From contig JAFYUJ010000032.1 of the NCBI GenBank assembly GCA_017558555.1, positions 1-64,000 of the forward strand: DNA of 64,000 bases, in the 5' to 3' direction. Each line of letters opens with the position of its first letter. Position 1 is the first letter of the stretch. The stretch comes from Akkermansia sp. Its GTDB lineage: Bacteria; Verrucomicrobiota; Verrucomicrobiia; Verrucomicrobiales; Akkermansiaceae. The notes beneath the pieces were generated by a model that was given only the letters and a program-made list of their open reading frames with translations, did no database searches and was not told the DNA's origin. Made by a program: the position numbers and the translations under genes. Positions 1 to 64,000 of the stretch are shown piece after piece.

Positions 1-136
1 CCATCTTGAGTGGTATGAGTTGTACTCATCGTCTTGTATTGTCTGTGTTTCATATTGCCAGCCGAAAGAGTATCGGCAGACATCTCTTTGTAGCACGCCG
101 GAAAGATAAAATCCACAGAATCAAGAGGGGGCGCAT

Positions 137-473
137 GTGCGGCACTCCCATATTTTCCCGATGAAGGGAGCTTGTCCGAGGGGAATGCACAATGAACAAT
201 GCATCCGTCTTCGGCTATGCCTACGCCGAGACAAGCAATGAAGAAGTGCCGCACGCGCTGCGCGCCGGGGGAAAGGGGAGCCCGTCTTCGCTCAAAATGA
301 GTCCATTTTGAGCTACGCCGCCTGTCTCGGCGTAGGCTTGCCGGAGACGGAAGGCGATTGCCCTGCGAAGCTCCGGGCAATCGGTAATTTATCCCTGCGG
401 GATAGGGAATTTCTGCCTGCGGCAGAGGGAACTTGCCCCTGACAGGGCAGGGAATGTTGCGGCTGCGCCGCAA
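137..473. repeat. Dense array of inverted repeats and hairpins
   Basis: This gene-free stretch holds at least eight inverted repeats. GTGCGGCACT (137-146) pairs with 245-254. GCCTACGCCGAGACA (219-233) pairs with 323-337 and encloses a 10-bp hairpin at 290-313. A 9-bp stem joins 355-363 to 375-383. Four tight hairpins share the loop TGC: 255-265, 390-404, 412-426 and 457-473. A 5-bp stem lies at 434-449. The segment 313-320 can also pair with 329-336, which competes with the 15-bp outer stem. No open frame looks real here. It could be a cluster of REP-like palindromes or a structured RNA; the sequence alone does not decide. Confidence 0.75.
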
Positions 474-534
474 GGTGGTGGAGGGGGATGCGGAGCGATT
501 TTTCTTGCCAAGGGGGAGCAAAGGGGGATAAAGT

Positions 535-1425
535 GTGCGCATGAAGATGCTGTTGTTCGGGGCGAGTGGGCGCACGGGGCAGGTGGTGGCGCGGCTGGCG
601 CAGGAGGCCGGTTGGCAGGTGCTGACCCCGGCCCATGCTGAGTGTGATTTGGCTGATGAGCGCGCGGTGGTGGAGACGGTGCTGGGCAGTGGTGCTGATG
701 TCGTGGTGAATAGTGCGGCTATCAGCGGGCTGGAGGCTTGCCTGGATGACCCGTTGCTGGCGCACCGGGTGAATGCGATGGCTCCGGCGGCTATGGCGCT
801 GGCCTGCCGCCACACGGGGGCGCGCTTTGTGCATCTTTCTACGGACTATGTGCTGGCCGGGCACCGCGCCGGCAAGAAAAATGAGGCGGCCAAGTGCAAG
901 CCGGTGAGCGTGTATGGAGAGAGCAAGCGCGAGGCGGAGTTGGCTGTGCTGGAGGCGCTGCCCACGGCGGTGGTGTTGCGCGTATCATGGATATGCGGCA
1001 ACCCGCAGAAGCCGGCTTTTGTGGAGCAGACGGTGGCGCGAGCTCTGGCCGGGCAGCCCCTGGCGGCTATTGCGGATAAAGAATCCCTGCCGACGGATGC
1101 GGAGGATATAGCGCGTGTGGTGTTGGCGATGGCCGGTACCAAGGCCGGCGGTATCTGGCATGTGTGTGCCGGTGGCGAGCCTGTGAGCTGGCATGATTGT
1201 GCGGTGCTGGCGCTGCAATGCGCCGTGGAAGAGGGGGCGCTGGCCGTGGTTCCAGCGGTGGCTGCGCAGAAGAGGGCCGAGGTGGCGTTCTTCCGCGAGG
1301 AAAGACCCCGCTACACAGCGATGAATAATGAAAAATTGCAGGCTATGGGGATACCGATGCCCGATGCGGCAGAAACCATTCGCCGCGTGGTGAAGCGCTA
1401 CCTGGCTTACTTGAGCAGGAAGTGA
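535..1425 (+). CDS. RmlD-like sugar-nucleotide reductase (extended SDR)
   Basis: The protein has 296 residues and belongs to the RmlD/dTDP-4-dehydrorhamnose reductase branch of the short-chain dehydrogenases. A Rossmann glycine motif (GASGRTG) sits at residues 9-15, an LSTDYV strand near 100, and the catalytic YGESK (YxxxK) near 125. Family members reduce dTDP-4-keto-rhamnose with NAD(P)H, but no rmlA, rmlB or rmlC lies nearby, so the substrate is open. A GTG at 535 and an ATG at 541 are both possible; the purine run AAGGGGG (about 521-527) is better spaced for the GTG. The 3' end overlaps convergent pgsA by 19 nt. Confidence 0.8.
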   Translation: MRMKMLLFGASGRTGQVVARLAQEAGWQVLTPAHAECDLADERAVVETVLGSGADVVVNSAAISGLEACLDDPLLAHRVNAMAPAAMALACRHTGARFVHLSTDYVLAGHRAGKKNEAAKCKPVSVYGESKREAELAVLEALPTAVVLRVSWICGNPQKPAFVEQTVARALAGQPLAAIADKESLPTDAEDIARVVLAMAGTKAGGIWHVCAGGEPVSWHDCAVLALQCAVEEGALAVVPAVAAQKRAEVAFFREERPRYTAMNNEKLQAMGIPMPDAAETIRRVVKRYLAYLSRK

Positions 1426-2048
1426 CGCCCCTGAACGCAGTAGTTCATGCCGCTCCAGAGGGTGAGGATGACGCTGATCCACATGAGCGCCGCGCGGAAA
1501 TACTCTGCCACGATGCCGACGGAGAGGCTGTGCAGGGGTTCAAAGAGGTTGGGGCCATAGGCCAGATGCACCAGACAGGCGATGCAGTAGGCCAGCTGGA
1601 TGCCGGTTTTCCATTTGCCACACCAATCCGCAGCGATGACGTAGTTCTGTGTGGCTGCGACCTGGCGCAGACCGGTGACCAGGAACTCACGGAACAGGAT
1701 GAGAATGGTGACCCAGAAAGGGCACATGCCCACGTAGGTGAGGTAGACGAATGCGGAGCAAACAAGAATCTTATCTGCCAGCGGGTCTATCAACTTGCCG
1801 AAATTGGTGACCAGATTGTACTTGCGGGCAAGATAGCCATCCAGAAAATCGCTGATGGCCCCGGCCACAAAGGCCCAGAGGGCAATGCACCCCGCCAGGG
1901 AGATGGGAACGAAGTAGCCTTGGAACGCCATGGAATCCACAGGGCTGTCACCGTGGATGGGGGCCATACCACCCCAAGCCAGTACAATCGTGAAGACCAG
2001 AACAAGCAGAATGCGTACCAGGGTGATAGTGTTGGGGAGATTCAACAT
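1407..2048 (-). CDS. pgsA: CDP-diacylglycerol--glycerol-3-phosphate 3-phosphatidyltransferase
   Basis: A 213-residue inner-membrane enzyme that makes phosphatidylglycerol-phosphate, the committed step to phosphatidylglycerol. The CDP-alcohol phosphotransferase signature is complete: D70, G71, A74, R75, G84, D88 and D92. The N-terminus MLNLPNTITLVR is typical of PgsA. I chose the ATG at 2048 over an upstream in-frame start because an AAAGGTG Shine-Dalgarno lies 8 nt before it and the family begins here. The gene stands alone, convergent with the RmlD-like gene and divergent from the metF operon. pssA, a paralogue with the same motif spacing, lies near the other end of the window. Confidence 0.95.
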   Translation of the reverse strand: MLNLPNTITLVRILLVLVFTIVLAWGGMAPIHGDSPVDSMAFQGYFVPISLAGCIALWAFVAGAISDFLDGYLARKYNLVTNFGKLIDPLADKILVCSAFVYLTYVGMCPFWVTILILFREFLVTGLRQVAATQNYVIAADWCGKWKTGIQLAYCIACLVHLAYGPNLFEPLHSLSVGIVAEYFRAALMWISVILTLWSGMNYCVQGRHFLLK

Positions 2049-2216
2049 CGTTGCTGCACCTTTTATACCACCGCCGGGCAGTAACATGCAAGCGAAAACA
2101 CCGCCCGCAGCTCACAAACATAAGATGATATGACACGAAGGGAGGGTGAGGATACCAAAATAGCTTTTGAAAAGGACATCTTGCCCCCAACACATTGTCA
2201 TGGACATATTCTTGGC

Positions 2217-2244
2217 TTGAAAGCGCGAAATGTTTTGCTATACT
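2217..2244 (+). promoter_or_regulatory. Sigma70-like promoter for the metF operon, probably leaderless
   Basis: TTGAAA (2217-2222) and TATACT (2239-2244) are separated by 16 bp. The ATG of the first gene is at 2252, only 7 nt after the -10 box, so transcription should start at or next to the start codon. Confidence 0.7.
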
Positions 2245-2251
2245 GCCTGAC

Positions 2252-3007
2252 ATGAACGGATTTCGCATTACTCTTTTGATTTTGCTTTGCCTGGCCGTAT
2301 CGCTCATGTTCTATGCGGTGATGGTGGTGGTGCCGAGCTGGCAGAATCAGTATGGTGAGTATCAGGCTTCTCAGAAACTGGCAGAGTATCAGCGCAATAA
2401 CGATAATCACCGCATGCGCATGGAGCAGTTTGGCCCCGAGGCGGAGACGCCGGAAATTGCCCAGGCGCGTGCCGATGCCGAGGAAAGCGCCCGCAAGGGT
2501 GAGCAAGCCCTGACGGAGGCGGAGGAGAGCATCGTGATTGCTGCGGCTAAGCGCAAAGAGGAAGCCGCCCTGGCCAAACAGGCATCTGAGGAGGCCAATG
2601 CCCCCAAACCGCTGGGCTTGGTGGCTGCTTTTGACCCGGAATGGAATGCCATCATGATTAAGCCGGTGAGCGAGGTACCGATGCACCCGGGCTTGGTGGT
2701 GGCTGTGCGCCGCGAAAGCCGCATTGTGTGCGAGGCTGTGATTGACAGTCTGGATGCGGAATCCGGGCAATACAGCGCCACGGTGAAAGTGGCTGATTTG
2801 GGGAAGTTGATTTCAGTTGTTTCCACGGAATCCGCGCTCAAGCCCGTGGTGGGAGATGAAATCATTGAGACCCCATTCCCCAGCAGCTCCGAGCTGCGTG
2901 GTGATATGGGCCCGGAACCGGCCCCGCTGCCCGCTGCAGCTCCCGCAGCCACACCTGCTGAGGATGCACTGCCTGTGATTGATGCAACCCTCACCCCGAT
3001 GCCCTGA
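2252..3007 (+). CDS. Membrane-anchored coiled-coil protein of unknown function
   Basis: A 251-residue protein I do not recognise. Residues 5-27 form one hydrophobic membrane segment. A charged Ala/Glu-rich coiled-coil stretch follows (about 60-125), then a compact domain (about 130-215) and a Pro/Ala-rich tail. The predicted topology is a short cytoplasmic end with most of the protein outside the membrane. It is the first gene of a four-gene operon; its TGA overlaps the ATG of metF (TGATG), so translation is probably coupled. The ATG at 2252 is chosen because the promoter -10 ends just before it; an upstream in-frame start at 2195 would lie upstream of that promoter. Confidence 0.7.
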   Translation: MNGFRITLLILLCLAVSLMFYAVMVVVPSWQNQYGEYQASQKLAEYQRNNDNHRMRMEQFGPEAETPEIAQARADAEESARKGEQALTEAEESIVIAAAKRKEEAALAKQASEEANAPKPLGLVAAFDPEWNAIMIKPVSEVPMHPGLVVAVRRESRIVCEAVIDSLDAESGQYSATVKVADLGKLISVVSTESALKPVVGDEIIETPFPSSSELRGDMGPEPAPLPAAAPAATPAEDALPVIDATLTPMP

Positions 3008-3945
3008 TGCCCCAGGAACGACCAGCCTTGTTCGGACAGGTGCCGAGCTTTTCGTTCGAGTTCTTCCCGCCCAAGACGCCGGAGGGGGCTGCCGCGTTGT
3101 TTGACACGGTGATGAAGCTGCGGGCTTTTCGCCCCAGTTTTGTGAGTGTGACCTACGGGGCCGGTGGCGGCTCGCGCGAGCTGACCCGCTCGGTGGTGCA
3201 GGATATCCAGGAAAGCGGCATTCCCACGGTGCCGCATCTTACCTGCGTGGGCCACACGGAGGCCGAGTTGGAGGATATTCTGGAAGGCTATGTGAATGCC
3301 GGTGCCCGCGCGGTGTTGGCCTTGCGCGGGGATCCTCCCCGCAACCGTGTCTATGACCCCTCGCGCGATGCGTTCCGCCATGCATCGGATTTGGTGCGCT
3401 TCATCCGCTCGTGGGAAGAAAAGCGCCAGCTGCCCTTCCGCCTGACGGTGGGTGTGGCCGGTTTCCCCGAAGGCCACCCGGATACGCGCAACCGCATCCG
3501 CGAGATGGATTACCTGAAAGCCAAGCTGGATGAAGGAGCTGACTACATCTGCACGCAGCTGTTCTTTGACAACCATGCCTTTTTTGACTACCGCGACCGC
3601 TGCCGCCTGCTGGGCATCAACGTGCCGATTATCGCCGGTATCATGCCGGTGACCTCCATTTCCAGCATGAACCGCATGGCGGAGCTTTCGGCCGGCACGA
3701 ACTTCCCCGCGCGCCTGCTCAAGGCTATGCTCCGCGCCGGTGGTGATAAGGCCAGCATCGAGCGCATCGGCATCAACTACGCCAGCAACCAGTGCAGCGA
3801 GTTGCTGGATGCTGAGGTAGATGGTATTCATTTTTATACCCTCAATCGCTCCCGCGCTACGCTGGAAATTTACCGCAATCTTGGTATCAACAACTATTTT
3901 GATGTGGATCGCATCCACATGCTCAGTAATCTCTATAAATCCTGA
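3007..3945 (+). CDS. metF: Methylenetetrahydrofolate reductase
   Basis: A 312-residue flavoprotein that reduces 5,10-methylene-THF to 5-methyl-THF, which feeds methionine synthesis. Family marks are FEFFPPKTPEG near the N-terminus (residues 16-26), SVTYGAGG around 47-54, and LRGDPP around 105 for flavin and folate binding. Length is close to the bacterial norm of about 300. The start overlaps the stop of the preceding gene, and the next gene begins 3 nt after its stop, so it lies within a tightly packed operon. The partners are envelope-like proteins of unknown role. No SAM or other riboswitch is visible upstream. Confidence 0.96.
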   Translation: MPQERPALFGQVPSFSFEFFPPKTPEGAAALFDTVMKLRAFRPSFVSVTYGAGGGSRELTRSVVQDIQESGIPTVPHLTCVGHTEAELEDILEGYVNAGARAVLALRGDPPRNRVYDPSRDAFRHASDLVRFIRSWEEKRQLPFRLTVGVAGFPEGHPDTRNRIREMDYLKAKLDEGADYICTQLFFDNHAFFDYRDRCRLLGINVPIIAGIMPVTSISSMNRMAELSAGTNFPARLLKAMLRAGGDKASIERIGINYASNQCSELLDAEVDGIHFYTLNRSRATLEIYRNLGINNYFDVDRIHMLSNLYKS

Positions 3946-3948
3946 CCT

Positions 3949-4815
3949 ATGGACAACTACAATAAGAACAGCGAGGAAGATGCCCCGCTTTCCCCGGAAG
4001 AAATCAAGGCTATCGGCGAAATTCAGATTGGCCCCGCCAAGCACGAAGTGTTCCTGAACAAGCACTATAAGAAGCTCATTGTGGGTGGTTTGGCCCTGGT
4101 GGTGGCCGCCAGTGCTGCCATTTGCTATGCCACCTATGTGCAGCAGCGTGATGAAGATGCCGGTGCCGCCATGGTGAGCGCCATGAAGCTGACGTCTCCC
4201 GGCAGTGCCGCCTCTCCTGATATGTATGATGCAGCTCAGCTGGCCACTGTGGTGGGGGATTATGCGCCCACACCTTCTGCCCCCACCGCTGAGTTGATGG
4301 AAGGCCTTTCTCTGCTGACGGCTGAGGGAGATAAGCAGCAGACCGGTATTGCCCGCCTGGAGCATGTAGCAGCCAATGCCGCCAACACCCTCATCAGCGC
4401 CCGTGCCCGCGCCGCTCTGGCTGCTCATTACATGCGCAGTGGGGACAATGACAAGGCTGCTGCTGAGTGGAACAACATTGTCAACCTGCCGCAGAACCCC
4501 TATACGGCTCTGGCCTACCTCTGCCTGGGTGATTTGGCCAAGCAGGGCGGGGATATTGAAGGTGCCCGCACATTCTACAAGCAAATCAGCACGGCATGCC
4601 CCGCCAGTCCGCTGGCTCGCCAGGGTGCGGCTGAGCTGCGCCTGATGCTGCTGGAGGTGGATGCCCCCAAGCAGGAAGTTCCCGCTCCCAAGCAGGAGAC
4701 ACCCGCCACCAATCCCTTTGCCAATCCCTTTGGCCCCTCGCCCATGGCTCCGGCCTCCACGGGCGGTGATTTTTCTTTCCCCTCCACATCAACGTTGCCC
4801 GGCTCCGGGAATTGA
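3949..4815 (+). CDS. Membrane-anchored TPR-like protein (YfgM-like architecture)
   Basis: A 288-residue protein with an acidic cytoplasmic N-terminus, one transmembrane helix at about residues 42-63, then an Ala-rich helical region (75-230) that reads as tetratricopeptide-type repeats, with NPYTALAYLCLGDLA and GDIEGARTFYKQI as the clearest unit. The tail is Pro-rich. The layout matches YfgM/TPR_21 proteins, ancillary factors of the Sec translocon and periplasmic chaperones, but that role is inference. The ATG follows metF by 3 nt without a Shine-Dalgarno, which suggests translational coupling. Confidence 0.75.
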   Translation: MDNYNKNSEEDAPLSPEEIKAIGEIQIGPAKHEVFLNKHYKKLIVGGLALVVAASAAICYATYVQQRDEDAGAAMVSAMKLTSPGSAASPDMYDAAQLATVVGDYAPTPSAPTAELMEGLSLLTAEGDKQQTGIARLEHVAANAANTLISARARAALAAHYMRSGDNDKAAAEWNNIVNLPQNPYTALAYLCLGDLAKQGGDIEGARTFYKQISTACPASPLARQGAAELRLMLLEVDAPKQEVPAPKQETPATNPFANPFGPSPMAPASTGGDFSFPSTSTLPGSGN

Positions 4816-4818
4816 CGT

Positions 4819-5646
4819 ATGGCGATGCACCAGGACCACTTCTCCATGCTCTCGGAGCTGGAGCGCTTGGCTGCCATGGCTCTGGACCCGGTGCGGGTGC
4901 ATGAGCTGGGGCCGGACCAGTGGCCTGTGGCCATGCTGGCAGCCGCTCTCATTGCCGGTGGCGATGAGAGCCGCCGCACGGAGTTGATGAAAGCGTATGG
5001 TGTGTTTGTGCAGAAGAATGCGCCCGCTGCCCGAGCTGCCAGTCTGGTGCAGCTTTCTCGTTTTGTAAGCGCCAACAAGGGAAACGGTTGGCGCGGATTT
5101 TTGCCCGCTGCCCTGGCCGACCCCGATGCCGCGCTGCGCCGCAAAGCAGCGGTATATATGGCCACTTTGGCTACCCCCGGCGAGCTGGAGCGATTCACCG
5201 GCATTGCTGAATTGGTGCGCCACCTGGCGGGGGATGAGGCTGCCCCGGCCACGATGCTGGATGCCCTGCTGAGCCTGGGGGATATGCGCTTCCTGCCTCT
5301 GCTGGAGCAGCTGTATGCCCTGCCTGAGGCGCGGCTGGAAGCCTGGCTGGGTGAGCTGGAGGTGGTGCCCAACCACTTCTCCTGCCAGTGGATGCTGGGG
5401 CTGCTGGAAGCTCACCCCGGCCTGGCAGATGCCCTGGTGAGCGTGTGGCAGCGCACGGCCGCCAAGGCGAGCGTTCTGATTGATTTGACCCTGCCGGTGC
5501 CCACCTGGGCTTTTACCACGGCCGCCCCCCAGCCTTTGCACGGCTGGACCCCGCAGGAATACGTGCCCCGTATGCTGCCGCGCCTGCTTCCTCATCTGAA
5601 TGAAGAGCAGGCGCAGAAGGTGCGGGCCGCTTTTGGTGCGGCCTGA
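4819..5646 (+). CDS. Alpha-helical HEAT-like protein of unknown function
   Basis: A 275-residue soluble protein with no signal peptide. It is rich in Leu and Ala and reads as successive helical pairs (for example ALADPDAALRRKAAVYMATL at about 95-114, and DALLSLGDMRFLPLLEQLY around 152), which suggests a HEAT-repeat-like solenoid. I do not recognise the family. The gene begins 3 nt after the TPR gene with in-frame ATGs at 4819 and 4825. It is the last gene of the metF operon and ends 17 nt before the convergent GT9 gene. Confidence 0.7.
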   Translation: MAMHQDHFSMLSELERLAAMALDPVRVHELGPDQWPVAMLAAALIAGGDESRRTELMKAYGVFVQKNAPAARAASLVQLSRFVSANKGNGWRGFLPAALADPDAALRRKAAVYMATLATPGELERFTGIAELVRHLAGDEAAPATMLDALLSLGDMRFLPLLEQLYALPEARLEAWLGELEVVPNHFSCQWMLGLLEAHPGLADALVSVWQRTAAKASVLIDLTLPVPTWAFTTAAPQPLHGWTPQEYVPRMLPRLLPHLNEEQAQKVRAAFGAA

Positions 5647-5663
5647 GCCGGGATGTTTTGAGC

Positions 5664-6593
5664 TTACGCTCCGGCTTCCTCAAGGAAGGGCAGGAGGTGT
5701 TTCCACACCTCATCCACCGTAATCTTTTCAATGGTATTGGGGGATACAAGATTGACGGAGCGAAGCCCGCGGAGCGCGCCTTGCTTGGTGCGGTTGTCGT
5801 AGATGGCAATGGTGGGCATGCCGGACAATGAAGCCATGTGGGAGGGGCCGGTATCATTGCCTACAGTGGCAATGGCGCGGCGTGCCAAATCCGGGATATC
5901 CAGCATGGACGTCTTGTTGAGCATGCTGACGGCCATGGGCGATGCTGCTGCGATGGCTTGAATCTCCTCTGCTTCTGTCTTGGTGCCGATGATGACAACA
6001 TGAATATTGCGGTCGGCAAGGCGCGCCGCCAGTTCGGAGAAGTAGGCAACCGGCCAGCGCTTGTGCGGGTGCATGGGTGAACACCCCGGAACAAACAACA
6101 CAAAACGCTCCGGAAGCTCATGAAAATGCTTATTCTCGCCATGCAGGAAGGAGAGGTCTGAAAGCTTTTCACATGCTTTCCCCTTCTTTTCGGTGCATGT
6201 ACCGAAGCTGTAGCGGCATTTCTTTTCCACATGCCATTCGGTTTGAGTGTAGACATTGCACCACACGAATGATTTGCGCGAGATAAAACGCATGGCCGGG
6301 AAGTATTTCTTTATGGTACGAGACACGGCTTGAGCGTCGTATACATAGTCAAACTCACCGGCAGCTATTTCTTTTGACAATCGTGCCAGGTAGGAAAGGT
6401 TGAACCAGGATTGGCGATTGTCGATGATATAGTGAGAGAACATGTTCATCTGCCTGGCTATGGAAACGAAGCCTGAGCCTGTCATCAAGGTGAACTCGGC
6501 ATCGGGGTGCTCTTCACGAATCTTTTGCATGATGCCAACGGACAACACAAAATCACCGAGGGCTCCCAGTTTGATGATGAGAATTTTTTTCAT
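5664..6593 (-). CDS. Glycosyltransferase family 9 (heptosyltransferase-like)
   Basis: A 309-residue GT-B protein of the ADP-heptose:LPS heptosyltransferase family. The N-terminus MKKILIIKLGALGDFVLS is the classic GT9 opening. The C-terminal half holds the nucleotide-site motif GNDTGPSHMASLSG, with D and H as expected. These enzymes add heptose to the LPS inner core at the cytoplasmic face of the inner membrane. It is the last gene of the heptose operon, directly after gmhB, so an ADP-heptose donor is likely. WaaC-type and WaaF-type roles cannot be told apart from sequence alone. Confidence 0.9.
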   Translation of the reverse strand: MKKILIIKLGALGDFVLSVGIMQKIREEHPDAEFTLMTGSGFVSIARQMNMFSHYIIDNRQSWFNLSYLARLSKEIAAGEFDYVYDAQAVSRTIKKYFPAMRFISRKSFVWCNVYTQTEWHVEKKCRYSFGTCTEKKGKACEKLSDLSFLHGENKHFHELPERFVLFVPGCSPMHPHKRWPVAYFSELAARLADRNIHVVIIGTKTEAEEIQAIAAASPMAVSMLNKTSMLDIPDLARRAIATVGNDTGPSHMASLSGMPTIAIYDNRTKQGALRGLRSVNLVSPNTIEKITVDEVWKHLLPFLEEAGA

Positions 6594-6617
6594 GTACGGT
6601 AGAAATGTCGTATCTTG

Positions 6618-7124
6618 TTACAGAAAGGCGATAAGGTCTTGCGGGGTTGCCACTACGGCCGTTGCGGCAGAATCGGTTGCGGTGGAAGAGAGTAGATAAT
6701 TGCGCCCCACTCCGGCGCTGATACCGGCCCGGACATCGCGCTCTTTGTCCCCCAGGGAGAGGGAGGCGGCCATGTCAATGCCCCACTTGGCGGCGGCTTG
6801 AAGAAAAAGACCGGGTGCCGGTTTTCTATTGACATCATCATGCAACAGAGGACAGTGCAGAGCCCCGGTAATGTGTATCCCCCGGGCGGCAAATTGCTCG
6901 CTCAGGAACTGCATGAACGCATTGTAATCCTGCTCTGAATAGTAGCCGCGCTCGATGCCGGACTGGTTGGTGATGATGATGATGCGGTAGCCTGCGCTTT
7001 GGGCTGCCCGGCACAGTTCGACAATGCCGGGTACCCATTCAAAATCCTCGGGACGGTAGACATAGTGCTTGTCTACGTTGATGGTACCATCCCTGTCCAG
7101 GAAAAGTGCGCGGCAATCAGGCAT
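6618..7124 (-). CDS. gmhB: D-glycero-D-manno-heptose 1,7-bisphosphate 7-phosphatase
   Basis: A 168-residue HAD-family phosphatase. The nucleophile motif FLDRDGTIN is at residues 7-15, the second motif IITNQSGI is near 50, the Lys motif RKPAPG near 104, and the acidic motif GDKERDV near 127. It removes the 7-phosphate from heptose bisphosphate between the kinase and adenylyl steps of ADP-heptose synthesis. The ATG at 7124 is chosen because it begins just before the HAD motif and overlaps the end of gmhA by 8 nt. The zinc-binding cysteine loop of the E. coli enzyme is missing: only one Cys remains, and the loop before RKPAPG is shortened. Confidence 0.9.
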   Translation of the reverse strand: MPDCRALFLDRDGTINVDKHYVYRPEDFEWVPGIVELCRAAQSAGYRIIIITNQSGIERGYYSEQDYNAFMQFLSEQFAARGIHITGALHCPLLHDDVNRKPAPGLFLQAAAKWGIDMAASLSLGDKERDVRAGISAGVGRNYLLSSTATDSAATAVVATPQDLIAFL

Positions 7125-7686
7125 ACATGGCTCGTTCTGTGATTTCGCAGATGAGGTGCCCGCTGGTGATGTGCATCTCCTGGATATGGTTGGTGACACC
7201 GGAGGGCACGGCCAGGCAAATGTCAGCCTGCTGCTTCATGAGCCCCCCGCCGCAGCCGGTGAACGCCACGGTGGTGATGCCCATGCTGCGAGCTTGTTCA
7301 AAGGCCAGCAGCACATTGCGGCTGTTGCCGCTGGTTGAAAGCCCGATGAGCACATCCCCCGGTTGCCCGATACCCTCTACCTGGCGGCGAAAAACGTCGT
7401 CATAGCCGTAGTCATTACCAACGGCGGTCAGGATGGAGGTGTCGACCGTGAGGGCTACAGAGGCCAGAGCTTGGCGCTCCATTTTGTATCGCCCTACAAA
7501 TTCGGCAGCCAGGTGCTGAGAGTCGGCTGCGGAGCCGCCATTGCCACAGAACATGACCTTACGGCCTGCTTTCAGGGCGGCGGTGCAGGCTTCGGCAATG
7601 CGGAGGATGGTGTCGGATTGGGCTGACAGAGCATTCATGCTGTCGGCCACGGTTTTCAGCTCGGCGTTGATCCAGTCGGTATTCAT
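7117..7686 (-). CDS. gmhA: Sedoheptulose 7-phosphate isomerase
   Basis: A 189-residue SIS-domain enzyme that converts sedoheptulose 7-phosphate to D-glycero-D-manno-heptose 7-phosphate, the first step to ADP-heptose. Typical residues are CGNGGSAADSQHLAAEFVGRY (about 48-68), GLSTSGNSRNV and the HITSGHLICE region near the C-terminus, which holds metal and catalytic His/Glu positions. Length matches the family. It lies 6 nt after hldE and overlaps gmhB, in an operon in which successive enzymes of one pathway are adjacent. Confidence 0.96.
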   Translation of the reverse strand: MNTDWINAELKTVADSMNALSAQSDTILRIAEACTAALKAGRKVMFCGNGGSAADSQHLAAEFVGRYKMERQALASVALTVDTSILTAVGNDYGYDDVFRRQVEGIGQPGDVLIGLSTSGNSRNVLLAFEQARSMGITTVAFTGCGGGLMKQQADICLAVPSGVTNHIQEMHITSGHLICEITERAMYA

Positions 7687-7692
7687 GGGGTA

Positions 7693-9165
7693 TTACTGAT
7701 TGATTTTTTCGACAATGGAAGTGGTGGAGAAGCCTTCCACACGCGGGAGTTCTACCGCCTGGCCACCGTAGGAGACCACCAGCTGACCCTCCGGCCAGCG
7801 CTCCAGCGGGTAGCCTTCTTTGGCGATAATATCGGGCTTCAGCTTGGTGATGAGGGGCAGGGCGGTGTCTTCCTCAAAGATGACGACATAGTTCACCGCC
7901 TTGAGGGCTGCCACCATGGCGGAGCGGGCGGCTTGGTTATTGACCGGGCGGGTGGGGCCTTTGAGGCGGCGCACGGAGTCATCGCTGTTGAGGCCTACGA
8001 AGAGCACATCACACAAATCGCGGGCGCGCTCAAAGGAGCTGAGGTGGCCCGGGTGCAGGATATCAAAGCAACCGTTGGTGAAGCCAATGGTCTTGCCCTG
8101 GGAACGAAGTTCGGCGATGAGGGACGCGGCTTCGTCTGCGGTGAGAACATCTGCGTGGTCCTTATGTTCCAGCTTGCGCTTCAGTTCTTCGCAGGTGACG
8201 CATGCCGTACCAAATTTGCCCACCACGATACCTGCGGCTACGTTGGCGATTTTCATGGCATGCTTCATCGATACGCCGGTGGCCATGCTGGCGCCCAGGG
8301 CTGCCAGGGAGGTATCACCCGCACCGGAGACATCGTACACTTCCTGGGCCTCTGTTGGAATCCAAGTGTATTTCTCCTGCTCATTGCCGGGGATGTAGAG
8401 CATGCCGTGTTCGCTCAGCGTCACAAGCAGATTCTCAACACCATAGCGACGGCAGACCGCGCGCCCGGCAGCCACGGCTGTCTCGGCAAAATCCGGTGCC
8501 TTGGGGTCAAAGCTTTGCCCGGTCACGCCTTCAAACTCCTTGCGGTTGGGCTTCACGAGTGTTGCACCGCGGTAGATGGTGTAGTCTGTGGTCTTGGGGT
8601 CCACAATGACGGGGACGCCGGCTTGGCGGCTCATGGCGATGATGGCGGGCGTGAATCGCTCATCGAACAGGCCTTTGCCGTAGTCGGACAGTAGCACCAT
8701 GTCCGTGTCGGGCAGGCTGGCTTCAATCCGGGAGAGCAGCTGCTGCAATTCGGCCTCGGGGAGGCAAAGTTTCTCTTCGCAATCCACACGGAGCATGTGC
8801 TGGCTGCCGGTGACGTAGCGTGTCTTGACGGAGGTCGGGTAGCCGGGCAGGGAGAGCAACATGCTGCAATCCGCACCCTGGCGGGCCATGCAATCGCGCA
8901 GGTAATCACCATTGGCATCCTGGCCCACCACCCCGGCAAAGGCGGTGTGGCAGCTCAGACTGCGCAGGTTGGCCACCACATTGCCGGCACCACCGGGCAT
9001 GCTGATTTCGCGCTGTTTCAGAAGCACCGGGACGGGGGCTTCCGGGGAGAGGCGGCTGGCTTTGCCATAGACAAAGGTATCCAGCATCATGTCGCCTACG
9101 CACAGTAAACGCAGTTTGGAGAATTTTTCAACGGGTGAAGCCAGGTTTTCGATGGTGTCAGGCAT
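7693..9165 (-). CDS. hldE: Bifunctional heptose 7-phosphate kinase / heptose 1-phosphate adenylyltransferase
   Basis: A 490-residue fusion. Residues 1-330 are a PfkB-type kinase with GGAGN at 58-62 and the catalytic GAGD at 281-284. Residues 355-490 are a cytidylyltransferase-like domain with GCFDILHPGH at 365-374, including the HxGH nucleotide site. The protein phosphorylates heptose 7-phosphate at C1 and, after GmhB acts, adenylates it to ADP-D,D-heptose. The epimerase hldD, needed for the L,D form, is not in this window. It lies 23 nt downstream of the GT8 gene and 6 nt upstream of gmhA. Confidence 0.97.
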   Translation of the reverse strand: MPDTIENLASPVEKFSKLRLLCVGDMMLDTFVYGKASRLSPEAPVPVLLKQREISMPGGAGNVVANLRSLSCHTAFAGVVGQDANGDYLRDCMARQGADCSMLLSLPGYPTSVKTRYVTGSQHMLRVDCEEKLCLPEAELQQLLSRIEASLPDTDMVLLSDYGKGLFDERFTPAIIAMSRQAGVPVIVDPKTTDYTIYRGATLVKPNRKEFEGVTGQSFDPKAPDFAETAVAAGRAVCRRYGVENLLVTLSEHGMLYIPGNEQEKYTWIPTEAQEVYDVSGAGDTSLAALGASMATGVSMKHAMKIANVAAGIVVGKFGTACVTCEELKRKLEHKDHADVLTADEAASLIAELRSQGKTIGFTNGCFDILHPGHLSSFERARDLCDVLFVGLNSDDSVRRLKGPTRPVNNQAARSAMVAALKAVNYVVIFEEDTALPLITKLKPDIIAKEGYPLERWPEGQLVVSYGGQAVELPRVEGFSTTSIVEKINQ

Positions 9166-9188
9166 AATGTAAACAGAGAATAGAGAGG

Positions 9189-10187
9189 TTAATCCTTGCA
9201 GGTATCCCAGTAGGAATCTACTTGCGGGTAGGGGTTGATATCATCGTTGGCGATGATGCGCTGCATACGCCGACGCTGAAGCGCATCTGACACGCCGTAC
9301 AGAAGGCGGCGCAGGCGTTTGCCGATTGTCCTGTGCCCTTCTTGGGGTACATCTTTCCAGGGGGATTGCAACCAGATGCGGCGATAAAGTTCATGATTCC
9401 ACCGATAGTTGTATTCTGTTATCTTGGGACGGCAGGCAAAATGGCGAATGGCCGGAGCCATGCAGGTGCGCAGCGCCTCCAGAAAGGGGACGCAACCCCA
9501 ATAGCGATAGCGCTTGAAGAGTTTGCGCGATTGTAATTCATTCCAATTCCAGCGGGGATGCAGCGCGCGTACACGACCGCCCATGACAGCATTGAGCCCA
9601 TCCTGGTCGAAGAAGACAAACTTGCCGCGGTTCTTTTCCAGACAGTTGATGATGGCTTGTTGGGTACCCTCCTTGCGCATCTGTGCCAAATTGAGCAGCA
9701 TCACCCCGGAGTTGAAGTAGGTGGGATGCTCGTACACAGCAGCGGCTAAATCGGATTCCAGATTCAGGGTGAGCAGGGGGGTGATGTCTTCGCTGAAAAG
9801 GACATCAATATCGGTGTACAGGACGGTGTCCGTATCGGGCATGAGTTCCGGCAGCAAGAGTCTGCCACAGGCAGCTTGTGGGAAGGAACTGGAGAAAGGC
9901 ATGCCATCCAATTTGCCATCCAAGCTGATGAATGTGATGCTGCTGCCCCAGGTTTTGCACAGCGCGCGCATGCGCTCGGTATCTTGCTCGCTGAGCCCGG
10001 CATCCAGTATCACCACTTGCAGCCCCGCCGGTTTGGCTACGGTGCTGAGCAGGGAATAAAGGGCTACGCCCAGCATGAGCCCACCGCGCCCATCTGATGA
10101 AAAGACCACCGGATGCCGCACCGCAGAAACTGAAACATCGGCGGAGCGTATATCTTGAACGGGCAAGTGGGCTTTGCTGGAAAGCAT
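9189..10187 (-). CDS. Glycosyltransferase family 8 protein
   Basis: A 332-residue GT-A glycosyltransferase. The metal-binding DxD is DID at 126-128 within LYTDIDVLF. The acceptor-side motif YFNSGVMLLNL follows at about 157-167, and FDQDGLNAVM near 193. These are standard GT8 marks (LPS alpha-galactosyl or glucosyltransferases, UDP-sugar donors). There is no signal peptide, so it is probably cytoplasmic or membrane-associated through its basic C-terminal region. It lies 9 nt after the GT25 gene and upstream of hldE, so an LPS-core role is likely. The sugar it transfers cannot be read from sequence. Confidence 0.88.
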   Translation of the reverse strand: MLSSKAHLPVQDIRSADVSVSAVRHPVVFSSDGRGGLMLGVALYSLLSTVAKPAGLQVVILDAGLSEQDTERMRALCKTWGSSITFISLDGKLDGMPFSSSFPQAACGRLLLPELMPDTDTVLYTDIDVLFSEDITPLLTLNLESDLAAAVYEHPTYFNSGVMLLNLAQMRKEGTQQAIINCLEKNRGKFVFFDQDGLNAVMGGRVRALHPRWNWNELQSRKLFKRYRYWGCVPFLEALRTCMAPAIRHFACRPKITEYNYRWNHELYRRIWLQSPWKDVPQEGHRTIGKRLRRLLYGVSDALQRRRMQRIIANDDINPYPQVDSYWDTCKD

Positions 10188-10196
10188 GAATGATGA

Positions 10197-10997
10197 TTAG
10201 TGGAATTTGAGCAGAGATTTCATGCGGGCACGCATACGCAACTTGCCCCAGGCCATGATCCATACGCTGAGTCGATGCACAATGTAGTTTTTGAGTGTTT
10301 GTTCTCGTCTGTGCTTTTCGAAATAGGCTACGCGGCTGTCTTCTGCATCGATGGTGGAGTTTTCGTTTTTGGGGTCGGAGGTGTTGACGAGGGTGGGAGT
10401 GATGCCACAGCAGGGAATATCCTGTCCCAGGGTAATCCAGGCCCACTGTACATCATAGCCCATCCAGTAGCGTTCGAAGCCTTTCAGTACGCGTTTTGCG
10501 CCCTCTTGAGTGTAGATGTTGCCCACAGCTACCCATGGCAGCTTTTTCGGGAATACAATCTCCCAGGGGCAATCCTTGATGGGGGCGTGCAGAGGATAGA
10601 GTTTGCTGCCATCTTCTGTGAATAATTTAAGGGCTTGCCATCCACTTGTTTTTTCTGTCAGCCAGGTGATGCCTTCGTTGAATTGAGGATGCAGTACAAA
10701 GTCATCTTCCATGATTATACCATACTTGGCACCGGAATCGACAAAAGCTTGCAATGCTTTCAGATGGCTCATGATACAAGCATGCTCATTTGCTGTTAAT
10801 TCGGCAGCAAATTCCGACAAGCGGCGCTTGCGATCGTATGCTGCAATGCTGTCAATGTCCAAATCTTTACCGGCAACGGCTTCGATGCGTTCTAATTCAA
10901 TGCCGAAATCTGCGGCCTGCTTTTCCGCCGAGGCTCTTCGGTCGGTCGCGCGGTCCAGGTTGATGTAATAATAGCGAATGTCAGGAGAGGTGTTCAT
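10197..10997 (-). CDS. Glycosyltransferase family 25 (LPS biosynthesis)
   Basis: A 266-residue protein of the GT25/LpsA family. The opening YYINLDRATDRR (residues 10-21) is the family hallmark, followed by EHACIMSHLKAL (71-82) and the acidic IIMEDDF (94-100). Members transfer galactose or related sugars to LPS outer core. It is the first gene of the six-gene minus-strand LPS operon. A TTGACA sequence lies upstream (11041-11046 on the plus strand as TGTCAA), but no convincing -10 box sits at the right distance. Confidence 0.88.
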   Translation of the reverse strand: MNTSPDIRYYYINLDRATDRRASAEKQAADFGIELERIEAVAGKDLDIDSIAAYDRKRRLSEFAAELTANEHACIMSHLKALQAFVDSGAKYGIIMEDDFVLHPQFNEGITWLTEKTSGWQALKLFTEDGSKLYPLHAPIKDCPWEIVFPKKLPWVAVGNIYTQEGAKRVLKGFERYWMGYDVQWAWITLGQDIPCCGITPTLVNTSDPKNENSTIDAEDSRVAYFEKHRREQTLKNYIVHRLSVWIMAWGKLRMRARMKSLLKFH

Positions 10998-11144
10998 GCT
11001 ATGGGCTGTTTCATAGTAATGGTAACACCCAAGACCCGATTGTCAAGAAGTAACTTGGTTAGATGAAGATGCGAAATGCGATTTTTTTTGCGGCTGAAAT
11101 CATAGTTGAGCGGAAGAAACGGCAAAAATGATGAAATCAGGACA

Positions 11145-11171
11145 ATAAAACAGCCGCTCTTGGGAGCGGCT
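11145..11171 (-). terminator. Intrinsic terminator after tRNA-Tyr/tRNA-Val
   Basis: An 8-bp stem AGCCGCTC (11152-11159) pairs with GAGCGGCT (11164-11171) around a TTGG loop. On the minus strand it is followed by a T-rich run (GTTTTATTG), just downstream of tRNA-Val. Confidence 0.85.
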
Positions 11172-11179
11172 TCAAAAAG

Positions 11180-11252
11180 TACGGGGGATAGGACTCGAAC
11201 CTACGACCTCCACCATGTCAAGGTGTTGCTCTACCAACTGAGCTACCTCCGC
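11180..11252 (-). tRNA. tRNA-Val (anticodon GAC)
   Basis: A 73-nt cloverleaf on the minus strand. The D-arm GCTCAGTTGGTAGAGC and the T-loop GGTTCGAGTCC are intact. The anticodon loop TTGACAT gives anticodon GAC, which reads GUC. The acceptor stem has one A-C mismatch and one G-T pair, and the anticodon stem has one A-G mismatch. The 3' CCA is not encoded. It is transcribed after tRNA-Tyr and followed by a clear terminator. Confidence 0.9.
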
Positions 11253-11260
11253 ATGTGAAC

Positions 11261-11343
11261 TGGGCAGGGATGGATTCGAACCATCGAAATCGTACGATAG
11301 CAGATTTACAGTCTGCCCCCTTTGACCGCTCGGGAACCTACCC
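11261..11343 (-). tRNA. tRNA-Tyr (anticodon GTA)
   Basis: An 83-nt class II tRNA with a long variable arm on the minus strand. The acceptor GGGTAGG pairs with the 3' CCTGCCC, allowing T-G. The anticodon loop CTGTAAA gives GTA. The T-arm is GATGGTTCGAATCCATC. The CCA end is not encoded. It lies 8 nt upstream of tRNA-Val, so both probably come from one transcript. Confidence 0.93.
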
Positions 11344-11430
11344 ATTCTTTGCATGGCTTCCTTATCGGAAAGCGTGCGGCGACAGTCTACATGCTTTTGC
11401 GGAGAATTGCAAGCTTTTTTTTGAGATTTT

Positions 11431-12441
11431 TTAATTTTTTTGCTTTTTCAGGTTGCGCAGGGCGGGGACGAGGAAGATAAGGCCCAAAGCAACAATGGCG
11501 AAAGAGAGATATTGGCCGCGAGTGATGCCGTGCCAGGTATCGGCATCCGGTTCGCGGAAGCATTCTGTGGAGATGCGTGCCGCGGCATACATGAAGCAGA
11601 ACAGGGCAGAGAAGATGCCGGCGGGAGCGTTTTTCCATCCCAGTCGCAGGGCGATGAGAACGATGAAGATGATGAGACCCTCTCCCAGGGCTTCAAAGAG
11701 CTGGGAAGGGTAGCGCGGGGTGAGAAATTGCCCCAGGGTTTCGCGGAAAGTGTCATTTTCGCGGCTCAGGCGCATGAATAAATCGTAGTAACTTTCTGTG
11801 GGGGCTCCGGCGGCGTTGGTGTGGGCTAAGGTTTCGATGGGGGTGCCCATGGCGTGGTCGAGTGTGACCTTTGCCTGGATTTGGGTGGTGGCGGGCAGGG
11901 AGAAATACTCTTGGGGGAATTTCATGGCGAGGGCGTTGGTGGCGGAGGTGACACGGCCATACAGTTCGCCGTTGATGAAGTTGGCCACGCGGCCGAAGAA
12001 GATGCCGATGGTGCTGACGATGGCGAGACCATCCGTCACGGCGGGAAGACTGAGCTTGTGCTTGCGGCAGTACCAGACAGCCACCAGCAAGACGGCGATG
12101 ATGCCACCGTGCGAAGCCATGCCACCCTCCCACACGCGCAGTACCCAGAGCGGATCATGGCAGAAGCCGCTCCAACCGTGCTCCGGTAGCCAGTAAAAGA
12201 AGAATTCACCCAAACGCCCGCCCAGCAACACGCCGAAAATGCAGACGGTGGTCACAAAATCTCCCAGTTTGGAGGATTCAACAACATAGAGCTTTTGCCT
12301 GGAGAGCCACTGGAGGACGAGGTAGCCCAGAATGAATCCGCCTACATAGGCCAGGCCGTACCAGCGGATAGCAAGGGGGGTGCCGGGAATGTCCAGAAGG
12401 ACGGGGTCGATGTTGTGAATATAGGTGGCAAGAGTGTTCAT
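11431..12441 (-). CDS. lgt: Phosphatidylglycerol--prolipoprotein diacylglyceryl transferase
   Basis: A 336-residue inner-membrane enzyme that attaches diacylglycerol to the lipobox Cys of prolipoproteins. Family marks are the HGG at 111-113 in GGMASHGGIIAV, and FGRVANFINGELYGR at about 149-163 with the Lgt signature Arg and Asn. At least six hydrophobic helices are visible. The protein is longer than the usual 260-290 residues because of an extra stretch of about 60 residues before the last helices (LAMKFPQEYFSLP onward). The ATG at 12441 precedes the expected first helix; longer in-frame extensions are not family-like. lspA, the next enzyme of lipoprotein maturation, lies at 36 kb. Confidence 0.95.
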   Translation of the reverse strand: MNTLATYIHNIDPVLLDIPGTPLAIRWYGLAYVGGFILGYLVLQWLSRQKLYVVESSKLGDFVTTVCIFGVLLGGRLGEFFFYWLPEHGWSGFCHDPLWVLRVWEGGMASHGGIIAVLLVAVWYCRKHKLSLPAVTDGLAIVSTIGIFFGRVANFINGELYGRVTSATNALAMKFPQEYFSLPATTQIQAKVTLDHAMGTPIETLAHTNAAGAPTESYYDLFMRLSRENDTFRETLGQFLTPRYPSQLFEALGEGLIIFIVLIALRLGWKNAPAGIFSALFCFMYAAARISTECFREPDADTWHGITRGQYLSFAIVALGLIFLVPALRNLKKQKN

Positions 12442-12643
12442 ATCGGCTTGGTTGTATATACCACAAGATGGCAATTTACCACAAGAATAATGACGTGATT
12501 TGGGTGGAAATGCGTGTGCGGCGGAGCTGCTATACAGTTCAAAGTGTGCATTTCTTTCAAAAAAAAGCGTATGGACGCAAGATTCTTCTCGCCAAGTGGG
12601 GACGAATTGTGTATAAGTATACCACAAATCTGACGTTTCTACC

Positions 12644-13594
12644 ATGAAAAACTTCTTTCTGTCTTTAGTTGTTGCCGCGTTGTTTGGTGTGCCGTTTGCA
12701 ACCGCTCGTGATGCTACAGATGTGCAAGTGACGCTGAAGCAGCAGGCTGGTAAGCCTGTGGCTGTGCACAAGATGCCGACTTCCGGTAATCTTAATTTTG
12801 GTACGGAGAGTATCATGAAACAGCACAAGACCGGCGGCTGGCATGTGGTGAATATTCCGCTGGAGGTTGAGGGCTATACCAAGAAGAAGGATGATAATGG
12901 TAATAACCTTCAGGTGCACTATATCCCCTCTCTCACGGTAAAAGTGTATCTTCTCTTTAAACATGAGGACCCCCATGGTAAGGAAAAGCCCAAGGGCGTA
13001 TTGCTCAGCAAGGAGTTGAAGTACGTCAATATCCCCATTCCTACTCCCGGTAAGAAGAAAGAGGTGCGCATGAATGAAATCTTTGCCGGTGTCTTTATTT
13101 CCCCTGCTGATGCCTGGAAGATCAGTGAAAAAACGAAGGGTGAGCTTGCCGGTACGCTGGTGGCCTATGCGGTAGATGCTTCGTACAAGGAAGCTTCAAG
13201 CTGCATGAATGCTGACAAGGAAAAACACCCGCAGTTTTGCGTGATAGACAGCCAACTGGAACGCGCGTGGAATCTCAATGGTAAGTGGTGGAACAAGAGC
13301 GGTGATACCATGGGAGCTTCCCTCAAGGCTATTTCTGAAACGCCTTATGCCATGTCTTACGGCTCGTTCTATCCGGAACTTTCTCCGATGGTGGATTCCG
13401 GAGCAGCTCCCGTGATGGGCTCCACCTCGCTGATGGGGATGAATTCTTCTTCTGTAGAATCCTCTGCTACGACTGACTCAACCTCTGCGGATGGCTCTGC
13501 TGCAGAGGATAGCACCGGCGTTGAGGTGGATACTGAAAGTACGACCGGTAAAAAGAACCGCGGCAAGAATAAGAATCGTCGCAGCCGTCGTTGA
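12644..13594 (+). CDS. Secreted protein of the pilus-like locus (Amuc_1102-like position)
   Basis: A 316-residue exported protein. The signal peptide is MKNFFLSLVVAALFGVPFATA (1-21). A beta-rich domain covers about 25-240, then a Ser/Thr/Glu-rich linker and a very basic tail (KKNRGKNKNRRSRR). It begins the operon whose next genes match Amuc_1101 to Amuc_1098, so by position it corresponds to Amuc_1102, reported to have an immunoglobulin-like fold related to archaeal pilus proteins. That homology is inferred mainly from gene order. No Shine-Dalgarno is seen before the ATG. Confidence 0.75.
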   Translation: MKNFFLSLVVAALFGVPFATARDATDVQVTLKQQAGKPVAVHKMPTSGNLNFGTESIMKQHKTGGWHVVNIPLEVEGYTKKKDDNGNNLQVHYIPSLTVKVYLLFKHEDPHGKEKPKGVLLSKELKYVNIPIPTPGKKKEVRMNEIFAGVFISPADAWKISEKTKGELAGTLVAYAVDASYKEASSCMNADKEKHPQFCVIDSQLERAWNLNGKWWNKSGDTMGASLKAISETPYAMSYGSFYPELSPMVDSGAAPVMGSTSLMGMNSSSVESSATTDSTSADGSAAEDSTGVEVDTESTTGKKNRGKNKNRRSRR

Positions 13595-13634
13595 TGTTCT
13601 GATTTGATTTTTTCTAACTTATTACTGATTAGCC

Positions 13635-15512
13635 ATGGCTGAATATAAGACAACCGTCGCTCTGGAGATTGGCGCGCAAAGCGTCACCATGGGCGTGTTT
13701 ACCCCGGCGGGTAAGGGGTTTGCTCTTTCCCGCTACGCTCGCAGGGAGATATTGCTCGACCCTGTGGAGGAAGGGATGAGAATGGATTACGTGAGCAACG
13801 CTATCGGTGAGCTTGTAACCGAACTCAAGGTCAAGGGTAGTGACGTGCGCAATGTGGTCTCCGGACAGCAGGTGTTCATGCGCTTCATCAAGTTGCCTGC
13901 CTTGGATATGGATGATATCTCCGAGCAGGTGGGCTACGAGGCTCAGCAGCATATCCCGTTCCCTCTGGAAGATATCGTGTATTCCTACCAGGAATTGGCA
14001 GACCGCGGTGAGGGGGAGCGCGAGGTGTTGCTTGTGGCTATCAAGAAAGATGTTCTGGATAACCTCAACGGTCAGGTAGAAAGTAATAGTCTTCGTACCC
14101 GCAGTGTGGATTGCTCCATCACCTCTCTCTATAATGCATTCCGTGTGAGCTATCCCGAGGAAGACGCCCCGGTGATGTTGCTGGATATCGGCGCCAAGAC
14201 AACTGATATTATCTTTGCAGAGGACGGTCGCTTCTTCACTCGTTCCGTCACCGCAGCCGGTTCTTTTGTGACCAACACGATTGCACGCGAGTTTAATCTG
14301 AACTTCCGCGAGGCTGAACGCGTGAAACTGGAGCAGGGGATTGTTTCCCTCGGCAATGGGCACACAGATGCCATGCCGGAGCAACAAGCTGCGCTTGCAA
14401 CGGCTATTCGCAACGCCATGGGCCGCCTGAGCTCTGAAGTACAGCGTACGATTAACCACTATCGCGCACAGTACAAGGGGAACCCGCCCACGAAGGCCTA
14501 CATCTGCGGTGGCGGTGCTCGCTTGCCTTATGCCCTGGAGTTCCTGCAGAATGCGCTTAATATCCCCGTGGAATACCTGAATCCGCTCAATGCTTTCTCC
14601 ATCGGCAACAAGGTGGATGAAGCGGCCCTGGAGCAGGATTACCTGTGTCTGGGCCCCGTGGCCGGTGCAGCCGTATCCGGTGCCGGCGTGGGTGAATTTA
14701 ACATTGATTTGGTGCCCACGAGTGTAGGTAAAGAGCGCGCAGAAATGCAGATGATTCCCAAGGTCATTGCCGCCGGTGTGATTGCACTGGCCGGTGCGGG
14801 TTTCTATGCGTATGCTGCCAACCAGGCAGCTACTGAAGCCGAGGCTACGTACAAGCAGGTCTCCCGTGTGGAGAAAGAGGTGGATGCTATCAATGACAGC
14901 ATCGAAACGGCTCGTGGTCGCTACGACCGCTCTATGAAGAAGGTGCAGGAGCTTTCCAAGCTTTACGCCATGCGCACAGCCTACCCGGATGTGCTCAAGC
15001 AGCTTTCCGAGCGTAGTGCTTCTGTCAAGTTCTGGTTCACGGAATTTGCTCCGCTCATCAACTATGATGTATCCTCCACGTCTCTGGCCGGGTCGACCGA
15101 CACGAAGGGTACACGCCTGATTGATATGAACAAGAGCCGCAGCGGCAGCCCTGATTCTTCCATCAATCGCGCTCCCGATGCGGTTGATCTCAGTAAGCGC
15201 GGCAAGGCACCCATGGTGACTGCCATTTATGTGAGCGGTTACACCGCCAAGAAGCCCGGGGACGAACGCAGCATCGAGCAACGCCAGGTGATTTACGACC
15301 TCGTGGATAAGAACTTCGATGAGCGTAGCGCCGATTCTCTCTTCTCCTACCAGAATGCCGAAGTGCGCCGCGACCAGAACCACTACTTCCAGTTCATCGA
15401 CGCCAAGGCCTCCAAGGGCAAGATGCAGATTCCGGACTACGTGGAGAAGTTCCTGATGGTCATGCCGCTCAAGACCCCCATCGCCATTCCTGAACTCAGC
15501 GGTGATAAATAA
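13635..15512 (+). CDS. pilM: PilM-like actin-fold ATPase fused to a PilN-like membrane segment
   Basis: A 625-residue protein, far longer than PilM (about 350). Residues 1-345 are the PilM/actin-like ATPase: EIGAQSVTMG near the N-terminus, LDIGAKTTDIIF near 183, CGGGARLPYALE near 293. At 355-361 comes FNIDLVP, resembling the conserved cytoplasmic INLLP motif of PilN, then a single membrane helix at about 374-395, a coiled coil, and a 180-residue exported domain. In classical type IV pili PilM binds the PilN motif; here the two appear fused. It corresponds to Amuc_1101 of Akkermansia. It sits 40 nt after the first gene and 24 nt before the PilO-like gene. Confidence 0.88.
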   Translation: MAEYKTTVALEIGAQSVTMGVFTPAGKGFALSRYARREILLDPVEEGMRMDYVSNAIGELVTELKVKGSDVRNVVSGQQVFMRFIKLPALDMDDISEQVGYEAQQHIPFPLEDIVYSYQELADRGEGEREVLLVAIKKDVLDNLNGQVESNSLRTRSVDCSITSLYNAFRVSYPEEDAPVMLLDIGAKTTDIIFAEDGRFFTRSVTAAGSFVTNTIAREFNLNFREAERVKLEQGIVSLGNGHTDAMPEQQAALATAIRNAMGRLSSEVQRTINHYRAQYKGNPPTKAYICGGGARLPYALEFLQNALNIPVEYLNPLNAFSIGNKVDEAALEQDYLCLGPVAGAAVSGAGVGEFNIDLVPTSVGKERAEMQMIPKVIAAGVIALAGAGFYAYAANQAATEAEATYKQVSRVEKEVDAINDSIETARGRYDRSMKKVQELSKLYAMRTAYPDVLKQLSERSASVKFWFTEFAPLINYDVSSTSLAGSTDTKGTRLIDMNKSRSGSPDSSINRAPDAVDLSKRGKAPMVTAIYVSGYTAKKPGDERSIEQRQVIYDLVDKNFDERSADSLFSYQNAEVRRDQNHYFQFIDAKASKGKMQIPDYVEKFLMVMPLKTPIAIPELSGDK

Positions 15513-15536
15513 CACATTAACACCTTATCTTTTCTC

Positions 15537-16487
15537 ATGAACATACTTGAAAATAAGCGAGTCGTTTTGCTCTCTGCTGTGTTTGCTCTGGCATTTGCCG
15601 GGTTGACGTATGTGGGGTATGACCGTTCTCAGCAGTTCTCCAAAACGCAGGCTGAACTGAAAAAAATTGGCGAAAAATTTGAGGATTACAATCAGGCTGA
15701 ATTGCCCCCCACAGCAGCCAATCGCAAGGCCATCGTTGCTGCCTGCAAGGATGTAGATAAAATCAGCGCTGATATGCAGGCTGAGATGGATAAATACGCT
15801 GCGTTCTGTTACGGTGACGGCAAGGTGCTTTCCCCTGTTGATTTCCAGAACCAGGTTCGCGCTGCCATTGCAGAAGTTCAGAAAGAAGCCAACGATAAGG
15901 GTTGCGCACTCGCCGCTCCTGCTATGGATTTGGGTATGGCTTCTTTCAAGAATGCCGCTGCAACGGAGGCTGAAGTACCCTACCGCAGCTTCCAGCTCAA
16001 GGCCGTGCGCCGCGTGGCTGATGCGATTATCAATTCCGGTGCTCCTGCGTTGGATAAGATTTATTGCGCTCCGCTGCCCGAGGAAGCCACAAACGCCCGC
16101 AAGGGGAAGGGTGCTGCATACTTCCCGCTGAGCTTCCAGGTGGCATTCAGCGCCAAGCGCAGTGCCGCTACGGATGGACAGACGGAAGAGTTGCTCAGCG
16201 TGCTGCCCCGTGTGATGAATGCTCTCACAAGCGATAAGGATTTCTTCCTCATCGTGACGGGCGTGGCCGTCAACTCCGATGCTTCCCTGCCGGCTCGCGA
16301 TGCTTATCAGGAACCCTCTGCCCCGGTGGCACAGGGAGATGACCTGGGCGCAGAAGGTGGCAAGGCTGAGGCTGAGACCCCCGAGGCGCGTGTCATCGCT
16401 GTGCGCAAAACTGGCGGTGATGATGAAACGGTGCGCGTACACCTCAATCTGCAGGTGCTTTATTTTAACCCCGCAAAAGGTAAGTAA
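15537..16487 (+). CDS. Amuc_1100-like, PilO-type membrane-anchored protein
   Basis: A 316-residue protein, almost the same length as Amuc_1100 of A. muciniphila (317). It has a short cytoplasmic end, one membrane helix (about 8-27), a coiled coil (30-95) and a ferredoxin-like repeated domain. Segments that line up by eye with Amuc_1100 are PVDFQNQVRAAI (about 101-112), RSFQLKAVRRVADAI (about 150-164), FPLSFQVAF (about 197-205) and the C-terminal VHLNLQVLYFNPAKG. Overall identity looks low. The topology is that of PilO/GspM inner-membrane platform proteins, which agrees with its place after the PilM-PilN fusion. Whether it shares the host-signalling activity described for Amuc_1100 cannot be told from sequence. 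Confidence 0.88.
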   Translation: MNILENKRVVLLSAVFALAFAGLTYVGYDRSQQFSKTQAELKKIGEKFEDYNQAELPPTAANRKAIVAACKDVDKISADMQAEMDKYAAFCYGDGKVLSPVDFQNQVRAAIAEVQKEANDKGCALAAPAMDLGMASFKNAAATEAEVPYRSFQLKAVRRVADAIINSGAPALDKIYCAPLPEEATNARKGKGAAYFPLSFQVAFSAKRSAATDGQTEELLSVLPRVMNALTSDKDFFLIVTGVAVNSDASLPARDAYQEPSAPVAQGDDLGAEGGKAEAETPEARVIAVRKTGGDDETVRVHLNLQVLYFNPAKGK

Positions 16488-16510
16488 CTTCTAACAACGA
16501 CTATCTGATT

Positions 16511-17650
16511 ATGGCAGATCAATCCAATTCCGGAAGAAACGCTCTCATTATCGGCGTCGTGCTTGGCCTGGCCACGGCTGGTCTTGGTGTGTATACCATG
16601 ACCAACAGCAAGGCTGCACGCCCTGTGACGGAGCTTGATGCCGCCGGTACCAAGGCAGCAACGCTCACCGCACAGGCAGAGCAGGCGAAGGCTGAAAAAG
16701 AACGCAGCCGCAAGATTGTGGACGTGGCACCTGAGGGCGCCGTTGTCAACAACAAGCCTCGCTTTACGCCCATCTTCTTCTCTCCCGAACTGTGGCAGGT
16801 GTCCATCGACAGTAAGAAAATCACAACTGTGATTGATATCTACGATCCCAAGGCTGAAAGCCTGCACAACGGTGTGCCGAACGCTTGGTTTATTTCCAAC
16901 AATATCTCCGATGCGCTTGGCCGCGCAGATGGCTTGACTCTCGATAGCGATGGTGACGGCTTCAGCAATAAAGAAGAATTTGATGCCAAAACATCACCTT
17001 CGGATCCCAACAGTTTGCCTCCGTTGATTGAAGCCGGCAAGCCCAACCACAAGCTTGTGGTTGTCAGCACCAACGAGGCAAAGGCCGTCATCGAGGTGGA
17101 AAGCATGCTGGCATACGATGCGAACCCCACGGAAACCAGCATCACCATTCATCTTGACCGCTCCGGCTCCAAGCGTGTGGGTAAGAAGGTTAAGGTGAAA
17201 CCTGGTGATTCTTTTGATTTGACGGGCACTCCTCCCGCGGCCGATAAGCGCTTTACCGTTGTTGGTTTTGAAAAGGCTTCTTTCTCGGATTCTGTGGGCA
17301 ACAAATCTGACGAAACCGTACTGCGCGTGCGTGATAACAAGACGCTTATCGGTGAGAAGGAATTCGTGATTCGTCCCGGTTTGACCCGCGTGCGCCCCGG
17401 TGTTAAAAATAATGACATTGATACACCCAATGTCAAGGGCCGCGATATCAACGATGCTTCTGCCACTCTTTGTGTGACGGCCGGGCCCAAGGCCGGTACA
17501 AAGTTTGAAGTGAAGCTGAAAGAAACATTCCAAATCCCCGGTAACGAAAAGATTTCCTGCAAACTGGAATCCATCGATGCTCAGGGAACTGTTAATGTGC
17601 TTCCGGAAGGGGCTGAAAGCCCTATTCTGGTGCCCAAAGCAGCCAAATAA
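16511..17650 (+). CDS. PilP-position membrane protein with a calcium-loop motif (Amuc_1099-like)
   Basis: A 379-residue protein with one membrane helix (about 11-31) and the rest exported. At 145-156 lies DSDGDGFSNKEE, a D-x-D-x-D-G calcium-binding loop like those in thrombospondin type 3 and dockerin-type repeats. Beta-rich domains follow, and a C-terminal segment (about 330-375) resembles the beta domains of PilP that contact the secretin. By position it matches Amuc_1099. A PilP role is inferred from the M-N-O-P-Q order, not from clear sequence identity. It begins 23 nt after the Amuc_1100-like gene. Confidence 0.72.
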   Translation: MADQSNSGRNALIIGVVLGLATAGLGVYTMTNSKAARPVTELDAAGTKAATLTAQAEQAKAEKERSRKIVDVAPEGAVVNNKPRFTPIFFSPELWQVSIDSKKITTVIDIYDPKAESLHNGVPNAWFISNNISDALGRADGLTLDSDGDGFSNKEEFDAKTSPSDPNSLPPLIEAGKPNHKLVVVSTNEAKAVIEVESMLAYDANPTETSITIHLDRSGSKRVGKKVKVKPGDSFDLTGTPPAADKRFTVVGFEKASFSDSVGNKSDETVLRVRDNKTLIGEKEFVIRPGLTRVRPGVKNNDIDTPNVKGRDINDASATLCVTAGPKAGTKFEVKLKETFQIPGNEKISCKLESIDAQGTVNVLPEGAESPILVPKAAK

Positions 17651-17744
17651 CCCTCATTTTTCTATCAAACCCTAAAAAAAACGCATTTTTTTAAATTGTA
17701 GACTTTACATCTTCTCAGTTTTCTGACATAAATTAGACATTACC

Positions 17745-20564
17745 ATGAACCACGCACCTCTCATTCACTCAAAGCGCACGATGATGCTTGCCGCCATCGC
17801 TCTCTCCTGCCCCTTTGCGCAGGCCGGGACGGCTGGTTATCTGAGTACCTCGACCGCCGCAGGCACCAGCGAAGTCGGCCCCTCCGCCGTGTATGCCGGA
17901 CAGCTCTCTGCCCAAACAGCAACTGCCCCGAGCGCTGCTCCTGCTCCGGGCGCCATGCCTGCTCCGCAGTATGTAGCGCAGGATGGTATCAATGCACGTG
18001 AAGCTGCACGTCGCAAAGCCATGACGCTGGAGGCTCAGCAGCTCCTGCAGGAAGGCCGCCTTGCTTATGCAGATGGCAAGTACACAGAAGCTCTGGAGAA
18101 ATACCAGGCTGCCTGGGCTCGCATTCCCAAGGCTCCTGCTACTGAAAAATTCCAGGATTTTATCATCAAGAGCATTGGCGATGCATCCATTGCAGTAGCC
18201 ATTGAATACTCCAAGGTTGGCCGTTATGATGACGCTGAGCAACTTTTGCTTGATGTTCTCAGCCGCGACCCCAATAATCGTCGTGCCCGCAAGGAACTTT
18301 CTGTCCTTCGTGACCCGGTGCGCAATAATCCTGCTCTTACCCCTGAACACGTCAAGAATGTAGAAGAGGTCAACCGCTTGCTGACTCTTGCCTATGGCTA
18401 CTATGATCTTGGTAAGTTTGATGAAGCATACGCCGAGTTCAATCGTGTCATTCAGATTGACCCCTACAACTCTGCTGCCCGTCGTGGTCAGGAAGCTGTG
18501 AGCAAGCGCCGCTCCTCCTACTATAGCACTGCTCGCGACTCATTCCGAGCCAAGGCTTTGGCTGAGGTGGACGCTCTGTGGGAAGAATCCATGCCCCAGG
18601 ATCTGCCTGACATTGAGCTTGGCGGTGGTGAAATCGTGGCTCAGATTTCCGAACAGCAGATTCGCAACGATGAGAACCTGAGCAAGATGCAGATTTCCTC
18701 CATCAGTTTCGAGGATACTCCTGTGGAAGATGCTCTTGATTTCCTGCGCGGTGAAGCTCGCAAGAACGGCATCCAGATTAACTTCATGTTTGAGGCTCCC
18801 AAGAAGAGCAAGCCTGCCCCTGTTGCCGCCTCCGACGATGAGGAAGATGAGGAAGGTGAGGGCGCTGCACCTCAGCCCATTGAGGAACCTGAGGAAGAAG
18901 TCCGTGTCTCCAAGTTGGTGGTGCAGAACGTATCTGCCAAGGAACTTCTTCAGATGATTTGCACTCAGTCCGGCTGCCAGTATCGCGTGGATGATAATGC
19001 CATCGTTGTGTACAAGAGCGGTGGTTCTGAGAAGTTGTTCAAGCGCAAGTGGAAGATTTCCCGTGAAATCTTCGATGCCAACGCAGGCGAAGAAGGTGGC
19101 GATGAGGAAGAAGAAGATGCTTTCTCTGATGGCGGTGGCGCTGCCCCCCGCAAGCCCATTGATGCCAAGGCTGCTCTGACCCGCCTGGGTGTGAGCTTCC
19201 CCAAGGGTGCTAATGCACAGTACTCCTCCAGCTTGAACCTTCTCACCGTGGAGAATACGGCTGATAACCTCGACATCGTGGAGGAAGTGGTGAATGATTA
19301 TCGTCGCCGTTTGCCCCAGATGGTGAAGGTGAGCGCCAAGTTCATCGAAGTCGCTCAGACCAATGAAGAGGAGCTCAGCTTTGACTGGGTGGTCAACCCC
19401 TTCTCCGTGTCCAATGATGGTTCCACCTATCTTGGCGGCGTGAATGGTACCTCCTCCGGTCCCACTCGCACCTACAACGATTTTGTGACCAGCGGTGGCG
19501 CTGCCTACACCAACAACTATAACGGTAAAGGTTCCTGGCCGGTTTCTCACAGCAGCTCGCTGACCTCCTCCAGCGACCCCATTTCCAATGGCTTGGTGAC
19601 AGGTGGCCTTCGCTCCGGTTCCGGTGCTCTCTCCGGTAACAGCATGGACGCTCTCGTCTCCTCCGGCTCTGCCGCTTCCAACACCAACACTACTCCCGCA
19701 CCCGGCATTCTTTCCCTCTCCGGTATTTATGACTCTGGTTCCTTCCAGATGATTATGCGCGGTCTTTCTCAGAAGAAAGGTGTGGACGTGATGTCTGCTC
19801 CCAGCTTGGTTGCTCGTCCCGGTCAGTTGGAATACACTCCTGATCCTGACCCCCTGGCCAGCGACCAGAAGGGTGATGACGATTGCGCTAAGATTGAGGT
19901 GATTCGCCGATTCATCTACCCCGTGGCTTATGATGCCCCCGAAATCGGCTCCAATAACAACAACAACAACAACTACGACGACAACAACAATTACAGCAGC
20001 GGCATGCCGATTGCTTCTCCCGCCAACCCCTCCGAATGGGGTGTGGAAGAAGTGGGTATCGTGATGCGCTTCCGCGTTGACCCCGAGTTGGAAAATAGCG
20101 ATATCATCAAGTTCAATCACTTTGAAATCAAGGTTGTAAACTTTGAAGGTTTCGTGAACTACGGCTCACCCATTACGGCCGGTGTGACGACCAAGACCAA
20201 GATTGAGCACATCACACTTACGGATAACCGTATTGATATGCCCATCTTCAGCCGCCGATATGTGAACTCCAACCCCTGCATTTATGATGGTCACACCATC
20301 GCCATTGGTGGTATGATTGAAGATACCGTGCAGAAGGTGGAAGACAAGGTGCCCGTATTCGGTGACTTGCCCCTCATCGGTCGCTTCTTCCGCAGCAATG
20401 CCGAATCCCACGTTCGTAAGAACCTGATGGTGTTCGTGACGGCTGAGAAGATTGACCCGACCGGCAAGCCCACTCGCCTTCGCGACCGCGGTACAGGCGA
20501 CAACCCCACGGCTGGTACCTCCACACCCAGCCTCTTCCCCGACGACGGTCTGGCTAACCCCTGA
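17745..20564 (+). CDS. pilQ: Secretin (PilQ/GspD family, Amuc_1098-like)
   Basis: A 939-residue outer-membrane secretin. A signal peptide covers 1-28. Residues 80-260 hold TPR-like helices (GRLAYADGKYTEALEKYQ and YGYYDLGKFDEAYAEF), unusual in PilQ but seen in this lineage. N-domains follow, interrupted by an acidic insertion (DDEEDEEGEG) near 365. The secretin core covers about 520-905 and ends with VPVFGDLPLIGRFFR. A Ser/Gly-rich gate-region insertion lies near 565-655, and an Asn-rich run near 745-755. It forms the pore of the pilus-like system encoded by the four preceding genes. The 94-nt gap before it contains A/T-rich sequence and may hold its own promoter. Confidence 0.93.
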   Translation: MNHAPLIHSKRTMMLAAIALSCPFAQAGTAGYLSTSTAAGTSEVGPSAVYAGQLSAQTATAPSAAPAPGAMPAPQYVAQDGINAREAARRKAMTLEAQQLLQEGRLAYADGKYTEALEKYQAAWARIPKAPATEKFQDFIIKSIGDASIAVAIEYSKVGRYDDAEQLLLDVLSRDPNNRRARKELSVLRDPVRNNPALTPEHVKNVEEVNRLLTLAYGYYDLGKFDEAYAEFNRVIQIDPYNSAARRGQEAVSKRRSSYYSTARDSFRAKALAEVDALWEESMPQDLPDIELGGGEIVAQISEQQIRNDENLSKMQISSISFEDTPVEDALDFLRGEARKNGIQINFMFEAPKKSKPAPVAASDDEEDEEGEGAAPQPIEEPEEEVRVSKLVVQNVSAKELLQMICTQSGCQYRVDDNAIVVYKSGGSEKLFKRKWKISREIFDANAGEEGGDEEEEDAFSDGGGAAPRKPIDAKAALTRLGVSFPKGANAQYSSSLNLLTVENTADNLDIVEEVVNDYRRRLPQMVKVSAKFIEVAQTNEEELSFDWVVNPFSVSNDGSTYLGGVNGTSSGPTRTYNDFVTSGGAAYTNNYNGKGSWPVSHSSSLTSSSDPISNGLVTGGLRSGSGALSGNSMDALVSSGSAASNTNTTPAPGILSLSGIYDSGSFQMIMRGLSQKKGVDVMSAPSLVARPGQLEYTPDPDPLASDQKGDDDCAKIEVIRRFIYPVAYDAPEIGSNNNNNNNYDDNNNYSSGMPIASPANPSEWGVEEVGIVMRFRVDPELENSDIIKFNHFEIKVVNFEGFVNYGSPITAGVTTKTKIEHITLTDNRIDMPIFSRRYVNSNPCIYDGHTIAIGGMIEDTVQKVEDKVPVFGDLPLIGRFFRSNAESHVRKNLMVFVTAEKIDPTGKPTRLRDRGTGDNPTAGTSTPSLFPDDGLANP

Positions 20565-20592
20565 TCTCGCCTGAGGTTCTATGGTAACTTTG

Positions 20593-20626
20593 ACCCGCTT
20601 CCTGCCTGGTGCAGGGAGCGGGTTTT
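20593..20626 (+). terminator. Intrinsic terminator of the pilus-like operon
   Basis: A 13-bp stem with one T-G pair (20593-20605 with 20611-20623), a 5-nt loop and a run of four T. It lies 29 nt after the secretin stop. Confidence 0.88.
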
Positions 20627-20801
20627 CCATCGTGTCAGTTGAGTGATAATCGTGAAATTTGAAATCATTTGCCCAAGGTGACATCCGAGCCGGGGATGAG
20701 AACCTTTTTGCTTGCTACAACGCTCGTGATGGAATAATGCCCTTGCAGAGCATGTGAATGATGTAAAATATGAAAAAAATACAAAAAAATTAAAATTTGT
20801 C

Positions 20802-20830
20802 TTGCAAAGGAAAAAAATATGTGCTAATCT
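20802..20830 (+). promoter_or_regulatory. Promoter of tRNA-Glu
   Basis: TTGCAA (20802-20807) and TAATCT (20825-20830) are separated by 17 bp. The tRNA begins 34 nt after the -10 box. The upstream flank is a long A/T-rich stretch that may act as an UP element. The rest of the gap from 20627 shows no gene. Confidence 0.7.
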
Positions 20831-20863
20831 CCGCGTGCACCACCACCAAGTGGTAAAAAGAAA

Positions 20864-20936
20864 GTCTGGATCGTCTAGAGGCCTAGGACTCGCGCCTTTC
20901 ACGCGCGCAACACGGGTTCGAATCCCGTTCCAGATG
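20864..20936 (+). tRNA. tRNA-Glu (anticodon TTC)
   Basis: A 73-nt cloverleaf. The acceptor GTCTGGA pairs with TCCAGAT, the D-arm is of the usual Glu type (CGTCTAGAGGCCTAGGACT), the anticodon loop CTTTCAC gives TTC, and the T-arm is ACGGGTTCGAATCCCGT. The discriminator is G; CCA is not encoded. Confidence 0.95.
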
Positions 20937-20946
20937 TGAAACAACG

Positions 20947-20974
20947 AACCTCTTCCGCATGGGAGAGGTTTTTT
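20947..20974 (+). terminator. Intrinsic terminator after tRNA-Glu
   Basis: A 10-bp stem AACCTCTTCC (20947-20956) pairs with GGGAGAGGTT (20961-20970) around the loop GCAT, followed by six T. It ends 17 nt before the ATG of the first MATE gene, so that gene must be transcribed by read-through or by a promoter inside this stretch. Confidence 0.92.
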
Positions 20975-20990
20975 GTTCCCCCGAATTGAT

Positions 20991-22391
20991 ATGAATGAAG
21001 CAGCACAGAACAGGCAATCTGCCGTGAGCTCCCGCACGAAGTGGGTAGATATGCACGAATTGCGCCGCTTGTTGGTGCTGATGTTGCCCTTGTACATTGC
21101 TAATCTGATGCACATAGGCATGGGGGTGATTGATACTATCATGGCCGGTGTGGCAGGGCCGGTGGAACTGGCCGCTGTGGCACTGGGTACTTCTGTGACA
21201 GCGCCCATCATGGTGGCAGTAGGGGCAGTGCTGACGATTGTGGGGCCGATGGTGTCGCGTTTGCGTGGTGCAGGGTGTGAGGGGAAAATAGGTTTGCTGC
21301 TCAATAATGCCAAAGTGTTAGCATACATACTCATGGTGGTGGAGCTGCTGGCATTGTATGCAGGGAGCCTTATTTTTCCTTACGTGACAGACGATGCCGT
21401 GTTGGCGAGCAAAGCCGCCTGGTATGTTTATTACATGATGTTGGGCGTGCCGGCCAGTGTCATGTTGCGAGCGGTGCAGGGGAATTTTGAGGGGTATGGG
21501 CAGACGCGTCCGGCCATGGTGTTGGCGTTGTTAGGGCTGGCGCTCAATGTGCCGCTGGATTTGGTATTTGTGCTGGGGTATTGTGGAATGCCCGCGTTGG
21601 GGGGTGCCGGGTGTGGTTTGGCCACAGCCTTGATTCACTGGATGATTGTGGGTGGATTGATTTTGCTCATGTTCGTTTCCCGGCAGCACCGCCTGCATGC
21701 TCTGCAGATGTTTACGCCACGCAAGGTCGATGCCAGCTTGTGCCGCCGTATTTTTGTATTGGGCTTGCCCATAGGCATTGCTTCTTTGTGCGAATTAGGC
21801 TTTTTTTGTGTGGTTATGCTGATCATAGCGCCTCTGGGTGAGCTGATGGTGAGTGCCCAGCAAGTGGCCATCAATGTATCGGGGGTGATTTTCATGCTGC
21901 CGCTCAGCCTGGGTATCGCGGCTTCCATCCGCGCGGCCTATCATGTGGGCGCCCGGCGAAAAGAGGCCTTCGATGCCATGGTGCGCACGGTGAGTTTACT
22001 GGCTTTTGTATTGGTATCCGGGGTGATGGTGCTCAGTATCATCTTCCGCCGCGATATAGTGATGCTGTATACAGATTCCCCCGTTGTGATAGAGCTGGCG
22101 CAGCTACTTATTCTCTTCTGCGCGTTTTACCAACTGCCGGACGCCACGCAGGCGCTCTTTTCCGGCTTGTTGCGCGGTTGCCATGATACGCGAATCATCA
22201 CCTGGATTAATCTTTGTTGCTATTGGTTGGTGGGCTTCCCTCTGGCATACACCCTGGTGCGCACCGATTGGATTGTGCCGGCCATGGGGCCTGCCGGTGC
22301 CTGGGTGAGCTTCATCGTCGCGCTGACGTTGGCTGCCATCTTGTTTCTTATTCGCTTCTCGCGCACGCGGCGCAAGTGTTTCCTGCAATAA
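20991..22391 (+). CDS. MATE-family efflux transporter (first of two)
   Basis: A 466-residue inner-membrane protein with about 12 hydrophobic helices in two homologous halves, typical of NorM/DinF-type MATE antiporters that export drugs or metabolites in exchange for Na+ or H+. Marks include the N-terminal LPLYIANLMHIGMGVIDTIMAG, RGAGCEGKIG after the second helix, QGNFEGYGQTRPAM, and SAQQVAINVSGVIF in the second half. The ATG at 20991 fits the family start. The next gene, 20 nt downstream, is a close paralogue. The substrate cannot be deduced. Confidence 0.92.
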   Translation: MNEAAQNRQSAVSSRTKWVDMHELRRLLVLMLPLYIANLMHIGMGVIDTIMAGVAGPVELAAVALGTSVTAPIMVAVGAVLTIVGPMVSRLRGAGCEGKIGLLLNNAKVLAYILMVVELLALYAGSLIFPYVTDDAVLASKAAWYVYYMMLGVPASVMLRAVQGNFEGYGQTRPAMVLALLGLALNVPLDLVFVLGYCGMPALGGAGCGLATALIHWMIVGGLILLMFVSRQHRLHALQMFTPRKVDASLCRRIFVLGLPIGIASLCELGFFCVVMLIIAPLGELMVSAQQVAINVSGVIFMLPLSLGIAASIRAAYHVGARRKEAFDAMVRTVSLLAFVLVSGVMVLSIIFRRDIVMLYTDSPVVIELAQLLILFCAFYQLPDATQALFSGLLRGCHDTRIITWINLCCYWLVGFPLAYTLVRTDWIVPAMGPAGAWVSFIVALTLAAILFLIRFSRTRRKCFLQ

Positions 22392-22411
22392 TTTCTTCCC
22401 ACGTATTACTC

Positions 22412-23788
22412 ATGAAAGAACATTCCTGGAAAAATTGGTTGAATCCCACAGAATTGTGGAAACTGATTGTATTGACGCTGCCGCTTTACATTGCCAACCT
22501 TACCCGCATTGGCATGGCTGTGACGGATACCATTGTGGCGGGCAAGGCGGGACTCACGGATTTGGCGGCCGTCTCTCTCGGGGTAGCCATCATTGCACCC
22601 ATCATGATGTCTGTGGGTGCTATTGTGACCATCGTGAGCCCCATGGTAGCCCGCCTGCGCGGGGCTTCTCAGGAGAGCAGGGTGGGGTCTTTGCTTTGCA
22701 ATGCCAAAAATCTTTCCCTGCGCCTCATGTTGGTGGAGTTGGTGCTCCTGCTGATAGCCAGTGGTATTTTTGGCCTGGTTTCAGATGATGAAGCAATGGT
22801 ATCCACCGCACGCATGTATCTTTACCTGGTGATTCTGAATGTGCCGGCCAGTATCATGCAGCGCGTGGTGTTGGGGTGCTTTGAGGGGTATCGCCAGACC
22901 TGGCCGGGTATGGTGGTGTTTTTGGTCGCATTGTTGATTAACATCCCTCTCAACTTCCTGTTTGTCTTGGGGTGGGGGCCCATCCCTGCCATGGGTGGTG
23001 CCGGTTGCGGCCTTGCCACAACTATTGTGCACTGGTTCATTTTCCTCTCCCTGCTGGGCATTTTGTATGCCATGCCGGAGCATCGCGCGCATGCGCATGC
23101 GTTGTTAGCTTGGCGCCCCACTTGCCCACGCACAGTGAAGAAGATTTTCCACCTGGGATTCCCGCTGGGGGTGGCTACCATGTGCGAGATGGGCTTTTTT
23201 GGTGCGGTCATGTTGTTCATTACGCCGCTGGGTAGCGCTGTCATGGGCGCCCAGCAAGTGGCGATGAATATCTCCCGCCTACTTTTCACCCTCCCTCTCA
23301 GTTTGGGGGTGGCGGTGTCCATTCGCTCTGCTTATTTCGTGGGTGCCGGGCGCAAGGATCCCTTTGATACACTTGTCAAAACATCCTCCCTGTTCACCTT
23401 TGCTGTGGTAGCCATCCTGGTGGCGCTGATGCTGCATTGGCGGCATGAAATCGTCGGTGGCATGACCAGCTCGGACGCCGTGGCTGATTTGGTGCTCGTG
23501 TTGCTGGTGTATTGTGCCATTTATCAGTTGGTGGATGCGGCCCAGGCTATCGCTTCCGGCTTGCTGCGTGGTTGCCACGATACGCGCGTCATCACCTGGG
23601 TCAACATCGTCAGCTATTGGTTTGTGGGGCTGCCCCTGGCCTATGTGTTCATTTGCACGGATTGGGTGCGGCCTGCCATGGGGGCCGCCGGGGCGTGGGT
23701 CAGTTTCATTGCCATCCTCCTGGTGGCTTCCGTCTGCCTCATTTGCCGCTTCTGCCATACACGCAAACTCATCTTTTCTGCTCATTAA
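22412..23788 (+). CDS. MATE-family efflux transporter (second of two)
   Basis: A 458-residue paralogue of the preceding gene with the same layout: LPLYIANLTRIGMAVTDTIVAG at the first helix, RGASQESRVG, LGCFEGYRQTWPGM, GAQQVAMNISRLLF, and a nearly matching C-terminal block (LLRGCHDTRVITWVN). The pair clearly arose by tandem duplication and has since diverged. The start at 22412 gives the expected N-terminus; longer in-frame extensions overlap the first gene. Tandem copies may work as separate pumps or as a heterodimer; the sequence does not say. Confidence 0.92.
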   Translation: MKEHSWKNWLNPTELWKLIVLTLPLYIANLTRIGMAVTDTIVAGKAGLTDLAAVSLGVAIIAPIMMSVGAIVTIVSPMVARLRGASQESRVGSLLCNAKNLSLRLMLVELVLLLIASGIFGLVSDDEAMVSTARMYLYLVILNVPASIMQRVVLGCFEGYRQTWPGMVVFLVALLINIPLNFLFVLGWGPIPAMGGAGCGLATTIVHWFIFLSLLGILYAMPEHRAHAHALLAWRPTCPRTVKKIFHLGFPLGVATMCEMGFFGAVMLFITPLGSAVMGAQQVAMNISRLLFTLPLSLGVAVSIRSAYFVGAGRKDPFDTLVKTSSLFTFAVVAILVALMLHWRHEIVGGMTSSDAVADLVLVLLVYCAIYQLVDAAQAIASGLLRGCHDTRVITWVNIVSYWFVGLPLAYVFICTDWVRPAMGAAGAWVSFIAILLVASVCLICRFCHTRKLIFSAH

Positions 23789-23832
23789 TGCATAAATTTC
23801 ACAAGAAAAGTGCTCCTAACGCGAAATTGTGC

Positions 23833-23861
23833 TTGACGTTGGGCGTATGACAGTGTAAATT
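23833..23861 (+). promoter_or_regulatory. Promoter of the reduced spc operon
   Basis: TTGACG (23833-23838) and TAAATT (23856-23861) are separated by 17 bp. The leader of about 55 nt contains a perfect hairpin CACTACA/TGTAGTG (23872-23887), which could be a site for ribosomal-protein feedback. That role is inference. Confidence 0.8.
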
Positions 23862-23920
23862 ATGCGCCCCGCACTACAGGTGTAGTGTGGCTCGAACTCG
23901 TAAACAAGTAACACAACACG

Positions 23921-24145
23921 ATGAAGACCCACGTGAAGAAAGGTGATAACGTCGAAGTTATCGCTGGCAAGAACAAGGGCAAGCGTGGTGTCGTTCTTTC
24001 CCTGAACGCCAAGAAGCAGACTGTGGTTGTTGAAGGTGCTCGCACCATCAAGAAGGCTACCAAGCCCTCCGAGTCTGACCCCGAAGGCGGTATCAAGGAA
24101 GTTGACGGCCCCATCCACATCTCCAATGTGAAGAAAGTGAGCTAA
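23921..24145 (+). CDS. rplX: 50S ribosomal protein L24
   Basis: A 74-residue L24 with the KOW motif [21 protein letters not shown] (residues 5-25), which starts assembly of the 50S subunit by binding 23S rRNA domain I. It is short; many L24 proteins have about 100 residues. It is the first gene after its own promoter, with a MATE transporter upstream where L14 (rplN) would be in most bacteria. Confidence 0.96.
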
Positions 24146-24220
24146 GGCCCCAAGCCTGACACTCCGCGCTTAAGCCATCAATCATCAATATATTAACCAT
24201 AGAGCTGACCCGCTAACATT

Positions 24221-24793
24221 ATGAGCACTCCATCATTGCTTACATACTATAAGGAGAAGGTCGTTCCGGCCCTCCAGGCGAAGCATCAGTACACCAACGT
24301 GCACCAGATTCCCCGTCTTGAAAAGATTGTGGTGACCACGTGCATGGGCAAGCACCCCGACCGCAAGCAGGCTGTTGAGGATGCTGTTGCTGAAATCGCT
24401 AAAATCACCGGCCAGAAGCCTTCCATGACCTATGCCCGCAAGAGCGTGGCTAACTTCAAACTCCGCGAGGGTGAAGTCCTCGGCGCCCGTGTGACGCTGC
24501 GTTCCACCCGTATGTGGGAGTTCCTGGATCGTTTCATCAACATTACCGCCCCCAACATTCGCGACTTCCGTGGCCTGCCCACCAAGTCCTTCGACGGCCG
24601 CGGTAACTACGCCATCGGTATCCCTGATCAGTCCATTTTCCCTGAAATTGAGCTGGATCAGATTAAGCGCAACATCGGTTTCGACATCATCTTTGTGACA
24701 TCTGCTCCCACGGATGAAGAAGGTCGTGACCTGCTTGCAGAGCTGGGTATTCCCTTCCGCAAGCCCAACAAGAAGACTGAAGAAAACGCCTAA
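24221..24793 (+). CDS. rplE: 50S ribosomal protein L5
   Basis: A 190-residue L5, which binds 5S rRNA and the P-site tRNA. Recognisable blocks are YKEKVVPALQAKHQYTNVHQIPRLEKIVV near the N-terminus and the C-terminal FPEIELDQIKRNIGFDIIFVTSA. A 75-nt gap separates it from L24, with no clear Shine-Dalgarno. The following gene is S8; S14 (rpsN), which normally lies between L5 and S8, is absent. Confidence 0.97.
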   Translation: MSTPSLLTYYKEKVVPALQAKHQYTNVHQIPRLEKIVVTTCMGKHPDRKQAVEDAVAEIAKITGQKPSMTYARKSVANFKLREGEVLGARVTLRSTRMWEFLDRFINITAPNIRDFRGLPTKSFDGRGNYAIGIPDQSIFPEIELDQIKRNIGFDIIFVTSAPTDEEGRDLLAELGIPFRKPNKKTEENA

Positions 24794-24807
24794 CACCATT
24801 TACGACC

Positions 24808-25209
24808 ATGGCAGTATTAAGTGATCCTATCGCAGATTTCCTTACCCGCGTCAAGAACGCCGGTAATGCCCGCAACGAGGCATGCTCTGCTCCCTATTCC
24901 AACATCAAGGCTGAAGTGGCCCGCATCCTCCAGGAGGAAGGCTACATCTGGTCCTTTGAGGTGAAGGGCGAAGGCAAGGACAAGGCCATCTTTGTGAAGA
25001 CCAAGTTCACCCCCGCCGGCAAGCCCGTTATCACGGACGTCAAGCGCTGCTCCAAGCCGGGCCGCCGCCAGTACGTGCATTCCGAAGAGATTCCGACCGT
25101 GATGAACGGCCTGGGTATCTCCATCGTGTCCACCTCCTCCGGTATGATGACGGGCGCCAAGGCCCGCAAGCTCAAGATTGGTGGCGAGCTCATCGCGCTC
25201 GTTTGGTAA
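24808..25209 (+). CDS. rpsH: 30S ribosomal protein S8
   Basis: A 133-residue S8 that binds the central domain of 16S rRNA and in E. coli represses spc translation. The N-terminus DPIADFLTRVKNA and the C-terminal block STSSGMMTGAKARKLKIGGELIALVW are typical. It starts 14 nt after L5 with no evident Shine-Dalgarno. Confidence 0.97.
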   Translation: MAVLSDPIADFLTRVKNAGNARNEACSAPYSNIKAEVARILQEEGYIWSFEVKGEGKDKAIFVKTKFTPAGKPVITDVKRCSKPGRRQYVHSEEIPTVMNGLGISIVSTSSGMMTGAKARKLKIGGELIALVW

Positions 25210-25239
25210 AGTATAACCCCTAACCTTATTAGAACTAAA

Positions 25240-25779
25240 ATGTCTCGAGTAGGTAAGAAAAATATCGCTATTCCCGCTGGCGTGACCGTCACCATCAATG
25301 GTGGCAGCGTGAGCGTCAAGGGTGGTAAGGGTGAGCTTAGCTGGACGATGCCCGAGGGCATCACCGCAGCTGTGGACGGCGCTGTGCTCACCGTGAGCCG
25401 CGCTGATGAATCCCGCAAGCTTCGCGCTCTTCATGGCACCAACCGCTCCCTCCTCGCCAACATGGTTGAGGGTGTTTCCAAGGGCTTCATCAAGGAGCTG
25501 GAAATTGTGGGCGTGGGTTTCAAGGCCGCTGTTAAAGGCAAGGCTCTGGACCTGGCATTGGGCAAGTCTCACCCCATCCTTCACCCCATCCCCGAGGGCG
25601 TGACCGTCACGGTGACCGACAACACGAAGGTCAAGGTGGAAGGTATCGACAAGCAGATCGTTGGCCAGTTCGCCGCCGAAGTGCGTGGCTACTATCCGCC
25701 GGAGCCCTACAAGGGCAAGGGTATTCACTATGTTGGTGAGTACATCCGCCGCAAGGAAGGCAAGAGCGTTGGCAAGTAA
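25240..25779 (+). CDS. rplF: 50S ribosomal protein L6
   Basis: A 179-residue L6 with the duplicated fold of the family. Marks are MSRVGKKNIAIPAGV at the N-terminus, GVSKGFIKELEIVGVGFKA near 80, and EVRGYYPPEPYKGKGIHYVGE near the C-terminus. It sits near the sarcin-ricin loop and the factor-binding site. The 30-nt upstream gap is A/T-rich without a Shine-Dalgarno. Confidence 0.97.
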   Translation: MSRVGKKNIAIPAGVTVTINGGSVSVKGGKGELSWTMPEGITAAVDGAVLTVSRADESRKLRALHGTNRSLLANMVEGVSKGFIKELEIVGVGFKAAVKGKALDLALGKSHPILHPIPEGVTVTVTDNTKVKVEGIDKQIVGQFAAEVRGYYPPEPYKGKGIHYVGEYIRRKEGKSVGK

Positions 25780-25814
25780 TCATCTCATCAAACCCTTAGA
25801 AAGTTTACTAGAAT

Positions 25815-26165
25815 ATGAGCACTATCAATCGCAAAGCCATCCGCAGCCGTATTCATGCGCGTATCCGCAAGAAGCTCTCCGGTACGCCTGAACGCCCTCG
25901 TCTGGCCGTTAATTTCTCCAATCAGCACGTGTACGCACAGGTTATTGATGACACCACCGGTGTTACCATCTGCTCCGCTTGCACGAAGAACGTGGACATG
26001 AAGAAGGCAAACCTGGAATCCGCCGCCAAGGTGGGTGCTCTGGTTGCTGAGCGTGCCCTGGCCGCCGGTATCACTGAAGTCGTGTTCGACCGCGGTGGTT
26101 TCCTCTATCACGGGAAGGTGAAGTCCCTGGCTGACGCCGCCCGCGAAGCTGGTCTGAAATTCTAA
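25815..26165 (+). CDS. rplR: 50S ribosomal protein L18
   Basis: A 116-residue L18 that binds 5S rRNA together with L5. The N-terminal basic [23 protein letters not shown] and the C-terminal [26 protein letters not shown] are family hallmarks. It lies between L6 and S5 as in most bacteria. Confidence 0.97.
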
Positions 26166-26183
26166 AGAAGAAAGGTCATATCA

Positions 26184-26816
26184 ATGAACACAGAAGAAAC
26201 GAAGGCTCAGGCCACAGAGACAACGCAGGCTCCCGCACAGCGTGCTCCTCGCGCTCCCCGTCGTGATGGTGGCGCCCGCGGTTCCCGCGCTCCCCGTCGT
26301 GAGGGTGGTCGCCGCAGCGAGGCTCCCGTTGAGGATGGTCCTCAGCTGATGGAAAAAGTGGTGTACGTGAACCGTTGCGCCAAGGTGGTCAAGGGTGGTC
26401 GCCGCTTCTCCTTCTCCGCTCTCATCGTGGTGGGCGACCAGAAGGGTAAGGTTGGCTACGGCTTCGGCAAGGCCAACGAAGTGTCCGACGCTATCCGCAA
26501 GGGCACCGAGGCTGCCAAGCGTGCCATGAAGAACGTGGTTGTGGTCAACGAGACCATCCCCCACGAGACCTACACCGAATTCGGTGGCGCCAAGATTGTT
26601 CTCAAGCCCGCTACTCCCGGTACCGGTCTTGTGGCTGGCGCCAAGGTGCGTTCCGTGCTGGAAGCCGCCGGTGTTACCAACGTCATCGCCAAGTCCCTTG
26701 GTTCCGCCAATGCTGCTAACGTGGTGAAGGCCACCATGCAGGCCATGCTTTCCATGCGCACTGCTGATCAGGTCCTCTCCGCCCGCGGCAAGAAGAAGAA
26801 GGACGCTTCCGTCTGA
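26184..26816 (+). CDS. rpsE: 30S ribosomal protein S5 with a long basic N-terminal extension
   Basis: A 210-residue S5, which controls decoding accuracy at the mRNA entry side. The S5 core starts at about residue 56 ([22 protein letters not shown]) and holds the [13 protein letters not shown] and [16 protein letters not shown] blocks. The first 50 residues are a low-complexity Ala/Pro/Arg/Gly-rich extension (for example [20 protein letters not shown]), absent from E. coli S5. Unlike its neighbours it has a plausible Shine-Dalgarno (AGAAAGG) 10 nt before the ATG. L30 (rpmD), usually next, is missing. Confidence 0.96.
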
Positions 26817-26846
26817 GATTAACCCTTAAAACATAGATTAAACATC

Positions 26847-27308
26847 ATGTTGACACTTCACACACTTCAGCCCAATCCCGGCGCCAAGCATCGCAAGAAG
26901 CGCCTCGGGTGCGGTGAAAGCTCCGGTCTGGGTAAGACCTGCGGTAAGGGCAACAAGGGCCAGAAGGCTCGTTCCGGTGGCTCCATCCGTCCCGGCTTTG
27001 AAGGTGGCCAGATGCCCCTTCATCGCCGTCTGCCCAAGAAGGGCTTCAACAACGCCCGCTTCCAGGCCAACATCGCCATCATCAACCTGTGCCAGCTCGA
27101 GGCTTTCTTTGAAGCCGGCGCTACGGTGACCGAGAACGAGCTTCGCGCTACCGGTCTCGTCAAGGGCAACTGCGATGCCGTTAAGCTTCTGGGCAACGGC
27201 ACGCTGACCAAGGCTCTCAACGTCACGGTCGACTTCGCCAGCAAGAGCGTTGCTGAGAAGATTGCAGCCGTTGGCGGCACCCTCACGGTGCTGAGCGCCA
27301 ATGCCTGA
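26847..27308 (+). CDS. rplO: 50S ribosomal protein L15
   Basis: A 153-residue L15. The N-terminal [29 protein letters not shown] block is the usual Gly/Lys/Arg-rich arm, and [19 protein letters not shown] is a strong signature. It starts 30 nt after S5, without L30 in between, and is followed by an unusually long gap before secY. Confidence 0.96.
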
Positions 27309-27548
27309 TGACTACCTGCCCGAAAGGGTACAGTAGTTACATCAGTACAACAATTCAAACACAGAGCCGGGTGGTGCAGTGCCACCCGGCGCCTGTGTGG
27401 GAACGGGAAGGGATAAAACGCCACCCGAAACGAGCCCGAATATGAGCAAACAGCAAGGACAGACGCCAGGCACATAATGCCCCGTGCAGGCACCTCGCCA
27501 TGCCGCCCCACACCACTGCATTTTCATTTTCACAAAACATCAGGTAAC
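27309..27548 (+). promoter_or_regulatory. 240-nt structured leader between L15 and secY
   Basis: No real gene fits here. A perfect 9-bp hairpin GCCGGGTGG/CCACCCGGC lies at 27366-27374 and 27382-27390, and a further CCACCC copy lies near 27422-27427. A very short frame (ATGAGCAAACAG, 11 codons) begins near 27442 but has no other support. The stretch probably sets the expression of secY separately from the ribosomal proteins. The mechanism is unknown. Confidence 0.4.
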
Positions 27549-29027
27549 ATGATATCCGCATTTGCTAATAGCATGAAGGTACCGGAGCTCCGGAGCCGTA
27601 TCCTCTTCACCCTTGCCATGATTGTCATCGTGCGCTTGGGTGTTCATTTGCCCCTGCCGGGCGTGGATGTGCAGGCCCTCTCCGACTACATGGCCAAGGC
27701 CAGTCAGGACAGCGACAGCCCCTTGGCGGCTCTCGGCGCCATCCTCACCATTTTCTCCGGTGGCGGTTTGCAGCAGTGCGGCATTTTTGCTCTGGGTATC
27801 ATGCCCTACATTTCCGCTTCCATTATGACCCAGCTTATGGGTGCTGTCATTCCCTCCTGGCAGAAGATGCTGCGTGAGGAAGGCGGCCGCCAGAAGATGA
27901 CCCGCTACACGCGTATCATCGCCATCATCATAGCTGTGGTACAGGGCTACCTGCTTACGCAATCTCTGCGCAACCCCGAGATGATCGGCCTTTCCGGTCT
28001 GGGTGATTTGGTGATGAACCCCGGTTGGGTCTTCACGCTTTCCACCATTTTCATCATTGTGACGGGTACCATGTTCCTCATGTGGATTGGTGACCAGATT
28101 ACCGAGCGCGGGGTGGGCAATGGTGTATCCCTCATCATTTCCGTGAACATCATTCATGCTCTCCCCGGTGCATTCTCCATTGCCTGGAAGACTTGCGTGA
28201 TGAATGGTACCGAAATCAACCCCCTGGGTTCTCTCGGCATGGTGGCTCTCATCGCCTTCATGGTGCTGGTGGTAGCCCTGGTGGTGACGGTGACGCAGGC
28301 TCAGCGCCGCATCCCCGTGCAGTATGCCAAGCGCGTGATTGGCCGCGGCAAGATTGCCCAGGGCGGCACGCAGTATCTGCCCCTCAAGTTGAACTATTCC
28401 GGCGTGATGCCCGTTATCTTTGCCACCGCAATTCTGGCTCTTCCCCAGTTGCTGGTTGCTCAGATTTTCTCCGCTGACAGCGTGGTGCATTCCATCGTGG
28501 CTGCATGTCTTTCCGTGAATGACATCTGGTACTACCTCATCTCTGCTGCCATGATTTACTTCTTCTCTTACTTCTGGGTGGCTACCATGTTCCATCCCCA
28601 GCAGATTTCAGAGGATCTGAAGCGTACCGGCGGCTACATCCCCGGCGTGCGTCCCGGTGTCCCCACCGCCACCTTCCTGGATCAGACCATGTCCCGCCTG
28701 ACCTTCGCCGGTTCTCTGTTCCTGACGCTGATTTACTTCTTGCCCTGTCTGCTTTCTGTCTGGGGGACGCTGCCCATGGTGGTGACCCAGTTCTTTGGCG
28801 GTACCTCCCTCCTCATTCTCGTGGGTGTACTGCTTGACATGATGCGCCAGGTAGAAGCAACCCTGCTGCAGAAGAACTACGACGGCTTCATGAAGAAGGG
28901 GCGCGTGCGTGGCAAGTACAGCCACCTGCAGGGTACCGGCGCTGCTGCCGAGGGCAAGGGCCTGGTCATCCTCTGGATTATCATCGCCATCTTCGTGCTG
29001 ACAGGCGCCATCATCATGGCCAGCTGA
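27549..29027 (+). CDS. secY: Protein translocase subunit SecY
   Basis: A 492-residue channel of the Sec translocon with ten hydrophobic helices. Marks are the N-terminal VPELRSRILFTLAMIVIVRLGVHLPLPGVD, FALGIMPYISASIMTQL (helix 2), ITERGVGNGVSLII, and AQRRIPVQYAKR in the cytosolic loop. It is longer than E. coli SecY (443) owing to extended loops near residues 290-330. The ATG at 27549 begins the conserved N-terminus, with AGGT five nt upstream. It ends the reduced spc operon; neither adk nor map follows. Confidence 0.97.
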   Translation: MISAFANSMKVPELRSRILFTLAMIVIVRLGVHLPLPGVDVQALSDYMAKASQDSDSPLAALGAILTIFSGGGLQQCGIFALGIMPYISASIMTQLMGAVIPSWQKMLREEGGRQKMTRYTRIIAIIIAVVQGYLLTQSLRNPEMIGLSGLGDLVMNPGWVFTLSTIFIIVTGTMFLMWIGDQITERGVGNGVSLIISVNIIHALPGAFSIAWKTCVMNGTEINPLGSLGMVALIAFMVLVVALVVTVTQAQRRIPVQYAKRVIGRGKIAQGGTQYLPLKLNYSGVMPVIFATAILALPQLLVAQIFSADSVVHSIVAACLSVNDIWYYLISAAMIYFFSYFWVATMFHPQQISEDLKRTGGYIPGVRPGVPTATFLDQTMSRLTFAGSLFLTLIYFLPCLLSVWGTLPMVVTQFFGGTSLLILVGVLLDMMRQVEATLLQKNYDGFMKKGRVRGKYSHLQGTGAAAEGKGLVILWIIIAIFVLTGAIIMAS

Positions 29028-29051
29028 TAAGCCCAGCCACATCTTTCCTGC

Positions 29052-29090
29052 AACCGCGCCGGTTTCTTACTGGGCGCGGTTGCTCTTTAT
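29052..29090 (+). terminator. Putative terminator after secY
   Basis: A 9-bp stem AACCGCGCC (29052-29060) pairs with GGCGCGGTT (29073-29081), followed by the moderately T-rich GCTCTTTATTC. It may serve both secY and the convergent DUF2752 gene. Confidence 0.65.
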
Positions 29091-29474
29091 TCAAAGGGGA
29101 CGCAACAGCTCGCAGAGCGGACAGGGGAGGTTGCGCAAAAGGGTGAAGAGTGCGATGATGGCTATACCGCCCCACAGCAGCCCGTTAAAGAGCTTGTTAC
29201 CCTTGATGAGGGTGAGCGCTGCTAACCACACAAAACCGGGCAGCAAGAGCAGATTCTGACGCAGGGAAAGGGCAAAATCCCCGTGCAGGAGGGCGCGCAG
29301 AGCGCGGGTGGTGCCACACCCCGGGCAGAGCAGGCCGGTCAGGCGGTGAATGTGGCATTCCGGTAATGGCAGCAGGCCCTCCGGCAACAGCGAAAGGGCT
29401 ACGCATACGCATAGCCCTCCGATGATAAGATAAGTGATGGGTTTCATCATGTGGCTGCCACCGGGAGCCATCAT
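29091..29474 (-). CDS. DUF2752-family membrane protein
   Basis: A 127-residue protein with three hydrophobic helices and the DUF2752 hallmark CPGCGTTRAL (about 50-59) after the first helix. A second Cys pair, CPLCELL, lies at the C-terminus. Members are small integral membrane proteins of unknown function. The ATG at 29474 overlaps the stop of the upstream gene (TAATG), which supports this start; a further ATG lies at 29450. It is probably co-transcribed with the DUF4190-like gene. Confidence 0.82.
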   Translation of the reverse strand: MMAPGGSHMMKPITYLIIGGLCVCVALSLLPEGLLPLPECHIHRLTGLLCPGCGTTRALRALLHGDFALSLRQNLLLLPGFVWLAALTLIKGNKLFNGLLWGGIAIIALFTLLRNLPCPLCELLRPL

Positions 29475-29749
29475 TACATTTGTGTTTGGATGAGCTCAAG
29501 CATTTCCTGCATTTCCGGGCTCACTGCTGTAAAGATGACGTTCAGGACAATACTTGCAGCGCCAATAATCAGACCAATGAGGGACATAATCCAGCCATTA
29601 CTGCCTTGCTTGTATTTATTCAAGCCAATAATACCCAGAATGACGCCGACAGGAGCGCAGCAAAGAATACCCATGACAAGAGCCCAGATGGCCAGTGCGT
29701 TGGAGCTTTGTTCGTTGCCGGGAAGAGAAGATGCAGAGTTTGTGTCCAT
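29474..29749 (-). CDS. DUF4190-like small membrane protein
   Basis: A 91-residue protein. After a polar N-terminus come two membrane helices: ALAIWALVMGILCCAPVGVILGIIGL, ending in the short NKYKQGSNGW turn, then MSLIGLIIGAASIVLNVIF. This is the DUF4190 layout, in which a Gly-rich first helix with a Cys/Pro turn is typical. Function unknown. It is translationally coupled to the DUF2752 gene, and such pairs often occur among envelope proteins. Confidence 0.75.
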   Translation of the reverse strand: MDTNSASSLPGNEQSSNALAIWALVMGILCCAPVGVILGIIGLNKYKQGSNGWIMSLIGLIIGAASIVLNVIFTAVSPEMQEMLELIQTQM

Positions 29750-29916
29750 GTGTTGTATGTGGTTGAGGTCCTGGCGTCAGGATATCAGTATATTTCTCTT
29801 TTGTCGAGTTAAATGATGATTTTTGAAGGCCGCAAACTCTTCTCTGGCTGAAAGTATTGACCCACCAGGCATAATGACTTCGGGGGCATTGGAGCTTAAT
29901 CTCAAGCCTTTTTTGG

Positions 29917-29946
29917 TTGCGGTGTATGAGATGAGTATGGTATATT
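29917..29946 (+). promoter_or_regulatory. Promoter of the metalloprotease gene, probably leaderless
   Basis: TTGCGG (29917-29922) and TATATT (29941-29946) are 18 bp apart. The ATG at 29955 follows the -10 box by 8 nt. Confidence 0.6.
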
Positions 29947-29954
29947 ACCGCCGT

Positions 29955-32900
29955 ATGGAGACTCGATTTGTTTTACCCGTTCGCGCGCTCATGGCCATAT
30001 TGGCCATGACTTGCGGCGCTGTGGCCGCGGCACAAGAGAATGATTTTGATGCCCTCAAAGCGCATTGGAGCTTTGATGAAGGGCGCGATTGGCACAACAT
30101 GCCGATGCCACTGAAGTGCGATGCTAACAGCACCATGGAACTGAGCGGTAAGAGCGATGATTTACTGCTGAATGAAAAGATGGTGGCCGATGACGGGGCA
30201 TGGATTTCCGGGCGTCAGTGGTCCGGTATAGCGCCCGGACGCGTGCTTACAACCACGAAGGAACTGCATTGGCTCAATGGCTCGATGACCTTCTCATACT
30301 GGACCCGCCTGAGTGGTGCTCCGAACAAGCGTGGCGTGGTCGGCTCGAACTACACAGCACTGTGGGGTGTAATGAACGACAAAGGCCAGGTAGGCCTGCG
30401 CTATCAGGGGCGCAACATCGTGGTGTCGCCTCTGCCCATTACCGACCGGGACTGGCACCACATCGTCTTCACTCGCGATGCCACGACGGGCAAGGTTGTG
30501 TTGTACATCGATAGCAAGGAAGTAGCCACCGGCACGACTCCTGCGGGCCCGCTCAAGGGCAAGTTTGAGTCTATCGCCACCAACAACGCATCCTTGGACC
30601 AAGTTCATATTTTTGACAAGCCGGTATCCGCAGCCACGGTGGCCGTGTTGTATGATAACCACGCACCTCAGGTGTTTGATCAGTCTCATTTGGTGGAGAC
30701 CTCCCGGCCCTCGGTGACGGGGAGTATCCTGCACCGCTTCACGTATGATGTAGACCAGGACAAGATGCGTGTGGCCTCTTTTACCCAGCCTGATTGTGGC
30801 AAGGTGGAGAGCAACGGCGATGGTTCATTCACCTACACGCCCGACGAAGCCTTTGCCCGTACGGGCAAGACATCTTTTGATGTAGTGGTGACGGATGGGC
30901 GCGGCGGCTACACCAAGGCGACCATGCACCTGCATGATAGTCGCTATGAGGTAGCACCGCCCGTGCGCGAGTTCTGCTACACGGGACCCTTGCCGGAGTT
31001 TACCCCTGGTGCCGGTAAGCAGCAGAGACACCGCAACCCTATGGCTATCTATACCAAAGGCCCCAAGGCGGATTTGCTCATCCAGGCTGATTCACGCCTG
31101 TGGTACAGCGTCAATGAATCCACGCGGGGTAAGCTTCTTTTTGCGGAGCCTCAAGTGTTGCGCACCACAGCCCGGGCTGAGTGTGAAACAGATGGAGCTG
31201 CTGTATTGGAAGACAACAAAATCATCATCCGCAAGCCGGATGGCACGCTGGTGCAGGCTTACGTGCTGGGGCAAGATGTACCCGCACTGGAAATAGGCTC
31301 CTCGGTGAAGGACACCACCGGGGCGGATATGAAACTGCCGGTGCGCCACTTCGCGCTGCTGGATTATGACAATGATGGCACCCCGGATTTGGTGGCAGGC
31401 TACAACGATGGGCTGTATTACTTCAAAGGCTCGGCAGAACATTACACCATTGAAGGGGGCGTGAAAAAGATTCGCCACATCAGCTTTGCCCCGGAGAAGC
31501 AGGTGATTTACCGCCGCTCCTATAACATTGCCCCCGGTGTGGGTGATTTGAACAACGATGGCCGCACTGATTTGTTGCATGGCATCAACTGGGGCACCCT
31601 GCATGCCTGGATGAATGAAGCCGCTAAGGATAACATTGGTCAGGGGGCATACATGGAAGTGATGCTGGAGAACCAGCCCAAAGAAAAGTTTGTGCGCGAC
31701 CTCAACGGTGCCCACGTGACGGTGGCCGATTTTGATGGTGATGGTACACCTGATATGGTGCTGGGTGGCAACGCCGGGCGCGAGTTGGTGGGTGCTCTGG
31801 GGGTGAACCCCGACAGCTGGGCCGGCAACCTCTCCCGCATAGAAAAAGAACTCTACGATGGGCATGAGAAAGACTTAGGTAAGATACTGGAAGAGGATGA
31901 GCAGAAGGGGCTCAAGCGCTATCGCCAGCTGATGACCGGCTGGATTCGCTGGGCTGTGGCTCAAAATACACCTGCCCGCCGCCAGACAGCCTGGTATATG
32001 CTGGCTGCGCATGTGAAGAAGTACCCCTTCTTGCAGCGTGGTGTGTTGGAGGAGGCCTGGGTGAAGAGCGAAAAGGGCAAAGTGCTGAGCTATGGTGATA
32101 TGCACCACGTGCCCGGCATTTTCACCATGAATTGGATTGTGTTGCATCGTTTGCTGCCGGATTCTGCAGCTCACCGCGTGGCTGTGGCGGATGCTCTGGG
32201 CCTGACCGGGCTTGATCGCGAGGCCTACCTGGACAAAGGCATGCCTCTGGCAGATAACAACCGCAGCACCGAAGGACAGCTGCGCGCCACTTGGGATACC
32301 CTGCGCTATCACGCTCCCATTCTTTTCCCGGATGACCACATCTCCATCGGTTTGAACTACGGCGATGGCCGCGATGCCATGTGCTACATCTTCGAATCCA
32401 ACAAGAATACCTTCAGCATGGCTGTGGGTAACAATATCGCTGAAATGCACGGCGATATGGTGAAGCTCACGGAGGAGTGCTTCGGCGCCAAGGGAGCCGC
32501 CAGCGGCGATTATTACACTTTTGTGCTGGCCCATGAAGTGTGCCACTCGCTGGACGCCTATGTCCGCAGCCGCGCCAACAAGGATTTGAACCGCCGATGG
32601 GGGGACCAGAACTATTACGCCGCCACCAATGCCGGTACCAACAGTGATATCGTTGCCAACGAAACAGGATGGTGGGATCTCAACCTGACGCAGGAGCGTT
32701 TCAAGCAGCGTGGGCTCTGGGATGGTAAGAAAGAAACCTGGGCTGATACCTGGAAAGCATACTGGCAGAAGAGCCCCTACCGCAACAAGGTGTTCATGCG
32801 TGGTGATATTGATTGGTTCCTCGGTTCGCAACAGGAAACATTGGCCACACAGGCTAATCACCACTGGGCTCGCTCCGAATCTCGTCTCATTGGCGCCATC

Positions 32901-33200
32901 CTGCGCTACTTGCAGGGGTATAAGTCCAACATCAACGAGGTGGTGTTCTATCTGGATGTGCTCTCCGCCGGTCAAAACAAGTTGCCCATGCTCCATCCCT
33001 GGGGCTCCGGCTCTCCCACTCTGGTGAACTTCAACGTGGAATACGCGTGGCTCACTCGCAACGATCAGGGCTACATCACCGATGTCCGTATCGGCGACCG
33101 CCACTATGGCTTTACCATCGATGAAAAGGGGCGCGTCATTGGCCTGCGCACCTACCCCTTTGCGGATAAGATTCAGGCAGCTGCTGCGGCTGTGAAATAA
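29955..33200 (+). CDS. Large secreted putative zinc metalloprotease with LamG and FG-GAP domains
   Basis: A 1081-residue exported protein. The signal peptide ends near residue 26 (AVAAAQ). A LamG/concanavalin-like domain covers about 35-235 (WSFDEG near 38; ITDRDWHHIVFTRD). A cadherin-like or tandem Ig domain follows (about 240-335, SNGDGSFTYTPDEAF). Three FG-GAP/VCBS calcium loops lie near 468 (DYDNDGTPD), 530 (DLNNDGRTD) and 591 (DFDGDGTPD). HEVCH at 860-864 is an HExxH zinc motif, with E903 in NETGWWD as a candidate third ligand, as in gluzincins. Adhesive plus peptidase modules suggest attack on host or mucus glycoproteins, but no known peptidase family is recognised. The start is set by the promoter and signal peptide. 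Confidence 0.8.
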   Translation: METRFVLPVRALMAILAMTCGAVAAAQENDFDALKAHWSFDEGRDWHNMPMPLKCDANSTMELSGKSDDLLLNEKMVADDGAWISGRQWSGIAPGRVLTTTKELHWLNGSMTFSYWTRLSGAPNKRGVVGSNYTALWGVMNDKGQVGLRYQGRNIVVSPLPITDRDWHHIVFTRDATTGKVVLYIDSKEVATGTTPAGPLKGKFESIATNNASLDQVHIFDKPVSAATVAVLYDNHAPQVFDQSHLVETSRPSVTGSILHRFTYDVDQDKMRVASFTQPDCGKVESNGDGSFTYTPDEAFARTGKTSFDVVVTDGRGGYTKATMHLHDSRYEVAPPVREFCYTGPLPEFTPGAGKQQRHRNPMAIYTKGPKADLLIQADSRLWYSVNESTRGKLLFAEPQVLRTTARAECETDGAAVLEDNKIIIRKPDGTLVQAYVLGQDVPALEIGSSVKDTTGADMKLPVRHFALLDYDNDGTPDLVAGYNDGLYYFKGSAEHYTIEGGVKKIRHISFAPEKQVIYRRSYNIAPGVGDLNNDGRTDLLHGINWGTLHAWMNEAAKDNIGQGAYMEVMLENQPKEKFVRDLNGAHVTVADFDGDGTPDMVLGGNAGRELVGALGVNPDSWAGNLSRIEKELYDGHEKDLGKILEEDEQKGLKRYRQLMTGWIRWAVAQNTPARRQTAWYMLAAHVKKYPFLQRGVLEEAWVKSEKGKVLSYGDMHHVPGIFTMNWIVLHRLLPDSAAHRVAVADALGLTGLDREAYLDKGMPLADNNRSTEGQLRATWDTLRYHAPILFPDDHISIGLNYGDGRDAMCYIFESNKNTFSMAVGNNIAEMHGDMVKLTEECFGAKGAASGDYYTFVLAHEVCHSLDAYVRSRANKDLNRRWGDQNYYAATNAGTNSDIVANETGWWDLNLTQERFKQRGLWDGKKETWADTWKAYWQKSPYRNKVFMRGDIDWFLGSQQETLATQANHHWARSESRLIGAILRYLQGYKSNINEVVFYLDVLSAGQNKLPMLHPWGSGSPTLVNFNVEYAWLTRNDQGYITDVRIGDRHYGFTIDEKGRVIGLRTYPFADKIQAAAAAVK

Positions 33201-33224
33201 AAAAGTCCGCCTACCCATGTGGTC

Positions 33225-33259
33225 AACATGCTCCGTGGTTTTCTCGGAGCATGTTTTTT
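33225..33259 (+). terminator. Intrinsic terminator of the metalloprotease gene
   Basis: An 11-bp perfect stem AACATGCTCCG (33225-33235) pairs with CGGAGCATGTT (33245-33255), followed by a run of six T. Confidence 0.93.
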
Positions 33260-33354
33260 CATCAGTTGGGCGCCTGCTTGCATCGGTTTGCTTTGCCCAT
33301 TGCCTCATTGTTGGAGTTATTCATATCTGATAACATCTTGTAGTGGATATAGGC

Positions 33355-33383
33355 TTGATATGTCGTATGTTGTGTGGTAGAAT
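33355..33383 (+). promoter_or_regulatory. Promoter of the single-pass membrane protein gene
   Basis: TTGATA (33355-33360) and TAGAAT (33378-33383) are separated by 17 bp. The ATG follows 33 nt after the -10 box. Confidence 0.7.
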
Positions 33384-33415
33384 ACGTGGCGTTTTAACAA
33401 TCCACCCTATCTGCG

Positions 33416-34438
33416 ATGCAATTTATGTTTAAATCTTTTATGGTCACGGTGCTGGCCATGTCTTCCCTGGTTCAGGCATTGGAATTGACAGATCTGCGCC
33501 TGCCACTCACCCGCACAGAGGCAGACAGCTTTACCAAGGATTACACCTATGAAGTGCTTTCTGATGTATCTGTGCGCCGAACCTGGCGCAAGGATGGCCG
33601 CAAGATTGCCATTGATTTTGATACCAAGACAGAGCAAGCTATTTGTATCACCGTCACCTATAATCAGCCGGTGCCCCGCAAAGAAGGCTTGGCAGATGCC
33701 AAAGTGCTTGCCGGCGATAAGGTAGAGAGCCCGAAGTGGAAGCAGGTTAAGAACGAAGCCGCTGCGAAGTTCGGTATGAAGAATGCCGAGGCTCTTCAGC
33801 TGAGTGATGGTACATACCTCTTCCGCGAAGTGACGGACGACAAGAAAAAGCGCTTTACGCGCCTCTCTCTCTACGCCAAAATGCCCAAAGAAGACCGCGG
33901 CGAGTTGCAGGTACTGGATTCCACCGGTGGCAAGACGGCTCTTGGTTCCTCTACCGTAGGAAGTGGCATCAAAGAGCTCTATGCAGACGAGGCTGCCCGC
34001 CAAGGCACATCTCTTGCCGGTGGCGGGGTGGCTCAGACCACACCCGAGGTGGAGTCTACGACTATCGATGAACCCCGCATCACGGCGCTTGGCAGCACGC
34101 CTGGTGCACGCGAGGCCCTGCGCCGCAAGCAGGAGGCCGAGCATGCGAAACAAACAACTGAACAGCCCATTGCATCTGTCGAGACTCCTGAGTCAACGGA
34201 GAAAAAGGAAGCGTCAGCAGGCAGCCGTTCCAATCGTACGCTTATCGAAGCTCTTGGCTTGGATAATCCCGGCCCCGTGCAGTTTGGGGTGATTGGCGGT
34301 ATCGTCCTGCTTCTCATCATTCTGGTGGCATGCAGCGCGAACGCCAAAAAGCGCAAGGCTGCCCAGAAAGCCAAGTTTACGGCGATTCTGGTCAACAATA
34401 AGAAGACTTCTACAGCACCCAAATTGAAGCGCAAGTAA
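33416..34438 (+). CDS. Exported protein with C-terminal membrane anchor, unknown function
   Basis: A 340-residue protein. Residues 1-21 form a signal peptide (SFMVTVLAMSSLVQA). The exported part is a compact domain (about 25-165) followed by a long low-complexity Ser/Thr/Glu/Ala stretch (170-270). A membrane helix FGVIGGIVLLLIILVAC at about 287-305 and a basic Lys-rich tail finish it, so it is type I in orientation. I do not recognise the family. It is transcribed alone: a terminator stands before its promoter and another follows it. The ATG at 33416 is followed by a second ATG at 33425, which is also possible. Confidence 0.72.
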   Translation: MQFMFKSFMVTVLAMSSLVQALELTDLRLPLTRTEADSFTKDYTYEVLSDVSVRRTWRKDGRKIAIDFDTKTEQAICITVTYNQPVPRKEGLADAKVLAGDKVESPKWKQVKNEAAAKFGMKNAEALQLSDGTYLFREVTDDKKKRFTRLSLYAKMPKEDRGELQVLDSTGGKTALGSSTVGSGIKELYADEAARQGTSLAGGGVAQTTPEVESTTIDEPRITALGSTPGAREALRRKQEAEHAKQTTEQPIASVETPESTEKKEASAGSRSNRTLIEALGLDNPGPVQFGVIGGIVLLLIILVACSANAKKRKAAQKAKFTAILVNNKKTSTAPKLKRK

Positions 34439-34504
34439 CATGCTTTGATGAACGCCAGTGGGAATAGGACTGTTTGGATTTTATTCCCGCGTTTTTACAG
34501 CAAG

Positions 34505-34540
34505 AAACCGCTCCCGGGAGATTTCCCGAGAGCGGTTTTT
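34505..34540. terminator. Bidirectional terminator between the 340-residue gene and hpf
   Basis: AAACCGCT (34505-34512) pairs with AGCGGTTT (34531-34538), with an inner CGGGA/TCCCG stem (34515-34528). A T run follows on the plus strand, and an A run precedes it, so it can act in both directions. Confidence 0.88.
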
Positions 34541-34557
34541 CAAGGTATGAGTCGGCA

Positions 34558-35163
34558 TCAGGCCTTGAGCTCGTTGCCCAGCTCAATGATGGAGTATTCA
34601 CCCGGTCGGATGCGGTACACAATTTGCAGCACATTGCGGCGTGCATTGCGATAAAGCACAAAGGGCTTGCCGGAAATCTCAAGCTCCATGATGGCGTCTT
34701 CCTTATACATGGTCTTCAGGTCATAGCCTTCACGAGAAATGCGCACGGGCTTGGGATCTTCAGGAGCATCAATGTCCACATCGAAGTCGAGTACATCTTC
34801 CTCGTATACCTTTTCGTCCAGCTTACGGATGCTTCGGGAGCGGTGCGGACGGAAGTGCTTCATGAGACGTGTCTTGTGCTTTCTCATGCGGCGCATAATC
34901 TTGGTGACGGTCTCATCGATGGCGGCATACAAGTCGGGGGCCACGGTGGACGCCTGGATGGTGATATGATCGGCACAGAACAAGACGATTTCGGCCATTT
35001 GACGGTCTTTCTGCACGTCTACAACCACACGAGCTTCTACAATTTTGGGGTAATCAATATGGATACCCTGAATTTTTTTGGTAGCGAACTCGCGGATGGC
35101 ATCGGTGACCTCAATATGGCGGCCGGTAACAATGATGTTTGTTTCAACATTGGATGTCTGCAT
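34558..35163 (-). CDS. hpf: Ribosome hibernation-promoting factor, long form
   Basis: A 201-residue protein. Residues 5-105 are the HPF/YfiA domain (IIVTGRHIEVTDAIREFATKKI, then a beta strand with VVVDVQKDRQMAEIV), which blocks the A and P sites of idle ribosomes. A linker follows, then a C-terminal dimerisation domain (about 140-200, ISREGYDLKTMYKEDAIMEL). The long form pairs two ribosomes into 100S particles. It is monocistronic with its own promoter, and a GAGGT Shine-Dalgarno lies just before the ATG. Confidence 0.94.
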   Translation of the reverse strand: MQTSNVETNIIVTGRHIEVTDAIREFATKKIQGIHIDYPKIVEARVVVDVQKDRQMAEIVLFCADHITIQASTVAPDLYAAIDETVTKIMRRMRKHKTRLMKHFRPHRSRSIRKLDEKVYEEDVLDFDVDIDAPEDPKPVRISREGYDLKTMYKEDAIMELEISGKPFVLYRNARRNVLQIVYRIRPGEYSIIELGNELKA

Positions 35164-35229
35164 GGTGTGTACCTCTTTCTATTTTTTGGTTCAGGAATGC
35201 AGCGGTGCGTACACCTTTCTGCAATACTC

Positions 35230-35258
35230 ATCATATCCGCACATGCGAGATATTGCAA
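35230..35258 (-). promoter_or_regulatory. Promoter of hpf
   Basis: On the minus strand TTGCAA (35258-35253) and TATGAT (35235-35230) are separated by 17 bp. The leader is about 60 nt and contains two copies of GGTGTAC-like sequence. Confidence 0.75.
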
Positions 35259-35299
35259 CAAAAAAATAGTTGAGTGGTAGGATTTTTTCGGCCGGGGCC

Positions 35300-35905
35300 T
35301 CAGCGCACCTGGAGGTAAACAATGAAGCGAGCGTAGCGCGGATCAGCAGAGGATGTGCTGATGATAAGACGATTGAAACATTTTTTTGCCGTGCTTTTCG
35401 GGGTCACTGTCACCAAGAATTCTCGCTTTTTTTTCCCTTTCTCAGGGGAGAAGAAAAAATCATCTCCGGAGATGGAAGCCTCGGTGATGTCCTGCACGGG
35501 GGAGCCCTTTGGAAGGGTGAGGCGCAGCACCTGCGGTGTAGGGTCCGCACCACGTTGCCACTGTAAACTGCGGGCACTCAGCACCACAGCCTGGGGCACT
35601 TCAAAGTGCATTGTCAGCTTGGTTTTCTTGCCGTCAGCAGTGGTTACATCAATGTGCTTATCAACGGTTTGGTCGAATTCAGAAGTATCAACGTGGGCCG
35701 TCAGCGTATGGCCGGATTGGGTGGTGGTGGTGCAGTCGCACAGGGGCTTTGCCTTGGCAATGGGGGAGCTTTTGCTCCGGAAAACAACGGTCACAGCATC
35801 TTGCCCGTAGTTCAGCCTGATGGTTTGCACCGGCTTTTCAAAAGCAGCCAGCGCAGGGGCCATCAGTACGGCGATATATCCAAGGGCTTTGATGGCAAGT
35901 GACAT
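35300..35905 (-). CDS. Secreted DUF1573-like protein
   Basis: A 201-residue exported protein. A signal peptide covers about 1-20 (ALGYIAVLMAPALAA). The beta-rich body has the short cysteine motif KPLCDCTTTT near 53-62, which resembles the Pro-x-Cys-x-Cys-T core of DUF1573 proteins. Those are Ig-like secreted proteins common in Bacteroidota and Verrucomicrobiota, of unknown function. It is the last gene of the ileS-lspA operon, 12 nt after lspA, so it may be co-regulated with lipoprotein maturation, but no lipobox is seen. Confidence 0.72.
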   Translation of the reverse strand: MSLAIKALGYIAVLMAPALAAFEKPVQTIRLNYGQDAVTVVFRSKSSPIAKAKPLCDCTTTTQSGHTLTAHVDTSEFDQTVDKHIDVTTADGKKTKLTMHFEVPQAVVLSARSLQWQRGADPTPQVLRLTLPKGSPVQDITEASISGDDFFFSPEKGKKKREFLVTVTPKSTAKKCFNRLIISTSSADPRYARFIVYLQVR

Positions 35906-35917
35906 GGAATGAGGAAA

Positions 35918-36517
35918 TCAGGCTTTCTTCTCTTCTTGCGGCTGGGGCAGGAAGCTGGCAATCAGGAAAAGACCTGCGGCAATGCACACGCAGGAATCGG
36001 CCACGTTGAATGAAGGCCAGTGGTAGCCCATGGGGAAAGTTTCCGTCGGGATAAAGGGGAAAGAAAAGTCCAGGAAATCCACCACGTAGCCATTCAGCAA
36101 GTTTTGCATGAAGGAGAGCTTTTCTGCACCGGGCAGGAAAAAGCCCTGCGTGAGGCGGTCCGTCATATTGCCCAGCACACCGGTCATGATGAAGGCCCAG
36201 GCAAACTTCAGCAGCTTGGTGCAGAAGAAATGGCGGCGGTATCCCACCACCAGCAGCACCAGTGCTACCACTTGAACGCCCAGGAACAAAATGGGAGCCC
36301 ATGCCGTGCCATTGCCCATGCCGAAAGCCACACCGGTATTGTGCAGGCGCACAATATCAAAGTTCATGATAGCGCTGTCGGTGATGACATGTGTGCGGTC
36401 CAGATAGTAGGGGGTGGGGAGCTCGTAGTTGAAAACAATGTACCATTTGCTGACCTGATCCAGCAGGTACAGGCAGATGATGAGCAGGATTAAGTACAGG
36501 GTGGTGCGTTGTTTCAT
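35918..36517 (-). CDS. lspA: Lipoprotein signal peptidase II
   Basis: A 199-residue inner-membrane aspartic protease that removes the signal peptide from lipoproteins after Lgt has acted. Four hydrophobic helices are visible. The catalytic pair is D120 in GNMTDR and D174 in FNVADS. NTGVAFGM at 60-67 and VVDFLDF at 145-151 are the other family blocks. The ATG at 36517 is preferred over a GTG at 36541, because it opens the usual short N-terminus. It lies downstream of ileS, a common pairing, separated by 82 nt that contain a strong hairpin. Confidence 0.95.
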   Translation of the reverse strand: MKQRTTLYLILLIICLYLLDQVSKWYIVFNYELPTPYYLDRTHVITDSAIMNFDIVRLHNTGVAFGMGNGTAWAPILFLGVQVVALVLLVVGYRRHFFCTKLLKFAWAFIMTGVLGNMTDRLTQGFFLPGAEKLSFMQNLLNGYVVDFLDFSFPFIPTETFPMGYHWPSFNVADSCVCIAAGLFLIASFLPQPQEEKKA

Positions 36518-36530
36518 CTTGTTGCTTAAG

Positions 36531-36562
36531 CCCCGCCGCACAGCTTGGTATGTGCGGCGGGG
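36531..36562 (-). promoter_or_regulatory. Perfect 12-bp hairpin between ileS and lspA
   Basis: CCCCGCCGCACA (36531-36542) pairs perfectly with TGTGCGGCGGGG (36551-36562) around an 8-nt loop. No T run follows on the minus strand. It sits 13 nt upstream of the lspA ATG and may slow polymerase, protect the upstream mRNA end or limit lspA expression. Confidence 0.7.
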
Positions 36563-36599
36563 TGGTTGGTGGTTAAGGAGTATGTGTTGGTTTTATCCA

Positions 36600-39317
36600 T
36601 CAGGCCATCACGGCAGCGCAGCGGGCGCACAGGCCTTCTTCATTCACTGCGGGCTCGTAGCGGCGGCAGCGGGGGCACATGCCATAGGCTGTCTTCTCTG
36701 CGGTAGCAGCCAGTTCCTCGCCCGTCTGCACGTGCAGGTCGGAGATGATGAAGAACTCCTTGGCAAACTCTGCATGGGAGAGCAGAGCTGTCACCTGGGC
36801 ATCCTCGTCAGCGGGGATGGTGAGCGTCACCACAGCCTCGTTGTTCTTATTGAAAGCCTTAGCCTTAATTTGCGCTTCGATGGCTACCTGAATCACGCTC
36901 TTGATTTGCTGCAGGCGAGCGAAGGGTGCGGTGAGACCGGCATCGAATTCGGCGCAGGGTTCGGGGAAGTCCTGTTCGTGCACAGAGCCGGCGTTGCCGG
37001 CGTGTTCCCAGGCCTCGTCGCAGGTGTACACCAGGATGGGAGCGAGCAGCTTCACCAAAGTATCGAATACGCGAGCGATGGCGAACTGCTTGCTGATGCG
37101 CTGGGGCGCATCGGCGGCATCGCAGTACAGGCTGTCCTTCGTCATGTCGATGTAGAGAGCTGACAAATCATTGGTGCAGAACTGGTTGATAGCCATGAAT
37201 ACCTTGCGGAACTCGTAGCCATCGTAGGCTGCGCGTACCTCGCGGATAAGCGTGTTGGTGCGCTCCAGAATCCAGGCATCCGTGGGGGCCAGTTCGGCCG
37301 GGCGGGCGCCGTTGTAACCCTTCAGGTTGGCCAGCAGAATGCGCAGGGTGTTGCGCAGGCGGCGGTAGGGGTCGGTAATCTGCTTGAAGAGGTCTTCACC
37401 GAAAGGAACCTCGTTTTGCCAGTCCACGCTGCTCACCCACAGACGCACGATATCGGCGCCGTACTTCTCGTAGAAATACTTGGCATTGGTGGGCTTCTGG
37501 TATGTGCCCTGGGCGCTCTTGGAGAGCTTGGAGCGGTCCTGGTTCACCACGAAAGCGTGGGTCAGTACCTTCTTGTAGGGGGCTGTACCGCGCCAGGCGC
37601 AGGAGAGCATCAGCGAGCTCTGGAACCAGCCGCGGTGCTGGTCTGTTGCTTCCAAGTACACATCGCAGGGGGCGGCGAGCTCGGGATGCGTTTCCAGCAC
37701 GGAAACGTGGGAGCAGCCGGAGTCAATCCACACGTCGAGCGTGTCCTTACCCTTGCGGAGACCGGTCGGCAGGCCGAGTTTTTCGCAGAGCTGTTCACTG
37801 CTGAGCTCGAACCAGATGTTGGTGCCGTGTTCGGCCACCAGGTCGGCCACCTTGTTCACGATTTCGGCGGTGAGGACGGGCTTGTCTTCGGCATCGAAGA
37901 AGACGGGCAGCGGTACACCCCAGGTGCGCTGGCGGGAGATACACCAGTCCGGGCGGGCCTCCACCGTGCTGTAAATGCGGTTGCGGCCCCAGGCGGGCAT
38001 CCATTCGGTCTTGTCGATTTGTTCCAGCGCCACGGGGCGGAGTTTCTCCATGCTGATGAAGAACTGCTTCACGGCGCGGAAGATGATGGGGGTCTTGGAG
38101 CGCCAGCAGTGCGGGTACTGGTGGGTGAACTCCTCGCGGCCCAGTAGGCGGTTGGCTTCCACCAGCAGGGTGATGATGTCTTCGTTGCTCTTGAAGACGT
38201 GCTTGCCCACCAGGTGGGGCAGGCCGCATTCTGCGGTGTAGTTGCCGTCATCGTCTACCGGAGAAAGAACGGGCAGCCCGTAGGCCATGCCGGCCACGTA
38301 GTCATCTGCACCATGGCCGGGGGCAATATGCACAGCGCCGGTACCGGCATCCGTGGTCACATAGGCTGCGTTGATGATGAGGGATTCGCGGTCAAGGAAG
38401 GGATGGCGAGCCGTGCGCTTCTCCAATTCGTTGCCCTTGAAGGTGGTAAGCTCTTCTTCCAGCGTCCAGCCGGTCTTGGCGGTGAAGGTTTCGATGAGTT
38501 CGCGCACAATGACGAAACGGCGGGTTTCACCATCCTTGGCATAGCGGCCCACCACGTAGGTGAACTCGGGGTTGAGGGCAATGGCCAGGTTGCTGGGCAG
38601 GGTCCAGGGTGTGGTGGTCCAGATGACCATTTCGCAATCGTCGATGCCGTTGATGGCGCCGTCCATCTTGAAACCCACGTAGATGGCTGTGGAGGTGTCT
38701 TCCATGTATTCCACCTCGGCTTCGGCCAGGGCGGTGTGGTGGGCGTAGCTCCACTGCACAGGCTTCATGGATTGGTACACAGCGCCGCTTTCCACCAACT
38801 TGGCGAATACGCGCAGAATCCAGGCCTCATACTCCGGCAGCATGGTGATGTAGGGATTAAACCAATCACCAAACACGCCGAGACGGCGGAACGAAACACG
38901 CTGCTGGTCAATGTAGCCCAGGGCAAATTCCGTGCAGCGGCGGCGGATTTCAGCCGGCGCCAGACCCTGGAATTCCTTCACCACTTTGGCTTCGATGGGC
39001 AGGCCGTGGCAGTCCCAACCGGGGATGAAGGGGGCATAGTAGCCGGCCATGGTCTTGCTCTTGACGATGAGGTCTTTGAGCACCTTGTTCAGGGCTGTGC
39101 CCATGTGCACATCGCCATTGGCAAAGGGAGGACCATCATGCAATATAAAACGGGGAGCCCCCTGCGCCTTGCGGCGCTCAGTAATTCGATCGTAAAGCTT
39201 TTCATTCTCCCATTTCTCTAAACGCACCGGCTCCTTGGTAGTGAGATCACCACGCATGGGGAACGTGGTGTCCGGCAGGAAAATGGTATCTTTATAGCTC
39301 TTTGCGGGTGTGCTCAT
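36600..39317 (-). CDS. ileS: Isoleucyl-tRNA synthetase
   Basis: A 905-residue class I synthetase that charges tRNA-Ile. The first signature is GDVHMGTALNK (68-78), in which the HIGH motif reads HMGT. The second, KLSKS, is near 597. The CP1 editing domain is present (TTTPWTLPSNLAIALNPE near 240). A C-terminal zinc-type module has two Cys pairs (CPRCRRYEP and CARC). The ATG at 39317 is set by the conserved MSTPAKSYKDTIFLP start and by the -10 box 9 nt upstream. lspA and a DUF1573-like gene follow in the same operon. Confidence 0.97.
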   Translation of the reverse strand: MSTPAKSYKDTIFLPDTTFPMRGDLTTKEPVRLEKWENEKLYDRITERRKAQGAPRFILHDGPPFANGDVHMGTALNKVLKDLIVKSKTMAGYYAPFIPGWDCHGLPIEAKVVKEFQGLAPAEIRRRCTEFALGYIDQQRVSFRRLGVFGDWFNPYITMLPEYEAWILRVFAKLVESGAVYQSMKPVQWSYAHHTALAEAEVEYMEDTSTAIYVGFKMDGAINGIDDCEMVIWTTTPWTLPSNLAIALNPEFTYVVGRYAKDGETRRFVIVRELIETFTAKTGWTLEEELTTFKGNELEKRTARHPFLDRESLIINAAYVTTDAGTGAVHIAPGHGADDYVAGMAYGLPVLSPVDDDGNYTAECGLPHLVGKHVFKSNEDIITLLVEANRLLGREEFTHQYPHCWRSKTPIIFRAVKQFFISMEKLRPVALEQIDKTEWMPAWGRNRIYSTVEARPDWCISRQRTWGVPLPVFFDAEDKPVLTAEIVNKVADLVAEHGTNIWFELSSEQLCEKLGLPTGLRKGKDTLDVWIDSGCSHVSVLETHPELAAPCDVYLEATDQHRGWFQSSLMLSCAWRGTAPYKKVLTHAFVVNQDRSKLSKSAQGTYQKPTNAKYFYEKYGADIVRLWVSSVDWQNEVPFGEDLFKQITDPYRRLRNTLRILLANLKGYNGARPAELAPTDAWILERTNTLIREVRAAYDGYEFRKVFMAINQFCTNDLSALYIDMTKDSLYCDAADAPQRISKQFAIARVFDTLVKLLAPILVYTCDEAWEHAGNAGSVHEQDFPEPCAEFDAGLTAPFARLQQIKSVIQVAIEAQIKAKAFNKNNEAVVTLTIPADEDAQVTALLSHAEFAKEFFIISDLHVQTGEELAATAEKTAYGMCPRCRRYEPAVNEEGLCARCAAVMA

Positions 39318-39326
39318 ACGCGCGCC

Positions 39327-39355
39327 AATATATACCCCTCCTGTTCTATTGTCAA
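39327..39355 (-). promoter_or_regulatory. Near-consensus promoter of ileS, probably leaderless
   Basis: On the minus strand a perfect TTGACA (39355-39350) and TATATT (39332-39327) are 17 bp apart. The ATG begins 9 nt after the -10 box, leaving a leader of at most a few nt. Confidence 0.8.
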
Positions 39356-39481
39356 TCTTATAAGCTCTTTTGGCGGGCAAATAGCGAGAAATGGCAGAAA
39401 AAAGCGGCTGCAACAGGGTTCTGCATTTGCGCAGGGTCCGGGTTTGTTGACGAAATGATGCGCCTGCTTCATGCTGAATCC

Positions 39482-40720
39482 ATGTCAATACGAATACGTG
39501 AATGGGGCATGCTGAGAAATGGGGCGGAGCAGCCGCATGTTTCTGTGCATGGTCTCACAGATTGGGAAATCGGGGCTCGCCAAGCGGGGCAGGGGCTCTC
39601 TGCCATGGTGCTGGGCGGTGTTCAGGTGGTGCAGGAGCGCGAGAAAGTCGCCGCGGCCGGTGAGCTTGCGGCTTTTTCCGAGAAGCTTCAAGCCATGGAG
39701 CAGGAAATCAGCAGTGAACTGGAAGAGACCGAACCCGCTCAATGGAGCCGGGATTGGGAATCGGCGTTCGCAGCGCGAGTGTCCGATGCGCTGGAGGATG
39801 TGTCACCGGCTTTGCGGGAGACTGCGCAGAAAATGGCGGCAGAGTACACCCGCGAGGCCGGCATTCGCGCAGTGCGAGACCGCGAGCTGGCCGGTATCGA
39901 CCGGGCACGCAGGCGGTGGCAGCACCGGGTGGATGCTGCCGTACAGTCCGGAGATGCGCAGGCTGCTCGCCAATGGCTGGAGCAAGGGCGTGGTGTTTTT
40001 GTGCCGGAAGGGCGGATGGAGGCGGAAGAGAAATCGTTGGAGAGTAAAGTGTTGTTGCAGCAGTGGCGGCGGAATTTGCAGCAGAATCCCGTCCGCACCC
40101 TGGGAGATTACCTGCACCGCCCCGCGGGTCTTATGCTGCCGCAGTATGAAGAGGGCGAGCAGCTGAAACACGAAGTGGAGCAGACGCAGCGCCAGGCCCG
40201 GGAAATCTTTGTGCGGGAGCAAATGGAACGCGCCATGCGTGGTGAGCCGGCAGATGCCCAGACCCTGAAACAGGCCGACCGTGCCGGTATCATCACCCGA
40301 GCCCAGCGCAAGTCTGCTCTGGCAGCACCGCAGGAGCCTGCACACCGGGATTTAAATTGCTGGTTGCGCCGGGTGCATGAGTGCGACACCGCGCCGGATG
40401 AAGTGCTGGCGCTGCAAGTGGATATTTGCACCGCGGCTCTTCCCGCAGCCCGTCGGGTGGAGTTGGTGCAGCGTCTGGAGCAGGCAGCATCCGTGCGCCG
40501 GGAAGACCGCCTTACCATGAGCCGCCGATTGTGGAACCTGTATCACGATGGCGCGTTTGGATGCCCGGGCGATGCACTTGCAGAACAGCGACTGCACCGT
40601 TTGCAGATGTGTGGCTTGCCCCTGCTGGCAGAATCCGGCAATGATGCCGTGGCGGAATGGTTGTCCGGGCTGGACCGCCGGGACGAGCAATGGGTTTGTT
40701 TTTCACCTCAATATGCATAA
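39482..40720 (+). CDS. Alpha-helical phage-like protein (candidate ejection protein)
   Basis: About 412 residues, strongly helical and charged, without signal or membrane segments. Features recall podovirus internal virion or ejection proteins: SGDAQAARQWLEQGRGVF (a GD-x-x-x-AR unit), then RRNLQQNPVRTLGDYLHRPAG, and long helices rich in Glu, Arg and Gln. That likeness is judged by composition and by its place before a giant protein and TerL. The start is uncertain: in-frame ATGs lie at 39455, 39458, 39482 and 39509, with no Shine-Dalgarno. The stop is 5 nt before the next gene. Confidence 0.65.
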   Translation: MSIRIREWGMLRNGAEQPHVSVHGLTDWEIGARQAGQGLSAMVLGGVQVVQEREKVAAAGELAAFSEKLQAMEQEISSELEETEPAQWSRDWESAFAARVSDALEDVSPALRETAQKMAAEYTREAGIRAVRDRELAGIDRARRRWQHRVDAAVQSGDAQAARQWLEQGRGVFVPEGRMEAEEKSLESKVLLQQWRRNLQQNPVRTLGDYLHRPAGLMLPQYEEGEQLKHEVEQTQRQAREIFVREQMERAMRGEPADAQTLKQADRAGIITRAQRKSALAAPQEPAHRDLNCWLRRVHECDTAPDEVLALQVDICTAALPAARRVELVQRLEQAASVRREDRLTMSRRLWNLYHDGAFGCPGDALAEQRLHRLQMCGLPLLAESGNDAVAEWLSGLDRRDEQWVCFSPQYA

Positions 40721-40725
40721 TCATC

Positions 40726-43700
40726 ATGAATACACTAATAGAAAAGAAAACGATTGCGGATACACCCGCAACAGACACGCAGGAGCCCGAAGTTGTGCTG
40801 CATGATGCAGCCCCGGAGCCGCAGGAAGAACGCGCCACACCGGAGGATGAAACCCCGGAGGCGCATCAGACAAAGGTGTTGGACCTGGGGGCCGACCCCG
40901 AGGATTACATAGCACCGGAAGAGGAGCCGGACCAAGATGAAGATGTGTTCGGAGCGGTCACCGGCTATGGCTTTGCAGATGAGGAAATGCAGCAATACTT
41001 TCGCGATGCGTCGTGGAAGCCCGCCTGGCAGCAGCCCGCCGCGCCCACTCCGCTTTTGCCCCCCGGGCAACAGGCGAAAAAGGACACTTACTGGAAGAGC
41101 CTGCTCACGAGCGATGTTCACACTATCCCCAATGCCATCCGCGATAAAATTCTGGATAAGGCTAATGATCTGACGGAAGAAGAACAGGATTACCAGCTTT
41201 GCGCAGCCATCAATCGTTCGTGGGCGGTGGATCACCTGGATGTTTCTCGCGAGACGGTGCAAAGTGCCTGGCCGCAGTATCGCGGACGCCTCGCACGACG
41301 ATTGAACGTAGCGAACACAGATGAAGATGTCTTCTTGGCCTTGTCTGCCCGCGAAAGTGAGAAACCGCTGCGACAAGCCGGGAGCGAGGCCTACATCATT
41401 GCTTACACCGCAGGGCTGGAAGGTAAGCGCGAATATGATATTACAGCCCAGTTGAAAACACTCAGCGCCGACCACGCCGATAATGCCCGCGGCCTGGCCA
41501 CGCGCGCCCATGAGGAAGGGATGGCCAAACGCCGCCGCCTTATGCCATTGGCTCGGTTGATCAAAAGTGGGGTGGAATCATTGGCCTCGTTGGAAGAGGA
41601 TGCCGTGCCCACGATGCGAGTGCTCCGGCATGCTCCGGAGCTGACCCGAGCTGTCCGGGAATTGGGGCAAATGACCCGCGAGGAACGTAATGTAGCTCTG
41701 CATGTGGCGCGCTCCATCATGCCCATGCCCGCCCCCGGCGGCGACACTGGGGAGGGAGTGATGCGTGTTGTGCAGCGTGCCATGCGGCGCGGGGCATCCT
41801 CCGGCGGCATCCATCTGGCCCAGGGTGTGGCGCAGTTGGGGGCTTCTGTGCTGCGCCGGGCAGGCAAGGATAATGCAGAAACGCTCACGGCCAAATGGGC
41901 AGAAAAGGTGGATAAATACAGTATTGTTTTTGATGAATTGCGGCGCCTGACGCAAGATGAACTGCTGCCGCTGCAGCCCCCGAAAAGCAGCGGGTTTGCC
42001 GGACAGTTCATGGTAGATATGGGCAGCGCTTTGCCGGAGATTGTCCTGTCCTTTATCAAAAGCCCGGTTGCAGGTGCGATTACCTATGCTCGCGACTTGG
42101 GGCAATCAACCATGGACATCCGGCATCGCGCCCCGGAAGCCAAACCCGATGTGGCGCTGACAGCCGGAGCCCTGGGCTTGCTTGTTCAGAAGCAAATGGA
42201 GGGGCTCTTCTCTCGTGTAGGGGGCGAAAAACTGGCCAAGTCCATTTCCCGCCTTGTTAAACAACGTGGTGGTGGTGTGAAAAAGTTTGCTCTGCATGGT
42301 GCGGGGGTGAGCCGAGCCATGGCGTTTGAGCTGATGCGCGAATTAATCGGCGGCAAGATGGGGCAGATGGCAGGCTTGCTGACCCAGGAAGCCGTGATGA
42401 AATCTCAGCAAACAGCTTCCAATATTGATTGGCGCCAATTTGGTGAATCTGTGGTGGATGTCAATGTGAACTTGAGAGAAGCCGCCCTCGAGCTACCCTT
42501 TATCCTGCTGGGAGCCGGTCATGTGGCCCTGCGCGATTTCAGAGCCCCGCGGGATGTGCTCAAGAAGGATGCTGCGGCCCTTATTCCCTGGGGCATCTCC
42601 GAGGCTGAGCGCAAGAAGATTGCTGCGGAGACCGATATTGATAAGCAGGGTGAACTGGTGCGTCTGGCGTTGGTCAACAGCCCCAGATGGGGCGGTCTGG
42701 AGTTCTCGGAGCGCGCCGCACGGGCGCTGCGCTTGCTCAATTTTAACTACTTTACCGAGTTCAATGACCCTGGGTTTGTGCAGGATTTCCTGAAGTTGCC
42801 ACCGCTGGAGGCTTATACCAACAAAGCAGATACTGCTAAAGTGGAAGAGTTTCCGCCGGATAGTGTGTTGGAACGCGGCATTTTCAGCGTTCAGCATCGC
42901 GATGATACCGAGTATCAAACCCAGCTCATGGAGCTTTGGGGAAATGAGTGGCGAAAAGCGCATTACATGGACGATGCATCCCATTTTCCTGCTCCGGAAT
43001 GGGAGTTGTCCCGCGTGGAAGAGCCCTCTCTGAAACGCCTGGCACAGTATGTGAATGAGGTACACAGGGCTAAGTATACCTTCATCCCGAGGCGTCTGCG
43101 CCGAGAGGGCCTGTATGCTCCTTTTGCTGATGTGGAGCGCAAGGTGTTGTTGCGTGACCGCGTGGCCGATGTCAATAGCATTTCGCATTTGCTTGCCTTG
43201 CATTCTCTCTCCATGGATTCGCGGGCTGAGCAGCGCGTCTCCGTCAGCGATATGCGCAAGCACGTGCAGGAAACCAGGGAAAAATACCTCTCGAACGTGG
43301 CGGCTTCCGTGCTGCGTATCATGCAGGGCGAAGATAAGAAAACCGTTTACCATGAGATGGAAAAGGGATTGCTTACGGATATTCGCGACAACTTGTACAG
43401 CTTGCCGGATGCTCCCAAATGGCTCCGCAAAATCAGCAAGTGGGATTTTGAGGGGCTTCCCTCATTCGATATGGATGGCTGGGCCACCTGGTCTCCGTGG
43501 ATTAACAATCCTGATATGATTGAAGTACACCGTATTTGCGCGGGCACTCGCGCCAACATCGGGATGCTGACAGAGCTGCTGCCGCTGACAACGGATTATT
43601 TTGCCGGTGTGGCGCGCGGGATGACACCCTTGCAGGCTTCCCACCATATCTTGTTGCGCGAGTTTGGCTTCAACCCGCAGCACCTGCCCGAGCAGGTGCA

Positions 43701-46692
43701 AGCAGCCCTGGCAGAAAATCAATCTGCTGCCGCTTTTGCCGAGTTTTGTGCGGAGAATGAGAAGATATTCACCCTGACACACCGCATGTTCGGCGAGAAT
43801 TTATTGCAGGATACCTCGCCTGATGGCCAACCGCTCTGGGCGATTAAACGTGCAGATGGTACCCAATCTCCCTGGCACAGCTCACCTCAACAGGCCATCA
43901 ATGATTATGTACTCAATGCCCGTGCGTATGTTCGCCTCTTTGACCCATGGGGCTTTCTGCCCCCGGAGTCCGTCATGGAAGGGAAAAACTTCCGCGGTGA
44001 GGCGGATGATTGGTTCGGCAGCCGCAATCCCTTTAATGGGCATGATCAGCTGTTCAGCCACGCCTCGCGCGACATGCTGCAGCTCATGGATGAGCGCGCG
44101 GCCTTTTTGCAGCCGGGCCATCTTGTGAACCGGGAGCATAACCATTTCTGCCCGATTGATTCGGATTTGGATGATGGTGTCACTCCGCTTTTCACAAAAG
44201 TGGAGCCGGATTATGGCCGCTACTTTGTGAATCAATTCACCGTGACCTCTCCCGTGGCGTATTTGCAGAGCCGCTCGCGCGTGTTCTGGGAGCGCATGCT
44301 GGGGTCTCGCCAGGTCACCCCGGAGCAGCTTGAAACCTTCCTGATGAAGGTGGAAAAGGAATTCCCGCAAATGAAGGCGGCTATGGAACACCATTTCAAG
44401 GACCCCAACGTGGAGTACCGCAGAAGATGGAGCCGCACGAGGAATGCCGCTCTGGCCAACAAAATGTCTGTTTATTCCACCTGTTACCTGATATCCAACC
44501 TGCACTTGCTGGATTTGCCGGATTCGGTTCGCTCGTGGATGATGCTGACTCCCCTGGCTCCCACGATGGATGATACCAAACCTGTGGGCGGGGAGCGAGG
44601 TAAGCAGCGCCGCTCCGTTCCCCGCGGCAAGTTGGACCGCGGCTTGATGACGTGGATTAACCGCACCGCATCAGAGAAAATGCGCCGCCTGGCACCCATG
44701 TTGGAAAGCATGCGCGGCAAATCTCTTTTCCATGAGGAAGATAAGTACATGAAAAAGCTTTTTGATATGTCCATCGGGAAAGACCCGGTGATGCAGCTGG
44801 AACAAGGCTGGATTCAGCTGCTTTGTGGGGAGGAGGTTCTTCGCTCCATGAACCAACGCTGGCTCAATTTTATGTATTCTCCTATGGCCGGCTGGCATGG
44901 CCTGAGCAAGTATGAAAAGCAACACCTGGCAGATTTCATGGCACCCCTGATTCGCCAGGGGGAGGATGTCGCCATGGCTGAAAAGACCTTTGATGACCGC
45001 CTGGCCAACATGAATAACGTGGAGCGACTGGAACTGGAGCTGGAAGCTCTGGACCTGACTTTGGCGGAGAATCCGCACATGCGCCAATACGGCTATGTGG
45101 ACCCCTCTCAGCCTTTTGCCAGCATGTTGTTAGTGGATAAGAAAATGCCGGGGTTGAAGCAGGCTGAGGAACCCAATTATCTGGGGTTGCCGCTGTACGA
45201 GGGCTCCCATGTGGTGGGGTGCTCGGTGGTGCCCTATGGCAAATTTGCAATGGCGGAGGACACGCCGCCGGATGTGGGGCGTGCGTTGCATATCCTGAGC
45301 CGTCTGCGCATGTATCCCATTGTGCGCCCCGTGTTCAAAGGCGGGCAAATCAGCTGGAACGGCGTGGTGTACGGTGGCAGCAAGGGGAAGCCCCCACACC
45401 GCCTGGATCAATGGGAAGTGGTGGAAAATCCGCTGGAATCCCTTCTGCAAATGCGCGATAAGGTGGAGCAGTTGGAGGAGGCTGAACTGGAGGATACGGT
45501 GGCTAATTTTGATTTGTTGTATAATTCCATCCTGCCGAACACGCACGATGAGGTGTATGGCAACATCACCGTCTACAGGCACCCCGAGAAGGCCATGCAC
45601 ATTTGCCGTCTGATGCCGGGCGAGCCCTTTGCTTTGCACCCGCGCGTGACCAATCCTTATGTGGTGCAGAGTATCAAGGGTGCATACATTATTCAACGCA
45701 AAATGGCTGATACCCCCGCCCTGATGGAGGAGGCCATCCAACCGCTGGAAAACTTCCGCCCCTGGGGTGATCAGAATCGCACATCTGTGCGCATGGAAGA
45801 TGGCCGCACCATGGCTATCCGCCGCAATTTGAATCTGCTGGTGAATCACCCCATGGATTTCAATCGGGACGATACGCCCTTCAACGCCAGTCCGCGAGAG
45901 ATGCTCATGCGCCTGGCGGTGGATACAGGCTTCCTGGATACACTCAATAATGTGCAGCCTCATCAGATGGATTATGGCAGCTCTCTCACATACAGCCTGA
46001 TCAATGCTTTGTATGAATATGGTTGCCACCCGGACCTCAAGGAAACGCACCTGGCGCTGAAAGAAATCACCAGGCGCTTGCGCGATAATGAGGAGGATTA
46101 CAAGCTGGTGTTCCGCGTGCTGCGTGAGTCCGCCCGCCGTAACTCGCGGCCCGAGCCCATCATGTCGTTGTTCAACTGGCAGAGTGAGGAATCTCTGCGA
46201 GCGTCGGCCGAGCGCATCCGCCACCAAGCTGAGATGGGCGAGCAAACATCCACCCCGGAGAGTGAACCTGACGCAGAGCCCACGCCGGAGCCGGTGCTGC
46301 CTGTGGTGGAGCTTCCCAAGGCGGCAGAAATCAATCGTCTGGAGGAAACCGCCGGTGTGCGTTTTGCTCCTGTGGAATTTGCCCCGCCCAATGTGCTGGC
46401 CGGGCAGCAAGCCACAGCCGCATACGATGAAGCCGCAGAGCCCGCACCTCGTGCGCCGCTCATGAAACCCGTGGAGGTGGAGGATGATAGTATATGGGGC
46501 GATTTATTCAAGCTGAAGCACCCGGAAAAGAAGCAAAAGCAGGAAAGCTCCGCGCCCGCAGAGGAGGGGCTTCTGCTGCCCTTGCCTCCTGCATCGGGCA
46601 TCATCAAAGATGCCAAACCTGTGCCTCGCACCCGCAGAAAAGCTGCGGAGCATGACCAGCTCTTCTTTGATTTCGGAAATGATACGCCATGA
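40726..46692 (+). CDS. Giant phage-like protein (1988 residues)
   Basis: A 1988-residue protein by far larger than its neighbours. An acidic, Pro/Glu-rich start (1-90) is followed by helical regions, a moderately hydrophobic Gly/Ala-rich part (about 430-540, for example MVDMGSALPEIVLSFIKSPVAGAI), a long soluble part without recognised catalytic motif, and a Pro/Glu-rich C-terminus ending in EHDQLFFDFGNDTP. Size and its place between a helical protein and TerL suggest a virion ejection protein (T7 gp16-like) or a large polyvalent phage protein. Neither is proven. The frame is intact over 6 kb, so the gene is under selection or recently acquired. Its TGA overlaps the TerL ATG (ATGA). Confidence 0.8.
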   Translation: MNTLIEKKTIADTPATDTQEPEVVLHDAAPEPQEERATPEDETPEAHQTKVLDLGADPEDYIAPEEEPDQDEDVFGAVTGYGFADEEMQQYFRDASWKPAWQQPAAPTPLLPPGQQAKKDTYWKSLLTSDVHTIPNAIRDKILDKANDLTEEEQDYQLCAAINRSWAVDHLDVSRETVQSAWPQYRGRLARRLNVANTDEDVFLALSARESEKPLRQAGSEAYIIAYTAGLEGKREYDITAQLKTLSADHADNARGLATRAHEEGMAKRRRLMPLARLIKSGVESLASLEEDAVPTMRVLRHAPELTRAVRELGQMTREERNVALHVARSIMPMPAPGGDTGEGVMRVVQRAMRRGASSGGIHLAQGVAQLGASVLRRAGKDNAETLTAKWAEKVDKYSIVFDELRRLTQDELLPLQPPKSSGFAGQFMVDMGSALPEIVLSFIKSPVAGAITYARDLGQSTMDIRHRAPEAKPDVALTAGALGLLVQKQMEGLFSRVGGEKLAKSISRLVKQRGGGVKKFALHGAGVSRAMAFELMRELIGGKMGQMAGLLTQEAVMKSQQTASNIDWRQFGESVVDVNVNLREAALELPFILLGAGHVALRDFRAPRDVLKKDAAALIPWGISEAERKKIAAETDIDKQGELVRLALVNSPRWGGLEFSERAARALRLLNFNYFTEFNDPGFVQDFLKLPPLEAYTNKADTAKVEEFPPDSVLERGIFSVQHRDDTEYQTQLMELWGNEWRKAHYMDDASHFPAPEWELSRVEEPSLKRLAQYVNEVHRAKYTFIPRRLRREGLYAPFADVERKVLLRDRVADVNSISHLLALHSLSMDSRAEQRVSVSDMRKHVQETREKYLSNVAASVLRIMQGEDKKTVYHEMEKGLLTDIRDNLYSLPDAPKWLRKISKWDFEGLPSFDMDGWATWSPWINNPDMIEVHRICAGTRANIGMLTELLPLTTDYFAGVARGMTPLQASHHILLREFGFNPQHLPEQVQAALAENQSAAAFAEFCAENEKIFTLTHRMFGENLLQDTSPDGQPLWAIKRADGTQSPWHSSPQQAINDYVLNARAYVRLFDPWGFLPPESVMEGKNFRGEADDWFGSRNPFNGHDQLFSHASRDMLQLMDERAAFLQPGHLVNREHNHFCPIDSDLDDGVTPLFTKVEPDYGRYFVNQFTVTSPVAYLQSRSRVFWERMLGSRQVTPEQLETFLMKVEKEFPQMKAAMEHHFKDPNVEYRRRWSRTRNAALANKMSVYSTCYLISNLHLLDLPDSVRSWMMLTPLAPTMDDTKPVGGERGKQRRSVPRGKLDRGLMTWINRTASEKMRRLAPMLESMRGKSLFHEEDKYMKKLFDMSIGKDPVMQLEQGWIQLLCGEEVLRSMNQRWLNFMYSPMAGWHGLSKYEKQHLADFMAPLIRQGEDVAMAEKTFDDRLANMNNVERLELELEALDLTLAENPHMRQYGYVDPSQPFASMLLVDKKMPGLKQAEEPNYLGLPLYEGSHVVGCSVVPYGKFAMAEDTPPDVGRALHILSRLRMYPIVRPVFKGGQISWNGVVYGGSKGKPPHRLDQWEVVENPLESLLQMRDKVEQLEEAELEDTVANFDLLYNSILPNTHDEVYGNITVYRHPEKAMHICRLMPGEPFALHPRVTNPYVVQSIKGAYIIQRKMADTPALMEEAIQPLENFRPWGDQNRTSVRMEDGRTMAIRRNLNLLVNHPMDFNRDDTPFNASPREMLMRLAVDTGFLDTLNNVQPHQMDYGSSLTYSLINALYEYGCHPDLKETHLALKEITRRLRDNEEDYKLVFRVLRESARRNSRPEPIMSLFNWQSEESLRASAERIRHQAEMGEQTSTPESEPDAEPTPEPVLPVVELPKAAEINRLEETAGVRFAPVEFAPPNVLAGQQATAAYDEAAEPAPRAPLMKPVEVEDDSIWGDLFKLKHPEKKQKQESSAPAEEGLLLPLPPASGIIKDAKPVPRTRRKAAEHDQLFFDFGNDTP

Positions 46693-48308
46693 ATGAGACC
46701 GAACACAGACTGAATGTGCCCCCGGCCTTGCAGGGGCGATTGGATAACCCGCTCTGGCGGCTCAATCACTTGTATTGGATCGAAAACAAGAGTGGGCGTA
46801 TGCAGCGCTTTTGCCTGAATGCGGCCCAGAACCGCCTGCACCGGCACTTGTGGAATCGCAATGCCGTACTCAAGGCCCGCCAGTTGGGGATTTCCACCTA
46901 CGTGGCGATGCTGATGCTGGACCGCTGCCTCTTCACCCCGAATTATCACGCCGGTATCATCGATAAAACGCTGCCGGATGCCGAGCAGAAGCTGGAGAAA
47001 ATCCGCTTCGCCTGGGAACACCTCGATTACGAGCCTCCGGGTGCCAGCGGCGAGGAGAGAGCCCTGGCCTATCTGGGGGCCTTGCTCAAGCAGCGTACCG
47101 GCGTGCAGAAGAAAGCCGCCCTGCGCCCCGTGGCAGATGCCCGCACCCGCCTGGCTTTTGCGAACGGTAGTGATATCCGCCTGGGGACCACCCTGCGTGG
47201 CGGTACATTGCAGCTTTTGCATGTATCGGAGCTGGCGCATGTTTCCGTGCATTCTCCCTGGCGTGCCAGGGAGATTCGCACCGGCGCCATCAACACCGTA
47301 CCGGCAGAGGGCACCATCATCCTGGAAAGCACCCACGAGGGGGGCCGCTATGGTGTGAACTATGAGATGATGACCCAAGCCATGGAAAATACCGCCAAAG
47401 GTGAGCTCACTCCGCTGGATTTTCGTTTCTTTTTCTTCAGCTGGTTCGATCACCCGGACTATGCTCTCACCGGCCGCCCCGGCTGGGATGATGCCGCTGC
47501 CGCCTATTTTGAAAAGCTGGAGCAGGTGAGCGGGGTGCAGCTCAGTTCCCGCCAAAAGCAATGGTACGCCCGTATGCAGCGCACCATGGGGGCCGCCATG
47601 TGCCAGGAGTACCCCTCCACCCCCGAGGAGGCGTTCTCCACCGGCAACGATGGAGCCATCTACGGCGCACAGATGGCCCTGCTGCGAGAGCAGGGGCGCA
47701 TTGGCACCGCATTCGAGTACAACCCGCATGAGCCCCTTTACGCTGCCTGGGATTTGGGACTGAGCGATCACACCGCTATCTGGCTCATCCAGCATTGGGG
47801 TAAAGATGTCTACTGGCTCAACCACTATGCGGCTAATCAGTATCCGCTGGAGCACTATGCCGGCAAAATCCGCGAGTGGGAGCACCGCTATGGCCCCATT
47901 GCGGCTCATTTCCTGCCGCATGATGCCGCCCATCGCGACCCGCATGGCCATTCTTATGTGGAGAGCCTGGCGCAGTGCGGTATCGTGGCTGTGCGGGTGG
48001 TCCCCCGCACACCCGATGTGTGGCGCGGTATCAATACCCTGCGCGGTATTTTGGTGCATAGCTGGTTTCACCCGGATACCATGGCCCAGCGCCTCACCCC
48101 CACGGGCGAGCGCGAGCCCTCCGGCCTCACTTGCCTGGAGATGTATCGCACCGCGCCGCCGGGCGCCTCCGGCACCTGCCGCGAGACTCCACTGCACGAT
48201 GCTTCCTCCCACAGCGCAGATGCCGCCCGCATGTTCGCCGAGGCTCTTTCGCACGGCCTTGTCGCTCCGGTTAAGGTGCAACGTGCTCCTCGTTTGGCTC
48301 GAATGTAA
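46689..48308 (+). CDS. Phage terminase large subunit (TerL)
   Basis: A 539-residue DNA-packaging motor with all key parts visible. The Walker A variant KARQLGIST is at 62-70, Walker B ends LLHVSE with E181, and the coupling motif STHEG is at 214-218. The RNase H-like nuclease has acidic residues D355 (AWDLG), D412 (HDAAHRD), and D504/D511 (HDASSHSADAAR). TerL cuts concatemeric phage DNA and pumps it into proheads with TerS and portal, neither of which is present here. Length is normal for the family and no frameshift is seen. It closes the three-gene phage-like operon. Confidence 0.93.
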   Translation: MNETEHRLNVPPALQGRLDNPLWRLNHLYWIENKSGRMQRFCLNAAQNRLHRHLWNRNAVLKARQLGISTYVAMLMLDRCLFTPNYHAGIIDKTLPDAEQKLEKIRFAWEHLDYEPPGASGEERALAYLGALLKQRTGVQKKAALRPVADARTRLAFANGSDIRLGTTLRGGTLQLLHVSELAHVSVHSPWRAREIRTGAINTVPAEGTIILESTHEGGRYGVNYEMMTQAMENTAKGELTPLDFRFFFFSWFDHPDYALTGRPGWDDAAAAYFEKLEQVSGVQLSSRQKQWYARMQRTMGAAMCQEYPSTPEEAFSTGNDGAIYGAQMALLREQGRIGTAFEYNPHEPLYAAWDLGLSDHTAIWLIQHWGKDVYWLNHYAANQYPLEHYAGKIREWEHRYGPIAAHFLPHDAAHRDPHGHSYVESLAQCGIVAVRVVPRTPDVWRGINTLRGILVHSWFHPDTMAQRLTPTGEREPSGLTCLEMYRTAPPGASGTCRETPLHDASSHSADAARMFAEALSHGLVAPVKVQRAPRLARM

Positions 48309-48331
48309 ATGATTGTTTTTTCTGAAAAATA

Positions 48332-48360
48332 TTTACAGCAGGTTGTGCGTGTGTTATGGT
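48332..48360 (+). promoter_or_regulatory. Promoter of the 308-residue secreted protein gene
   Basis: TTTACA (48332-48337) and TATGGT (48355-48360) are 17 bp apart. The ATG follows 11 nt after the -10 box, so the leader would be only a few nt. Confidence 0.6.
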
Positions 48361-48371
48361 GAGAAGCGGAT

Positions 48372-49298
48372 ATGAAATACGGGATATTTTTTTATATAGC
48401 TGCGGTGATGCTGACAGGAGGATATATGCAGTTGTATGCTGCCACGGATGCTGCGACTGCTGCCCCAGCAAAAGTGGGGCTTGCCGAAGTGCGGGCTGCG
48501 AAAAAAACATTGGATGATGTCATGGCGAAGGCGCAAACGTTGAGAGATTCCGTCAAAGCTGAATTGGCTAAGATTGATGCAATCAAAGAAGCGGGGAGAA
48601 GAGGAAGGTTGAGTTCTGCGCAAGAAGCTGAGGTAGCTCAGAGTGAGCACCGCATAATAAAGTGGGGGGAAGAATTAGAGTCCGTGCAGAAAGAACATAT
48701 TGCGGCATATCAGGAGTATGCTGCTAGTGTGGAGGTATACATTGCCACACCTGCAAAAAAGGCCAAGAGTGCGCGACTGAAAGCGGAGTACGCCACGGAG
48801 CTTTATTCCTATAAGCACTTTAATATATCGATAAAGTTTAATGATACATACGCGAAACAAGGAATTCGCTCGGCCAAGGATCAAGAAGCTCTTAACGAAG
48901 CATATCGTTCAGATCCCGGAATAAAAGAGTTGGTTAGCTTGAAAAAATTAGTGGCACAGAGAGTGCGCGAATATGAAAGCCTGGCCAAAAAAGAAAGCGT
49001 TGAGGTTCAGCCATTCAAGCATTGGCCTATGAATGGCGACCTGGTGAGCGCGCATCAGCGATTGAGACTCACAACGAAGACATATAAAAATGTACCACCT
49101 GCCTTTTTCGTCGATGCAGATTATCACAACCCGGAAGAGGTAAAGCGTTTCCTGATAAGTCTGGGCATGACGTTCGGAGATGGAGGTAAGGCTCGTTATG
49201 ATGCCTCTAAAAAAGTGATAGAACTGCAGCAGACAAAGGAAGGGCATGCCGTTATGCGGGAAATCATGAAATTATACCGTGCCAGAACCAAGAGGTGA
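48372..49298 (+). CDS. Secreted coiled-coil protein of unknown function
   Basis: A 308-residue exported protein. The N-terminal 23 residues are a signal peptide (GIFFYIAAVMLTGGYMQLYAA). A Lys/Ala/Glu-rich coiled coil covers about 35-140, followed by a compact C-terminal domain (about 210-305) with VPPAFFVDADYHNPEEVKRFL. I do not recognise the family. The gene is visibly richer in A and T than its neighbours on both sides, which suggests a separate origin, perhaps linked to the phage-like insertion just upstream. It has its own promoter. Confidence 0.72.
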   Translation: MKYGIFFYIAAVMLTGGYMQLYAATDAATAAPAKVGLAEVRAAKKTLDDVMAKAQTLRDSVKAELAKIDAIKEAGRRGRLSSAQEAEVAQSEHRIIKWGEELESVQKEHIAAYQEYAASVEVYIATPAKKAKSARLKAEYATELYSYKHFNISIKFNDTYAKQGIRSAKDQEALNEAYRSDPGIKELVSLKKLVAQRVREYESLAKKESVEVQPFKHWPMNGDLVSAHQRLRLTTKTYKNVPPAFFVDADYHNPEEVKRFLISLGMTFGDGGKARYDASKKVIELQQTKEGHAVMREIMKLYRARTKR

Positions 49299-49330
49299 GC
49301 GCCGCATCGGTGGAGACAATGAGATTCCGT

Positions 49331-49359
49331 TTGCTATCAGTTGCAAGCTGTGATATAAT
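49331..49359 (+). promoter_or_regulatory. Promoter of fhs, probably leaderless
   Basis: TTGCTA (49331-49336) and a perfect TATAAT (49354-49359) are 17 bp apart. The ATG at 49366 is 6 nt after the -10 box, which puts it at the expected transcription start. Confidence 0.8.
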
Positions 49360-49365
49360 CCGGAC

Positions 49366-51003
49366 ATGACCGCGAATAAGAGTTTCGTAGCAGAGATGGC
49401 AGACCAGCTGGGTCTGGATGAGCGTTTGGTTGTGCCCTATGGCTTGGACAAGGCCAAGGTGAGCATTCAGGCGCTGCGTGAGAAACCGCGCAAGGGTCGC
49501 CTGATTTTGGTGAGTGCGCTGACACCCACCCCCGCAGGTGAAGGCAAGACCACGGTGTCTATTGGTTTGGCACAGGGGCTGAAGGCCATTGGCAAGAGTG
49601 CCTGCTTGGCATTGCGCGAGCCCTCGATGGGGCCTGTGTTTGGCCGCAAGGGCGGTGCCACGGGTGGCGGTGCATCCAGCATTACGCCCGGCGACAGCAT
49701 CAACCTGTGCTTCAATGGCGATTTTCCGGCCATCACCGCCGCCAACAATCTGCTGGCCGCTGTGATTGATAATGCTCTTTTCTATCGCACCACCAAACTG
49801 AGCCAGAACAAGGTGACATGGAAGCGTGTGATGGACATGAACGATCGCTCCCTGCGTAGCATCGTGGTGGGCCTGAACCGCAACGGCGTGGCCCGCGAAG
49901 ATGGCTTCAACATCACCCCTGCTTCTGAAATCATGGCCTGCCTCTGCCTGGCTGAGGACATGGATGACCTGCGCCGCCGTATCGACAACATCGTGGTGGG
50001 CTTCACCGATGAGGATGAGGCTGTGTATGCCAAGGAATTCGGCGTGACGGATGCGCTGCTGGCCATCCTGCGCGAGGCTATCAATCCGAACCTGGTGCGT
50101 TCTCTGGAAGGTGTGCCGGCCTTTGTGCATGGTGGTCCCTTCGCCAACATTGCCCATGGTTGCAACTCCGTGATTGCTACCCGCATGGCTTTGGCCTGTG
50201 CTGATTATGCGGTGACGGAAGCTGGTTTCGCCTTTGATTTGGGCGCTGAGAAGTTCCTGGATATCAAGTGCCGCCAGAGCGGTCTTTCCCCGGATGCGAT
50301 TGTGATTGTGGCGACCATTCGCGCGCTCAAGATGCATGGTGGTGTTGCCAAGACGGAGCTGGAGACACCCAATGTGGAGGCCGTGCGCCGTGGTTTGGAC
50401 AATCTGGCTGCACACATTGAGAGTGCCCGCCTGTACAAGCGCCCCATCACGGTGGCCATCAACCTCTTCGAGGCTTTTGATACGGAGGAAGAAATTGCCG
50501 CTGTGAAGGAACTGTGCGCCGAGATGGGCGTGGGCTGCGCCGTAGCCAATGTCTTTGGTAAGGGTGGCCCCGGTTCCATGGAGTTGGCTCAGACGGTGGT
50601 GGACAGCATCACAGATGATCAGCCCGAGTTCTCCTGCCTGTACAGCTTGGATATCCCCGTGGTGGAGCGTATGGAAGCTATTGCCAAGGGCGTGTATGGT
50701 GCCGATGGTGTGGTGTTGACCAAGGCTGCTCAGAAGAAGCTGGCGCTCATGGAACGCAATGGCCTGACCAATCTGCCCATCTGCATGGCCAAGACCCAGA
50801 ACTCTCTATCCGATAATGCCGCTCTCACGGGTCGCCCCAAGGGCTTCACGGTGACGGTGCGCGACTTCGAGATTGCCAATGGTGCCGGTTTCCTGGTGGC
50901 GCTGTGCGGTGATATACTGCGCATGCCGGCTCTGCCCAAGGTGCCGTCTGCCTGTGATATCCGCGTGGATGCGGATGGCCGCATCACCGGCATGAAGGGT
51001 TAA
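49366..51003 (+). CDS. fhs: Formate--tetrahydrofolate ligase
   Basis: A 545-residue enzyme that joins formate and THF with ATP to give 10-formyl-THF. The ATP-loop region TPTPAGEGKTT lies at about 54-64, followed by LREPSMGPVFGRKGGATGGG near 85-104 and the C-terminal DIRVDADGRITGM. Length is normal (about 550). Together with metF and the pyruvate enzymes it points to anaerobic C1 metabolism for purines and methionine. The same enzyme serves acetogenesis in other bacteria, but there is no sign of that pathway here. Confidence 0.97.
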   Translation: MTANKSFVAEMADQLGLDERLVVPYGLDKAKVSIQALREKPRKGRLILVSALTPTPAGEGKTTVSIGLAQGLKAIGKSACLALREPSMGPVFGRKGGATGGGASSITPGDSINLCFNGDFPAITAANNLLAAVIDNALFYRTTKLSQNKVTWKRVMDMNDRSLRSIVVGLNRNGVAREDGFNITPASEIMACLCLAEDMDDLRRRIDNIVVGFTDEDEAVYAKEFGVTDALLAILREAINPNLVRSLEGVPAFVHGGPFANIAHGCNSVIATRMALACADYAVTEAGFAFDLGAEKFLDIKCRQSGLSPDAIVIVATIRALKMHGGVAKTELETPNVEAVRRGLDNLAAHIESARLYKRPITVAINLFEAFDTEEEIAAVKELCAEMGVGCAVANVFGKGGPGSMELAQTVVDSITDDQPEFSCLYSLDIPVVERMEAIAKGVYGADGVVLTKAAQKKLALMERNGLTNLPICMAKTQNSLSDNAALTGRPKGFTVTVRDFEIANGAGFLVALCGDILRMPALPKVPSACDIRVDADGRITGMKG

Positions 51004-51027
51004 TTCCCCGCCAGGAGTCGCAAGACT

Positions 51028-51092
51028 GAAAAAACGCACCCCCGGATGTGCTGCAAGCCCCGCAGATTAGCGGGCAAGCACGCCGGGGGTGC
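51028..51092 (-). terminator. Intrinsic terminator of the GHL10 gene
   Basis: GCACCCCCGG (51036-51045) pairs with CCGGGGGTGC (51083-51092), with inner stems CCCGC/GCGGG and GTGCT/AGCAC. On the minus strand a GTTTTTTC run follows. The distal arm lies inside the last codons of the GHL10 gene. Confidence 0.8.
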
Positions 51093-52485
51093 CGCTGTTG
51101 CCGCAGGCGGAGATGGGACGCACGGCGATGCGGTCGGCATCGCTCAGCCAGTTGGCGGGCAGGGTCACATTGCGGCGATTGCCCGGCAGCACACACATGG
51201 TGGCCCAGCGGCCATCGCGACGCGCTTGCACTACCCATTTGCGAGCGCTGCCATCTTGCGGGCGCCAGGCGATGGTGGTACCACGGCGGGTGGGCTGCAC
51301 CTGCACAGCCGGTGCCAGCGGGAGTGCATTGCCACACCAGGGCATGGCAGGGGGCACAGCATAGCCCGTGTAGCGCTTTTCCAGCTGGGCTTGCACGCCA
51401 CCGCGATTGGTGCCGATGGATTTCCAGCTCCAGTACAGCTGGCCGGCGCTTTGGCGAGCCAGGGAGCGGGAGTAGTCAATTTGCGCGCCGATTTCAGAGG
51501 CAGGGCGGCCGGGGTCTTCCGAGCTGTTGATGCGCACGGAGGCGATACCGGGCCACACGGGGCGCCGCGGGTTGACGGCGCTCCACCACTGCATGAGGGC
51601 GGTGAAACTTTGCGGTCCTTCGATGCGCCAGTACAGCTGGGGAGCAAGATAGTCCACCCAGCCCTTGGCAAGCCATTTGCGGGCATCGCAGGCCAGGTGC
51701 TCATAAGCATTCACCCCGGCTTCTACACCCTGCGGGTAGCCCGGCTGCCAGATACCGAAGGGACTGATGCCCACGCGCACCCAGGGTTTGGTGGATTTGA
51801 CTTTCTGGTAGAGCTTGCTGACAAAGGAATCAATGGCGGCGCGGCGCTGGGATGGGGTGCGACCGTCATTTATTTCGTGGTGGGGCGGGTAGGGGTAGAA
51901 GTAGTCATCCAGGTGGACACCGTCGATATCGTAGCGACGAACCACGTCCATGATGACGCTGAGCACGTGTTCCTGTGCAGCGCTCTTGCTGGGGTTGAGA
52001 ATGGTGGTAGCACCGGCGCGCTTCAGAAGCCCGGGCTGGCGCTTGGCAATGTGCCCGCTGCCAATGGGGCGTCCATCAATCGTGGCGCGGAAGGGGTTGA
52101 ACCAGGCGTGCAGCTCGATGCCGCGGCGGTGAGCCTCGGCTACAGCGAAAGCCAGCGGGTCATAACCCGGATTGGCTCCGGGGCCACTCAGCCAGGCGCT
52201 CCAGGGCTCGATGTTGGATTTGTAGAGGGCGTCGCCATTGGGGCGCACCTGCAGGATGATGGCATTGAGCTTGAGCTGCACGGCCTTGTTGAGGATGGCG
52301 AGCAGCTCTGCCTTTTGCTGTGCGGCAGACAATCCCGCGCGGGAGGGCCAATCCAGATTGTAAACGGTTGCCACCCAGGCAGCACGGAATTCCCGCGCCG
52401 GTTCGGGGACTCGTTCGGAGACTTGCTGCCACCCATAGCAGAGGGTGGAGATACAGAGAAGCAGGACGAGCAGAAAATGTTTCAC
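51067..52485 (-). CDS. Secreted GHL10-type glycoside hydrolase-like protein
   Basis: About 472 residues. From the GTG at 52485 the protein opens with a textbook signal peptide (KHFLLVLLLCISTLCYG). The catalytic-like TIM barrel matches the GHL10/DUF187 family: EFRAAWVATVYNLDWPS near 30-46, NAIILQVRPNGDALY near 75, GIELHAWFNPFRA near 125, and YDIDGVHLDDYFYPYPPH near 180. GHL10 proteins act on peptidoglycan-related or other glycans; the substrate here is unknown. A TTG start at 52521 would only lengthen the signal region. It is transcribed on the minus strand, convergent with fhs. Confidence 0.82.
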   Translation of the reverse strand: MKHFLLVLLLCISTLCYGWQQVSERVPEPAREFRAAWVATVYNLDWPSRAGLSAAQQKAELLAILNKAVQLKLNAIILQVRPNGDALYKSNIEPWSAWLSGPGANPGYDPLAFAVAEAHRRGIELHAWFNPFRATIDGRPIGSGHIAKRQPGLLKRAGATTILNPSKSAAQEHVLSVIMDVVRRYDIDGVHLDDYFYPYPPHHEINDGRTPSQRRAAIDSFVSKLYQKVKSTKPWVRVGISPFGIWQPGYPQGVEAGVNAYEHLACDARKWLAKGWVDYLAPQLYWRIEGPQSFTALMQWWSAVNPRRPVWPGIASVRINSSEDPGRPASEIGAQIDYSRSLARQSAGQLYWSWKSIGTNRGGVQAQLEKRYTGYAVPPAMPWCGNALPLAPAVQVQPTRRGTTIAWRPQDGSARKWVVQARRDGRWATMCVLPGNRRNVTLPANWLSDADRIAVRPISACGNSGTPGVLAR

Positions 52486-52587
52486 GCTCTTTAGCCTATG
52501 CTGAAGCCCGGGCCGATGCAAGCCGTAATCCTGCCATGCCTGATAAAACAGGATTTATCACGCCCGGCATTACACTTCTGATTTCCA

Positions 52588-52623
52588 CAAAAAAGCGTGG
52601 GTTGCTTGTGCAGCAACCCACGC
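52588..52623 (-). terminator. Intrinsic terminator of nifJ
   Basis: A perfect 12-bp stem GCGTGGGTTGCT (52595-52606) pairs with AGCAACCCACGC (52612-52623) around a 5-nt loop. A run of six or more T follows on the minus strand. Confidence 0.95.
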
Positions 52624-52648
52624 GATAATCTTATGATGTCAGGGGTAA

Positions 52649-55600
52649 TCAGGCTTCCGGCTGGGATTCAGCCTCGGCAGAGTAGTCGATGGCTGAGAGG
52701 GCCTGGTAGAGGCGCCAGCGGCGCTTGATGTCCTGCTCTTCCAGGGAGAGAAGCTTCTCGAAGTTCTCCTTGTTGCTCTTGGCGAGCATGCGGAAGCGGT
52801 TTTCGCCGCCCTTGCCGTCCACGCCGATGAGGGCATCGCGCACGGGCATCTTGGGAGCCTTGCTCTTGATGGTGAGCGGGTTCTTGCCCTGCTTGATGTT
52901 GTCCGGGTTGAAGTTGTAGAGCAACCAGCGGCCGCAGTCTACAGCATCCTTCTGGCGGTCGAGACCCTGTGCCATGTTGATGCCGTGGTTGATGCAGTGG
53001 CTGTATGCAATTACGAGGGCGGGGCCATCGTATTCTTCTGCTTCCACGAGAGTCTTGAGGGCATGTTCATCGTTGGAGCCCATAGCGATGGAGGCCACAT
53101 AGATGTTGCCGTAGGTCATGGCCATGTAGCCGATGTCCTTCTTCACCTGGTCCTTACCGCGGGTAGCGAACTTGGCCACAGCGGAGCGCGGGGTTGCCTT
53201 GGAGCACTGACCACCGGTGTTGGAGTACACTTCCGTGTCCATCACCAGCACCTTCACGTTGCGGCCGGATGCCAGGATGTGGTCCAGACCACCGTAGCCA
53301 ATGTCGTATGCCCAGCCGTCGCCGCCGAGAATCCACACGGACTTGCTGACCAGGTAGTTGGCCTGAGCCTTGAGGGCTGCCAGCTCGGGAGCATCGCCAC
53401 AGGCGGCCTTGATGGCAGCCACGGTCTCGCGGGCGGTTGCCACGTCGGCTTCTGTCTTCTGCGGGTTGTTCTTGATGGCATCCACCAGCTCGGTGCCAAT
53501 CTTGTCGGCAGCAGCTTCGAGCAGCTCCATGGCGTATTCCTGCTTCTTGTCCAGGGAGACGCGGAAGCCAAGACCGAACTGAGCATTGTCTTCGAAGAGG
53601 CTGTTACACCAAGCCGGGCCGCGGCCATCGGCATCGTGTGTCCAGGGGGTGGTGGGCAGGTTGCCACCGTAGATGGAGGAGCAACCCGTGGCATTGGCGA
53701 CCACCAGGCGGTTGCCGAAGAGCTGGGAAAGAGCCTTCACGTACGGGGTTTCACCGCAACCGGCGCAGGCACCGCTGAATTCGAACAGCGGGCGGAGGAA
53801 CTGAGCATCACGCACCACAGAGGTGTTAATCTTGGTGCGGTCTGCATCCGGCAGCTTCTCAAAGAACTTCCAGTTTTCAGCCTCAGGCTGCAGAGCTTCG
53901 GCGGCGGGGGTCATCGTCAGGGAGTTCGTGGGGCATACGCGGGAGCAGAGTGTGCAGCCCGTGCAGTCCGAAGCAGATACCTGGATGATGAACTTCTTGC
54001 CCTGCCAGTTCTTGTGCATGCGGCTGGCATCGGCGCTCTTGAAGCTTTCCGGGGCGCCTTCCAAATCGGCGGGGTCGACCATCGTGGCACGGATAGCGGC
54101 GTGGGGGCACACCATGGTGCACTTACCACACTGGATGCAGGCCTTGCTGGTTTCCGTCTTCTCGGGCTGCCACACGGGGATTTCAAGAGCGAGATCGCGC
54201 TTCTCATACTGGGTGGTGCCGCTGGGGAAGGTGCCGTCTACAGGCATTTCGGAGACCTTCACGCTGTCGCCTTCGCCAATCACAATCTTGCCGAGGACGT
54301 CGCGCACGAAGTCGGGTGCGCCGGGTGCCAGGGCGGGGGGCAGTTCGTGGCCGGTGATGGCGGTGCCCAGGGGTACTTCGTAGAGGTTTTCCAGCGTGGC
54401 ATCCACAGCCTGGATGTTCTTGGCCACCACTTCGTCACCCTTCTTGCCATAGGTCTTCTTGATGGCTTCCTTGATGTAGCCGATGGCTTCTTCAGCAGGA
54501 ATTACGCCGGCCAGGTTGAAGAAGCAGGTCTGCATGATCATGTTGATGCGGCCGCCCATGCCCGTGGCCTTGGCCACCTTGAAGGCGTTGATGCAGTATA
54601 CTTTGATACCCTTGTCCAGAATCTGCTGCTGCATGCGGGCAGGCAGGCTGTCCCACACCTTGTCGGCAGGTACCGGGGTGTTGATGAGGAAGGTAGCACC
54701 GGGGGCTGCATTCTTCAGGAAGTCGAAGGTGTTGAGCAGACTGGGCTGGTGCAGCGCAATGAAGTTGGCGCTCGTGATGAGGTAGGTGCTGTGAATCGGA
54801 GTGGTACCGAAACGCAGGTGAGATACCGTGGAGGAGCCGGACTTCTTGGAGTCATACACAAAGTAGCCCTGTACGTACAGGTCGGTGTGCTTGCCGATAA
54901 TCTTGATGGCGTCCTTGTTGGCACCCACGGTACCATCGGAGCCCAGACCATAGAACATGCAGCGGGTCACGGTGTCGGCCTCGGTGGTGAAGCTGGGGTC
55001 ATAGGCAATGGACTTGCCCGTCACGTCATCTTCAATACCCACGGCAAAGCCGGTCATGGGGGCATCCTTCTTGAGTTCGTCGAAGACACCCTTCACCATG
55101 GCGGGGGTGAATTCCTTGGAGCCCAGACCATAGCGGCCACCCACGATGATGGGCATGGCAAAGGGCAGGGTGCCCTTCACAGAGGCATCGGAGAGAGCCT
55201 GCACCACGTCCTGCAGCAGGGGTTCGCCCAAGCTGCCGGGTTCCTTGGTGCGGTCAAGCACGGCAATCTTCTTCACCGTCTTGGGCAGAGCGGCGATGAC
55301 GTCCTCAGCCGGGAAGGGACGATACAGGCGCACCTTGAGCACGCCGATGTCTTCGGAAAGAGCCTGCACGGTTTCAAGACAGGCTTCTGCGCCGGAGCCC
55401 ATGATGATGATGACGCGGGTGGCCTCGGGGCTGCCGATGTATTCCACCAGGTCATAGCAGCGGCCGGTCAGCTCGCCGAACTTCTTCATGGCCTTCTTTA
55501 CGATGCCGGGTACAGCATTGTAGAAGCTGTTGACGGTTTCGCGACCCTGGAAGTACACGTCGGGGTTCTGGGCGGTGCCGCGAATGACGGGGGCATCAGG

Positions 55601-56227
55601 GGTGAGAGCGCGGGCGTGGAAAGCATCCACCAAATCCTGGTCAATCATGCCGCGGAGCTGCTCATCGGAGATGTCGGCAATCTTGCCCACTTCGTGAGAG
55701 GTGCGGAAACCATCAAAGAAATTGACGAAAGGAACGCGGCTTTCAAGAGTTGCGGCGTGAGCAATGGCTGCCATATCCGGGGCTTCCTGGGTGCTGGCAC
55801 CGCAAAGCATGGCAAAACCGGTGGAGCGGGCAGACATCACATCGCTGTGGTCACCGAAAATGGACAGACCCTGAGCAGCCAGGGCGCGGGCGGCAACGTG
55901 GAAGACGCAGGGAGTCAGCTCGCCGGCAATCTTGAACATGTTGGGAATCATCAACAGCAAACCTTGAGAAGCGGTAAAGGTGGTTGCCATGGAGCCAGTC
56001 TGCAAAGCGCCGTGAACGGCGCCGGCTGCACCGGCTTCACTTTCCATCTCCACAATGCTGGGAACCGTGCCCCAGAGGTTTTTGCGGTTTACGGCGGTCC
56101 AGGCCTCTGCCGATTCACCCATCGGAGAGGACGGGGTGATGGGGTAGATGGCGGCCACTTCGGAACAACGATATGCTACGGAAGCTACGGCTTCGTTGGC
56201 ATCTATGGTGCTGTATGTTGTGTTCAT
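52649..56227 (-). CDS. nifJ: Pyruvate:ferredoxin (flavodoxin) oxidoreductase
   Basis: A 1192-residue homodimeric enzyme, the normal length for the fused bacterial form, which oxidises pyruvate to acetyl-CoA and passes electrons to ferredoxin or flavodoxin. Two 4Fe-4S ferredoxin motifs lie near 695 (CIQCGKCTMVCP) and 755 (CTGCTLCSRVCP). A further Cys pair in CAGCGETPY near 825 binds the proximal cluster. The thiamine diphosphate site is GDGWAYDIGYGGLDH near 980. The N-terminus ANEAVASVAYRCSEVAAIYPITPSSPM is typical. It is divergent from ppdK, with a shared regulatory region of 261 nt. Confidence 0.98.
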   Translation of the reverse strand: MNTTYSTIDANEAVASVAYRCSEVAAIYPITPSSPMGESAEAWTAVNRKNLWGTVPSIVEMESEAGAAGAVHGALQTGSMATTFTASQGLLLMIPNMFKIAGELTPCVFHVAARALAAQGLSIFGDHSDVMSARSTGFAMLCGASTQEAPDMAAIAHAATLESRVPFVNFFDGFRTSHEVGKIADISDEQLRGMIDQDLVDAFHARALTPDAPVIRGTAQNPDVYFQGRETVNSFYNAVPGIVKKAMKKFGELTGRCYDLVEYIGSPEATRVIIIMGSGAEACLETVQALSEDIGVLKVRLYRPFPAEDVIAALPKTVKKIAVLDRTKEPGSLGEPLLQDVVQALSDASVKGTLPFAMPIIVGGRYGLGSKEFTPAMVKGVFDELKKDAPMTGFAVGIEDDVTGKSIAYDPSFTTEADTVTRCMFYGLGSDGTVGANKDAIKIIGKHTDLYVQGYFVYDSKKSGSSTVSHLRFGTTPIHSTYLITSANFIALHQPSLLNTFDFLKNAAPGATFLINTPVPADKVWDSLPARMQQQILDKGIKVYCINAFKVAKATGMGGRINMIMQTCFFNLAGVIPAEEAIGYIKEAIKKTYGKKGDEVVAKNIQAVDATLENLYEVPLGTAITGHELPPALAPGAPDFVRDVLGKIVIGEGDSVKVSEMPVDGTFPSGTTQYEKRDLALEIPVWQPEKTETSKACIQCGKCTMVCPHAAIRATMVDPADLEGAPESFKSADASRMHKNWQGKKFIIQVSASDCTGCTLCSRVCPTNSLTMTPAAEALQPEAENWKFFEKLPDADRTKINTSVVRDAQFLRPLFEFSGACAGCGETPYVKALSQLFGNRLVVANATGCSSIYGGNLPTTPWTHDADGRGPAWCNSLFEDNAQFGLGFRVSLDKKQEYAMELLEAAADKIGTELVDAIKNNPQKTEADVATARETVAAIKAACGDAPELAALKAQANYLVSKSVWILGGDGWAYDIGYGGLDHILASGRNVKVLVMDTEVYSNTGGQCSKATPRSAVAKFATRGKDQVKKDIGYMAMTYGNIYVASIAMGSNDEHALKTLVEAEEYDGPALVIAYSHCINHGINMAQGLDRQKDAVDCGRWLLYNFNPDNIKQGKNPLTIKSKAPKMPVRDALIGVDGKGGENRFRMLAKSNKENFEKLLSLEEQDIKRRWRLYQALSAIDYSAEAESQPEA

Positions 56228-56259
56228 GTGTGTGGGTGGGTTTTGAAAAGAGTAAGGGC

Positions 56260-56277
56260 TGTAGAGATAACTCTACA
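56260..56277. promoter_or_regulatory. Palindromic operator candidate upstream of nifJ
   Basis: TGTAGAGATAACTCTACA is a perfect 7-bp inverted repeat with a 4-nt spacer. It lies 33 nt upstream of the nifJ ATG and about 20 nt downstream of the predicted transcription start, where a repressor could block. No regulator gene is adjacent. Confidence 0.6.
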
Positions 56278-56303
56278 ACGCGAAACACAGTTTCACTGAC
56301 CCG

Positions 56304-56332
56304 ATATTACACCCCGAGACAAGCTAAATCAA
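56304..56332 (-). promoter_or_regulatory. Promoter of nifJ
   Basis: On the minus strand TTGATT (56332-56327) and TAATAT (56309-56304) are 17 bp apart, with a leader of about 70 nt that contains the palindrome at 56260-56277. Confidence 0.65.
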
Positions 56333-56414
56333 CACAAAAAGCCGTAACAAAGTGATTTTTTAGCCATGAAATGAGGTGAAAAAGAGCGAAGTGTGTTCTA
56401 TGTGAAGCGGATGC

Positions 56415-56443
56415 TTGACATGCTGTGAATGCTTGTGTAGGAT
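56415..56443 (+). promoter_or_regulatory. Promoter of ppdK
   Basis: A perfect TTGACA (56415-56420) and TAGGAT (56438-56443) are 17 bp apart. The ATG is at 56489, so the leader is about 38 nt. Confidence 0.8.
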
Positions 56444-56488
56444 GATGCTCCTATTCCTGTTTTTCTATGGGTGTAAACAGTTTTTTGA

Positions 56489-59215
<2,727 letters not shown>

Positions 59216-59239
59216 ACCGGCTTCGCAATATCAATGATT

Positions 59240-59271
59240 CACAGGCTCAGGGCATTGCCCCTGGGCCTGTG
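59240..59271 (+). terminator. Long hairpin after ppdK
   Basis: CACAGGCTCAGGG (59240-59252) pairs with CCCTGGGCCTGTG (59259-59271) with one T-G pair. The downstream sequence TTGTATTCGG is only weakly T-rich, so termination may be partial. Confidence 0.6.
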
Positions 59272-59330
59272 TTGTATTCGGCTTTGCTCATTGTTCATTT
59301 TACATTGTTCATTGTGCATTTTTATTTGCC

Positions 59331-59359
59331 TTTACATGTGCGCGTGTTGGGCGTATAAT
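59331..59359 (+). promoter_or_regulatory. Promoter of alaS
   Basis: TTTACA (59331-59336) and a perfect TATAAT (59354-59359) are 17 bp apart. A second TATAAT lies at 59377-59382, closer to the gene but without a good -35 box. Confidence 0.72.
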
Positions 59360-59401
59360 GCAGCGCAGGATAACTCTATAATCTACTTTCTATCACGACT
59401 T

Positions 59402-62212
59402 ATGATGACATCTGCTCAGATTCGACAGAGCTTTTTGGACTTTTTTCAGGAAAAGCAGCATGCGGTGGTGCCCTCTGCCTCGCTGATGCCGCAGAGCCCC
59501 GGTTTGTTGTTCACCAACGCCGGCATGAACCAGTTTGTGCCGTATTTCCTTGGCGTGTGGACGCCGCCGTGGAAGCCCGCCCGCGCAACGGACACGCAGA
59601 AGTGTATCCGCGCCGGTGGTAAGCACAATGACCTGGAGGATGTGGGGCAGGACAGCTATCACCACACCATGTTTGAAATGCTGGGTAACTGGTCCTTTGG
59701 TGATTACTTCAAGAAAGAAGCCATTGCCTGGGCTTGGGAATTGGTGGTGGAGCGCTGGGGCTTCCCCGCAGAGCGCTTGTATGCCACGGTGTACTGCCCG
59801 GATAAGAGCAAGGGCGATCCCGGTGAGTTCGACCAGGAAGCATACGATACCTGGGCTCCGCTGTTTGAAGCCAAGGGGCTGGACCCCAAGGTACACATCG
59901 TCAATGGTGGTGTGAAGGATAATTTCTGGATGATGGGTGAGACCGGTCCCTGCGGCCCTTGCTCTGAGTTGCACGTCGACCTGACCCCCGAGGGCAAGAC
60001 GGAAGGTCGCTTGGTGAACCAGGATAGCCCCCAGTGCATCGAAATCTGGAACCTGGTGTTCATCCAGTACAATGCAGAAAGCGACGGCACCTTCCGCAAC
60101 CTGCCGGCTTGCCATGTGGATACGGGCATGGGCTTTGAGCGAGCTTGCGCCATGATGCAGTGCACCAAAGGCTTCACGGATTTCAATGTGCGTGTGTCCA
60201 ACTACAGCACGGATGTGTTCCGCCCCATCTTCAAGAAGATTGAGGAGATTTCCGGCCGCACCTACGCCGATATTTACCCCCAGGATGCCACGGATGACAA
60301 CCGCGAGCAGCTCAAGGAGAGCATTGCTTTCCGCGTGATTGCCGACCACATCCGCACTCTCAGCTTCTCCATTGCTGATGGTATTCTGCCCGGCAACAAT
60401 GGCCGCAACTATGTGCTGCGCCGCATCCTGCGCCGCGCTGTGCGCTATGGCCGCACCCTTGGTTTGGAAAAGCCCTTCCTCTCCTTGTTGGTGGATACGC
60501 TTGCCGAAGAAATGGGCAGCGTCTTCCCCGAACTTGTAGCCCGCGCCGCCACCATCAAGGAAGTGCTGCTGCGCGAGGAAACCAGCTTCAACGAGACGCT
60601 GGACCGCGGGCTTGAACTTTTCGATAAGGAAGTGGCTGCTACGGGCGCTGTTTCCGGCGATTTTGCTTTCAAGCTGTATGATACCTACGGGTTCCCGATT
60701 GACTTGACGGCGCTGATGGCTCGCGAACGTGGCCTGAACATTGATACCGAGCGCTTCGAGACTCTCATGGAAGAGCAGCGCCAGCGTGCTAAGGCTGCCC
60801 AGAAGAAGCAGATTGTGCGCGCTCTCGACCTCAAGACAGAGCAGGTGACTGAATTTGTGGGCTACACGGAAGATGCCTGCGATGCCAAGGTGACGGAAGT
60901 ACACGAGGCTGAGGGCATGCTGTTCGTCATTACGGACAAGACCCCCTTCTATGCAGAAATGGGTGGTCAGATGAGCGATGGCGGTACGCTGGCAGTCGGT
61001 GGCGACTCTGCTCCCGTGGTGGGAGTGCAGCAGATTGGCAAGGCACGTGCGCACCTGATTGCTGTGGCTGATGGGGTGACACCCGCCGTGGGCGATGTGG
61101 TGACGCTGACGCTTGATGTGGAGCGCCGCCGCGCGCTGGAGGCACACCACAGCGCTACGCACCTGCTGCACAAGGCGCTGCGTACGCTGGTGAGCGAGGA
61201 TATTGCCCAGCAGGGCTCTCTGGTGGATGCTGACCGTCTGCGCTTCGATGTGAACAGCGGCGCCATTTCCAAGGCTGATTTGCGCCGCGTGGAAGAGCTG
61301 GTGAACCAGTGGGTGGAACAGGACCTCCCCATTATCGCCAATGAATATCCCATGACGGAAATCAAGAAGCACCCGGAAATCTGCCAGTTCTTCGGCGACA
61401 AGTACGGTGATGTGGTGCGCCTGGTGCAGATGGGCGGCGAGGCCGATGGCTTCAATGGTGTATCCATGGAGCTTTGCGGTGGAACGCATGCTGCTTCTAC
61501 CGGCAAGGTTGGGTTCTTTAAGATTCGCAGCGAGGGCGCCATCGCCAGTGGTGTGCGTCGTATTGAAGCTGCTGTGGGTGCTGCTGGTCTGGCTGTGGTG
61601 CGCGATGCCGTGGCTGCCCGCCTGCCGGAAAGCAAGGAGATGCTTGAAAAGCTGGCCGCCGCCAATGGCAAGCTGGCAGATATGGGGCAGCCTGTCATTC
61701 CCGTGCTCACCAATGATACGCACCCCGGCCAGAAGGCTCTGGAATCTCGCGATATCTGCGAGGTGAACACCCTTCTGGATGCATACAATGCCTATTGCGA
61801 CCAGCTCAAGGAAGCCGCGCTGGAGGCCGAAAAGCGCCTCAAGAAAGCGCAGGCAGCCGCTGCTGCCAGTATGGCCGATGCTCTGCTGGCGGAGAACCTG
61901 ACTGAAAGAAACCTGGTGCTGCAGGCAGAAGGTAGCAACGATTTGCTCACGGAGCTTTTCAACGGATTGCGCAAGCGCCACTTTGCGGGTGCTGCATTCC
62001 TGGTGGTGGACGATGGTTCCGCCCTTTCCCTGGGTGCCTATTGTGGCGATGAAGCCCAGGCCGCCGGCAAGAAGGCCGGTGATCTCATCCGCACATTGGC
62101 ACCCATCGTGGGCGGCAAGGGCGGTGGTAAGGCTGATATGGCTCGTGGTTCCGGCAAGAACCGTGAGGCTGCGGCCGAGCTGATTTCCGAAGCTCAGAAA
62201 GCATTGGCATAA
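59402..62212 (+). CDS. alaS: Alanyl-tRNA synthetase
   Basis: A 936-residue class II synthetase that charges tRNA-Ala. It begins TSAQIRQSFLDFFQEKQHAVV, the usual AlaS opening. Motif 2 lies in the region KHNDLEDVGQDSYHHTMFEMLGNWSFGDYF. The editing domain carries the zinc ligands H583 and H587 (HSATH) and C692 and H696 (CGGTH). The C-Ala domain ends with GGKGGGKADMARGSGKN. ATGs at 59402 and 59405 are equivalent; a longer in-frame extension upstream contains the promoter and is rejected. pssA follows after 33 nt. Confidence 0.98.
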   Translation: MMTSAQIRQSFLDFFQEKQHAVVPSASLMPQSPGLLFTNAGMNQFVPYFLGVWTPPWKPARATDTQKCIRAGGKHNDLEDVGQDSYHHTMFEMLGNWSFGDYFKKEAIAWAWELVVERWGFPAERLYATVYCPDKSKGDPGEFDQEAYDTWAPLFEAKGLDPKVHIVNGGVKDNFWMMGETGPCGPCSELHVDLTPEGKTEGRLVNQDSPQCIEIWNLVFIQYNAESDGTFRNLPACHVDTGMGFERACAMMQCTKGFTDFNVRVSNYSTDVFRPIFKKIEEISGRTYADIYPQDATDDNREQLKESIAFRVIADHIRTLSFSIADGILPGNNGRNYVLRRILRRAVRYGRTLGLEKPFLSLLVDTLAEEMGSVFPELVARAATIKEVLLREETSFNETLDRGLELFDKEVAATGAVSGDFAFKLYDTYGFPIDLTALMARERGLNIDTERFETLMEEQRQRAKAAQKKQIVRALDLKTEQVTEFVGYTEDACDAKVTEVHEAEGMLFVITDKTPFYAEMGGQMSDGGTLAVGGDSAPVVGVQQIGKARAHLIAVADGVTPAVGDVVTLTLDVERRRALEAHHSATHLLHKALRTLVSEDIAQQGSLVDADRLRFDVNSGAISKADLRRVEELVNQWVEQDLPIIANEYPMTEIKKHPEICQFFGDKYGDVVRLVQMGGEADGFNGVSMELCGGTHAASTGKVGFFKIRSEGAIASGVRRIEAAVGAAGLAVVRDAVAARLPESKEMLEKLAAANGKLADMGQPVIPVLTNDTHPGQKALESRDICEVNTLLDAYNAYCDQLKEAALEAEKRLKKAQAAAAASMADALLAENLTERNLVLQAEGSNDLLTELFNGLRKRHFAGAAFLVVDDGSALSLGAYCGDEAQAAGKKAGDLIRTLAPIVGGKGGGKADMARGSGKNREAAAELISEAQKALA

Positions 62213-62245
62213 ATATACTAACATTACACCTACATCTCAACGATT

Positions 62246-63088
62246 ATGACCAAGACTCCTCCCGTTTATCCGGACGAACCCAAGATTCCCATCTTGCCGA
62301 ACATGCTCACAGCAGGCAACCTGCTGTGCGGCTTCTTCGCCATCCTGACCATCTTTGAGGGGATGAAGTTCCAGCCAGGTACAGAGCAGGCCTTCCTGCA
62401 CTACCAGCATGCCACATACCTCATCTTCGCTGCATGTATCTTCGATTTGCTCGATGGTCGCGTGGCCCGTATGTGCAAGAGTGATGGCCCCTTTGGCCGC
62501 GAGTTTGATTCCATTGCGGACGTGGTGTCCTTCGGCATTGCTCCGGCTATGCTTCTGGCACAGGCCGTGCTGTTCAATCTGGAGATTCCTTATCTGGGGT
62601 GGGCCATTGCGGTGTTGTACCTGCTGTGCGCAGCGCTGCGATTGGCACGTTTCAACTGCATGGCCGCAGCACCCAAGAAGCCGAATCAGAGCATGGATTT
62701 CGTGGGCCTGCCGGTGCCCATGGCTGCCGGTGCGGTGGTCAGCACCATGTATCTGGTCATTGACCTGACCTCCAACCGCAATCTCATCATTCCCCCCGTG
62801 TGGCAGTACGTCATGGCAGCGGTCATGGCCGTGGTGGCCATTCTGATGATGAGTCGCGTGATTTACCCCAGCTTCAAGCATGTGAACTTCGAGAAGCGTG
62901 GCACGGCCATGGCCATTCTCATGGCTGTGATTGTGATTTGCGCCTTCATCTTCTTCCCCTGGATTGCTCCTGCTTTCGTTTTCGTGTGCTATCTGGGCTA
63001 TGGGTTGGTGGTGCGCCCTTTCCTCACCCGCCGCATGCGCCGCATGATTGAGGTGGTGGATGATGAGGATGACGCAGCCAGCGCATAA
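62246..63088 (+). CDS. pssA: CDP-diacylglycerol--serine O-phosphatidyltransferase
   Basis: A 280-residue membrane enzyme that makes phosphatidylserine, the precursor of phosphatidylethanolamine. The CDP-alcohol phosphotransferase motif is complete: D70, G71, A74, R75, G84, D88 and D92. The N-terminal ILPNMLTAGNLLCGFFAI and the HATYLIFAACIFDLLDGRVARM context match the PssA branch rather than PgsA. About eight hydrophobic helices are present, with a basic C-terminal end (RRMRRMIE) after the last. It is probably co-transcribed with alaS. A decarboxylase (psd) is not in the window. Confidence 0.93.
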   Translation: MTKTPPVYPDEPKIPILPNMLTAGNLLCGFFAILTIFEGMKFQPGTEQAFLHYQHATYLIFAACIFDLLDGRVARMCKSDGPFGREFDSIADVVSFGIAPAMLLAQAVLFNLEIPYLGWAIAVLYLLCAALRLARFNCMAAAPKKPNQSMDFVGLPVPMAAGAVVSTMYLVIDLTSNRNLIIPPVWQYVMAAVMAVVAILMMSRVIYPSFKHVNFEKRGTAMAILMAVIVICAFIFFPWIAPAFVFVCYLGYGLVVRPFLTRRMRRMIEVVDDEDDAASA

Positions 63089-63112
63089 TACTCTTGCCAT
63101 TCCCGAAATAAT

Positions 63113-64000
63113 ATGCCGTCTGCACGTGTACAATGGATTGACTTTTGCCGCGTGTATACGGCATTTTTCGTGGTGCTGCGCCACGTGGACAGACCCTACA
63201 CCAGTGTGAACTACATGGTGGATTTGTTCAACTACCGCAGCTTGATTTTCTTTTTCTTCCTGATGTCCGGCTACCTGGCGCACAAGGCCGCTGCGGGGCA
63301 GTGGCTGGATTGGCAGCGCACGCGCAAATTGCTGTTGCCGTACGTGTTTTGGACAGCTGTGGCATCCATCCTGCTCTTGCAGCCGATGATGCACTGGAAT
63401 CAGACTCTGTCCGGTGATTTCAGCTGGTTTGACTGGAGCCTCATCCCCCGCGAGATGGGCATGCTGAATTGGTGCTACTGGGATTTTGACAATGTGCCCT
63501 TGTGGTTCATGCGCACGCTGATTCTGCTGGCGTTGTTCTGCCCGGTGTTGCAGAAACTGCCCACCAAAGTATTGTTGGTGGTAGTGCTTCTGAGCTTTGC
63601 CGGTAGCGATGTGCTGTGCGCACGCGATGCCGAGACTGCACGCAGCCACAAGAGCTGGTCCGTCGGTTGGTTGCCCTTCCGTTTGTATGAGAGCATCCTG
63701 GCGCTCGGGTTCTACTCCCTGGGCTTGTGGATTCGCCGAGTAGCGGATTTTGAGCGTTTCACCGCGTTTATGCGCAGCTATGCGTGGACGGTGGTGCTGG
63801 CGGCATTGCTGCTGCTGCCGCTGGTGTATGCGTTTGGCTTTTATCCGCCCGTGCAGAGCAGTGCATTGGTGCTGTTGGGCGCGGCAACAACGATGAGCGT
63901 GGGCTGTTTGTGTGAGCAGTATTTACCGCGTTTCTGCTCCTGGGTGGCTCAGTGGGGCAAGGCTGCCTTTTTCATTTATGTGACGCATTACCCCTTGCTT
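63113..64000 (+). CDS. Acyltransferase family 3 membrane protein (cut at the window end)
   Basis: At least 296 residues, still open at the right edge. The ATG at 63113 lies 24 nt after pssA. The opening RVQWIDFCRVYTAFFVVLRHVDRPY holds the family's WID start and the conserved R-H pair of acyltransferase 3 (OafA-like) enzymes, which transfer acetyl or succinyl groups to sugars across the membrane. Many hydrophobic helices follow (for example LIFFFFLMSGYLAHK, and LLVVVLLSFAGSDVLCA). Near the cut end, AAFFIYVTHYPLL is the typical late-helix block. The acceptor is unknown; LPS or another surface glycan is plausible. Confidence 0.85.
   Translation, partial: MPSARVQWIDFCRVYTAFFVVLRHVDRPYTSVNYMVDLFNYRSLIFFFFLMSGYLAHKAAAGQWLDWQRTRKLLLPYVFWTAVASILLLQPMMHWNQTLSGDFSWFDWSLIPREMGMLNWCYWDFDNVPLWFMRTLILLALFCPVLQKLPTKVLLVVVLLSFAGSDVLCARDAETARSHKSWSVGWLPFRLYESILALGFYSLGLWIRRVADFERFTAFMRSYAWTVVLAALLLLPLVYAFGFYPPVQSSALVLLGAATTMSVGCLCEQYLPRFCSWVAQWGKAAFFIYVTHYPLL

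Follow-up and report, generated by a model that had tools for sequence, protein, structure and literature searches.

Three phage-derived genes beside ileS are probably one locus of a dispersed, podovirus-like gene transfer agent of Akkermansia

The gene transfer agents (GTAs) that have been studied in detail are few and come mostly from Alphaproteobacteria (PMC12946183), and dispersed examples are hard to find because they resemble prophage remnants (PMC11841831). The agent of Rhodobacter capsulatus (RcGTA; Rhodogtaviriformidae) has phage-derived head, portal and large terminase (TerL) genes, is inherited vertically and occupies several loci (PMC9662315, PMC11841831). That of Brachyspira hyodysenteriae (BhGTA, formerly VSH-1; Brachygtaviriformidae) is conserved across its genus and co-diversifies with its host, the single-copy TerL gene lies outside the structural cluster, and gene synteny is absent between species (PMC9662315). 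The set of Akkermansia genes described here resembles both. With BhGTA it shares a genus-wide distribution, co-diversification, a single-copy TerL gene apart from the structural genes and the lack of synteny between species; with RcGTA it shares phage-derived head, portal and TerL genes, vertical inheritance and the use of several loci. It differs from BhGTA, which has a 16.3-kb structural cluster whose proteins are mostly without recognised phage homologues, in that the genes for its capsid, portal and nozzle are separated from one another and are clearly homologous to podovirus families, and in belonging to another host phylum. RcGTA has one main head-tail cluster, and its tail is siphovirus-like; the Akkermansia set has no such cluster, and its tail genes are of podovirus type.

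The locus lies in a 64,000-nucleotide stretch of an Akkermansia sp. genome (GCA_017558555.1, contig JAFYUJ010000032.1), referred to here as the window. In the window genome (G000) the three genes of interest, which we call HEL, GIANT and TerL, are on contig C19, with the following features (window coordinates):

36600-39320, minus strand: ileS, divergent and upstream of HEL
39482-40720, plus strand: HEL, 412 aa counted from the conserved start, all-helical; predicted gp15-like ejection or internal virion protein
40726-46692, plus strand: GIANT, 1988 aa with a helical N-terminal part; predicted large ejection protein in a gp16-like position
46689-48308, plus strand: TerL, 539 aa, large terminase whose ATPase and nuclease residues are intact
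48372-49298, plus strand: open reading frame of 308 aa between TerL and fhs, outside the module as counted
49366-51003, plus strand: fhs, downstream of TerL

An earlier, sequence-only reading had described three tightly coupled, intact genes between ileS and fhs, and we confirmed the coordinates, the 5-nt gap between HEL and GIANT and the ATGA overlap between GIANT and TerL. The 308-aa frame has no relative in any other locus compared, and was excluded from the module because G064, a close relative, lacks it and has fhs following TerL. An empty-site check found fhs adjoining ileS in none of the other genomes compared beyond G064. Elsewhere in the window, positions 21001-24000 show a strong AT skew (about -0.27) relative to most of the stretch.

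A profile match (phrog_2, 3e-20) and tblastn matches to annotated phage terminases, at up to 37% identity, identify TerL as a terminase, as the motifs visible in the translation had already indicated. Residues K62, R64, E181, D355, D360, D412 and D511 are invariant in 24 aligned proteins; they include the key residues of the stretch KARQLGIST and E181, which we take from knowledge of the family to be those of the ATPase, and four aspartates (D355, D360, D412 and D511) that are presumably those of the nuclease. The TerL of the A. muciniphila G052 prophage (see below) is only 46% identical to that of the window; the TerL proteins that accompany GIANT across Akkermansia genomes show 58-95% identity. 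A scan of 84,980 species genomes returned, at 58% identity or more, only records titled Akkermansia, Akkermansiaceae or Verrucomicrobiales and two uncultured gut metagenome-assembled genomes, the next best being a prophage copy at 40%, followed by other bacteria at no more than 37%. One contig from a viral collection (IMG/VR UViG_3300022601_000527; L032) encodes a TerL 81% identical to that of the window, and is possibly a piece of Akkermansia chromosome that was counted as virus.

Sequence searches found GIANT in 59 of 76 Akkermansia genomes and in none of 67 genomes of other genera, and the GIANT profile was likewise absent from other genera when 387 genomes of the phylum were searched. HEL, GIANT and TerL recur as a tight, closely spaced trio in most Akkermansia genomes, HEL being part of the cluster at 35 of 38 module loci, and this recurrence argues that the arrangement is not due to chance. 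The genes flanking the trio vary between clades and its contexts differ among species. The GIANT frame is open in nearly all relatives. Neither HEL nor GIANT has a significant match in Pfam, PHROG or PADLOC; GIANT matched nothing in 50,697 phage records and, as a single sequence, nothing in viral contigs, and its alignment is without any stretch conserved enough to scan with.

The sequence-only reading had found no capsid or portal gene. That statement stands for the flanks of the trio and fails for the genome, having been drawn from one locus. Genus-wide searches for the portal (phrog_332), the major capsid protein (MCP; phrog_3437) and the tail nozzle (phrog_376) located the following in the window genome:

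C65, 45384-46292: MCP, a single-gene locus (PF19821, 4e-83)
C107, 6946-8502: portal (PF12236, 5e-123)
C107, about 5.8-10.0 kb: cluster of portal and scaffold with a divergent tail tubular A
C61, 5957-8419 (locus about 5.95-8.45 kb): tail nozzle, or tubular B (phrog_376)

Adjoining the portal are a phrog_3742-family protein in scaffold position and the divergent tail tubular A (phrog_394), joined in several relatives by a Bbp19-like small protein and a small HTH protein; MCP and nozzle each stand alone, and the genes around them are not conserved along with them. In almost all genomes that have the trio, a single conserved portal gene and a single conserved MCP gene lie elsewhere, and the same is true of the nozzle. 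This dispersal does not arise from assembly error, because four unlinked loci are also seen in finished, single-contig genomes (G004, G015, G052, G070, G073 and G075). TerL, MCP, nozzle and portal lie at 463, 1787, 2208 and 2504 kb in G073 (2664 kb, one contig), at 1832, 353, 2861 and 3065 kb in G004 (3176 kb, one contig) and at 2327, 1528, 1446 and 2151 kb in G015 (3497 kb, one contig). The nearest pair in these three genomes is MCP and nozzle of G015, about 80 kb apart, and distances between loci in the finished genomes run from 80 kb to more than 1 Mb, beyond an ordinary podovirus headful. Two genomes are partly clustered: the nozzle gene directly follows TerL in G022 (L052:2842-5349, minus strand), and MCP is 6.7 kb away from TerL in G038 (L212). 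Both arrangements fit derivation of the dispersed genes from one block.

These other loci bear directly on the proposal that the trio is a phage satellite, packaged in the capsid of a helper phage. A small module of phage genes from whose locus the capsid gene is missing is suggestive of such an element, but the genome holds its own MCP, portal, scaffold and nozzle, and these co-occur with the module, which is itself single-copy and vertically inherited. Moreover, G073 has one copy each of the TerL, MCP, portal and nozzle families and no prophage of that family was seen in it; with no second copy there is no helper of that family whose capsid, the hallmark of a satellite, could be borrowed. 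The satellite reading is therefore extremely improbable.

The true prophages of the genus are blocks that carry divergent paralogues of the set genes. In A. muciniphila G052 (contig C1, about 2.44-2.47 Mb; L063, L209) a temperate, podovirus-like prophage has all its genes in one block. The content of the G052 and G074 prophages, annotated mainly in G052, comprises TerS (phrog_51), TerL, endolysin, portal, scaffold, MCP and nozzle, and then a 572-aa protein and a giant protein of 3389 aa in G052:

L209:5995-16161, minus strand: prophage giant of G052, 3389 aa, with ART-PolyVal (ADP-ribosyltransferase), PBECR5 nuclease and LPD3 domains
L210:4875-15152: prophage giant of G074, 3426 aa

The G052 prophage and the dispersed set have in common homologues of TerL, portal, scaffold, MCP, nozzle, HEL and GIANT; the prophage differs in being a single block with TerS, replication genes and endolysin. 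HEL is homologous (hhalign 95%, E 2e-8) to the 572-aa protein, which is encoded immediately before the GIANT-like gene, and the N-terminal 540 aa or so of GIANT are homologous to the 3389- and 3426-aa proteins (hmmsearch 1e-28 and 9e-30; hhalign 99.4%, 5e-21). The two prophage homologues are adjacent and in the same order as in the window. The ART-PolyVal, PBECR5 and LPD3 domains of the G052 giant, predicted effector domains that are probably delivered with the phage DNA, were not found in the window GIANT by Pfam search, a difference that may represent trimming during domestication. The prophage proteins c11 and c12, considered as relatives of HEL and GIANT, gave no profile-profile match and were set aside. 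Among other prophages, those of L060, L062 and L067 have TerL and nozzle on the strand opposite MCP, scaffold and portal, unlike L056 and L063, a pattern of gene-block rearrangement among Akkermansia prophages.

HEL is predicted to be all-helical (AlphaFold pLDDT 84). Among its fold matches, at ranks 1-3, 11 and 17, are T7 core proteins, a pre-ejectosome from a cyanophage, the periplasmic tunnel of T7 and the PhiM1 ejectosome, at Z scores of 6.2-7.5 that are common for helical proteins; matches in BFVD include phage proteins, internal virion proteins among them, with E down to 6e-7. A fold search with the N-terminal part of GIANT gave no significant match, the model being weak (pLDDT 69.5). 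As in T7-type gp15/gp16, a helical protein is followed by a giant one, and chains of the T7 core, cyanophage and PhiM1 ejectosomes are among the top fold matches of HEL; in contrast to this likeness, no sequence similarity to gp15/gp16 was found, and for a helical protein a Z of 7.5 does not decide the matter. The phage-derived origin that had been proposed for the trio is supported by the family of its TerL and by the prophage homologues of HEL and GIANT, and those same homologues, together more weakly with the fold matches of HEL, uphold the comparison of the first two proteins with podovirus internal virion proteins.

The unlinked loci are present together or absent together. GIANT, TerL, MCP, portal and nozzle all occur in 50 of the 76 genomes and none of them in 16; the other 10, which are without one or two, are all multi-contig drafts. 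These counts refer to GTA-type copies only, which were split from prophage-type copies by score and in part by our own judgement, G013 being ambiguous in this respect (nozzle and MCP of intermediate score on contig C21); in protein searches with the portal, GTA-type copies are 58-100% identical and all others at most 40%. Fisher tests of gene-pair co-occurrence give p values between 6e-11 and 5e-16 when relatedness is ignored. On a tree of ileS the absences need four changes, namely one clade of 13 plus G059, G013 and G028 singly, and genomes on either side of the deepest split in the genus carry the set; taking the direction of change from the midpoint root, we infer about four joint losses. 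The genes for portal, TerL, nozzle and MCP share a stretch of contig C21 in G013, at about 17-46 kb, and show intermediate similarity to the GTA set; this stretch may belong to a prophage closely related to the set or to a version of the set that has not dispersed.

Every locus sits in its own chromosomal context, as might be expected had single phage genes been domesticated independently and without relation to one another. This is highly improbable given the near-perfect co-occurrence, the joint losses on several branches, the position of the G022 nozzle and the agreement between gene trees. The GTA copies form one clade apart from the prophage copies in the trees of TerL (support 98) and nozzle (support 100); in those of MCP and portal they group together, and the prophage of G052/G074 is their nearest neighbour, in a branching order that is not settled. 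These gene trees share their main split with the ileS tree, and over 19 genomes the Mantel correlation of distances is 0.88-0.95 with ileS and 0.91-0.98 among the set genes.

Selection has also acted on these genes. In close pairs, for some of which dS is saturated, dN/dS is 0.02-0.16 for TerL, 0.02-0.11 for MCP and 0.03-0.18 for portal, and 0.08-0.25 for scaffold, 0.09-0.37 for HEL, 0.13-0.48 for GIANT and 0.08-0.47 for nozzle, with reference values of 0.01-0.12 for ileS and 0.03-0.12 for prophage genes. MCP, TerL and portal are the most constrained, with values near those of ileS, and HEL, GIANT and nozzle evolve fast. It is very unlikely that the pieces are the decaying leftovers of a broken-up prophage, as the differing contexts between species and the failure to recognise an integrase, TerS or lysis gene near any of them might suggest, since their frames are uninterrupted, dN/dS is below 0.2 for TerL, MCP and portal, the unlinked loci are present or missing jointly and they have been inherited across the deepest split of the genus. 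The sequence-only reading had likewise taken the module to be kept, and its uninterrupted frames and dN/dS well below 1 agree. Low dN/dS indicates selection for function but, taken alone, cannot tell a GTA from a phage; the pattern of unlinked, vertically inherited, single-copy genes can.

Together these observations make it probable that a domesticated podovirus-like GTA of Akkermansia occupies at least four unlinked loci, of which the trio is one, and the "gene-transfer-like" device raised among the options of the sequence-only reading is the one we favour. Viewed against the definition of a GTA in PMC9662315, the particle proteins derive from tailed phages (Caudoviricetes), as seen in the TerL, portal, scaffold, MCP, tail A and nozzle families and in the prophage homologues of HEL and GIANT; the genes are fully endogenised in the host genome at multiple loci, four of them unlinked; and inheritance is mostly vertical, with co-diversification with the host. 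The structural genes of a prophage would stand in one block, and here they occupy separate loci in host contexts.

Conservation alone is insufficient to prove that DNA transfer is the function. The scattered genes might instead make a podovirus-like particle with another use, such as killing competitors or blocking phages through mixed capsids or terminase. Conservation of virion genes fits any use of a particle, and related prophages exist in the same genus, but the ATPase and nuclease residues of TerL are kept genus-wide, the strongest constraint falls on MCP, TerL and portal, which points to DNA packaging, and the set is maintained in G073, where no prophage of that family was seen. Nor are known defence proteins matched: there was no PADLOC match at E values up to 1, which also speaks against the anti-phage device suggested earlier. 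We consider a particle used for something other than gene transfer unlikely.

Under the GTA reading, we infer that particles form, package host DNA at random and deliver it, with induction and lysis as part of the cycle. On induction the scattered genes would be expressed together, MCP and scaffold would assemble a head on the portal, and TerL would fill this head with host chromosomal DNA. Tail A and nozzle would close the short tail. HEL and GIANT would lie inside the head and, leaving it first, would form a channel through the envelope of the recipient, the particles having been released by lysis. Since distances between the genes range from tens of kilobases to megabases, no single particle would be expected to hold them all, and packaging of the set by its own particles is likely limited in this way. 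No TerS, lysis gene, tail fibre or dedicated regulator was identified for the dispersed set, and inspection by eye of aligned upstream regions showed no common promoter or operator motif. The endolysin family phrog_435 was considered as the missing lysis locus and dropped because its spread is uninformative: it occurs in 75 of 76 genomes, those lacking the set among them, and 8 of 14 control genomes have it too. On balance we lean towards a fuller proposal, in which Akkermansia makes a functional podovirus-type GTA, as far as our searches show the first in Verrucomicrobiota, that has no main cluster (capsid and nozzle being single-gene loci), whose pieces shift their chromosomal place between species yet are inherited vertically, and whose scattering itself blocks transfer of its own full gene set.

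We found no paper on an Akkermansia GTA in the open literature, and novelty is provisional as most subscription papers and preprints fell outside the search; in a 2026 survey of capsid-packaged bacterial DNA from the gut, the emphasis is on Oscillospiraceae, Ruminococcaceae and Bacteroides, and Akkermansia goes unmentioned. Three features appear to be new: the phylum of the host, tail and ejection genes of podovirus type, and a layout with no main cluster. The genus offers an evolutionary series that runs from the prophage block through the partly clustered G022 and G038 to full dispersal and several joint losses, and a search for single virion genes that co-occur without being linked could uncover further GTAs. 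Our findings suggest that Akkermansia make their own virus-like particles to pass DNA among themselves, which, if true, would be an unrecognised route of DNA exchange for a prominent gut commensal that is used as a probiotic.
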